Shown: positions 1 through 36,862 of the stretch, in pieces
How the letters are laid out: each line of letters opens with the position of its first letter
How positions within the stretch are numbered: the first letter of the stretch is position 1
From: a virus
IMG/VR virus record: IMGVR_UViG_3300009421_000010
Coordinates: 1 to 36,862 of that record
Strand: one strand, 5' to 3'
Length of the DNA stretch: 36,862 bases
Made by a program: the position numbers and the translations under genes
Notes under the pieces: model-generated
Database searches by the model: none
Told to the model about the DNA's origin: nothing
The model's input: only the letters and a program-made list of their open reading frames with translations

Positions 1-10
1 ATAATTTTAT

Positions 11-172
11 TTAGTTTAAGTTAAGTTCAAAATCTTCACATTCGTAGTCAATATTGCAGTCTTGATGATAGATTATTTTGCTGCGATTATCGTTGCTAGC
101 AAAATAAGCTAGTAGCAACAAATAGCTAGAAAGAAAAGTTACTGCGATTATTTTTATTACCTCCATTTTCAT
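11..172 (-). CDS. Small single-TM membrane protein, hypothetical
   Basis: An open frame of 53 codons plus stop on the minus strand. The protein starts MKMEVIKIIA and has one hydrophobic segment (about residues 5-25, rich in Leu, Ala and Tyr), then a polar, acidic tail with two cysteines (Cys39, Cys45). It begins 4 bases after the stop of the ORF at 177-317, so the two probably share a transcript. A GGAGG lies just inside the frame after the second Met, not before the first, so the exact start is uncertain. I recognise no family. The layout (short N-terminal membrane span, small soluble tail) is common among phage membrane-modifying or lysis-accessory peptides, but that is only an analogy. Confidence 0.45.
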   Translation of the reverse strand: MKMEVIKIIAVTFLSSYLLLLAYFASNDNRSKIIYHQDCNIDYECEDFELNLN

Positions 173-176
173 AATT

Positions 177-317
177 TTATTTATTAAGTTTAGTAAAATG
201 TTTTGTAGTGTTTTCTTTTTTCGCGACCTTCTGAACGTCAGCCCAGAATTTCTCTTCGCTGTTTATTAAGTGCATTATTAGTAAAAATAATATTATTGCT
301 GTTATTGTCATAAACAT
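177..317 (-). CDS. Small single-TM membrane protein, hypothetical
   Basis: An open frame of 46 codons plus stop on the minus strand. The first 18 residues are strongly hydrophobic (Ile/Leu/Met-rich), followed by a charged, Lys-rich cytoplasmic-type tail containing one Trp. It lies downstream of a candidate TTGACA promoter at 348-376 and immediately upstream of a second small TM ORF. Two tandem ORFs with the same architecture and only 4 bases between them argue that both are real. There is no Shine-Dalgarno motif. The function is unknown. Confidence 0.45.
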   Translation of the reverse strand: MFMTITAIILFLLIMHLINSEEKFWADVQKVAKKENTTKHFTKLNK

Positions 318-347
318 TTTGTTTGCGTTTAATTATTAACTGATTCC

Positions 348-376
348 AGTTTACATTTAACTTTTTTATATGTCAA
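348..376 (-). promoter_or_regulatory. Candidate leftward sigma70-type promoter
   Basis: On the minus strand a perfect TTGACA (376-371) is followed after 17 bases by TAAACT (353-348), a 4/6 match to the -10 consensus. Transcription would start near 340 and enter the two small membrane ORFs at 317-11. Two copies of TTAACTT (357-363 and 397-403) overlap and flank it. The same heptamer forms the dyads at 36208-36260, so shared control is possible. Confidence 0.4.
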
Positions 377-517
377 GCAATTTTTTTAAACTATCTTTAA
401 CTTTCTTTAAGCCTTTGTTTTTAGCGCTTAATTTTATTATTTTTCTTTTTTTTGTTTATTTTTCTTGGTTTTTTTTATCAAAACGGCTTTAAGCCCCTTT
501 TATACATGGCTTCAAAG

Positions 518-969
518 GCGTCATGTAGGAGATATAAGGCTTGAGCGCTGTTTTCGTGTAGTTTGTAGCTGCTGTTTTTATGTCTGTAATGTATGTTTCT
601 TAGTGCCGCGCGCGGTTAGTGTCATTAAATTGTGTTGTAGTGTCATTTTGCTGTAAGTGCTTTAGGATATGGCTTGAGCGATGTTTTTAGTGTAATGTGA
701 CGCGGCGTTTCAAAAACATACATGCACACACATATGCACACATGATGCGCACCCGTATGTTATATATATATATATTATTTTAGTGTAATGTTAATATATA
801 TATAGAGCCTCGGACCCTGCGCTGCATACATGACGCGAAAATTACACTACATTGTCTTTTAATGACGCTTAAGCCCTCAAGCCCTATATCTCCTACATGA
901 CACACATTTTTTTTTAGTCTACAAACTATCGTAAACAAGCGCTCAAGGCTTATATCTCCTACATGACGC
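518..969. repeat. Large imperfect inverted repeat with iterated motifs (candidate origin or regulatory region)
   Basis: Bases 518-549 and 938-969 are inverted copies with 31 of 32 matches. The arms continue with further similarity: 549-568 against 937-919, and 621-650 against 866-836. A third copy of the core (containing TGTAGGAGATATA) lies inverted at about 875-903, and a partial fourth is direct at about 664-682. The centre (716-776) holds 29 bases of strictly alternating purine-pyrimidine followed by a TA run. A perfect CCGCGCGCGG palindrome sits at 606-615, unusual in such AT-rich DNA. No credible gene is present. An origin of replication, a packaging site or a MITE-like palindromic element would all fit. 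The sequence alone does not decide between them. Confidence 0.6.
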
Positions 970-1222
970 AATGTAGCAATTAAATATCTATCAAGTTCAA
1001 TCAATACTTGAAAATAGGTAAATCGATTTAAACGCGGTTTTAAGAGCCATACAGAAGATTTTGCAAGTCAAAGGTACTCATGGATATAAATAAGCATTGA
1101 TTTTAGCGCAAAGTTTCTAATCGCTGGTTAATTAATATATCAATGGCGCTAAATAACTGCGCCAAAGCAAGAGCAAACAGATTCAACGATTGTGTAATAT
1201 GAGCGTAACTTTAGTGTAATGT
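617..1222. repeat. Iteron-like repeats, consensus TAGTGTAATGT
   Basis: TTTTAGTGTAATGT occurs at 685-698 and 778-791, and the 13-base core TTTAGTGTAATGT at 1210-1222. Related TAGTGTCATT copies lie at 617-626 and 639-648, and an inverted GTAGTGTAAT at 841-850. At 1221-1234 the motif runs into GTAGGATAAGG, which resembles the core of the large inverted repeat. Several copies of a short motif beside AT-rich DNA are typical of binding sites for a replication initiator or repressor, but the binding protein is not identified. Confidence 0.5.
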
Positions 1223-1331
1223 AGGATAAGGCCAGCGATAGCAGGCTTAAGGGCCATTACTTTACCTAAAAGCGGTAAGCTTTACTGGTAAACTTTAAAT
1301 TTTACTATTTTTTCTCATGATTATTTTTTCT

Positions 1332-1366
1332 CCTCGCCTAAAAGGCATCCGGGGGTTTTTATTTTT
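1332..1366 (+). terminator. Candidate rho-independent terminator
   Basis: CCTCG (1332-1336) pairs with CGGGG (1350-1354) including one G-U pair, with an inner CC-TAAA-AGG element, and is followed by a T-rich run (GTTTTTATTTTT, 1355-1366). It would stop plus-strand transcripts coming out of the repeat region before the terminase gene. That implies a short non-coding transcript may exist upstream. Confidence 0.4.
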
Positions 1367-1437
1367 GCAATCATCTACCTGCACATTTCCCTACCAAGTA
1401 AAAATACATGCAACCACCGCCTTTAAAAAAATGAAAC

Positions 1438-1465
1438 TTGACTAAAAAAAAAGAGAAGCTATTCT
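1438..1465 (+). promoter_or_regulatory. Candidate promoter for the packaging/structural block
   Basis: TTGACT (1438-1443) is followed after 16 bases by TATTCT (1460-1465), about 20 bases before the terS start codon. It lies just downstream of a terminator-like hairpin, a sensible place for the head of the rightward late block. This is a consensus match only. Confidence 0.35.
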
Positions 1466-1484
1466 TCAGAAAAAAGCTAAAAAA

Positions 1485-2045
1485 ATGACACTATTAGTTT
1501 CGAAAGAAAAACGCGACAAATTAGTTGACACAATGGATTGGCGCGACGTTAGGTTCTGTCACGAATATTTATTGGATCAAAACTCATTTGAAGCATCTAA
1601 AAGAGCTGGGTACGAAGAATCAGAAGCTTTAAATGAAGCAAACAGGTTAATGAATAACCCAGATGCCTTATTACTTATTAATTCTCTTGCTGCCTCTGGC
1701 GGAGTTCACTTGAAAATGAACAAAGAAGATGAGATTAATGAAGAAATAAATATTGACAAAACTTTTATAATAGAAAGGCTAGCAAGGATTGCTGATTACA
1801 ATTCTCAAACTATCAAAGATGAGCATATGACCAGAAGTGGAGATAGAATTATTAAAGATAAAATGAGAGACCCTAATTCGGCTCTCAAGGCTCTTGAACT
1901 TTTGGGAAAAACAAAAGCTATGTTCGTTGACAAAAAAGAAGTTGATGTAGGGAATGATATGGCTCAATTAATAAGAGAAGCAAGAGAAAGAGCTGGAATC
2001 ATGCAATCTTGTCGAGAAGATATGAATACCATAGAGCATGAATAA
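1485..2045 (+). CDS. terS: Terminase small subunit
   Basis: The 186-residue protein has an N-terminal helix-turn-helix region of the Terminase_2 type (about residues 19-60): the stretch RFCHEYLLDQNSFEASKRAG matches the family pattern of a helix, an Asn-x-x-x-Ala turn and an R-A-G-Y element. The rest is helical and charged, as expected for oligomerisation and for contact with the large subunit. Its role is to recognise the packaging site on concatemeric phage DNA and to load and regulate TerL. It is the first gene of the rightward block, with terL starting 17 bases downstream. Its leader is A-rich with no Shine-Dalgarno motif. The position next to the motor gene supports the call. Confidence 0.85.
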   Translation: MTLLVSKEKRDKLVDTMDWRDVRFCHEYLLDQNSFEASKRAGYEESEALNEANRLMNNPDALLLINSLAASGGVHLKMNKEDEINEEINIDKTFIIERLARIADYNSQTIKDEHMTRSGDRIIKDKMRDPNSALKALELLGKTKAMFVDKKEVDVGNDMAQLIREARERAGIMQSCREDMNTIEHE

Positions 2046-2062
2046 AATAAAAAAATAAAACC

Positions 2063-3556
2063 GTGTCTGAAAACAATAACTCAAATTTCGATGTTGCTCA
2101 AGATTTAGTAAAATTTCACTACGATCCACTAGGCTTTGTTAGGTACGCTTTTAAATGGGGTAAGGAAGATTTGGTTGGATTGGAGCCAGATAATTGGCAG
2201 GAAGAAGTTTTGCAGGATCTAGGAGACTCACTAAGAAATAATCAGTTTGATGGCATTAATCCTGTTATGCCAACTCAGATTGCAGTTGCTTCTGGCCATG
2301 GTATTGGAAAGTCAGCATTAGTTGCTTGGATAATTTTATTTATTATGGCGACTAGGCCAAAATGTAGAGGGACTATTACTGCGTCAATTTTTGCTCAGCT
2401 TCAAACGAAAACTTGGGCAGAGCTAAAAAAGTGGAAAGAGCGTTGTATTTTTGGCAAAATGTTTGAAATATCAAGCTCTAAAGGATCTTTGGCAATTTGG
2501 CACGATGACCCAAAATATAAAAGCAATTGGAGAGCAGATGGACAAACCTGTAAAGAAGATAACTCGGAAGCTTTTGCTGGCTTGCATGCCATGGATTCTA
2601 CTCCGTTCTATATTTTTGACGAAGCTTCGGCAGTTCCCGATAAAATATGGGAAGTTGCAGAGGGTGGATTAACTGATGGAGAGCCTATCTGGATTGTTTT
2701 TGGAAACTATACCAGAAACACCGGTCGTTTTCATGATTGCTTTAATAAATTTAAGCACCGCTGGCTGACTAAGCAAATTGATTCGAGGGTCTGCAGATTT
2801 CCAAATAAAGAATATATTCAGCGAGCAATTGATGATTATGGAGAAGATTCTGATTACGTAAGAACTAGAATTAGAGGTCTTCCACCAAGGGCGGCATCAA
2901 ATCAGCTTATAAAAACATCTGACATCTTTCATGCACAGAGAAGAAACCCTGATATTTACGGATTTGATGCCAATGTTCTGGGAGTTGATATTGCCAGAAG
3001 CGGAGAAGATTCAAATATTTTATATCCTAGGAGAGGGAATGATGGCGCATCGAGGGAGTACAAAAGAGTTGACACCAGAAACCTAATGGAAGTCGTTACC
3101 GAAATTGAGACTTTTCATAAGAAAGAAAAATTTGATGCTATATTTATTGATGCAACTGGAATAGGAGCTGGAGTTTATGATAGGTGTTTGCAGTTAGGGC
3201 TTCCAGTTTGGGAAGTTCAGTTTTCAGCAAAATCCCCTGACCGGACTTATGCAAATTATAGAGCTTACATGTATGGAACCTTAAACGAAGCTCTGAAGAG
3301 AAAATTATCCATTCCAGAAAATGACATAAAATTAGAAGAAGAGTTAGTTGCTCAAGAATTTTTTCATACTACAAAATCAAACCAGATTATATTAATACCA
3401 AAAGAGGATTTAAAAAAAACATTAGGAAGATCTCCTGATATATCTGACGCCCTAGCCTTAACTTATGCAATGTATATAGAAATAGACCAAGAAAGAAAGC
3501 ATCAAAGCTCCAGTAGCCATGAATCAGATTATGACCCACTTAATTACAATGGTTAA
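2063..3556 (+). CDS. terL: Terminase large subunit (packaging ATPase-nuclease)
   Basis: The 497-residue protein carries a Walker A motif GHGIGKS (78-84), a Walker B motif YIFDEAS (183-189, with the catalytic Glu after Asp), and a C-terminal RNase H-like nuclease domain. Candidate metal-binding acidic residues are D309 (in GVDIARSGED), D363 (in FIDATGIGAG) and D462 (in SPDISDALA). It cuts concatemers and pumps DNA into the prohead by binding the portal. The start is GTG; no suitable ATG exists nearby, and the preceding bases are all A/T/C without a Shine-Dalgarno motif. Length and domain order are normal for the family. Confidence 0.95.
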   Translation: MSENNNSNFDVAQDLVKFHYDPLGFVRYAFKWGKEDLVGLEPDNWQEEVLQDLGDSLRNNQFDGINPVMPTQIAVASGHGIGKSALVAWIILFIMATRPKCRGTITASIFAQLQTKTWAELKKWKERCIFGKMFEISSSKGSLAIWHDDPKYKSNWRADGQTCKEDNSEAFAGLHAMDSTPFYIFDEASAVPDKIWEVAEGGLTDGEPIWIVFGNYTRNTGRFHDCFNKFKHRWLTKQIDSRVCRFPNKEYIQRAIDDYGEDSDYVRTRIRGLPPRAASNQLIKTSDIFHAQRRNPDIYGFDANVLGVDIARSGEDSNILYPRRGNDGASREYKRVDTRNLMEVVTEIETFHKKEKFDAIFIDATGIGAGVYDRCLQLGLPVWEVQFSAKSPDRTYANYRAYMYGTLNEALKRKLSIPENDIKLEEELVAQEFFHTTKSNQIILIPKEDLKKTLGRSPDISDALALTYAMYIEIDQERKHQSSSSHESDYDPLNYNG

Positions 3557-3601
3557 AATAAAGCTGGATTATTTAATTAAAGCATTTACAAGTTATTGTT
3601 G

Positions 3602-3646
3602 GAGCTTATCATGGTCTTTTGTATTTGTTTCTTCCAGGGTAAGCTC
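3602..3646 (+). other. Hairpin in the spacer after terL
   Basis: Bases 3602-3614 and 3634-3646 are inverted copies that can form 12 pairs (one G-U) with a single A-G mismatch and a 19-base T-rich loop. It sits in a 174-base gap between terL and the next small gene, the longest gap inside the packaging genes. No U-run follows directly, so it may be a processing site, a weak terminator or a translational control element rather than a classic terminator. Confidence 0.45.
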
Positions 3647-3730
3647 TTAAAATAAACAAAAAATTATTTATGACTAAGAAAAAGATTTTGCTTCTTGTTT
3701 ATTATTTTACTAATTATTAATTTAAAAAAT

Positions 3731-3946
3731 ATGTGCGGAGGAGTACCCAGCGTCCCAAAGACACCAGCATTGCCGGAGCCACCACCAGAACCACCTACTC
3801 CAATTGATCCAGCTATAAAAACAGCTAGAGAAAATGAGATAAAGAGGTTGCAGTCAGCAAGAGGACAAAAAGGAACAATAGTAACTGGCTCGTTAGGGCT
3901 AGAAAATCCAGCCAACACTGGTTCACAAAAACTTTCAGGATCTTAA
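3731..3946 (+). CDS. Short proline-rich podovirus head protein
   Basis: The 71-residue protein starts MCGG and has a run of Pro-Glu-Pro repeats (about residues 9-24), then a basic helical part and a C-terminus rich in Gly, Ser and Thr. Proteins of this size and composition lie between the large terminase and portal genes in BPP-1-like podoviruses and are usually annotated as hypothetical. The ATG at 3731 is preferred: an upstream in-frame start at 3695 would add a hydrophobic leader not seen in such proteins, as far as I recall. Function unknown; position suggests a minor head role. Confidence 0.65.
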   Translation: MCGGVPSVPKTPALPEPPPEPPTPIDPAIKTARENEIKRLQSARGQKGTIVTGSLGLENPANTGSQKLSGS

Positions 3947-3956
3947 TTTTTTTATA

Positions 3957-5672
3957 ATGGATATAAAGCAACAAAGATCTCCTGAAGTTAGTTTGATATC
4001 AAGATTCAGAAAAAACTTAGAGTCTCTAAGGTCTGAAAGAGATAAAAGCTGGCTTCCTCATTGGAGAGAATTAAACCAATATATTGAGCCAAAAGCTGGT
4101 AAATTCTTGACTACCGACAAAAATAACGGCTCAAAAAAAGATCAAAAGATTTACAATGGAAGGGCGCGCTTAGCATTAAGAACCCTAACAAGTGGAATGA
4201 TGTCTGGAACGACTTCTCCATCTAGGCCTTGGTTTAACTTAAGAGTGGGCAGTGGCGAAGGTTTACAAAGTATAAATGTCAGAAAATGGCTAGATTCTGT
4301 AGAGGAAGCGATATATTCTTCTTTTGCAAGATCAAATCTTTACACTGAACTTCCGAAGTTATACAAAAGTATGGCTCTTTACGGTATAGGGGCAATGATG
4401 GCTTTAGAAGATTTTGAAGACGTTACTAGATATTACACTTTTTCTGTAGGAGAATTTTTCGTTGCAAACGACGAAAGGTTAAAGGTAGGAACTTTTGCTA
4501 GAGAATATCAGCTTAGCGTTGAACAAGTTGTGGAAGAGTTTGGCTGGGAAAATTGCAGCTATGATGTAAAAAATAAATATAATCAAAATTTACTTTATGA
4601 ACAGGTTGATATTGTTCACATGATTCAAAGAAATGATGATCGGGATGAAGGAAAAAAAGATAGTAAAAACATGAAATATAGAAGTGTCCATTTCGAAAAA
4701 AAAAGTAACAAAGGTTTAAGTAAAAAAGATTTGTTTTTATCTGAATCCGGATTTAAAAGATTTCCAGTGTTTTGCCCAAGATGGGAAGTCGAGTCAACTG
4801 ACGATTACGGGACCGGCCCAGGTTGGGATGCTCTTGCAGATGTAAAACAACTTCAAGTTGAGCAAAAAAGAAAACTCCAGTCAATTGATCGCATGGCTAA
4901 TCCTCCGGTAGTAGCGCCGACCACTATGATCGGAAAAAATACCTCAACCTTGCCTGGTGGAGTGACTTACTCTGATGAAAGAGATTCCGGAAAAGGCGTT
5001 AGGCCATTGTACCAAGTTGATCCGAGGATTTCCGAACTAATGCATGATATAAAAGAAACAGAGTCGAGAATTAATGAAACTTTTTTTGCTGATCTGTTTT
5101 TAGCTTTGGTAAAAACCGACAGAAGAGAAATAACAGCAAGAGAAATAGATGAAATTGATTCTGAGAAATTATTAGCGCTAGGGCCAGTAATGGAAAGATT
5201 AAATGATGAGTTATTAGATGATTTAGTTACGATGCAATTTGAAAGATTACTAGAAGGAGATATGTTGCCAGAGCCGCCACCAGAACTAGAAGGAGAAACT
5301 GTAAAAATTGAATACATCTCAACTCTTCACCAAGCTCAAAGATCCGGAGGCTTGTCTTCGATAGATAAATTAATCAGCTTTGCTGGTGCAGTTTCTCAGG
5401 CCAAACCAGAAATTATGGATAAAATTAATGGAGACAAGGCCATAGATAAGTACTCAGAATATTTAGGAACTCCTGCATCTTTGTTAAACTCTAATGAGGA
5501 TATTGAAAAAATTAGGGCTTCTAGGGCCGAGGCTCAACAAGCTGAAAAACAGGGGCAGGCTAGTTTAGTAGCTTCTCAAATTGGAAAGAACTTAGCAGGG
5601 GCAAGTATGGAGAAAGATAACGTTTTAAAGCAAGTAGCTAGTCAATTTGCTCAACAACAAAATCAAGGATAA
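3957..5672 (+). CDS. Portal protein (T7-like head-tail connector)
   Basis: The 571-residue protein matches the podovirus head-to-tail connecting family. It starts with a charged helical region (residues 10-60, with W-x-x-x-x-x-Y-x-x-P), followed by the conserved R-x-L-x-x-G-M-x-S-G-x-T-S-P-x-R-P-W-F segment at about 76-95. The C-terminus is Gln/Ala-rich and helical, as in the barrel of such portals. As a dodecamer it forms the unique vertex through which DNA enters and leaves and to which the terminase and tail bind. It follows the small Pro-rich gene by 10 bases, and a Bbp19-like gene follows directly. Confidence 0.93.
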   Translation: MDIKQQRSPEVSLISRFRKNLESLRSERDKSWLPHWRELNQYIEPKAGKFLTTDKNNGSKKDQKIYNGRARLALRTLTSGMMSGTTSPSRPWFNLRVGSGEGLQSINVRKWLDSVEEAIYSSFARSNLYTELPKLYKSMALYGIGAMMALEDFEDVTRYYTFSVGEFFVANDERLKVGTFAREYQLSVEQVVEEFGWENCSYDVKNKYNQNLLYEQVDIVHMIQRNDDRDEGKKDSKNMKYRSVHFEKKSNKGLSKKDLFLSESGFKRFPVFCPRWEVESTDDYGTGPGWDALADVKQLQVEQKRKLQSIDRMANPPVVAPTTMIGKNTSTLPGGVTYSDERDSGKGVRPLYQVDPRISELMHDIKETESRINETFFADLFLALVKTDRREITAREIDEIDSEKLLALGPVMERLNDELLDDLVTMQFERLLEGDMLPEPPPELEGETVKIEYISTLHQAQRSGGLSSIDKLISFAGAVSQAKPEIMDKINGDKAIDKYSEYLGTPASLLNSNEDIEKIRASRAEAQQAEKQGQASLVASQIGKNLAGASMEKDNVLKQVASQFAQQQNQG

Positions 5673-5676
5673 TATC

Positions 5677-5979
5677 ATGACAAATTACAAAGAAATTTTA
5701 AGGCAACCTGTTCAAACCAGCAGCCAATGTAAAAAAGAGTTAGCTAAAAATAAAAAAATTGAAGAATCTTATAAAAAAATTCTTGCAACTAAAGAAGGAA
5801 GAGTGGTATTGTGGGACTTGTTATGTTTTGCAGAGCTTTATAGCGACGCTTTTACTGGCAACAGCACTACTTTTTATAAACTAGGCTTAAAGCGATCAGG
5901 AACCAGAATAATCGAAAGAATTAATTCTTCAGATCCTGACGCATATGCCAAATTACTTTTAGAAATTAAAGATGATTGA
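5677..5979 (+). CDS. Bbp19-like phage protein
   Basis: The 100-residue protein contains a segment (about residues 40-90) of the Bbp19 type: G-R-x-V-L-W-D-L-L, then F-T-G-N-S-T-T-F-Y-x-x-G-x-x-x-x-G, matching the pattern of the small protein encoded between portal and scaffold genes of BPP-1-like phages. Its biochemical role is not known to me. The start at 5677 has an AAGGA about ten bases upstream, one of few Shine-Dalgarno-like sites in the window, and avoids a 26-base overlap with the portal gene. Its end overlaps the scaffold gene by 8 bases, suggesting coupled translation. Confidence 0.8.
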   Translation: MTNYKEILRQPVQTSSQCKKELAKNKKIEESYKKILATKEGRVVLWDLLCFAELYSDAFTGNSTTFYKLGLKRSGTRIIERINSSDPDAYAKLLLEIKDD

Positions 5980-6700
5980 TACTAAAAATAACACTAACAG
6001 TTCAGAATCTGATCCTATTCAAAATGAAAAGGAGGCAACAAACCCAAGTGAAGGAGAGGTAATTAATCAATCCAAAGCTGGGACTGAAACTGGAAAAGAA
6101 TTAAATTCTTCCGACCAAGACAAAGATAATAACAATTCTGAGTCTAGTGATAAAAAATCTGAGACCAAAGATGCTGAATCTGAGGTTAAGGAAAAAGAAG
6201 AAAATAAGGAAAATAAAGAAGAAGTTGATTTTGATTATAGCAAGCTGACTTTCAAAGATCCGGAAAATATTGACCAAGATCTTTTAAAGGAAGCTACTGA
6301 AATTTTTGGCGAATCTAAAATATCAGTTGAACAAGCTCAAAAAATTGTTCAGCTTCAAGAAAAAGCTAGTCAAAAGGCAATTTTAGCATATCAAAATACG
6401 GTTGAAGGCTGGATCAAAGAATCGAAAAGTGACCCTGAAATTGGAGGAAAAGATTTTGAAAAAAATAAGGCTGCGGCTAACTTAGCTTTCAAAACTTACG
6501 GGTCTGAGTCATTAGGAAAGTTTCTTGATGATTACCGATTTGGAGATCACCCCGAAGTAGTTAAAATGTTTGCACGCATAGGAAAAACGCTAAAAGAAGA
6601 TCCTCATGCTGCATCAGGAATGGGAAAAAAACCATCTTCCGATGGAAAGACTTTGGCTGAAAGGATGTATCCTTCCAATCGAAGTGACGGTCAATTTTAA
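5972..6700 (+). CDS. Putative capsid scaffolding protein
   Basis: The 242-residue protein has a very acidic, low-complexity N-terminal half (Glu, Lys, Asn, Ser; about residues 1-85), a helical middle rich in Gln and Ala, and a basic C-terminus ending in R-M-Y-P-S-N-R-S-D-G. This composition and its position directly before the major capsid gene fit an internal scaffold that guides prohead assembly and is then lost. No protease motif is seen. It is part of the portal-Bbp19-scaffold-capsid series. Confidence rests on position and composition more than on motif. Confidence 0.75.
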   Translation: MIDTKNNTNSSESDPIQNEKEATNPSEGEVINQSKAGTETGKELNSSDQDKDNNNSESSDKKSETKDAESEVKEKEENKENKEEVDFDYSKLTFKDPENIDQDLLKEATEIFGESKISVEQAQKIVQLQEKASQKAILAYQNTVEGWIKESKSDPEIGGKDFEKNKAAANLAFKTYGSESLGKFLDDYRFGDHPEVVKMFARIGKTLKEDPHAASGMGKKPSSDGKTLAERMYPSNRSDGQF

Positions 6701-6720
6701 CAATTTAATTTAATTTAATC

Positions 6721-7728
6721 ATGGCTACTTTAGCACAAAATAAACTAACTCTTAGAGACATAGTAAGTCGCCAAAATCCTGACGGAAATGTCGCAGATGT
6801 CGCAGAATTGCTAACACAAGAAAACCCTATTCTTGAGGACGCTATTATGCTTGAATCGAATCAAGATTCATCTCATAAAACTACTATTAGAACAGGTATT
6901 CCAGAGCCAACTTGGAGAAAATTTAACCAAGGTGTTTCTCAAAGCAAATCAACAACTCAACAAGTCGTTGACTCTATGGGAATGCTTGAAGATTATTCAA
7001 TAATTGATAAATCTTTAGCTGATTTAGGTGGTAATGATGCTCAACAAAGAATGATTGAAGCCTCGGCTCATATCGAAGGAATGTCGAACACCATGGCTGA
7101 AGCCTTGTTTTATGGAAACGGTATAATTGAGAAAGAGGCCTTCACTGGGATAGCTCCAAGGTTAAGTAAGCTTTCAAGTGATGAAACTTTATCAGGCTCT
7201 CAGATTATTGATGCTGGTGGAGTAGGCTCAGACAACAGCTCTATCTATATAACCTGCTGGGATCCTACGGTAGCTCACTTGATTTATCCTAAAGGTCAAA
7301 AAGGAGGTCTTCAAAAAATAGACGACGGGGTTGTCGATGTTTATGATTCTGATAACAAGTCCTACAAAGCGTATAGAGATCATTTTAAATGGGATATAGG
7401 TTTCGTTCTTAGGGACTGGAGACAATTTGTTAGAATTGCGAATATTGACGTTTCTGAACTTTCTGATGCAGGAGAATCTGGATTTGACGGAGCGCAATTA
7501 ATTAATCTTCTAATAAAAGCGGTACATAAAATTAAAAATAGAATGAAGGGCAAGATTGTCATTTATTGCAATGAAGATATTCATACTGCCATTGATTTGA
7601 TTGCCGCCAACAAGTCAAATACCCACTTCACTTCCAAGGAAATTGGTGGTGTTGACGTTTTTCATTTCAGAGGTTACCCAATTAGAGTTTGTGATGTAAT
7701 CTCAAGCGCTGAAGACAGGGTAGTTTAA
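6721..7728 (+). CDS. Major capsid protein
   Basis: The 335-residue protein matches the major capsid family of BPP-1-like podoviruses. The N-terminal region (residues 1-100) has the typical pattern: L-T-L-x-D, D-G-x-x-A-x-V-A-E-L-L, N-P-I-L-E-D, then R-T-G-I-P-x-P-x-W-R. The HK97 fold is expected. It lies between the scaffold and cement genes, the usual order. The leader is three TTTAA repeats followed by C before the ATG, with no Shine-Dalgarno motif despite the need for very high expression. Confidence 0.92.
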   Translation: MATLAQNKLTLRDIVSRQNPDGNVADVAELLTQENPILEDAIMLESNQDSSHKTTIRTGIPEPTWRKFNQGVSQSKSTTQQVVDSMGMLEDYSIIDKSLADLGGNDAQQRMIEASAHIEGMSNTMAEALFYGNGIIEKEAFTGIAPRLSKLSSDETLSGSQIIDAGGVGSDNSSIYITCWDPTVAHLIYPKGQKGGLQKIDDGVVDVYDSDNKSYKAYRDHFKWDIGFVLRDWRQFVRIANIDVSELSDAGESGFDGAQLINLLIKAVHKIKNRMKGKIVIYCNEDIHTAIDLIAANKSNTHFTSKEIGGVDVFHFRGYPIRVCDVISSAEDRVV

Positions 7729-7758
7729 TTTTTTAATAATTTAAATCAATATAATATT

Positions 7759-8175
7759 ATGTTCACAGATGCAGAATTGGAATTATCGGTTTCCCAAGAA
7801 GTCACATCTTCAACAAAATCTACAAACGAAGTAGATATGGGTAGCAAGCGCTGGGGAAAGGGTCGGCCAATGGCCGCTGTTTTTACAGTAGAAGAGGATT
7901 TTACTGCCTCCGGATCAGCAACTATGACTCTCGAATTATGGGTTGATTCAGTTACCAACCCTAAATTGGCTGGAACTAAAATTTTTGATTCTGGAGTAAT
8001 AGCAAAAGCAACTTTAGCTCTAGGGTACAGAAAAATTGTTCCGATCGGGCCTGACGTTGATGGAAATTTCATAGAAGCTTATTACACGGTAGCTACCGGA
8101 CCAATGGATTCAGGAAAAATTTCTTGCACAATAGTTCCGTTAGATTCAGTTCAAACTAATGAGCAAAATCAATAA
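7759..8175 (+). CDS. Bbp16-like capsid cement protein
   Basis: The 138-residue beta-rich protein fits the Bbp16 cement/decoration family: it starts with D-A-E-L-E-L-S, has S-T-N-E-V-D-M-G near residue 21, and G-R-P-M-A-A-V-F-T-V-E-E-D-F-T-A-S-G-S-A-T-M-T-L near 36-60. Proteins of this family bind the outside of the capsid lattice and stabilise it. It follows the major capsid gene by 30 bases, and a strong terminator-like hairpin comes 6 bases after its stop, so the capsid and cement genes may be the most abundant messages of the block. Confidence 0.88.
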   Translation: MFTDAELELSVSQEVTSSTKSTNEVDMGSKRWGKGRPMAAVFTVEEDFTASGSATMTLELWVDSVTNPKLAGTKIFDSGVIAKATLALGYRKIVPIGPDVDGNFIEAYYTVATGPMDSGKISCTIVPLDSVQTNEQNQ

Positions 8176-8181
8176 TAATTA

Positions 8182-8214
8182 AATTCGCCCTTAGTTAAAA
8201 AGGGCGAATTATTT
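8182..8214 (+). terminator. Rho-independent terminator after the capsid-cement genes
   Basis: AATTCGCCCTT (8182-8192) and AAGGGCGAATT (8200-8210) form a perfect 11-base-pair stem with a 7-base loop, followed by ATTTT. It is the strongest hairpin I noticed between genes. In the middle of a co-directional block it probably reduces, rather than abolishes, transcription into the tail genes. That would give more capsid than tail protein. Confidence 0.8.
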
Positions 8215-8238
8215 TAACAAAAACTTAAAAAAATAGAA

Positions 8239-8775
8239 ATGAGCATGAAAAAATATGTTGTAACTAAAGACATTTATCACAAAGGAAAATTAATGAAAAA
8301 AGGTGAAGTCGTAGGTTCAGAAACTAATCACAAATATTTTAGGCCATATTCCAGAGACGAGTTTAGTCAGGAAAAAGAACCTAAAATAACATTACTTGCA
8401 GATGAAGTTGATTCAAACTCAAAATATGATTCTAATGGAGTAGTTTTACCATCTAAGGAATCTGCTAAAGCGGCCTTAGAAATAAAAAAACAGCGCAACT
8501 TAAGTTTAAAAAATAGTGAAGGTTCAAACAGGATTATAGAAGAGGCTAAAGCTCAAGCAAAAGAAATTATTAATGAAGCTAAGAGAGAAATCGAAAAAAT
8601 TATAGAGGAAACTAGGGTTGAAAGAAAGATACTTCTGGAAGAGATAAGAAAAGAAAACTCTCCAAAGAAGGTAAAGACTCAGCAAAAAACTAACAAAGTA
8701 ACCGTCGCTGAGCCTGAACCTGAAGAAGACTTGAAGTTTCCAGTGGAAGAAGCAGAAAGCGACGACGCTTTTTAA
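8239..8775 (+). CDS. Hypothetical virion-region protein with coiled coil
   Basis: The 178-residue protein has a short N-terminal beta-like domain (residues 1-35, with V-T-K-D-I-Y-H-K-G-K), then a long charged helix (about 75-145) rich in Glu, Lys and Ile with a heptad-like spacing, consistent with a coiled coil, and an acidic C-terminus. I do not recognise a family. It lies between the cement gene and the tail tube gene, where podoviruses often carry small head-completion or assembly proteins. It is the first gene after the 8182 terminator. Confidence 0.6.
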   Translation: MSMKKYVVTKDIYHKGKLMKKGEVVGSETNHKYFRPYSRDEFSQEKEPKITLLADEVDSNSKYDSNGVVLPSKESAKAALEIKKQRNLSLKNSEGSNRIIEEAKAQAKEIINEAKREIEKIIEETRVERKILLEEIRKENSPKKVKTQQKTNKVTVAEPEPEEDLKFPVEEAESDDAF

Positions 8776-8794
8776 ATTTTATTTTTAAAAACTC

Positions 8795-9388
8795 ATGCTT
8801 TCCGAAGTTGATATTTGCAATTTAGCTTTATCAGAGTCTTTCTGTTCTGAAATACAGTCTTTGACTGCTCAGAGCAGAGAAGCTGAAACTTGCAACAGGT
8901 TCTATTACCAGTGCAGAGATATAATGCTAAGTGGATATGACTGGAAATTTAACCAAGTTAGGAGAAGCTTAGCTCTATCATCTCAAGAGGTTCCCAATGA
9001 CTGGGCTTACGCTTATGAAGTTCCAAGTGATTGCTTAAAGGATGTTGGAATTTTTCAATCTAACCGAAAACCTGTTTTTGAAATACCTTACGTAATTGAG
9101 TCCAAAAATTCAGTAGATGAAAAAGTTTTATATACTGATGAGGTGGAAGCTATCCTAATTTACAGAAAGAAAATCACCGTAACAAACATGTTTAGCCCCA
9201 TGTTTATAGAGGCTTTATCACATTTGCTCGGATCGAAAATAGCAATGGCCTTAAAACAAGATATAAATTTAGCGAATATCAGGATGACAAATTTTTGGCA
9301 GACTATATCTAGGGCTACAAGCCTAGAATCCTCTTTGCAGGGCAAGTCAAAAGAGACTGATACTGAGTTAGTAATTTCGAGATCGTAA
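8795..9388 (+). CDS. Tail tubular protein A-like head-tail adaptor
   Basis: The 197-residue protein resembles T7 gp11-like adaptor proteins. It begins with C-N-L-A-L-S-E, has E-A-x-x-C-N-R-F-Y-x-x-C-R-D and then W-K-F-x-x-x-R-R-S-L-A-L near residues 47-65, followed by the W-A-Y-A-Y-x-V-P-S-D-C-L pattern near 75-87, all typical of the family. It bridges the portal and the tail nozzle. Its stop overlaps the start of the nozzle gene by one base (TAATG), indicating coupled translation of two partners. Confidence 0.82.
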   Translation: MLSEVDICNLALSESFCSEIQSLTAQSREAETCNRFYYQCRDIMLSGYDWKFNQVRRSLALSSQEVPNDWAYAYEVPSDCLKDVGIFQSNRKPVFEIPYVIESKNSVDEKVLYTDEVEAILIYRKKITVTNMFSPMFIEALSHLLGSKIAMALKQDINLANIRMTNFWQTISRATSLESSLQGKSKETDTELVISRS

Positions 9389-11970
9389 TGCCTATAGCTT
9401 ATAAAGGACAAGGTTTTTTTAATGGCGGAGAGATCACTCCTGAGTTGGGCGAGCGGCCAGACCTTCAAAGGTACAATTCTTCCACTAAGACTATGCTAAA
9501 TTTCTTTTGCAAAGTCTTTGGCGGAGCTTCAAATAGACCTGGGACTGAATTTGTTGGGCCAACTTTAGATGATACAAAAAATTACAGGTGTATTCCTTTT
9601 AAATTTAGCACAGACCAAACTTATAATTTGGTTTTTGGCCATCATATTATTCTCGTAGCTAGGAATGGCGGTCTTGTGCTTGATTCCAATAAACCAATTC
9701 TCAGTGTAACAAAATCTAATCCTTGCGTTATAGAAATAAGTTCCCATGGTAAATCAAATGGCGATATCTGGTATTGCTCAGACGGATCCCAAATGAGTGA
9801 ACTTTCTGGAAGATTTTACAAGATAGCGAATGTTACGATTGATACATTTGAAATTCAAGATTTAGAAAATCAGAATATAGATAGTTCTGGATTCAGTGAC
9901 TATGTGTCAGGTGGAATAGGAGCTTTTCTTTACGTTATAAACACCATTTATGACCATGAAGATCTTTATAAGATTGACTATACTCAAAGTGCTGACACCA
10001 TGACAATTTCTTGCGCTGGCTACGAAGAGCAGGAGTTGACAAGAACAGATCACAACGCCTGGACAATTGGAGATTTAACTTTTGCGCCAGAGCTTTCACC
10101 CCCTTCCGGATCATCCGGAATCCCATCTTCATCGGGGTTAGAAGAATATTTGTATCAAATTACAGCCTTAAATGAAGATACTCTGGAAGAAAGTCTACCT
10201 GAGTCGATTACAGTAGGTTCCTCAGTTGACCTTTCTGAGACTGATGCCGAAATAAAATTGACGGTAGCCTCCGTCTCTGGGGCGTCGAAATATAATGTTT
10301 ACAGGCAATCCAATGGAGTTTATGGATTTATAGGCTCTACTAATATTTCAGGGGCTTCGGTTTTTACGGACAACAATATAGGCCCAGACTTAGCGGACAC
10401 GCCTCCTGGAGCGAGAGATCCACTTTCTGAATTGGAAAATAGATCTTCTGCCGTAGTTTACCACAGACAAAGAAGAATATTTGGAGGATCCAACGCGAAC
10501 CCTAACACTCATTATGGAACGCAGATAGGAAATTATTATAATATGAATATTTCCTCTCCAATAAAAGATTCGGATGCTTATACATTAGCTCTAGCCTCAA
10601 ATACCGTCAACAGAATAAGGTATTTTATCTCTATGAGAGACCTAGTTATATTAACTAATGATAGTGCTTGGGCAGTTAGGCCAGGAGGAGACGCAGCCGT
10701 GATTACAGCCGCCGCGGAACAAGTTCAGCAATCTGAACTGGGATCTGCCCAAGTTAAGCCAATTATAGCAATAGATACTATTCTTTTTATAGAGGAGGGC
10801 GGAGGAAAAGTATACGACATGGGCTATGAATTTGGTGCAGATCAATATAGAGGAACTGAACTGTCTCTTCTTGCTTCCCACCTATTTTTAGGATTCTCTA
10901 TTACGGACTGGTGCTTCGCAAAAAAACCTTTTTCAATCGCTTGGTGCGTAAGAAATGATGGAAAAATGCTAGGACTAACATATTTAAAAGAAGAGAAAAT
11001 AGTTGGCTGGCATCAACACGAGACAAAAGGAAGTTTTAAAAGTATAGCCAGCGTACAAGAAGGACAAGAAGATGCTGTATATATGGTAGTTGAGAGATTA
11101 ATAAATGGAGTAAAAAGAAAATATATAGAAAGAATGCATACAAGGTTTTTTACTCCCTTGATAGAAGATGCTTTCTTTGTCGACTCAGGACTAACACTCG
11201 ATAATTGGAATAAATCTGAATCTAGTCTAATGACGCTGTCAGGAGGAATTAATTGGACCACCGATGAAAGTTTAACATTAACAGAAAATGGCTCGACCTC
11301 TCCATTCCTGCCTTCTGATGTCGGAAGAACTTTCGCAATAAGAACTAAAAATTCAAATGGCTCAATAAATAAAAGAGTTAGACTTTTTGTAGAATCCTAC
11401 GTTTCCAGCGAAGTAGTTACAGTCACCCCCGTAACTATAGTTCCTTTTGAATTGAGATCAGTTTCAACTACTCACTGGGCTAGGATGGTTACCAACCTTT
11501 CTGGATTACATCATCTGAACGGAGAAGAAATATCCATTCTGGCTGATGGAAATGTTTTACCTAAAAAGACAGTTGTAAATGGTTCGGTAGATCTGTTTAG
11601 GCCTTACGCAAAAGTTCACGCAGGACTACCCTACTCATCCACTATAGAGCTTCTTGATATAGATATTCAAGAATTGGGAGTTTCCAGCTATAGTAAACCA
11701 AAATCTGTTTCCGAAATTGATATTTCCTATGTCGACTCAAGAGGGGGTTCAGTTTCTGCGGATTTAGAAAATTCAAAGTTTTATGACATAGTTCAAAGAA
11801 AAGTTTCTGACTCCGATTATCCGGTTCCCCTCCAAACAGGCAGAACTAGAGTACTTATATCTCCAAGAACTGAAACTACTGGACATATTTCTTTTAAGCA
11901 GGAAGATCCGTTGCCTGTAACAATAACATCATTTAGGCCAAAAGTTAATTTTCCAAAAAATGACACATAA
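9388..11970 (+). CDS. Tail nozzle (tail tubular protein B-like)
   Basis: The 860-residue protein starts with the pattern F-x-G-G-E-x-T-P-x-L-x-x-R-x-D-L-x-x-Y and N-R-P-G-T-E-F-V (residues 10-57), common to podovirus nozzle proteins of the T7 gp12 group. A region near residues 105-160 resembles the FCCH-like insert found in many of them, followed by a fibronectin-like section (about 250-315) and a long beta-rich C-terminal part. It forms the end of the tail tube that carries DNA and binds the fibres. The next gene overlaps its end by 11 bases. Confidence 0.85.
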   Translation: MPIAYKGQGFFNGGEITPELGERPDLQRYNSSTKTMLNFFCKVFGGASNRPGTEFVGPTLDDTKNYRCIPFKFSTDQTYNLVFGHHIILVARNGGLVLDSNKPILSVTKSNPCVIEISSHGKSNGDIWYCSDGSQMSELSGRFYKIANVTIDTFEIQDLENQNIDSSGFSDYVSGGIGAFLYVINTIYDHEDLYKIDYTQSADTMTISCAGYEEQELTRTDHNAWTIGDLTFAPELSPPSGSSGIPSSSGLEEYLYQITALNEDTLEESLPESITVGSSVDLSETDAEIKLTVASVSGASKYNVYRQSNGVYGFIGSTNISGASVFTDNNIGPDLADTPPGARDPLSELENRSSAVVYHRQRRIFGGSNANPNTHYGTQIGNYYNMNISSPIKDSDAYTLALASNTVNRIRYFISMRDLVILTNDSAWAVRPGGDAAVITAAAEQVQQSELGSAQVKPIIAIDTILFIEEGGGKVYDMGYEFGADQYRGTELSLLASHLFLGFSITDWCFAKKPFSIAWCVRNDGKMLGLTYLKEEKIVGWHQHETKGSFKSIASVQEGQEDAVYMVVERLINGVKRKYIERMHTRFFTPLIEDAFFVDSGLTLDNWNKSESSLMTLSGGINWTTDESLTLTENGSTSPFLPSDVGRTFAIRTKNSNGSINKRVRLFVESYVSSEVVTVTPVTIVPFELRSVSTTHWARMVTNLSGLHHLNGEEISILADGNVLPKKTVVNGSVDLFRPYAKVHAGLPYSSTIELLDIDIQELGVSSYSKPKSVSEIDISYVDSRGGSVSADLENSKFYDIVQRKVSDSDYPVPLQTGRTRVLISPRTETTGHISFKQEDPLPVTITSFRPKVNFPKNDT

Positions 11971-12430
11971 AGTAAAAATAGAATTTAGAGAAGCTAATAG
12001 AAAAGATTTTAGACTGATAAAAAAAATTATCAGAAAAGAGGACATGGAAGAGTTAAAAGCATCTTCCGGAAAAAGATTTGAGGACGTGATAGACGAAACT
12101 AGAGATGTCACGGATTTTGCAATCGCTGGTTACGCAGATGGCAAATTAATTGCTTTATTTGGAATTAGAACTATAACTTCGGTGACAAAAACGGGAGCTA
12201 TATGGATGTTTGGTAGTAAGTTTTTACCAAAATATAGCCTAACTTTTCTAAGAAATTGTAAAAAATGCGTTAAAGTAATGACAGAAGATTACCCTTTGGT
12301 TTTTAATTTTGTTGACTCAAGAAATAAAATGATTATTAATTGGTTAAAATGGATTGGGTTTATCTTTGAGGAGTCCAGGCCCCATGGCCCACAAAAAATT
12401 CCATTTTGTAAATTTTATATGAAAAAATAA
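11960..12430 (+). CDS. Internal virion protein A-like (T7 gp13 type, GNAT-like fold)
   Basis: The 156-residue protein fits the small internal virion protein family whose fold resembles GNAT acetyltransferases: an N-terminal R-E-A-N-R-K-D-F segment, a central A-I-A-G-Y-A-D-G-K-L-I-A-L-F-G-I pair of strands, W-M-F-G-S, and a C-terminal W-L-K-W-I-G-F segment. An acetyl-CoA loop is not obvious, so catalytic activity is doubtful. In T7, gp13 is needed for virion morphogenesis and is absent or minor in the mature particle. It lies between the nozzle and the gp14-like gene, the T7 order. Confidence 0.78.
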   Translation: MTHKVKIEFREANRKDFRLIKKIIRKEDMEELKASSGKRFEDVIDETRDVTDFAIAGYADGKLIALFGIRTITSVTKTGAIWMFGSKFLPKYSLTFLRNCKKCVKVMTEDYPLVFNFVDSRNKMIINWLKWIGFIFEESRPHGPQKIPFCKFYMKK

Positions 12431-12432
12431 AA

Positions 12433-12960
12433 ATGTGCGAACCAGTAACAATCACAATAGCGGTGGCAGGAGCTTTGGCTTCAGCTTATGGAACTTACCA
12501 GCAATCCAAAGCCGCAAAAGGGCAGGCTAAATTTCAGGCAGGCGTTGCAAGAAATAATGTTATCCTTTCAGAGAGAGCAGCCGAAGATGCAATTAAAAGA
12601 GGCGAGGTCGCCGAATCTCAAAAGCGGAAAGAGATAGAAATTTTAAAAGGCAAACAGTTAGCTGGGTTTGCTGGATCCGGATCCTCCTTGAGTAGTGGAT
12701 CAGTTTTTGATGTGATAGGGGAGACTGCCGAGTTAGGAGAGTTGGACGCTTTAACAATTAGAAGTAATTTTGCTAGAGAATCTTACGAAAAAAGGATTCA
12801 AGGATCTAATTTTCAAGCAGAAAGCTTATTGCAAACCTATAAACAGCAAAGTATCAACCCAGCGACAAATGCTGGATTAAGCTTAGTAAGCCAATCTGGC
12901 CAGTTCGCTCAAAGCGCACTATCGTCTAAAGCTGCAGCAAAAAGCCAGCAAAGTAATTAA
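12433..12960 (+). CDS. Internal virion protein B-like (T7 gp14 type)
   Basis: The 175-residue protein begins MCEPVTI and has a hydrophobic Ala/Gly-rich stretch (about residues 5-20), then a long Ala/Gln-rich helical part with the G-x-x-x-A-G-F-A-G-S-G-S-S-L-S-S-G-S motif near residues 75-92. This is a common arrangement in gp14-like ejection proteins, which leave the head first and form a channel in the outer membrane. It starts 2 bases after the gp13-like stop. Confidence 0.85.
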   Translation: MCEPVTITIAVAGALASAYGTYQQSKAAKGQAKFQAGVARNNVILSERAAEDAIKRGEVAESQKRKEIEILKGKQLAGFAGSGSSLSSGSVFDVIGETAELGELDALTIRSNFARESYEKRIQGSNFQAESLLQTYKQQSINPATNAGLSLVSQSGQFAQSALSSKAAAKSQQSN

Positions 12961-12978
12961 ACAAAATAATTTTATTTC

Positions 12979-14838
12979 ATGTCAATAAAAATACCAAAGG
13001 CCACCGATGCCGGATTAGGTAGAGAGAGACAAAGAGATGTAAACGCTCTTCAAAGGATAGATGCTTCCCCTATATCGCTGGGTCCAAATTCCACAAATGC
13101 GGCAATCCAAAGCACAGGAAGATCCATATCTCATAGCTTTGGAAACAATGCGATAAGAAGATACCAGCAACAAATGAAGGTTTCTGATGAAAACGCCTCT
13201 ATGGAGTCTTACAGCGAATATTCAAAAGAACTTAACAAGTCATCAAATTTAGGTGAGAATGCTTGGTTCTCAAGAAAAGGCAAAAATGCTTTCGGCTCCT
13301 ATGAGGAAGCTCAAAATACCATGGATGAATTAGCTGAAAAGTATTCTAAAAATTTAACTAACGACAGACAGAGAGAGTCTTTCTTAAGAAGATCTCAGTC
13401 GCACAGAAACTCTCTCAACGAGTCTTTATCTAGGCATGAAGCTAAGCAAAGATCTGCTTACAATATAGCTAATGAAAAATCTTTTGTTCAAACTAATATC
13501 GAGAATGCTTCGCTAAATTATTCTGATCCTAATCAAGTGAGAAATGCAGAAAATAACATCTTAGAAATAACTAATCAAAATAGAGAGGGCTTGCCGCCGG
13601 ATGCTTTGGAATTAAGATTAAAGTCAAGAATATCGCTCGTTCGAACCGAGGTTATTTCTAAACTTTCTTCTTCAACGCCTTATAAAGCAGTAGAGTATTT
13701 TGAAGAAAACAAAGATTCTTTAACTCCCGAAGATCAAGCCAGGGCCAAAAGCTTTATTTCAAAAGGAGCTGAAGAAAATTTTTATTCCTTACTTGAAGAA
13801 AGTCCATTGAAAGCGAGAGAAGCTTTGGATAGCGGTTTTTATTCTGGCGTCATAGATAGTAAAAAAAAGATTCAATTTGAGTCCGCAATTACTAGTCAAG
13901 TAAATAATTTGGCAAAAAAAGCTCAAACTGAACAATTTTTATCTACCCTGAAAAAGGAAGGTGAATTATTTGATGGTATAGTAAGTTCAAACAGAGAAGA
14001 CGCTTTTAAAAAATTATATGAATACGATAAACAACCTGATTCGGATCCTTCTTTTGTGGAAAGGACTCGGGAAATTTTACTAAAAAGCAAAGGCCCTTCT
14101 CTGGAAGAGAAAGAGACCACTATGGCTGAAATGGAAACTAAATTTCAGTCATTTGAGATTAGGGGAGTAGGTGGAGATTACGAAATAAACGACAGGGTAG
14201 CAACCCTTCCTGCGCTTGTTGAATTTAGTAGAAGTATAGAACTTTCCAGATTAAGGGGCACCTTAACTAATGCTCAGGCTAACTCTTACAGAAAAAGAAT
14301 TACCCCTGCTTTTATAGCCGCAACACAAAAAGAACAAGGATACGATGACAGCGGCCTTTTTGATGGCGCTGAAGATTATGACGCAGGAACTCAGGCAATA
14401 CAAGACTACGTTGAAAAAAATAATATAGGTAACAATTCTCCTGAGAAAGTCAGATTGATGTCAAAATTTATAGAATTATTTGAAGAAATTCCTGACGAGA
14501 TAAGAAAAGACAAGGTGGCTCTAGATGAAAAGATAGATGAACTTGTAACAAAAGTTATAAACCAGAAAGCTAAAAATGATAAACCTATATTTAGATCATT
14601 AGGTGTTCCTAATTCTGTTTTAGGGGAAGATGGGCAAATAAAAAGTATAAAAAGTGGAGATTCAGGTGTAAAAGCATCGGAAAAAGTAAAGAGTAAGAAA
14701 AATAACATAATATCAATTGGAAATGGAAACTTCATTAGAACAAATGGACAGGAAGCTGATATCGTTGATGCCAACGGAAAGATAATACAAGGTGGATTTT
14801 TCATAGATCAAAACGGAAATTTAACTGAAAAAAAATAA
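12979..14838 (+). CDS. Internal core/ejection protein (T7 gp15-like position)
   Basis: The 619-residue protein is mostly helical and polar, with many Glu, Lys and Ser residues. Near residues 70-130 it has a W-F-S-x-x-G-x-x-A motif and repeated E-x-x-x-K-Y-S/N segments seen in large internal virion proteins. I infer its role from position: between the gp14-like gene and a 1432-residue protein, exactly where T7 gp15 lies. Such proteins form the internal core and the ejection channel across the periplasm. Sequence identity to T7 gp15 cannot be judged by eye. Confidence 0.7.
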   Translation: MSIKIPKATDAGLGRERQRDVNALQRIDASPISLGPNSTNAAIQSTGRSISHSFGNNAIRRYQQQMKVSDENASMESYSEYSKELNKSSNLGENAWFSRKGKNAFGSYEEAQNTMDELAEKYSKNLTNDRQRESFLRRSQSHRNSLNESLSRHEAKQRSAYNIANEKSFVQTNIENASLNYSDPNQVRNAENNILEITNQNREGLPPDALELRLKSRISLVRTEVISKLSSSTPYKAVEYFEENKDSLTPEDQARAKSFISKGAEENFYSLLEESPLKAREALDSGFYSGVIDSKKKIQFESAITSQVNNLAKKAQTEQFLSTLKKEGELFDGIVSSNREDAFKKLYEYDKQPDSDPSFVERTREILLKSKGPSLEEKETTMAEMETKFQSFEIRGVGGDYEINDRVATLPALVEFSRSIELSRLRGTLTNAQANSYRKRITPAFIAATQKEQGYDDSGLFDGAEDYDAGTQAIQDYVEKNNIGNNSPEKVRLMSKFIELFEEIPDEIRKDKVALDEKIDELVTKVINQKAKNDKPIFRSLGVPNSVLGEDGQIKSIKSGDSGVKASEKVKSKKNNIISIGNGNFIRTNGQEADIVDANGKIIQGGFFIDQNGNLTEKK

Positions 14839-14844
14839 AAAATT

Positions 14845-17800
14845 ATGACAAGAGAGTCTTTTTTGGGAATAAATATCAATGACTTAAAAGAAGCCGAAAC
14901 AAAAGATAGAGAGAGAAATTCTTTCGTCGGCATCAACATCAATGAATTTCCTGAAGCTGAAACGAGAACACTTTATGATGAGGAATTAGGAAAAATGATA
15001 GAAGTCCCATCTGGAATAGACGAAATTGAAACTCAATTTAGAATAAATACAGATGTAAAAAATATCTCAGCGCAAAAGCACATCGCGGCAATACCTATAG
15101 ACGACTCTGAAGATGAGCCTTTTTACTTAGACGTCTATAATTTTGGAAGAAAGTTAGCGAACGGGGAACTGCTTTCAGCGGCTGGAAAGGGAGTAAAATA
15201 CTCCATAAAATCACTTCCTCAGCTATATGGATCTTATTTAAAGCAGAATGCAGCTGACCCGAATAAAAGAGCCAGGTCTGTTCTTGGTGGAAAAGGTTTC
15301 TCCTCTCTTGAATTAGATTTAGATTTCCCTGTTCAAGAAAACAAAGAATTGGATGGTTATGCAAATAAAATTATTAGTAAAAACAGAGAAAGGTTAGTTA
15401 ATGCTGGTTTGGTTCCTCCAGAAGATGACCCCTTGGGACAATTTTTTTTTGACGCCGGAGCAGGTGTAACGAACTTGGTGGCAGCCCTTGGGCTAACTTC
15501 CATAGTAAAAAGCCCCCTACCGGCTGCCGCTATGTTTTCAGAGATACAGAAAAATAACATTTATCTTGAGGGCAGGGAGGCTGGGTTAACTCACAGTGAG
15601 TCAATGGCTACAGCTGTACCAGCCGGCTTAGTACAGGGAGGTTTAGAGTTAATTGGACTAGATAGATTTTTTAAGATAGCTTCCGGAGATAAGTTTATAA
15701 AAAAAATTATAAAAAGATCTCCGATTCTGGGAGCTCAAGAGTCGCTTCAAAAGTTGTCTGAAGATGTTATCACTGACATAGGAAATGTAAGGGAAACTTC
15801 AGCTGAAGAAAAATTGGATAACATGCTTTACTCAGCACTACTGGGGATAACACTAGGGGCACCAGCCTCAGTTATTGTAACTTCTTTAGAATCAAAGGCG
15901 GAAAAAAATAAAATATCTAAGCGAAAAATCAGAGAAGGAGTAGCCAAGATAGAAGAGTCTAGGCTAGGAGACAGAATGAGAAAGCTGATAGAAAAGGAAG
16001 CCAATGATTCTCTCTTGGATCCTCAAACAGAGGCGCAAATTGTCGCAGACCTCAAAGAGGCTACGAAGGAAATTAAAGAGGACCCTCAGACCCAAGCAGA
16101 AACTTTAGAAAAAGTGCAAAAGATTAGAAATGATTCAGCTAATTTAAAAGAAGAATCAAAAATTCAAGAAAAATTTGATAAGACCATTATAGAAGGTAGG
16201 TTAAAAAAACTAGATGAACAGGTTTCTTCTTTTGATAAAGAGCTAGATTCAGCTTTTAAAATTTATGAAAGTAGGCAAAAAGATAAAAAGTCAACAATAA
16301 AAATTGAGCAAAAAATAAAAAGTTTAACAAGAAAAAGAGATCTTTTTGACGAAGAAAGAGCTGAGATATTAACAAATTCACCCACCAGGTCAGAACAAAG
16401 CATTATTAGAGATGGACAAAAAAATTCAGTCTCAACAAAAAATCCTTCTTTAAAATCATCTGAGCAATCAGACATCTCCTTGCGTGGATCAAAAGTTCAA
16501 AATTTAGGCCAAGATGCCATAAGGAGCATAAACAACTCCTTTAGAAAAGGAAGAAACTTAGCTAAAAAAGATGTTACTGAAGCTCAAGACTTTATAACAA
16601 ATCTAATTGACGAATCGGCGCTGCTTCCTAATGATAAAGCTAAGTTTATTAGGTCTATAAAAAATATAAAAGATGCAGAAACTCTTTCAATTAAACTTCC
16701 CGAAATACAAAGCAGAATATCTACACTTGTTGAGTCTGCGACAAAAAGAAATATAAAATCTAGTATAAAAAAATCCCTGTCTAAAACCAAGGTAAAAAAT
16801 CAAAGTGGTAAGCCAGTTGGGAAATTTGGACCTGAAGGCCAAGTTCTTTTGGACAAGTTGAGAGCTATATCAAAACTAAGCGCTGAAAATGCAAAATTGG
16901 CACTACAAAGTAAAAGAGAAGGTTTTGCTGACCTAGCTAAATCTGGAAGATTACCCTCTTACGAAAGCTCGCTAGAGTCGTCGTTACTTTCTTTAATTGC
17001 GGAAAGTTCTGACACAAGTCTCTCAGAAATGACCTCGTTAAAAAAAGACATAGATCAAATTATGTTGAAAGGAAGAACTGATAGAGAAGCCAAAATTTTG
17101 GCAAAAAAAGCAAAAACAGATAAAATAAAGTCAGGAATAAATTCTCTGATTTCAGAAGGAAAAAACCTAGATTTGGAAGAAAGCTCCACGTTCAAGGATT
17201 TTTTTAAATCAGCTAAAGGTTTTCAAGCTTGGGTAAATTACGCCTGGGGGGATATAATTGACTCTTTGTTACCTCCTAGTAAGACCAACTCAGAGTTGAA
17301 GGAGGTAATTGTTAAGGAGATGAATATTAGTCAAGAAATTCAGAGGGAAAAGGGGATAGTAAGAAAAAAAAGAGAGGCCTTTATAGACTTGGCGAAGGAA
17401 TCATTTGGAATCTCCAAAGAGGGTCAGCTTAATAATAAATTTTTACAAGATAGTAAGCAAAAAACTCTTGGTGTATTTTTGAATGCAAATAACAAACAAG
17501 TTAGGCTTCGGTATTCTAAAGCTCAGGCAAGGAAATTTTGGATGGAATTACAAGATCCTACTTTGAAAAAAACCATAACTTCTAAAAATGGAATGGCTTT
17601 TACCCCTGAAATGATTTCAGCAATTACCTCGGCATCCATGCTGGAAAGCGGCGATATAGCTTTTGCTAGAGGTCAGCTAAGATTATACAAGGAGTTTTAT
17701 CCGGAGATAAACAAAGTTTACTCCAATGTTTACCACGTGGATCTAATTAATATAAAAAATTACAGCCCAATTTCTAGGGTAGTTGATAAAGAGTTAGATT

Positions 17801-19143
17801 CAAACGCTGGAGAGTTTATGCAGGAAATCTTTACTAGACTTTCCGTGGCGCCAGGAAGTCTAAAGAGTCGAGTGAACAGCTTAGGGGAATTAAGAAAGAG
17901 TAGCGACACTGAAGTCTACCAAAAACACATAACTGAAATGGCTCACTTTATCGCCATGCAAGAAAAAATACAACAAGTCCAATCGGTCTTTGCAGATAAG
18001 GATGTTAGAAAAAATATAGAAATAAAAGCTGGGGCGTCTATTTTGGAATTAATTGACGACACAGTTGATTCGTTTGTCAGAAACGGATCGCAAAAATCTA
18101 ATAGACTGGGAACCTTTCTTAATTATCTAAATAGATCTTTCGCATTATCTGTTCTCGGAGGAAAAACTGCGCTTGCAGCAAAACAAATGACTTCTACGCT
18201 TGCTTATTGGGATGGAATGTCAGCTAAAGAATTTGCCTCAGGAGTTGCTGATTTTGCAAAAAACCCTAAGAAGGCAATTGAAATTTTAAATAAATCAGAG
18301 TTGGTCAAAGCTAGAGGAGTTCCTGAATTTGATCTAACTAAGGTTGGAAAAACCAATCAATTTAAAGGCCTGGCAATCAAAAATAAATTTGTAAACACCA
18401 TGCTCCTTCCTGTCAAATTCGGAGATAAGGGTGCAATTCTAATTGGAGGCTGGGCTTATTATAAAAATCAAATAAATAAAGGGAAGACTCATGATCAGGC
18501 TTTAAAGGCTTTTGAGGATTTCACATCAAAAACTCAACAGTCCACTGATCTTGATCAGATCACAGCTTTGCAAAGAATGGGTCCATTTGGAAAAGCTATG
18601 ACAATGTTCATGTCCGCTCCAAACGCTTATTATCGGGCAGAAGTGCGAGCGATAAGGCAGTTCAAAAGAGGGGAAATCTCTGGTAAGGAGTTTGGAAAAA
18701 AATTATTTATTTACCATGTTTTGCTGCCGGCCACTTTTCAATTTGTTGCAAATGGCTTTACTTTTGATGAAGATGATCAGCTGGTTGCTGTACTGACCGG
18801 GCCATTAAATGGATTTTTTATACTGGGGGATCTCGCAAATAACTTCATTAGAGAAATTTTTACGGGAGATTCCTACAGTCAAAGCGCTCTTAACGCCTTC
18901 AAGTTTGCGAGGGAAATAAAATCTGGTATGGCGGAAATTGTAAAATCTGGCGCTGATACCGACGAGGTTTTAGAGGGGTTATTAGATATAGTCACTGGAG
19001 TTGGAAGGGTTTCCTCCTTGCCAGTAGACCAGGCTAAAAACATAGCTGAAGGAATCGATAACGTAAATTCAGGAAAAGTCGTAAGGGGGACCATGAGATT
19101 TGCTGGATGGCCAAAAAAATCAGTTGCAGAAATTGATATATAG
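14845..19143 (+). CDS. Large internal virion/DNA ejection protein (T7 gp16-like position)
   Basis: The 1432-residue protein is the largest in the window. Its N-terminus has two copies of a 15-residue motif, S-F-(L/V)-G-I-N-I-N-x-x-x-E-A-E-T, at residues 5-19 and 26-40. A Gly/Ala/Leu-rich segment near 205-235 may associate with membrane. The middle (350-780) is Lys/Glu-rich and likely coiled. The C-terminal third contains hydrophobic and amphipathic helices and a G-P-F-G-K-A-M-T-M-F-M-S-A-P segment like that of other phage ejection proteins. I see no transglycosylase motif, so its wall-degrading ability, present in T7 gp16, is unproven. Its place after the gp15-like gene supports a core and inner-membrane channel role. 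Confidence 0.75.
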   Translation: MTRESFLGININDLKEAETKDRERNSFVGININEFPEAETRTLYDEELGKMIEVPSGIDEIETQFRINTDVKNISAQKHIAAIPIDDSEDEPFYLDVYNFGRKLANGELLSAAGKGVKYSIKSLPQLYGSYLKQNAADPNKRARSVLGGKGFSSLELDLDFPVQENKELDGYANKIISKNRERLVNAGLVPPEDDPLGQFFFDAGAGVTNLVAALGLTSIVKSPLPAAAMFSEIQKNNIYLEGREAGLTHSESMATAVPAGLVQGGLELIGLDRFFKIASGDKFIKKIIKRSPILGAQESLQKLSEDVITDIGNVRETSAEEKLDNMLYSALLGITLGAPASVIVTSLESKAEKNKISKRKIREGVAKIEESRLGDRMRKLIEKEANDSLLDPQTEAQIVADLKEATKEIKEDPQTQAETLEKVQKIRNDSANLKEESKIQEKFDKTIIEGRLKKLDEQVSSFDKELDSAFKIYESRQKDKKSTIKIEQKIKSLTRKRDLFDEERAEILTNSPTRSEQSIIRDGQKNSVSTKNPSLKSSEQSDISLRGSKVQNLGQDAIRSINNSFRKGRNLAKKDVTEAQDFITNLIDESALLPNDKAKFIRSIKNIKDAETLSIKLPEIQSRISTLVESATKRNIKSSIKKSLSKTKVKNQSGKPVGKFGPEGQVLLDKLRAISKLSAENAKLALQSKREGFADLAKSGRLPSYESSLESSLLSLIAESSDTSLSEMTSLKKDIDQIMLKGRTDREAKILAKKAKTDKIKSGINSLISEGKNLDLEESSTFKDFFKSAKGFQAWVNYAWGDIIDSLLPPSKTNSELKEVIVKEMNISQEIQREKGIVRKKREAFIDLAKESFGISKEGQLNNKFLQDSKQKTLGVFLNANNKQVRLRYSKAQARKFWMELQDPTLKKTITSKNGMAFTPEMISAITSASMLESGDIAFARGQLRLYKEFYPEINKVYSNVYHVDLINIKNYSPISRVVDKELDSNAGEFMQEIFTRLSVAPGSLKSRVNSLGELRKSSDTEVYQKHITEMAHFIAMQEKIQQVQSVFADKDVRKNIEIKAGASILELIDDTVDSFVRNGSQKSNRLGTFLNYLNRSFALSVLGGKTALAAKQMTSTLAYWDGMSAKEFASGVADFAKNPKKAIEILNKSELVKARGVPEFDLTKVGKTNQFKGLAIKNKFVNTMLLPVKFGDKGAILIGGWAYYKNQINKGKTHDQALKAFEDFTSKTQQSTDLDQITALQRMGPFGKAMTMFMSAPNAYYRAEVRAIRQFKRGEISGKEFGKKLFIYHVLLPATFQFVANGFTFDEDDQLVAVLTGPLNGFFILGDLANNFIREIFTGDSYSQSALNAFKFAREIKSGMAEIVKSGADTDEVLEGLLDIVTGVGRVSSLPVDQAKNIAEGIDNVNSGKVVRGTMRFAGWPKKSVAEIDI

Positions 19144-19182
19144 GTTTAATTACAATGATATAAAAATAATTTTAAATAAGAT

Positions 19183-20790
19183 ATGTCTTTTCAAACTCTT
19201 TCTAGTAAAACAATACAAAATGGAGATGGATCTAACAAAAATTTTGACTTTTCCTTTAGAATACCCTCAGTAGATTCTTTATCCTTAACTAAAAGAAATT
19301 CTGATGGATCTGAAACAGCGATAGATTCTAATTTTTCAGTTAGTGGTTATGGCTCTTACTCCGGGGGGACGGTCATATATCCTTCGAGTGGAGAAGCTTT
19401 AGCGCCAGGGGAGCAGATCACAATAAAGAGAGTAAACCCACTTACTCAGAATAAAGATTTTAAGAATCAAGGAGAATACTCCCTGGAGGATATCGAAGAT
19501 GGTTTAGATTACATTGTGGAAATTACTCAACAATTAGAAGAGCAGTTGAGTAGGTGCTTGAAAATTGACATAACGAGTTCCTCTTCGAACCTATCTATCT
19601 CTGATTTTGTGGCGAATAAAATTCTTTATGTTAGCTCTGACGGATCAAATATTTCTATGTCAAATTCCGATATAGGAAATATAGAGCAATATTTGTCTTC
19701 GATACAATCGATTTCCAGTGAAATAGCAACAGTTTCAAATATAGAAGCAGATATTGTAACAGTTTCTGCCTTATCTTCTAGCGTCCTGAATGTAGAAAAC
19801 ATTGCTTCAGAAATTACCACTTTGTCAAATTTAGATTCAGAAATAGCGTCTTTAGGCTTACTGGGATCGGAAATATCTAGCTTAGCTGGGATATTATCAG
19901 AAATATCTTCTGTCAGCGCTAACTTGACTGACATACAAAACGCCGCTAGTTTTAATTTTCCTACTCTTGTCGCAGCAGATTCTGGAAAGTCATTGAAGGT
20001 TAATTCATCTGGCAACGGTTATGAACTTGCTGAACTTGCTGGAAATTTGCCTTTTAAACCAATACATGTGTCGATTAGTGGAGGAGACTCAAATAATGAC
20101 ATAGTTACTTCCCCTGGAAACTTTAATTTTGACGATTATTCTGGCTCGGCTGAAATTTCAACGGAATTGATTAAAAAGACAGATGAGCTTTGGTCTGCTG
20201 GAACTAATGCTGGCTCCCTAGACACCGGCGTTTCTGAGGACGATGAATGGTATCATGTATACGCTATTAATAACCCAACTACAGGACTTTCTGATATTCT
20301 AACATCAAAAACTTACTATCCCAGAGGTGTTAGCAACCCTAACGCCCCATCTGGTTTTACCAAAAAGAAATACAGATTTTCTTTTAGAACCGATGGGGAC
20401 GGAGATATAATAAAGTTCAAGCAGGATGGTAGAAAAGTTTCTATAGAAGTCGAAACAGAGATTTCCTTTTTAGTTTCTAATTCGGTACCAACTGCGTTCA
20501 CAGTCGTCAATCTTGAAGGATCTCCTGATGGAATTGAATGTGAAGTGCAAATTAGAGGCACCCTTAACTCAAGTAGCGATACTAGAATAAGTCTATTGCC
20601 AGGCAACAATGCTCAATCTGAATTTGAAAGAACACTTGTTATGGTCGAAGGCGGCGGTCAGTCTTATGGAGTAGAAAACATTTATACAGATACCTCCGCC
20701 AGAATATTATATAAGTCGTCTGATTCAAATGTTTTGTTTTTATTTTTGACTTCAGAGGCTTGGTACATTCCTGAAGAGCTTTATTTTTAA
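19183..20790 (+). CDS. Tail fibre protein
   Basis: The 535-residue protein has a T7-like tail-fibre N-terminal domain (about residues 8-125): N-G-D-G-S, F-D-F-S-F-R-I-P, then G-E-x-I-T-I-K-R, the T-Q-x-x-D-F segment, and E-D-x-x-D-Y-I-V near 100-112. It attaches to the tail nozzle. Residues about 165-255 are short repeats around S-E-I and D-I-V-T-V-S, as in trimeric fibre shafts. The C-terminal 270 residues are beta-rich and likely bind the host surface. No intramolecular chaperone motif is recognised. It ends the virion block. Confidence 0.88.
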   Translation: MSFQTLSSKTIQNGDGSNKNFDFSFRIPSVDSLSLTKRNSDGSETAIDSNFSVSGYGSYSGGTVIYPSSGEALAPGEQITIKRVNPLTQNKDFKNQGEYSLEDIEDGLDYIVEITQQLEEQLSRCLKIDITSSSSNLSISDFVANKILYVSSDGSNISMSNSDIGNIEQYLSSIQSISSEIATVSNIEADIVTVSALSSSVLNVENIASEITTLSNLDSEIASLGLLGSEISSLAGILSEISSVSANLTDIQNAASFNFPTLVAADSGKSLKVNSSGNGYELAELAGNLPFKPIHVSISGGDSNNDIVTSPGNFNFDDYSGSAEISTELIKKTDELWSAGTNAGSLDTGVSEDDEWYHVYAINNPTTGLSDILTSKTYYPRGVSNPNAPSGFTKKKYRFSFRTDGDGDIIKFKQDGRKVSIEVETEISFLVSNSVPTAFTVVNLEGSPDGIECEVQIRGTLNSSSDTRISLLPGNNAQSEFERTLVMVEGGGQSYGVENIYTDTSARILYKSSDSNVLFLFLTSEAWYIPEELYF

Positions 20791-20805
20791 ACGAAAAAAA
20801 AGAAA

Positions 20806-21258
20806 ATGAAAACCTTTTATATAAAAAATATTTTAACTGGAGAGATTTTTCCCGTTGAAAGAAAAAAAGAATCTAGGATCCCAAAAAAGATTAGATTAAA
20901 TGAAAATTTTTCCAGAGCTTCAGATGAGGAAGTAAAAAATTACCTAGTGGAAAGATTGAAGTCTAAAATAAAGAAACAAGCTAGTCAGTTAATTTTGAAC
21001 TCATATCCAGAGTGGAAGCAAAGAAATCATATGGCCGTTGTTTTGGAAATACAGAATAAAGAATTAATGGCTTTAAAGCTAGGCACACCTTACTTAGTTA
21101 CGGAAGATGAAATTGCATCTTTAAACTCAGCTCTCGAAGCAAAAAACAAAGTTTTTCTTATAAGAGAAAAATCTGATTTAATTGAGCTATCTTTAAATAC
21201 AAAAACTTTGAGCGAACTAGAATCTTTTGACCCCACTAACAATTTAAATTGGTTGTAA
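20806..21258 (+). CDS. Hypothetical protein, possible fibre-associated or assembly protein
   Basis: The 150-residue protein has an N-terminal region typical of short adapter proteins (Y-I-K-N-I-L-T-G-E-I-F-P), a basic middle, and a S-Y-P-E-W-K-Q-R-N-H motif near 67-76, resembling the Y-P-x-W-K-Q-x-N sequence of several phage proteins encoded after tail fibres. I do not recognise a named family. Position directly behind the fibre gene suggests help in fibre folding or attachment, which remains an inference. Confidence 0.55.
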   Translation: MKTFYIKNILTGEIFPVERKKESRIPKKIRLNENFSRASDEEVKNYLVERLKSKIKKQASQLILNSYPEWKQRNHMAVVLEIQNKELMALKLGTPYLVTEDEIASLNSALEAKNKVFLIREKSDLIELSLNTKTLSELESFDPTNNLNWL

Positions 21259-21260
21259 AT

Positions 21261-21638
21261 ATGAAAAATTTTAAAGACGAGTTATTAGTAGAATCGATCG
21301 GAAAAAAATGGGTATTAAAAAGAAGTTTTAGCTTTTATTACCTAGACCCAAAAAAAAAGCTACTTACCAAAAATGTAATTATCCCAGAAGGGTTTATTAC
21401 CGATTTTGCTTCTACGCCAAGATTGCTATATTCTATATTTCCGCCAATAGGAATTTACAATAAAGCTACCATAATTCATGATTTTCTCTACTCCTCTTTG
21501 TCAACAAATTTGACTAGAAAAGAATCAGACAAATTTTTTCTTCAGTCAATGGAGGTTCTAAAAGTAAAAAAATGGAAAAGAAACTTAATGTATTTAAGTG
21601 TAAGAATTTTTGGCAAGAAAAAATTTAAAACAAGATGA
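21261..21638 (+). CDS. DUF1353 family protein
   Basis: The 125-residue protein shows the DUF1353 pattern: I-P-E-G-F-I-T-D-F-A-S-T-P-R (about residues 41-54), then a conserved I-I-H-D-F-L-Y, a later E-S-D-K-F-F-L-Q-S-M, and W-K-R-N-L-M-Y. The function of this widespread phage family is unknown; the conserved His-Asp and Asp residues could bind a metal. The ATG at 21261 is preferred over an upstream GTG-type start at 21249 because it follows the previous stop without overlap. The stop overlaps the next gene by 4 bases (ATGA). Confidence 0.88.
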   Translation: MKNFKDELLVESIGKKWVLKRSFSFYYLDPKKKLLTKNVIIPEGFITDFASTPRLLYSIFPPIGIYNKATIIHDFLYSSLSTNLTRKESDKFFLQSMEVLKVKKWKRNLMYLSVRIFGKKKFKTR

Positions 21639-22282
21639 CTGACAAGGTATTAATTTTTCTTTTATTTTTTAATTTTTGCTTAGGTATTTTTATAAACAAC
21701 TTACCTTATCACTGCCAATTTTTTGTATGGAATTTTTTTATTCTTGCTGAAATCTTTCTGCTGTCACTTTGTTTGGGCAAGTTAGTAAGCTACAAAAATC
21801 AAAAAACTAAAGCCCTTGCGACTTGTTTGCTTATTTTTTCTGGCTTTTGGCTTGTAAGTTTTGTTGGAGAGTGGATTTTTTCCCATACCTCGTACTACAA
21901 TCAGACGGTAATATTTTTTTCAATTATACTATTTTGCCTTATTTTTCCCGCTGTTGCTATAATATCCTCTAGGTGCGCAATGCCTAAAAATTCCAAGTTC
22001 GACAAAAAGGATTCTTATTTAGTTTACAAGAAGCCTAGAAATTGGTCGGGGTTAATTGGTTTAGCTCTGCAACCTCCTTACGGACATTGTTCGCTAGTTA
22101 CTAAAAATAAAATTTTTAAATTCAAGAAAGGTGAAGTTATTGAAGAAGAATATTTTTTTTCTACGGAGGATTTGCATATAAAAATATTGCCGGTAAAATT
22201 GAAAGAAGCTAGGAAGCTTTTAGGAACTCAATGGTCTTTAAATAATAATTGTTTTCGTGTTTTTAGAAAATTTAGAAATTAA
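21635..22282 (+). CDS. Multi-span membrane protein with papain-like C-terminal region
   Basis: The 215-residue protein has about four hydrophobic segments (roughly 4-22, 28-50, 60-78 and 92-110), then a soluble domain of about 100 residues. That domain contains P-Y-G-H-C-S-L-V (His151) and, 55 residues later, W-S-L-N-N-N-C-F-R-V (Cys206). The His-before-Cys order and the N-N-C-F context resemble permuted NlpC/P60-like or papain-like cysteine hydrolases. If active, it could cleave a peptide or lipid amide at the inner membrane. It lies among lysis-associated membrane genes, but the domain assignment is by pattern only. Confidence 0.55.
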   Translation: MTDKVLIFLLFFNFCLGIFINNLPYHCQFFVWNFFILAEIFLLSLCLGKLVSYKNQKTKALATCLLIFSGFWLVSFVGEWIFSHTSYYNQTVIFFSIILFCLIFPAVAIISSRCAMPKNSKFDKKDSYLVYKKPRNWSGLIGLALQPPYGHCSLVTKNKIFKFKKGEVIEEEYFFSTEDLHIKILPVKLKEARKLLGTQWSLNNNCFRVFRKFRN

Positions 22283-22457
22283 AAATTTACTTGATTCAGC
22301 AACCTACATAGATCTTGTTTTAATATTTAAAATATTTTTAAGTTTCTTTGCTGTTATAATAGGTAGAAAATTAGGCAAAATAGCTAAGCAGATAGACAAT
22401 ATAAGTAATTCTTTAGCGGCGATAGAAATGAACATGAAAAAGAAAAAGAATAAATAG
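22257..22457 (+). CDS. Small membrane protein, holin-like or accessory
   Basis: The 66-residue protein has one strong hydrophobic segment (about residues 18-37) and a very basic C-terminus ending in a run of Lys. The GTG at 22257 overlaps the preceding gene by 26 bases; no ATG exists until the last residues, so the exact start is uncertain. A single TM segment with a polybasic tail occurs in some holins, pinholins and lysis regulators. It sits in a series of four membrane protein genes before the holin-like gene at 23061. Confidence 0.55.
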   Translation: MFLENLEIKNLLDSATYIDLVLIFKIFLSFFAVIIGRKLGKIAKQIDNISNSLAAIEMNMKKKKNK

Positions 22458-22458
22458 A

Positions 22459-23064
22459 ATGAATAATGATGATGAAGAAAAAAATTTAACTAGCCAAGCC
22501 CCTTTAAAAGCTCATGAAATAAAAGATTTTTTAACTGGCTTAACTGAGTCTGAGATAATAGCCAGCTGGACAGCTGTTTGGGAATGCTCCTTAGAAGGAA
22601 AAGCTATAGTAAAAAAAGATTTTACTTTTCATAGAGTGAATCCTAGATTTTGTGAGATTTTGGGAGTAAGTCCGGCAAAAATCATGGAGGGAACTTTTGG
22701 GGACATAACGCCAAAAAAAGTAAGAGAAGAAGATATACAAAATGCCAGGCTTGTAAGTGAAGGCAGGCAACAAAGTTATAAAATATTAAAACATTACGAA
22801 TTTGAAAATTCAAGATCAGTTGAAGTAGAATTGTTGGTGGTAGGTATATTTGGAAAAAGTACCAATAAATTTTTATTTTATGTTTCTAGTATAGTTCCAA
22901 GTACACCTCCCCCAAAGAAGCAAGCGACTTTATTTGAGCTGATCGATAAAAATAAAAAGAAAATAACTATTGCCTCAGCTTTTTTAGCTTCTATTGTAGC
23001 TTTGTGGGATACAATAAAAGCTCCGTTTACTTGGTTAATAAAAGCAATAGCAAATGAATTATGA
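22459..23064 (+). CDS. PAS-domain protein with C-terminal membrane anchor
   Basis: The 201-residue protein contains a PAS fold (about residues 30-147): the core stretch F-H-R-V-N-P-R-F-C-E-I-L-G-V-S-P (57-72) is the typical central PAS segment, followed by a connecting helix with E-D-I-Q-N-A-R and closing beta strands. A Pro-rich linker (147-153) leads to one hydrophobic segment (about 168-190) that would hold the protein in the inner membrane. No kinase, cyclase or HTH output domain is present, so it may be a sensor that acts through a partner. It starts one base after the previous stop and overlaps the holin-like gene by 4 bases (ATGA), suggesting coupled synthesis. Confidence 0.8.
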   Translation: MNNDDEEKNLTSQAPLKAHEIKDFLTGLTESEIIASWTAVWECSLEGKAIVKKDFTFHRVNPRFCEILGVSPAKIMEGTFGDITPKKVREEDIQNARLVSEGRQQSYKILKHYEFENSRSVEVELLVVGIFGKSTNKFLFYVSSIVPSTPPPKKQATLFELIDKNKKKITIASAFLASIVALWDTIKAPFTWLIKAIANEL

Positions 23065-23291
23065 TCAAAGGTTTATCTAATTTTTTTAAAGGACCTGGGC
23101 AAGAAAACTCTTCAAAGAGACTTGTTGGAATTTTGGCAGGGATTATTTTAATTTACTTAGCCTTTAGAGGAGGAGAGACCTTTTTGTCTCTAGGAAAATC
23201 CGATGAATTTTTAAAGCTATTTGAAATCTTTTGCTACTTTGTTGCTGCAATTTTAGGTTTAGGGCTAGCAGATCACTGCATAAAAAAATAA
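23061..23291 (+). CDS. Putative holin
   Basis: The 76-residue protein has two hydrophobic segments (about residues 21-37 and 54-72) separated by a short charged turn, and a small N-terminal polar part with S-S-K-R-L-V-G-I. This layout and size fit a two-span holin that opens the inner membrane to release the endolysin. Its ATG overlaps the stop of the PAS-protein gene. Endolysin and spanin genes follow 1.5 kb later, separated by an inverted cassette. Confidence 0.65.
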   Translation: MIKGLSNFFKGPGQENSSKRLVGILAGIILIYLAFRGGETFLSLGKSDEFLKLFEIFCYFVAAILGLGLADHCIKK

Positions 23292-23320
23292 ATTTTAATA
23301 AAAAAATAAATTAAATTATC

Positions 23321-23665
23321 ATGAGTAAATATAAAGGAATAGAACTTATTGATTCGTCAGATTCAAGCCTAGCTCCTGGCGATTCTGGAAATCTATCTTT
23401 CAGGCCTTCTTGGGGAAACAATATTCTTCATCCGGGAAATAAACCTCTTTTGGCCATATATGGCACTTTTTCAGATTGCCAAATAATTTTGAAATTCAAA
23501 GCTCCTGATAATTTGTGGTACGATGTTAATGGGATAAAGATAGAGGATTGTGGGCTATATGAACTTCCTGTCAACTCAAATGTAGAAATGTCTATAGATT
23601 ACACAGCTGGTGGGTCTAGCTCTATAAGCGCTTTTGTTTTTCACGGTGAAAAGCCTCAAGAGTAA
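23321..23665 (+). CDS. Hypothetical beta-rich small protein
   Basis: The 114-residue protein is rich in Ser, Gly, Asp and aromatic residues with alternating strand-like segments. It includes L-L-A-I-Y-G-T-F-S-D-C-Q-I-I-L-K-F-K (about 43-60) and a C-terminal S-S-I-S-A-F-V-F-H-G strand. The pattern suggests a single beta-sandwich, as in small virion decoration or fibre-tip proteins. I recognise no family. It is convergent with the inverted cassette, 6 bases apart, with a weak hairpin (23660-23665 with 23675-23681) at the meeting point. Confidence 0.55.
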   Translation: MSKYKGIELIDSSDSSLAPGDSGNLSFRPSWGNNILHPGNKPLLAIYGTFSDCQIILKFKAPDNLWYDVNGIKIEDCGLYELPVNSNVEMSIDYTAGGSSSISAFVFHGEKPQE

Positions 23666-23671
23666 GTAATT

Positions 23672-23944
23672 TTATTCACTCTCCTCCAAAAGCAACTCTT
23701 CCTTAAAATAGCTTTCAACACCTTCGTAAAGATTCACATTTGACATTACTTGTTCGTAGGTTTTGTTGTGAGAGCCCTCTGCCGGAGGCTTAACTATTAG
23801 CCATTTTTGTATAACTGGCGAGTAAAAGCCACTATCCCACATTATAGTTTTTTCTTTAGGAAAGCTATAATTTGAATTTATTAAAGCTAAATCTTGAGTC
23901 ATTAATTCTTGACTAAGATAAACAAGATAATCTATTTTTTTCAT
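23672..23944 (-). CDS. Hypothetical protein, partner of the lectin-like gene
   Basis: The 90-residue protein starts at ATG 23944, overlapping the TGA of the upstream lectin-like gene by ATGA, so translation is coupled. It contains M-W-D-S-G-F-Y-S-P-V-I-Q-K-W (about 42-55) and an acidic C-terminus of Glu and Leu. A longer start at 23965 would overlap the upstream gene more and is less likely. The context, a structural adhesin-like gene before it, suggests a chaperone or assembly partner. I do not recognise a family. Confidence 0.6.
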   Translation of the reverse strand: MKKIDYLVYLSQELMTQDLALINSNYSFPKEKTIMWDSGFYSPVIQKWLIVKPPAEGSHNKTYEQVMSNVNLYEGVESYFKEELLLEESE

Positions 23945-24735
23945 GTTGTGATTGCTATGCCCCATTTATTTGATAAATATTGAAAATTGTCGCTAAATTC
24001 TTGGTCGCTTAACTTTCTATCATAGCAGACAAACTCACCCATGTCACAATTGAAAGCATTTTGACCACTAGTGTTTCTTGCGCATAAAATAAGACCTTCA
24101 TTACTTCCCATAACTTCTTTATCTCTCGCTTGCAAGTTTGACAGATTACTTAATCCATTCAGGTATATTCCTATTTCAGTTGGGCTATTATCTTTGAAAG
24201 CCAAAATGTAATTTCCGGCTGGTAAGTTTGCGTTATAGGGAGCGAAATTTAAGTTTGTAGCAGTTCTGTGAAAGCCTGAAACGTAAGTCACAACTTCATT
24301 TGTAACGAAGCTACTTGTTGCGCCCAATGCTACGTAATTTGATGAAGTGGATCTTCCGGCAAAAGGCATTTGAAAAGAGGATGCTGCATTAAAATTTTGG
24401 AAAGTCTTAAAAACCATAAAGATTGTTTGAGCGTAAAATCCTGATGGAGTTTGTAAAAATTGCGATTGGTCAAAATTAATAGCATTATTTCCGTTTATAT
24501 TTCCAGAATAAGAGGGCTGTGACGAACCTAAAGTTTGATTTGCAGTTATTCCATTTCCTGATTTGTCATAAAGCTCTTCCACTGAATTTCCGACCACTTT
24601 TAAATTACTTGAGTCTTGTGCGTCGTACCAAATCTTACTTCCTGCAACAATACTTGATTCTATAACTTCTTCAGTTTTATTTAATACCAAAGAGTGAGTT
24701 GACCTTAAAGGTCTTTGAAGAACTTTTTTAAGCAT
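23941..24735 (-). CDS. Lectin-like (ConA/LamG-type) virion protein
   Basis: From the ATG at 24735 the protein has 264 residues; a TTG start at 24801 would add 22 residues of Lys- and Leu-rich sequence. The main part resembles concanavalin A-like/LamG modules of phage virion proteins: I-W-Y-D-A-Q-D-S-S-N-L, then L-Y-D-K-S-G-N-G-I-T-A-N-Q, then N-G-N-N-A-I-N-F-D followed by a jelly-roll-like series and a C-terminal R-K-L-S-D-Q-E-F. Such domains bind sugars or proteins at the host surface. It lies on the opposite strand to its neighbours together with its small partner, as a two-gene inserted or invertible-looking unit. I saw no flanking inverted repeat. Confidence 0.75.
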   Translation of the reverse strand: MLKKVLQRPLRSTHSLVLNKTEEVIESSIVAGSKIWYDAQDSSNLKVVGNSVEELYDKSGNGITANQTLGSSQPSYSGNINGNNAINFDQSQFLQTPSGFYAQTIFMVFKTFQNFNAASSFQMPFAGRSTSSNYVALGATSSFVTNEVVTYVSGFHRTATNLNFAPYNANLPAGNYILAFKDNSPTEIGIYLNGLSNLSNLQARDKEVMGSNEGLILCARNTSGQNAFNCDMGEFVCYDRKLSDQEFSDNFQYLSNKWGIAITT

Positions 24736-24837
24736 GAAAAATTTTAATTTTAATTTGTTATCTTTTGGATTGAATTTTAGTAAAAGTTTTTTAATAATCA
24801 AAGGTAAATTAATAAAACTTTAATTTTTCACTACTTA

Positions 24838-25092
24838 ATGAAAAAATATATAGCTTTGATAACCCTAGCAACCTTGGCGGCCTTTTGGTTTTTTAACAAA
24901 GGGGCGGAGATTAACGAAGTGAAAAATATAGCAAAAGAGCAAAAGCAACAAATAGAATATAAAAATGAGATTATTAAAGTTAAAAATTTTCAACAAGACC
25001 TGGTTAGAAAAACTCCTTGTAACAATTCCGCTGATGATCGCCGTGAGTTCTTGCAGTTTATTTTCGAAGAGAGAAAAAATACTGATAGGTGA
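24838..25092 (+). CDS. Inner-membrane spanin (Rz-like)
   Basis: The 84-residue protein has an N-terminal membrane segment (about residues 4-20) followed by a charged, probably coiled-coil periplasmic part rich in Glu, Lys and Gln. The overlapping +1 frame encodes a lipoprotein whose start (24965) lies inside this gene, the hallmark arrangement of the Rz/Rz1 spanin pair that fuses inner and outer membranes in the last step of lysis. The endolysin gene comes right after. It is shorter than lambda Rz, but the topology is right. Confidence 0.78.
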   Translation: MKKYIALITLATLAAFWFFNKGAEINEVKNIAKEQKQQIEYKNEIIKVKNFQQDLVRKTPCNNSADDRREFLQFIFEERKNTDR

Positions 25093-25282
25093 TTTTTCTG
25101 AAAAGTACTATGAATTTCCTAACAATAAGCAGGTAATAGATTACGTTGTGATTGGACCACCGGAGTTGTTCGAATACATTAAAGTCAACGAATCAACAAA
25201 CGCCTGCGAAAAAAAAGACACAAAAGAATTAACTGATCAATGCTATATAAAAATAACGAATAGAGAAAATGTTAAAAAATGA
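24965..25282 (+). CDS. Outer-membrane spanin lipoprotein (Rz1-like), embedded start
   Basis: The frame starts inside the Rz-like gene and continues 190 bases beyond its stop. It has a basic N-terminus, a hydrophobic segment and a lipobox-like A-V-S-S-C (Cys30), then a 75-residue mature part. The mature part is longer and less Pro-rich than lambda Rz1, with an unusual polar C-terminus containing two Cys (about 81 and 93). The lipobox plus the overlap with an Rz-like gene gives the call; a start later than 24965 would cut into the signal peptide. Its end overlaps the endolysin start by 14 bases. Confidence 0.75.
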   Translation: MRLLKLKIFNKTWLEKLLVTIPLMIAVSSCSLFSKREKILIGDFSEKYYEFPNNKQVIDYVVIGPPELFEYIKVNESTNACEKKDTKELTDQCYIKITNRENVKK

Positions 25283-25817
25283 AATAATAGGAAGGATTAT
25301 AGACTTAGAGGGTGGCTATGTAAATGATCCGCGGGATTCGGGTGGAGAAACCAATTTTGGAATTACGAAAAAAGTTGCTATAACTAATGGGTATAAAGGC
25401 GATATGAAAAAAATGCCTTACTCCGTGGCTTTTAAAATCTATTCTAAAAAATATTGGGATCCCATGAGCTTAGATAAGATTCAGTTGTGGTCTCCTTCTA
25501 TAGCAGAGGAGCTTGCTGATACCGCGGTGAATATGGGGGTTACTCGCGCTTCAAAATTTCTCCAAAGATCTTTAAATGCTCTTAATAATATCCAAAAAAA
25601 TTACCCTGATTTAAAGTTGGATGGCATTTTGGGAGGTAACACAGTTAAATCTTTAAAAAAATTCTTGTTTACAAGGGGATCCGAAGGTGAAAAGGTTATC
25701 CTAAAAATGCTTAACTGCTTGCAGGGAGAATTTTATGTTTCCTTGGCTGAGCGTAGAGAAAAAGACGAAAGATTTATTTTTGGCTGGTTTAAAAATAGAA
25801 TATCTGATCTAAAATAA
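25269..25817 (+). CDS. Endolysin, GH108 N-acetylmuramidase
   Basis: The 182-residue protein begins with the GH108 catalytic pattern E-G-G-Y-V-N-D-P (Glu14 as catalytic acid), followed by G-G-E-T-N-F-G-I-T. A C-terminal region (about 80-175) with L-Q-R-S-L-N and D-G-I-L-G-G-N-T-V resembles a peptidoglycan-binding fold. It cuts the glycan chains of the wall after the holin opens the membrane. No signal peptide is seen, so holin-dependent release is expected. Its last 9 bases overlap the convergent leftward gene, closing the rightward transcription block. Confidence 0.93.
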   Translation: MLKNEIIGRIIDLEGGYVNDPRDSGGETNFGITKKVAITNGYKGDMKKMPYSVAFKIYSKKYWDPMSLDKIQLWSPSIAEELADTAVNMGVTRASKFLQRSLNALNNIQKNYPDLKLDGILGGNTVKSLKKFLFTRGSEGEKVILKMLNCLQGEFYVSLAERREKDERFIFGWFKNRISDLK

Positions 25818-26078
25818 CTCCAGTTGAAGACTTTGAGATATAGGCTTTTCAACTGAGTCAGGAAATTTTTTATCAAAAACTTTTTCACAACTCTTGCCAC
25901 AAAACCAATACCCCAAAGATTTGTTTCCTCCCCTCAATTTAGATCCTTTTCCAAATGGAGCTTTAGATTTGCCACAAATGCAACAAGGGTGTATAACTAC
26001 TATTGCTTCAGAAGATTTTAGATAATAAGCCTTTGCTGGATATTTAACTGGAAGTTTGACCACTTTCAATCTCTTCAA
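25809..26078 (-). CDS. Small zinc-finger-like protein, last gene of the leftward block
   Basis: The 89-residue protein has a probable zinc-binding set: C-C-I-C-G near residues 32-36 and W-F-C-G-K-S-C-E near 58-65, separated by a Gly/Lys-rich loop. It ends in a Leu-Glu-Leu-Phe tail. Zinc-ribbon peptides of this size are common in phage early regions and often bind nucleic acid. It overlaps the upstream DUF3310 gene by 35 bases. I recognise no named family. Confidence 0.65.
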   Translation of the reverse strand: MKRLKVVKLPVKYPAKAYYLKSSEAIVVIHPCCICGKSKAPFGKGSKLRGGNKSLGYWFCGKSCEKVFDKKFPDSVEKPISQSLQLELF

Positions 26079-26433
26079 TTAGTTTATCTAAGTACCATTT
26101 TGCCTTTTTTAAATCCTCTATTTTTCCTTTGTGATCAGCTCTGGTTATATATTTTATGATGTTTCCTTTGCAAAATCCAGCAATCTGAGTTGGAGATAAT
26201 TTTGCTTTAATGATATCAAAAGTTTCTATGCCCCCTACCTTGTAATGATCAGGGTTCACATTATCACATAGGGAATTTTTTGGAGTAAGAACTATTGATT
26301 GAATGTTTCCGAGTCTCCAATTTTCAATACCATGGCTTTCAAAAAAATTAGTTAAAAATTCTCCGTATTTGCAACATAAAATAAAATCTTTATCATTCAG
26401 AATTTTTGGGCTGAATCGAGAACTATCTAACAT
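26044..26433 (-). CDS. DUF3310 family protein
   Basis: The 129-residue protein has a C-terminal DUF3310 domain (about 58-125): V-N-P-D-H-Y-K-V-G-G-I-E-T-F-D-I-I-K-A-K-L, then F-C-K-G-N-I-I-K-Y-I-T-R and a closing L-K-K-A-K-W-Y-L-D-K-L-I. The family is widespread in phages, often called a nucleotide-kinase-like protein without firm proof. The N-terminal 57 residues, with two adjacent Cys, are not part of the domain and are unrecognised. It lies among the small end-of-block genes. Confidence 0.9.
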   Translation of the reverse strand: MLDSSRFSPKILNDKDFILCCKYGEFLTNFFESHGIENWRLGNIQSIVLTPKNSLCDNVNPDHYKVGGIETFDIIKAKLSPTQIAGFCKGNIIKYITRADHKGKIEDLKKAKWYLDKLIEEIESGQTSS

Positions 26434-26608
26434 ACTTTTTCTTAAATTTAATTAATTTGACTAGTAATAAATTTCTTTGTTTTTTTGGTATATCGCTAAC
26501 TTTCATTTTTTTTCTTCTTTCTTGGATTAAAAACTTTATCCTTTCGAGAAAAAAAGTGGTTTCTATTATAGATATATTTGACCAGTCAATTTTATTTTTT
26601 CTCAACAT
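26423..26608 (-). CDS. Small basic protein, hypothetical
   Basis: The 61-residue protein is rich in Lys, Arg and Ile, with a helical-looking R-I-K-F-L-I-Q-E-R-R-K-K-M-K-V segment. It overlaps both neighbours (17 bases with the upstream gene, 11 bases with DUF3310). The high positive charge would allow nucleic acid binding. No family recognised. Tight packing in one direction supports its reality. Confidence 0.5.
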   Translation of the reverse strand: MLRKNKIDWSNISIIETTFFLERIKFLIQERRKKMKVSDIPKKQRNLLLVKLIKFKKKYVR

Positions 26609-26825
26609 AACCTTCTTTTTTTAATTTATTTTCCTTGATTACTTTTTGCCTATCGCTTAGCAAAAATACCGAATCTAGCTCGTAAAATCTTTCGATGGGT
26701 CCGAATAAATCTACTCCACTTACCACCTTCAGTTTTTTATTTGATGGACATCTCAATACTTGATATTGGTTTTCTTCCAAAATTAATATGTACCACCTTC
26801 TTAGAGTTTTGTATTGATATGCCAT
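26592..26825 (-). CDS. Small hypothetical protein
   Basis: The 77-residue protein starts M-A-Y-Q-Y-K-T-L-R-R-W-Y and has alternating hydrophobic stretches suggesting a small beta barrel (I-L-I-L, V-L-R-C-P, L-K-V-V-S-G-V), then a basic tail. It begins 2 bases after the stop of the upstream coiled-coil gene, with a GAGGT just before the ATG that lies in that gene's 3' end. No family recognised. Confidence 0.5.
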   Translation of the reverse strand: MAYQYKTLRRWYILILEENQYQVLRCPSNKKLKVVSGVDLFGPIERFYELDSVFLLSDRQKVIKENKLKKEGYVEKK

Positions 26826-26827
26826 AA

Positions 26828-27538
26828 TTACCTCACGCTTAAAGTCTCTTTTTGATAAATTTTTAGCCCAGGTATATCTCTTTCCCCATTCCTAATTGCA
26901 GCTCTGATTGCCACAGAGTTTTCTATAACCAGATCAGATCTGGACGATGCAAGATCGGACATATTAACCACCTCAAAAACCCAGTCCTTTCTAATTGAAG
27001 AAGAGCCAGAAGTTGTCCTTATTGGGGCCAACTTTAGCGGAGCAATTATTTCTACTGGCTTTTTTGCCAAATCAATAGCTTCTTGAGTTTTTTCAATCAC
27101 TTCGGTTTCGACTTCTCCGCCGCCGAAAATTGAAGCAGATAATTTTGCTGCCTCAGCCTCTTCCTCAGCAATTTTTATTTTTTTCTGCCTTTCTTCTTCA
27201 GCTTTTTTGGCAGCTTCCCTCTGAGCCTCAGCCTGCAACTTTTGGTTATACTGCAAGACGGAGGAACTTAATAATGTTATAGCCCTATCGATCGTTTCTG
27301 TCTTTTTTTTAAAAATTGCCTCTATCTTTTTTGCTGTTTCCTTGATAGGTCGAGTTAATCCCAACCTATCTTCGTTATACATTTTTATCGCCTTTTTGCC
27401 TTTTGCTAAAAATTCTGTAGCATCCAGCAAGGACTCAGTGTCTACGATCTTGTGAGTCTTAGAAAATTCTTCAATTTTCGATATATCAGCAAACTTAGAG
27501 TCTTCCGCTTTTTTTATGTATGTATTCAAATTTTCCAT
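26828..27538 (-). CDS. Phage coiled-coil protein encoded near RecT and SSB
   Basis: The 236-residue protein has an N-terminal helical region, a strongly charged coiled coil (about 95-135, E-A-Q-R-E-A-A-K-K-A-E-E-E-R-Q-K-K), and a C-terminal domain with W-V-F-E-V-V-N-M-S and I-R-N-G-E-R-D-I-P-G-L-K-I-Y. This C-terminal pattern is common in phage proteins encoded beside RecT-type recombinases. Their role is not settled; some are compared with Gam-like DNA end protectors. Here it follows ssb by 26 bases and fits the recombination group. Confidence 0.7.
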   Translation of the reverse strand: MENLNTYIKKAEDSKFADISKIEEFSKTHKIVDTESLLDATEFLAKGKKAIKMYNEDRLGLTRPIKETAKKIEAIFKKKTETIDRAITLLSSSVLQYNQKLQAEAQREAAKKAEEERQKKIKIAEEEAEAAKLSASIFGGGEVETEVIEKTQEAIDLAKKPVEIIAPLKLAPIRTTSGSSSIRKDWVFEVVNMSDLASSRSDLVIENSVAIRAAIRNGERDIPGLKIYQKETLSVR

Positions 27539-27564
27539 ATTTATTTTCTATTTTTTTTATTATT

Positions 27565-27999
27565 TTACCAAGGTATACTATCCCCTAAGTCAGTATCCGA
27601 AGTTTTGCTAGCTTTTTCTTGGGCAGTGGAAGAGTTAGTCTTATCTTCTTTTTTATCAAGAAGAACTAACTCCCCCCCAAACATAGGGATCTCTACTTTA
27701 GTTGAATACTTCTCAACGCCATTTTTATCGTTATATTTGCTGGTCTTCATTTGACCTTCCACCAAAACCTTTGATCCTTTTTTTAAGTATCGTGCTAGCT
27801 TGCATATTCTTTCATTATAACTCCTAACATTATGCCACTCGGTGATATCATTCCATTCACCAGTTTCCTTATCTTTGTAGCTTTCTGAAGTGGCTATAGA
27901 GAATCCGCACCACAATCCACCGTATTTAGTTTCTCCACCTTCGGGATCTTTTCCCAAGGTTCCTAATAAGGTTACTTTATTTAATGATCTTAATCCCAT
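27565..27999 (-). CDS. ssb: Single-stranded DNA-binding protein
   Basis: The 144-residue protein starts M-G-L-R-S-L-N-K-V-T-L-L-G and follows the bacterial SSB pattern: L-G-K-D-P-E, F-S-I-A-T-S-E-S-Y, T-E-W-H-N-V, Y-L-K-K-G-S-K-V-L-V-E-G. Its C-terminus ends D-S-I-P-W, a variant of the usual acidic D-D-I-P-F tip that recruits replication partners; Trp replaces Phe. The start at 27999 is preferred over 28086, which would add an atypical leader overlapping the HTH gene more deeply. It coats exposed single strands for replication and RecT annealing. Confidence 0.94.
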   Translation of the reverse strand: MGLRSLNKVTLLGTLGKDPEGGETKYGGLWCGFSIATSESYKDKETGEWNDITEWHNVRSYNERICKLARYLKKGSKVLVEGQMKTSKYNDKNGVEKYSTKVEIPMFGGELVLLDKKEDKTNSSTAQEKASKTSDTDLGDSIPW

Positions 28000-28213
28000 T
28001 TTTTTCCTTTTGTTTTTCAAATTTGATAATTTCAGAATATTTGTAATAAATATTCCGGCCCACGTTAAACCATTTAGGATGGTCAAACCCTAAGTACCTC
28101 GCCGACCGAATTGACTGCTGATGCCAACCCCATCTAATTGCAAGTTCCTTAGATGTTAGGCAGCCTTTCGGCTTCCTAATCATTCCCTTTATTTTTTTAT
28201 TTTTAAAACGCAT
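27977..28213 (-). CDS. Small HTH (excisionase/MerR-like) DNA-binding protein
   Basis: From the ATG at 28213 the protein has 78 residues, with a helix-turn-helix pattern L-T-S-K-E-L-A-I-R-W-G-W-H-Q-Q-S-I-R-S-A-R (about 18-38) and a wing-like W-F-N-V-G-R-N-I-Y-Y-K-Y-S-E-I-I-K-F. A GGAGG-like sequence precedes this ATG, located inside the 3' end of recT. A longer frame from 28318 would lie wholly within recT and is rejected. It could be a regulator or a DNA-architecture protein; without an integrase, an excisionase role is less likely. Confidence 0.72.
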   Translation of the reverse strand: MRFKNKKIKGMIRKPKGCLTSKELAIRWGWHQQSIRSARYLGFDHPKWFNVGRNIYYKYSEIIKFEKQKEKNGIKIIK

Positions 28214-29249
28214 CACCTTCCTCCGCTGGTTCAAGATCATCCTCTTCAACCACAGCAGACAATTTTTTACTAGTGGCCTTGGAAGCTTGGGGTTGTTTTT
28301 TAACAACATTAGCCGCAACTGAATCTTTGGGTAGCTGGTTTAAGACATCAGTGATAAAGGCCATAGCTACTTTCTTTTCAGCTAAAGTTAGATCCTCTTC
28401 AAACCAAGTTTTCAATGAGGATCTATCCCTCATAGATTCGGCTTGCTGCCTCAGATCTTCCTCTAAAGTCAATCGACTTACTTTCGGAGTTTCCACTTCT
28501 ATTGAGTCGTTAGGGGTCTCGATTTTTTCCGAATTATCAATTTGGTCAACTTCAGAATCTACATTTTTATCGCTTAAATCTCCGACAATATCGGCGTCTA
28601 AATATTCCGTAACTGATTTCATTTCCTCTGAGCTTTTGGGTAAAAATTTTGAAATCTGCCTTAGCGCTGACTTAGACCAAAACTCATCAGCCTCCTGGTC
28701 CCAAAGTTTGGGATTTTTGCTTTTGGATCTTAGTTTCATTACCTTTTCTTTACCAAGATATTTGAATAAAACGTTTCCGTCCCTTAGTTTTGCTGCTGCG
28801 TAAACCCCTATTCTTTCACCCTTTTCTTTTTCTGGAGCGAAGACTAAAGGCTTATGCCTCATCTTATCGTCACCGTTGATTATCTCAAGTTCAAATAACT
28901 CATTTGACCAAACAACGTAAACCGATATTTTGGAAACGCATCCAGAATTTCTCATTAATTTCATTAAGCCCCAAACCATAGGAGAATATTCAGCCTCTCT
29001 TCCAAAGGTCATCCAACAAGCTTCGATTCCATCCATCAATAAGCCATCTTTAGCGGCTTTTTCAAGCGAAACCATGATAGATTTTTCTGATGCGTTTATC
29101 AATCTATTGCCCTTATCTTTTGACAAAGAATCTACGTAAAAAGTTTTGGCTGATGTCACAAATTTCTCAACGGAGATATGCTTAGGCAATAGCTTATCAT
29201 ACCTCTCTTTTTGAGTATCGATTAGTTTTGAAAATGTTCCGGAATCCAT
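28203..29249 (-). CDS. recT: RecT-type single-strand annealing protein
   Basis: The 348-residue protein has the RecT core (about 15-215): S-L-E-K-A-A-K-D-G-L-L-M-D-G, then P-M-V-W-G-L-M-K-L-M-R-N-S-G, I-S-V-Y-V-V, and a segment ending K-S-A-L-R-Q-I-S-K-F-L-P. The C-terminal 120 residues are acidic and low in complexity, ending E-E-G-D-A-F, which may bind SSB or exonuclease. It anneals complementary strands in phage recombination. It follows the YqaJ exonuclease gene by one base, giving a SynExo-type pair. Confidence 0.93.
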   Translation of the reverse strand: MDSGTFSKLIDTQKERYDKLLPKHISVEKFVTSAKTFYVDSLSKDKGNRLINASEKSIMVSLEKAAKDGLLMDGIEACWMTFGREAEYSPMVWGLMKLMRNSGCVSKISVYVVWSNELFELEIINGDDKMRHKPLVFAPEKEKGERIGVYAAAKLRDGNVLFKYLGKEKVMKLRSKSKNPKLWDQEADEFWSKSALRQISKFLPKSSEEMKSVTEYLDADIVGDLSDKNVDSEVDQIDNSEKIETPNDSIEVETPKVSRLTLEEDLRQQAESMRDRSSLKTWFEEDLTLAEKKVAMAFITDVLNQLPKDSVAANVVKKQPQASKATSKKLSAVVEEDDLEPAEEGDAF

Positions 29250-29250
29250 A

Positions 29251-30264
29251 TTATTTATTTTTTTTAATTGTTATTTTTCGGTAACCACTACGTCCGCCGT
29301 AAGATGAACCAACCATGTCACTTGTAATGACGGTGGGTGATAAGCTTTGAACCTCAGTGAACCTTACGGTGTACCCCTCTGAAAAAGCTGAAGAAGCCTC
29401 TCTAACCATGTCCACTATTTCAGCTTTTGCAGCTTTTTCAATCTTCTCTTGCTCTTTTCGTATTCTTCCAGCTTCTAAAAATTTCTCACAAACAACTTGG
29501 AAGCGATCATTGTCACAATAATCAACCGCCATATTTAGGATACTATGAGTGTATAACTTTTTAATAGTATCTGCGTCTTCGGAATAATCAGCTTTTGGTG
29601 GAGTTTTATCTGCAACCATTTTCCAAAATTTAGTAATCTTCCTACAAAGAGTTTTACCAAAATCTTCGTCACGGTCGCGAATTAGAATGTGAACATCGTA
29701 GCCAATAACGGAAGCAACGAGGGCGCACCAATTATTTCTTGATACTTCTAGTTGATGCTGAACTTGAAATTCGATATGCAGCGGAGCCTCTTCTTCCGAC
29801 CAATCTGCTTTATGAACAAAATAATCGACTAATTTAATTTCTAAAATTCCGGGACCGCTATCGACAAATTTATCTCTAAGTAAGTTTGCGTTATGAGTAT
29901 CTTGAGCCATCTCAGGACTCCAGTCGTCGGCAAGGCCAATAACCTCATAATCAAAACTAGCTCCCATTTTTGGGGTTTCGGCGTGCCTCATGTATTCTTT
30001 CATTGGCCTGACTTTGACGCCATACATTTTTGCAATAGCTTCCGCTGTAGGCGCTTCATAAATTTTACCCCAAAATGCTCTTTTAGACTTAAGTTCACCG
30101 CGATCAATAGTCCCAGATTTCTCATGGAACAGAGAGAATGCAGTAGAGTAAGGGCATTTATTGTAAAGAGCTGATACTTCCGTTGAGGAAATATCCTCGG
30201 ACTTCCATTGAAGCCACTCTTGATCATTTTTTGGTACTAATTCTATCGGTTTTAAAGGTTTCAT
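29251..30264 (-). CDS. YqaJ-like viral recombination exonuclease
   Basis: From the ATG at 30264 the protein has 337 residues. It shows the YqaJ pattern: I-S-S-T-E-V-S-A-L-Y-N-K-C-P-Y-S-T-A-F, F-W-G-K-I-Y-E-A-P (nuclease acidic residues), A-S-F-D-Y-E-V (Asp), L-E-I-K-L-V (E-x-K), and E-F-Q-V-Q-H-Q-L-E-V. This is the lambda-exonuclease fold that degrades one strand from duplex ends and feeds RecT. The upstream in-frame start at 30303 falls in the structured spacer and has no supporting motif. The next gene is recT. Confidence 0.92.
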   Translation of the reverse strand: MKPLKPIELVPKNDQEWLQWKSEDISSTEVSALYNKCPYSTAFSLFHEKSGTIDRGELKSKRAFWGKIYEAPTAEAIAKMYGVKVRPMKEYMRHAETPKMGASFDYEVIGLADDWSPEMAQDTHNANLLRDKFVDSGPGILEIKLVDYFVHKADWSEEEAPLHIEFQVQHQLEVSRNNWCALVASVIGYDVHILIRDRDEDFGKTLCRKITKFWKMVADKTPPKADYSEDADTIKKLYTHSILNMAVDYCDNDRFQVVCEKFLEAGRIRKEQEKIEKAAKAEIVDMVREASSAFSEGYTVRFTEVQSLSPTVITSDMVGSSYGGRSGYRKITIKKNK

Positions 30265-30295
30265 GTTTGTTTCTTTGTTTGGTTTATAAAGTAAA

Positions 30296-30381
30296 TTAAG
30301 CAAAGGTTAAAAGCCCCTTGAAGCATGAGCTTAATAAACAGATGTGTAGTAAGGCGCTACAACTGAATATCCTTTGCTTAA
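30296..30381 (-). other. Structured spacer: 11-bp terminal stem with inner hairpins (possible ncRNA or operator)
   Basis: TTAAGCAAAGG at 30296-30306 and its exact inverse CCTTTGCTTAA at 30371-30381 enclose 64 bases. Inside lie two small hairpins: TGTAG/CTACA with a 7-base loop (30345-30361) and AAGC/GCTT with a 4-base loop (30321-30332). Transcribed leftward, this gives an 86-base RNA with a three-way-junction shape. A four-base CCTT-AAGG contact between a loop and the junction is also possible. It fills most of the 124-base gap before the exonuclease gene. It is not a canonical tRNA. A protein-binding DNA site is the alternative. Confidence 0.45.
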
Positions 30382-30388
30382 ATTCGCA

Positions 30389-30664
30389 CTAATCTTTATC
30401 CGTGCCGGATTTTGAGGAATTCACTTCTTTACCTAATCTTTGCAAAGCTTTCATCGCAATAATTGAAATTTCTTCAATTTCCTGCTCATTTAATTCCACT
30501 TGAGCATGGCCCCTGTAACTCATGTAGTCTTCCGAAGCTTCTTTGTCAATAAAACTAGCTCTGCCCGATATCTTCATTTCAGTTTTTCTTTCGGGTGATT
30601 CTATTTGTCTTTCCATACCAAGAACATTTTCAGAGTTTAGATGTAAACTTGTTAATTTTTTCAT
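30389..30664 (-). CDS. Hypothetical protein behind an operator-controlled promoter
   Basis: The 91-residue protein is polar and charged, with S-G-R-A-S-F-I-D-K-E-A-S-E-D-Y near 33-47 and a C-terminal helix rich in Glu, Ile and Ala. No family recognised. Both sides are unusual for this tightly packed block: a promoter with a palindrome lies upstream (30693-30725) and a structured spacer follows (30296-30381). This arrangement would suit a small regulator or a protein needed in different amounts from its neighbours. Confidence 0.6.
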   Translation of the reverse strand: MKKLTSLHLNSENVLGMERQIESPERKTEMKISGRASFIDKEASEDYMSYRGHAQVELNEQEIEEISIIAMKALQRLGKEVNSSKSGTDKD

Positions 30665-30692
30665 TTGAAATTATTATTCAGTTAATAACGTT

Positions 30693-30716
30693 TGTAATGC
30701 TACAAGTAGCACTACA
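30693..30716. promoter_or_regulatory. Operator-like palindrome over a leftward promoter
   Basis: The 24 bases have dyad symmetry: TGTARTGCTAC on each half, with 20 of 24 positions matching the reverse complement. The dyad covers most of the spacer and overlaps the -10 of the promoter candidate at 30697-30725, the usual place for a repressor site. A related TGTAG...CTACA element occurs 330 bases downstream in the spacer at 30345-30361. Confidence 0.55.
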
Positions 30717-30725
30717 ATAAGTCAA
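30697..30725 (-). promoter_or_regulatory. Internal leftward promoter candidate
   Basis: On the minus strand TTGACT (30725-30720) is followed after exactly 17 bases by TAGCAT (30702-30697). The predicted start is near 30690, 26 bases before the ATG of the gene at 30664. This would allow separate control of the recombination genes within the leftward block. Confidence 0.5.
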
Positions 30726-30728
30726 GGG

Positions 30729-31103
30729 TTATTTTAAAATATTTTTATATTCCTCATCAGACCTTGCAAAGCCTGCATATCCTCCTGATTTTTTTACTTG
30801 ATTTACAAAATTAATTTGCCCTTTTAGAGTTTCATTTGGAGTTTTTGGAAAAACGTAACCTTCTTTTTTGACCTCTACGGCAGTAAAAATAGCTACGTTT
30901 TTTCCTACCATATCTTGAGTTACTTTTTTGATAGTCCATCCTATCAAATCTGAACTACCCTTACCTAACCCGGTTCTGATTTTGTCTCCGGTCAGGGTAG
31001 TAAATAACCCTACGTTATTTCTAAAGAGTCTGCTTTGCTGCGAAGAAGCCGCTAGCTGTATAGATGTTGAAACATTTGTTTCAGGTTGCAGTTTTTTATT
31101 CAT
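30729..31103 (-). CDS. VRR-NUC domain nuclease
   Basis: The 124-residue protein has the compact VRR-NUC pattern of PD-(D/E)xK nucleases: R-N-N-V-G near residue 28, G-L-G-K-G-S-S-D-L-I-G-W (catalytic Asp at about 53), then F-T-A-V-E-V-K (E-x-K at about 77-79), and Q-I-N-F-V near the end, with G-G-Y-A-G-F-A-R-S closing the fold. Stand-alone phage VRR-NUC proteins are thought to cut branched or flap DNA during replication and recombination. An AAGGAAGG lies before the start, one of few Shine-Dalgarno-like sites. Confidence 0.88.
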   Translation of the reverse strand: MNKKLQPETNVSTSIQLAASSQQSRLFRNNVGLFTTLTGDKIRTGLGKGSSDLIGWTIKKVTQDMVGKNVAIFTAVEVKKEGYVFPKTPNETLKGQINFVNQVKKSGGYAGFARSDEEYKNILK

Positions 31104-31109
31104 ATTTCT

Positions 31110-31550
31110 TTACCTTCCTTTTAATAAATCCAATAATGAAGAAACTTTTTTAAAATCTTCTTCGTTAAATATCCACTCAATTCTAAAATCTCCAATATGT
31201 GCTTTTTTTGAAAGCCATTTATATAACTTTATATCTGCATCGACTATTTCCTTTTTTTTATGAAGTATATTTCTGATTCTATTTCTAATAATCTCTTGTT
31301 TTTTTCTCATTTTTTTTGAACAAATAGGCCCTAGTGGAGCAAATTTATTTTTTCTTACCACGTGAGTTTTTACAAAATTTTGACACAATGTACATTGTAA
31401 AAAGTAATTTTCCAAAAAACGCTCTTTGTTTTTATTTTTTGAAAAAAGACAAAATCCATCTATAAGAAAAGATTTTACATTTTTGTCGCAGCAAGCGCAA
31501 TATGTTAATGAATTTTTTACCTCATAAGAATTGATTTTGTTTTCACTCAT
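31110..31550 (-). CDS. DUF3268-like zinc-finger protein
   Basis: The 146-residue protein has a C-A-C-C pair near residue 18, a C-T-L-C pair near 53-56, then A-P-L-G-P-I-C-S and a Lys/Arg-rich helix. The order of paired cysteines, P-L-G segment, basic helix and final K-W-L-S-K-K-A-H-I-G-D-F matches the zinc-finger DUF3268 family of phages, for which I know no established function. It overlaps the HNH gene by 4 bases. Lys-rich composition and the presence among replication genes suggest nucleic acid binding. Confidence 0.7.
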   Translation of the reverse strand: MSENKINSYEVKNSLTYCACCDKNVKSFLIDGFCLFSKNKNKERFLENYFLQCTLCQNFVKTHVVRKNKFAPLGPICSKKMRKKQEIIRNRIRNILHKKKEIVDADIKLYKWLSKKAHIGDFRIEWIFNEEDFKKVSSLLDLLKGR

Positions 31551-31876
31551 TTTTTTCTTTTATTTTTTGCCCAGGATTCCCTATTTTTCATGTTCTCTGA
31601 ATGAGTAACTATTCTTAAATTTTCTCTGCGATTATCAAGAGTTTGTCTATTTATATGGTCTACAATCAATCCTTTTGGACCGCCCATTATAAAGCGGTGC
31701 ATATAAACTTTTTTTCCTTCAATCTTAGTGCAGGCATAAGGCTCTCCTAATTTTCTATTTACTCCAGCTGAGCGAGTTATTGCCCACTTGTGCTTTTTTA
31801 GTTTTTTATAGTCTAGCTTACTAACTATCGCAACGTATCCTTGCGTTAGTAAAATTGTATTTATTTCCGTTGCCAT
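31547..31876 (-). CDS. HNH homing-type endonuclease
   Basis: The 109-residue protein ends in a compact HNH motif: Y-M-H-R-F-I-M, then V-D-H-I-N-R-Q-T-L-D-N-R-R-E-N-L-R-I-V-T. The catalytic His is in the V-D-H-I-N segment and the Asn in D-N-R. The N-terminal part (K-K-H-K-W-A-I-T) is of the type seen in free-standing phage HNH endonucleases. It overlaps the helicase gene by 16 bases. It is likely a selfish or intron-like element that settled between replication genes; no intron is seen around it. Confidence 0.88.
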   Translation of the reverse strand: MATEINTILLTQGYVAIVSKLDYKKLKKHKWAITRSAGVNRKLGEPYACTKIEGKKVYMHRFIMGGPKGLIVDHINRQTLDNRRENLRIVTHSENMKNRESWAKNKRKK

Positions 31877-33333
31877 TTTGCACTTTTTTGAGATCTAAAT
31901 TTAAAAATATGATACGCCCATTTATCTTTGTAACCACGCTTTTTTCCTAACTCAATTAACTCCTCAAGAGTCGTTGCCGCCGCCTGCTCTTTTATTGCAA
32001 TTTTTCTGGCAACAGCTTTATCAACTTCCACTAATTCACCCTCAACAACCTCAACCTCTCTACCAACATATTTAAATCCGCATTCGGGGCAGGAGGGAGC
32101 TGGAGCGTGAACAGCAAAACACTGATCGCATATTTTTGATGGAACTTTTGGATCCTTTGGTTTTGATTTTTTACTTTTTGAAAATTCCAACTCCCAGTCT
32201 CTGTCATCATCTGGTAACCCATGCCTTGCAGCATTTCCAGCATGATCCAATATTATAGCCTTATCTTTTCCGGGTTCGGCCCTTAAACATCTACCAACTT
32301 GCTGCAAATATATTGTTAAAGATTGAGTTGGCCGAAGCAAAATACATGCTTCAACCGCTGGAACATCAAAACCTTCTCCGACCAAATCAACATTAGAAAG
32401 TATTTTTATTTTTTTATTTTTAAAATCATTGATGATTCTTTTTCTTTCTTTTTTGTCAATTTTTGAATCAAGATGCTCTGCGCTATAACCGGCCGACCTA
32501 AACTCATCCGTGATATGCTTTGAATGACTGATCGAGGTACAAAAAACTAAAGCTTGCTTGCCATTTGCAATTTTTTGATAATATTTTATAGCGTCACCAG
32601 TGATTGCAGATTTGTCCATCATTTCACCGAGGTCTTTTTTATTAAAATCCCCAGCTGTATTTTTGACTCCAGATAAATCAGGATTGTAAGGAGCGTACAA
32701 TTTATAATCAGATAAATAACCCTGATCCATTAACCATCTCATCGAAGGTCCGCAAATTATCGTTTGAAAAATATCTCCTAAGCCCCTTCCATCTAATCGT
32801 TTTGGCGTGGCTGATAAACCTATGCACTTAGATTTTGCATAATAATTTTTTACATCTTCCCAGGTTTGAGATTTACAATGATGAGCTTCATCAAAAATTA
32901 TTAAATCTGGAAATTTGACGTGAAAAATGGCATCGGATATTTCATGCTCGTAAAGACTTTTAAAAAAATAGCTTTTCCGAATTTCTTGAGAATCTCCATT
33001 TTCAATTTTTTGAATCAAATTGTATAAAGTTTGTATAGAGCAAATTTGTATTTTTTTTGTAAAATCTGGCTTTTCACCACTAGCAATTCGCCCATAGTCA
33101 AGACCCAGGTCATCAAAAGCTTCTGCAGCCTGATCACCTATCTCCTGCCTATGAGTTAGAAAAAAAACAGAATTCCCTATTTTTGCTGCTTTTTCAAAAA
33201 TATCAGCTGCTATTCTAGTTTTTCCTGCTCCGGTTGCAGCTTGAATTATTAAAGAATTAACTTCTCTCAATGTCAATCTCGTCTCCAAGATAAGATCCTT
33301 CTGATACTGCCGTGTCGGTTTTTTTGTTGTCAT
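31861..33333 (-). CDS. SF2 DEAD/DEAH-type helicase with C-terminal zinc ribbon
   Basis: The 490-residue protein has Walker A A-T-G-A-G-K-T (33-39), D-E-A-H (148-151), S-A-T (174-176) and motif VI Q-V-G-R-C-L-R (345-351). Near its end it has a zinc ribbon C-D-Q-C...C-P-E-C (402-405 and 415-418), a common feature of this phage helicase group related to RecG/UvrB-like and type I restriction helicases. It remodels DNA during replication or recombination. The first 77 bases overlap the end of the primase gene in another frame. Confidence 0.92.
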   Translation of the reverse strand: MTTKKPTRQYQKDLILETRLTLREVNSLIIQAATGAGKTRIAADIFEKAAKIGNSVFFLTHRQEIGDQAAEAFDDLGLDYGRIASGEKPDFTKKIQICSIQTLYNLIQKIENGDSQEIRKSYFFKSLYEHEISDAIFHVKFPDLIIFDEAHHCKSQTWEDVKNYYAKSKCIGLSATPKRLDGRGLGDIFQTIICGPSMRWLMDQGYLSDYKLYAPYNPDLSGVKNTAGDFNKKDLGEMMDKSAITGDAIKYYQKIANGKQALVFCTSISHSKHITDEFRSAGYSAEHLDSKIDKKERKRIINDFKNKKIKILSNVDLVGEGFDVPAVEACILLRPTQSLTIYLQQVGRCLRAEPGKDKAIILDHAGNAARHGLPDDDRDWELEFSKSKKSKPKDPKVPSKICDQCFAVHAPAPSCPECGFKYVGREVEVVEGELVEVDKAVARKIAIKEQAAATTLEELIELGKKRGYKDKWAYHIFKFRSQKSAKWQRK

Positions 33334-35956
33334 TTGTTTCTCTGTTAAAAATATAGTCTAAAGGTATTTTTGTCCCACGGGAATTTATCCCAGGAACGTA
33401 AGTTTTTGTTTGCGCTGGTAAAGCTCCTTTTAAGTTTTTTAGCTGCTGCCCCCAGCTCCTCCCCCAAGGGGTGTCACTTAACAACTTGCCTAATGGTATT
33501 GATTGATTAGCAATCCAGACAAACTCTGAATCGACAAAAAGGCCTAATTTATTTAGCTCTTTTTGAGCAATTTCGTTGTCTCTCCAAACTCTTGATCCTC
33601 CACAGGCCATAGATATCAGCTCTCCTATACTGGAATCTTTTGTCACTGAATCTACATATCTGATATTCATTGTTAATAAAGTGTTCAATAATTTATCTTC
33701 ATCTCTTATCAATTCTTTCGAAGAATGCTCTATCCAATCCTCACCGGAAATCCATTCTTTTGCTTCTTCCAAAGTTAATCTTTTTGTTGAGATGCAAAGA
33801 TATGTTCCTGCGAGCATGGGGGCTAACTGATCTGCTTGTCTTTTTTCTGTAAAAATTTCACGAGCCGCTCTATTGAAAGTTTTAATGTTTGCCATCAAAG
33901 TTTCGATATTATCAAAACCCCTCTTCATCATTCCAGCTGCATATTCCGGAGTTATAGTATCAGAAATATCGACCACTAATTTATTATATTTTTCTTGGTT
34001 TCCAAAGCTAAAATTTTTCTTTAGTACAAGTTTTGTAATCCGACTTTCATCAGCGTATTGCGAAATTGAATGATTTATTGCAAAAAAACAAAAAGTTGAT
34101 CTAACAGAATAAGTGATACTACCTCCCCCCATCGTGCCTTTAATCATCTCCCCACCTGAAGAAGCTACCCTAGCTAAATCAAGGATAGACTGCATTCTCA
34201 TTGCGCTACTTTTATCCTCAGCTTCGGCCTCATCAAAAACAACTGGCAAAGCATCTTTTTTTAAAGTTTGTCTTATCCCGGCCTCAGTAGTTTTTCCTTC
34301 GATAAAAACAGCAAACTGCCCCAACATAGGCTTGATAACCATATTATTAATCGTTGACTTACCTGCTCCGGAAGGCCCCGTGATAAAAATATGAGGTCTC
34401 CAATCAAGCATGCCACAAATTGGAGCAATAACGCACCAGCCCGGCAAAATTTTTCCACTCAATGGGTTTGTCCATGAAAATTCGTTGCAAATATCGTAAA
34501 ATTTCTTTGATTCTGAATCACCTAGAGAAGGCACATCGGCATCAAAAGAAAGCGGGTATGCTCCTTCGTAAACACATTTTGTGTCTGTTCTTCCCGGCTT
34601 AAATTCAGATCCATCTACTAAAACTTTATCTCCTAGATGCATTATTTTTTTCTTACCCTCTATCCAGGCGCCCCTGCCTCGTCTCATTTTCGTTTCAGAA
34701 AAAATTCCTTTTCTATTGCATTTATCCATCAGCGCCGAGGCGATCATGTCCCAATTAATTTTTCCATTTTCAGATAAGTGAGAAAATTTCTCTTCCCACC
34801 AGCCAATCGGAGCTAGTGCAAATAGACTCAATTTTACATGTGCCGAAGGAGAAAGAGATATTACTTGCTGCCCTCTTCTGGGTAAGTAAAAGTAGTGACC
34901 TGAATTGTAACCAAGAACCAAAAATTCATCCTGGTTATCAAAGATATCTCCGGATTCTTTCGTTATTTTTAAAACTTTTTTTTCAGCAGGTAGGCAGAAT
35001 TTTCTTAACCAGGACTGTACCATTAGCTTTGTCCAGCCTTCTTCCAAGCAGTCAGCGGCATCAAACCCCTTTTTAGTCCCTTTCGGAGCTTGGGTAATCT
35101 TTAATTCAGCTACACCTATTTTAAATAGCTCTTGTTTTATTTCCTCGGCTGCTGCCTCACCTGCCTCGTCTGCATCGGCCCAGATGGCTACTTTTCTTCC
35201 GGCTAATGGCGACCAATCTGTATGTCTTACTGCTTTTGATCCTCCAGCCCAAGAAACTGTAACGCAGTCCAGGAGATTGTGACAAGCGTCAGCCGCTTTT
35301 TCTCCTTCGCAAATAATTATTTGCTTACTATTTTCTTCAATAGTTTCTAATCTATATAAAGTTCTTGGAGATGGTAATGTTTTTACGCACCAACCTTCGG
35401 TTAAATCTTTTTTTCTACACCAAGTTAGTGGAAAAAACACTTTTCCAGCGGCCATTGAATCGACCCTAACTATATGTCCGAGTAAGTCACCGCCGCTCGA
35501 TCGATAGTTGTAAACGTTGCTAGCTTCCTGATTTAAAGTACTATTTCTTTTTGGATTGTAAGCTTGAAATTTGCCAGATATTTTTTTAGCATTTTCGGGA
35601 ACGGGAAAAATTTGCTGCAAATCATCTTTTGGCTCTTTTTCTACTATTTTTCTTTTTGGAAGTTTCGAAAGCTTTAACTCTTCGCCTCCTAGCATCTTGC
35701 AAGATTCTTGAAAAGATTTAGATCTGGTTTTCATTATATATTCTATAACGTCGCCATGCTCTCCGCATCCGAAGCAATAAAACAGCCCCTTTTTGTCGTT
35801 TACATCTAAACTTGGTGATTTTTCATTATGAAATGGACATATTCCAAAGAAAATATCGTCCGCATTTTTTACCAACTTAACGTCCTTTCCTATAATCGAC
35901 GATATTTTTAAGTTAGATTTAATGCTTTCAGTATCATATTTCGTTAATTTTTGCAT
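33257..35956 (-). CDS. Primase-helicase fusion (CHC2, Toprim, AAA+ DUF927-like)
   Basis: The 899-residue protein has a CHC2 zinc finger (Cys40, His43, Cys61, Cys64), a Toprim domain with E-G-E-K-A-A-D (217-223) and D-A-D-E-A-G (261-266), and a C-terminal ATPase with Walker A G-P-S-G-A-G-K-S-T (527-535) and Walker B F-D-E-A-E (574-578). The region from about 340 resembles DUF927-type helicases. It makes RNA primers and unwinds the fork. No DNA polymerase gene is present, so host polymerase is expected to extend them. Its start overlaps the stop of the small HTH gene by 13 bases. Confidence 0.94.
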   Translation of the reverse strand: MQKLTKYDTESIKSNLKISSIIGKDVKLVKNADDIFFGICPFHNEKSPSLDVNDKKGLFYCFGCGEHGDVIEYIMKTRSKSFQESCKMLGGEELKLSKLPKRKIVEKEPKDDLQQIFPVPENAKKISGKFQAYNPKRNSTLNQEASNVYNYRSSGGDLLGHIVRVDSMAAGKVFFPLTWCRKKDLTEGWCVKTLPSPRTLYRLETIEENSKQIIICEGEKAADACHNLLDCVTVSWAGGSKAVRHTDWSPLAGRKVAIWADADEAGEAAAEEIKQELFKIGVAELKITQAPKGTKKGFDAADCLEEGWTKLMVQSWLRKFCLPAEKKVLKITKESGDIFDNQDEFLVLGYNSGHYFYLPRRGQQVISLSPSAHVKLSLFALAPIGWWEEKFSHLSENGKINWDMIASALMDKCNRKGIFSETKMRRGRGAWIEGKKKIMHLGDKVLVDGSEFKPGRTDTKCVYEGAYPLSFDADVPSLGDSESKKFYDICNEFSWTNPLSGKILPGWCVIAPICGMLDWRPHIFITGPSGAGKSTINNMVIKPMLGQFAVFIEGKTTEAGIRQTLKKDALPVVFDEAEAEDKSSAMRMQSILDLARVASSGGEMIKGTMGGGSITYSVRSTFCFFAINHSISQYADESRITKLVLKKNFSFGNQEKYNKLVVDISDTITPEYAAGMMKRGFDNIETLMANIKTFNRAAREIFTEKRQADQLAPMLAGTYLCISTKRLTLEEAKEWISGEDWIEHSSKELIRDEDKLLNTLLTMNIRYVDSVTKDSSIGELISMACGGSRVWRDNEIAQKELNKLGLFVDSEFVWIANQSIPLGKLLSDTPWGRSWGQQLKNLKGALPAQTKTYVPGINSRGTKIPLDYIFNRETNDNKKTDTAVSEGSYLGDEIDIERS

Positions 35957-36105
35957 ATTATCAGCTTTAACTTTTTTGGTATTGGAGCTGTTCCAGCTAA
36001 ATATTTAGCAAGAGATTGACGACAGTAGCCTAATCTTTTTTCTGCTTCATACAAGTTAGATATGCTATTTTCTTTTAAATAATTCTTTAAGACTTCCGGT
36101 TTCAT
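35944..36105 (-). CDS. Small Cro/YdaS-like HTH protein
   Basis: The 53-residue protein from ATG 36105 is nearly all one helix-turn-helix: Y-L-K-E-N-S-I-S-N-L-Y-E-A-E-K-R-L-G-Y followed by C-R-Q-S-L-A-K-Y-L-A-G-T-A-P-I-P. The pattern resembles Cro-like or YdaS-like phage regulators. A longer frame to 36183 runs through the tRNA gene and is rejected. It lies 17 bases after the tRNA and directly before the primase gene, downstream of two identical-type operator dyads (36208-36260), so it may regulate its own block. Confidence 0.72.
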   Translation of the reverse strand: MKPEVLKNYLKENSISNLYEAEKRLGYCRQSLAKYLAGTAPIPKKLKLIICKN

Positions 36106-36122
36106 CTTTATTTTTTTCTTTT

Positions 36123-36199
36123 TGGTCAGGGTGGCAGGATTTGAACCTGCGACCTCAAGTGTCCAAGACTTGCACGCTACCAAGCTGCGCTACACCCTG
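36123..36199 (-). tRNA. tRNA-Pro(UGG), CCA end encoded
   Basis: On the minus strand a complete cloverleaf can be drawn: acceptor CAGGGTG/CACCCTG, D stem GCGC/GCGT, anticodon stem CAAGT/ACTTG with loop CTTGGAC (anticodon TGG), and T stem GCAGG/CCTGC with loop TTCAAAT. Discriminator A and an encoded CCA follow. The C1-G72 pair and A73 are typical of tRNA-Pro. CCA is a common Pro codon in the virion genes, so a supplementary role for late translation is plausible. A tRNA can also be an integration site, but no integrase gene is seen. Confidence 0.96.
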
Positions 36200-36207
36200 A
36201 TTTAATT

Positions 36208-36225
36208 AAGTTAAATTTTTAACTT
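36208..36225. promoter_or_regulatory. Operator-like dyad 1
   Basis: AAGTTAA-N4-TTAACTT, an 18-base palindrome located 8 bases before the tRNA 5' end on its transcription side. Dyad 2 lies 35 bases away with the same half-sites and the same 4-base spacer. Together they suggest a dimeric repressor or activator acting on the promoter of the tRNA/HTH/primase block. Confidence 0.6.
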
Positions 36226-36242
36226 GTTCAAAGAATTAATGC

Positions 36243-36260
36243 AAGTTAATTTTTTAACTT
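36243..36260. promoter_or_regulatory. Operator-like dyad 2
   Basis: AAGTTAA-N4-TTAACTT, the same palindrome as dyad 1. It overlaps the stop codon of the partial gene at 36259. Between the two dyads, TTGCAT and TAAAAA on the minus strand are spaced by 17 bases and could be promoter elements. The two dyads and the surrounding TTTAATT/AATTAAA extensions also form one larger inverted repeat (36201-36267), so a weak hairpin terminator is the alternative reading. Confidence 0.55.
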
Positions 36261-36862
36261 AATTAAAAAATCTGTTAAATTTACCACTTCCGTACTGATC
36301 TTTTGTCAAGTCGATGATTTCTTGAATAGTAAATTTATCTTTTAGTTTATCTTTATTCTGATCTACGAAATACTTAGTGCCGTTCGCACAGGCGCCTGTG
36401 ATTGTCATATAGCATTCAATAATTTCATCTTTAGTCAAAACACTATCAGTTGTTAAATTTTTATATTTACTTGTGTCTAGGTCTGCTAATTTATAAACTA
36501 AACTTTCTTTCGCTTCTTTTAATGTTTCTCCGTGGGAATATTTATCTCCATTTTTAATCAAATAGCTTTGCTTTGTTTCGCCACGGTTAATTACTTTGTA
36601 AATACTGCCCTTTTGATTAATTATTTCTGATAAAATTCCATCTGCAATTATATGAGGTTTTCCGTCTTTTATGCCGTTTATTAAGTGGCCTTCGATGCGC
36701 ACGGGACAAGTCTCTATAATGTCATTTTTTTTCGGTTGAATTACTTCATGTCTGTATCTATTTATAATTACGCATTCATGACCTTGGCAGTTTATAGTTG
36801 CGTCATGACCACATTTTATAGTTGCGGAGTCTTCGCATTCTCTAGTTGCAGGATTTCCGCAT
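36259..36862 (-). CDS. Partial phage protein with Cys-containing octapeptide repeats (runs off the right edge)
   Basis: The frame stays open to the right edge, giving 200 visible residues; the N-terminus is outside the window. A GTG at 36702 would start a 147-residue protein, but the open frame upstream is clearly coding. The first visible part is a series of 8-residue units beginning with Cys: CGNPATRE, CEDSATIK, CGHDATIN, CQGHECVI, a solenoid-like repeat. A beta-rich linker follows, then a C-terminal domain with H-G-E-T-L-K-E-A, I-T-G-A-C-A-N-G-T, and L-T-K-D-Q-Y-G-S-G-K-F. This resembles phage hypothetical proteins with short Ala-Thr repeats, some annotated DUF7666. Function unknown. Confidence 0.75.
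   Translation of the reverse strand, partial: CGNPATRECEDSATIKCGHDATINCQGHECVIINRYRHEVIQPKKNDIIETCPVRIEGHLINGIKDGKPHIIADGILSEIINQKGSIYKVINRGETKQSYLIKNGDKYSHGETLKEAKESLVYKLADLDTSKYKNLTTDSVLTKDEIIECYMTITGACANGTKYFVDQNKDKLKDKFTIQEIIDLTKDQYGSGKFNRFFN
36766..36861 (-). repeat. 24-base tandem repeat encoding an octapeptide
   Basis: Four 24-base units (36838-36861, 36814-36837, 36790-36813, 36766-36789) encode 8-residue repeats, three with the pattern C-x-x-x-A-T-x-x and a degenerate last one. The array reaches the window edge and may continue. Such arrays vary in copy number by slippage, and they also cause assembly breaks, so the edge position may be an artefact. Confidence 0.7.

Follow-up and report, generated by a model that had tools for sequence, protein, structure and literature searches.

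A PAS-domain protein coupled to a holin-like gene occupies a lysis-neighbour slot in a phage genome

We report a phage gene for a predicted PAS-domain protein that is translationally coupled to the gene of a small holin-like protein, p76. Together with a short preceding gene, p66, it stands where sister phages carry a tail-anchored protein of the phrog_6420 type. We tentatively read the PAS protein as an antiholin-like lysis modulator, tethered to the membrane on its cytosolic side, that took over this slot, a reading to which we give somewhat less than an even chance. The DNA analysed, hereafter the window, is the IMG/VR virus record IMGVR_UViG_3300009421_000010 (36,862 bases), and its head-tail adaptor is kin to the adaptor of epsilon15-type podophages. 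Two other features of the record are a structural-region gene for a protein of 1432 aa (14845-19143), for which tblastn against 50,697 phage records gave no match, and a tRNA-Pro gene (TGG anticodon) on the minus strand near the record end (36123-36199).

The PAS gene is the third of four consecutive genes (Table 1), a run that had been predicted from the sequence and that we confirmed both as open reading frames (ORFs) and in its membrane segments, hydropathy placing four transmembrane (TM) segments in p215, one in p66, one in the PAS protein and two in p76. The ATG of p215 overlaps the stop codon of a DUF1353 gene (ATGA), and the p66 start is nested in the 3' end of p215. The predicted linkage of the last three genes was borne out by the ORF coordinates: a single base separates p66 from the PAS gene, and the PAS gene and p76 are joined by an ATGA overlap. 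The p66 protein, first described as a polybasic single-TM peptide, has a lysine-rich tail; it matched no family in Pfam, PHROGs or NCBIfam. A recognisable ribosome-binding site was not found at the p66 start or at most other starts nearby, and promoter and terminator scans performed no better than on shuffled sequence. The flanks are conserved on either side of the slot and the PAS gene shows the codon usage of the window in general, which ruled out an assembly chimera.

Table 1 Coordinates of the four-gene run, the lysis genes and related families
Feature	Position	Strand	Description
p215	21635..22282	+	4 TM segments and C-terminal domain (conserved P, G, TxW, NNC); opens coupled run
p66	22257..22457	+	GTG start; one TM segment, lysine-rich tail
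PAS protein	22459..23064	+	PAS domain ~30-150, linker rich in proline, then helix 154-200 as presumed C-terminal membrane anchor
p76	23061..23291	+	2-TM holin-like protein (SSKR...LGLGLAD)
i-spanin (Rz-like)	24838..25092	+	phrog_1026 Rz-like spanin, E 0.0036; N-terminal TM
o-spanin	24965..25282	+	lipoprotein; signal/lipobox ...MIAVSSC read directly; out-of-frame overlap with i-spanin gene
GH108 endolysin with PG_binding_3	25269..25817	+	PF05838 E 1.3e-23, PF09374 E 2.1e-18; phrog_315 endolysin
p215 family members	window 21635-22282; L093:3695-4342; L094:2977-3318; L095-L103
Cellulophaga N-anchored PAS-like proteins (phrog_10199 / phrog_31932)	L150:39102-39620; L152:3411-4046; L153:3435-4037; L151:7203-7925		beside lysis enzymes of different families

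Aligning p215 with distant relatives from Vibrio phages led us to three sister contigs (L099, L100 and L101), in which the counterparts of the window proteins are 64-66% (DUF1353), 56-57% (p215), 60% (p76) and 59-62% (endolysin) identical. Their gene order is DUF1353, p218, a 117-aa protein, a 2-TM protein, Rz, Rz1 and GH108. The gene of the 117-aa protein, hereafter the slot gene, lies directly between the p215 relative and the lysis genes, with overlaps; its product is helical, has a membrane segment at the C terminus and gives a phrog_6420 match with an E-value of ~1e-9. The same family fills the slot after p215 in a fourth contig (L102) and in three tested Vibrio phage records (E 0.002 to 3e-5). 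Relatives of the slot protein of Vibrio phage VpaJT_1 occur in 64 Vibrio records, compared with 66 that carry a p215 relative, and in the Vibrio phages the slot gene lies directly 5' of the endolysin gene.

A model built from eight slot proteins found nothing in the window (best E 0.35), the PAS protein matched neither this model nor phrog_6420, and an ORF like p66 is absent from the three sister contigs. As the window lacks the slot family, p66 and the PAS gene stand in place of the sisters' 117-aa gene, replacing a phrog_6420-type gene between p215 and p76. Weakly phrog_6420-like genes also follow tail genes in a Yuavirus and the endolysin and spanin genes in Xanthomonas phage Mallos. Three further DUF1353 relatives (L008, L010 and L011) have surroundings that differ from those in the window. 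One sister contig (L099:2664-3002, minus strand) also encodes, just after the endolysin gene, a 112-aa coiled-coil protein with one hydrophobic segment.

The neighbour on the other side of the slot, p76, is holin-like by topology and place. It is small, has two TM segments and is encoded in the lysis cassette, as is expected of two-TM holins. Its membership of the cassette follows from its sister relative, a 2-TM protein of 60% identity whose gene in L099 and L100 lies right beside those for the spanins and the same GH108 endolysin. No holin family in Pfam, PHROGs or NCBIfam matched p76; the 2-TM protein of L100 gave phrog_9987 (holin) at E 0.15, and a scan with the p76 alignment returned the same sister contigs and nothing further. 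The spanin and GH108 endolysin genes start 1.5 kb downstream of the four-gene run, with p114 and two reverse-strand ORFs separating p76 from the spanins; the overlapping Rz/Rz1 arrangement is also present in L099 and L100. The original prediction of a series of membrane lysis genes holds in that p76 belongs to the lysis cassette, but the undisputed lysis genes (24838-25817) lie outside the span to which it was applied. The insert itself (23321-24801), comprising p114 and reverse-strand ORFs of 97 and 286 aa, is missing from the sister contigs.

At the head of the run, p215 has close relatives in the sister contigs (56-57% identical) and distant ones in Vibrio phages. Its C-terminal tail had been taken for a papain-like domain with a His/Cys pair. 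Cys206, the cysteine of the NNC motif, is invariant, and His151 is kept in the close sisters only and lost in the distant relatives. No family in Pfam or NCBIfam matched the tail, and the AlphaFold model shows an order of strands and helices compatible with a papain-like or LRAT-like thiol hydrolase fold, but at a pLDDT of 54. We treat the papain-like assignment as unproven. The C-terminal domain of p215 represents a lysis-neighbour family that occurs in ~66 records of Vibrio phages as well as in unrelated viral contigs, usually with genes for a tail-anchored protein and an endolysin coming next.

The chief alternative to a lysis modulator is a late membrane protein with no part in lysis, which would act for example in superinfection exclusion or envelope modification and merely share a late operon with p215 and p66. 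Neither p215 nor phrog_6420 has a known function, phrog_6420-like genes do not always stand by lysis genes, and p114 and the two reverse-strand ORFs have likewise been inserted in this region. The sister slot gene is nevertheless placed, with overlaps, directly between p215 and the lysis genes, and in the Vibrio phages it immediately precedes the endolysin gene. We regard a role outside lysis as rather unlikely, though a serious contender.

The identity of the PAS domain, as called in the original prediction, is solid on the strength of a profile score over the cut-off and a predicted fold. The protein passed the NCBIfam sensory-box profile TIGR00229 with 25.5 bits against a cut-off of 22.9 and matched the DgcE-type model NF007298 at E 5.9e-7. 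Pfam PAS_4 and PAS_9 were reached at E ~1e-3, PAS_4, PAS_9 and PAS_8 all staying below their own cut-offs. AlphaFold predicted a standard PAS core (pLDDT ~95; 83 for the whole protein) followed by one continuous helix, residues 154-200; the high confidence of the core derives in part from the input alignment, which consisted of 29 bacterial PAS domains. A Foldseek search with this model returned PAS domains as the top PDB matches (E ~1e-7). The nearest relatives are bacterial S-box PAS domains, DgcE-like and ~20-32% identical. The C-terminal segment is marginally hydrophobic, with a Kyte-Doolittle maximum of 1.5 over 19 aa, close to the 1.65-1.75 of the anchors of the sister slot proteins; this single segment, within the continuous helix, agrees with the C-terminal anchor that had been predicted. 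A forced alignment suggested homology between this anchor and the slot proteins, which we rejected as unsupported.

Whether the domain senses anything is a separate matter. The original prediction pictured lysis timing that responds to redox state, light, gas or a metabolite. The LOV cysteine motif (NCRFLQ) is absent, and no histidine occurs in the F-helix (86-100), the only histidines of the protein being at positions 19, 58 and 112. The DIT motif couples S-box PAS domains to output; here it (EDIT.RK) is replaced by SSIVPSTPPPKK, and no output domain was found in the protein, in keeping with its description as a PAS domain without output. The HPDD, EKRY and W positions of the S-box are lost as well. 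Of 62 scored consensus positions the window PAS domain keeps 39%, compared with 52-89% in bacterial members, a gap that is somewhat inflated because the bacterial set was gathered by motif. Redox, light or gas sensing finds no backing in these residues, and ligand sensing is possible but unsupported. What stands of the proposed tie between PAS domain and holin is the translational coupling to a holin-like gene of the lysis cassette; the sensing part does not.

The kinship to host-type, DgcE-like S-box domains and the missing output domain would also suit a decoy, in which the tethered domain forms pairs with PAS proteins of the host, such as histidine kinases or DgcE-type diguanylate cyclases, and so disturbs host signalling late in infection. 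PAS domains do dimerise, as in VqmA (PMC8284805). The position of the gene in the late lysis region, its coupling to p76 and the low share of consensus positions kept speak against such pairing, and we consider it improbable. Slightly more doubtful still is a true ligand- or redox-gated timer, in which occupancy of the PAS pocket by a metabolite or cofactor would alter the triggering of the holin. The predicted core is intact, the gene is coupled to that of p76, and VqmA of phage VP882 is a phage PAS ligand sensor that leads to lysis, though by transcription (PMC8284805). Against this timer stand the absent LOV motif and F-helix histidine, the loss of DIT and many other S-box residues, and the lack of a known path from a ligand to a membrane helix.

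Direct searches of phages, viral contigs and genomes with the PAS protein returned no relative beyond generic S-box domains. Neither a PAS model run over 46 portal-related records (many of them fragments) nor an alignment-guided PAS scan of viral contigs gave a match, and a consensus S-box PAS domain searched against 50,697 phage records gave four weak matches only (E 0.09-0.4). A search of open-licence papers turned up no relevant one that pairs a PAS domain with a holin. Foldseek with the PAS model did reach two proteins of Cellulophaga phages, one of 240 aa in phi19:1 (gp108 by protein length; E 1.4e-5) and one of 172 aa in phi18:3 (gp090 by protein length; E 2.0e-4), whose families are related to each other. 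The gp090 gene lies two genes before an endolysin gene. Its relatives are phi3:1 gp11, the gene of which overlaps an L-alanoyl-D-glutamate peptidase gene, and Ingeline gp36, two genes before a DUF5675 gene. In phi19:1, the gp108 gene overlaps one whose product weakly resembles holins (PF16083 E 0.049; PHROG holin E 0.0065), and a lysozyme gene follows a few genes downstream.

These Cellulophaga proteins are PAS-like by Foldseek comparison of predicted folds alone; hhalign against the PAS set gave a probability of 0.1 on a thin alignment, and a PDB profile search with the Cellulophaga family gave nothing. Their N-terminal anchor has a basic end, so the PAS-like part should face the periplasm. 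Their place beside lysis genes, in Cellulophaga phages of several groups, may point to more than one origin of the pairing. In a bolder version, which we think very doubtful, the PAS protein would be a ligand-gated antiholin, a helical holin partner having been swapped for a sensor domain through which a host metabolite or cofactor directly sets lysis time without transcription, and the Cellulophaga phages would have independently evolved a periplasmic counterpart. Decay or a chance acquisition without present function, to which the eroded S-box consensus and the lack of relatives of the same architecture might point, is highly improbable given the open frame, intact predicted core, coupling on both sides and phage-typical codon usage.

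The antiholin-like modulator remains our preferred reading. The PAS protein would be a late-expressed accessory of the lysis cassette whose cytosolic PAS domain is held at the inner membrane by the C-terminal helix, and coupled translation with p76 would set the ratio of the two proteins. The PAS domain would most likely provide for dimerisation or docking, through which the membrane proteins p76 or p215 are held, delayed or clustered, a role that fits the loss of the DIT output motif. Lysis timing would then be tuned, with hole formation delayed or organised, through p76 or p215. This modulator accords with the PAS identity, the tight joints to p66 and p76, the tail-anchored phrog_6420 protein in the sisters' slot between neighbours 56-66% identical to those in the window, the p76 relative adjoining spanins and endolysin, the codon usage, and the Cellulophaga PAS-like membrane proteins encoded next to different lysis enzymes. 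The cytoplasm is one possible site of antiholin action (PMC12162936), and antiholin genes are often near holin genes (PMC7182436). Weighing against it are the lack of a detected phage relative of the PAS protein, the Yuavirus gene that follows tail rather than lysis genes, the absence of a holin family match for p76 and the marginal hydrophobicity of the C-terminal segment.

Several known systems resemble the arrangement in part. The phrog_6420-type proteins (L099-L101, Vibrio phages such as VpaJT_1 and 1.103.O) share its place, after p215 and before the holin or endolysin gene, and its plan of a cytosolic part followed by a hydrophobic helix at the C terminus, similar in hydropathy; their body is helical or coiled-coil where the window protein has a PAS domain, and they show no detectable sequence relation to it. 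The Cellulophaga proteins (phi18:3 gp090, phi3:1 gp11, Ingeline gp36 and phi19:1 gp108) likewise combine a single PAS-like domain and a single anchor near endolysin or holin-like genes, but that anchor is N-terminal and the domain presumably periplasmic, whereas the window protein is anchored at its C terminus. Bacterial DgcE-type S-box domains belong to the same subfamily, from which the window protein differs by lacking an output domain and the DIT, HPDD, EKRY and W positions.

In known systems the timing of lysis depends on how holin accumulates and on antiholins, and the signal for lysis inhibition in T4 and ICP1 is superinfection. The T4 antiholin RIII is small and soluble and has no PAS domain, a description that sets it apart from the window protein. 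The two share a proposed site of action, the cytoplasmic face, on the holin; RIII is described as acting on the cytoplasmic side (Chen and Young 2016, as cited in PMC12162936). VqmA of VP882 is, like the window protein, a phage-encoded PAS protein, and its signal ends in lysis (PMC8284805). It differs in pairing its PAS domain with a DNA-binding domain that acts on the qtip promoter in a lysis-lysogeny switch, in not being tethered to the membrane and in being encoded outside a holin cassette; the VP882 lysis signal acts through transcription (PMC8284805).

The comparison points to a conserved lysis-neighbour module of marine phages, made up of p215 and a tail-anchored protein, and, in Cellulophaga phages, to PAS-like membrane proteins retained next to endolysins of different types. 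A PAS domain brought to a holin-like gene by slot replacement is a defined and testable candidate for controlling lysis after translation, possibly in response to a signal, and a tethered PAS domain at such a gene may be a new way of tuning lysis timing.
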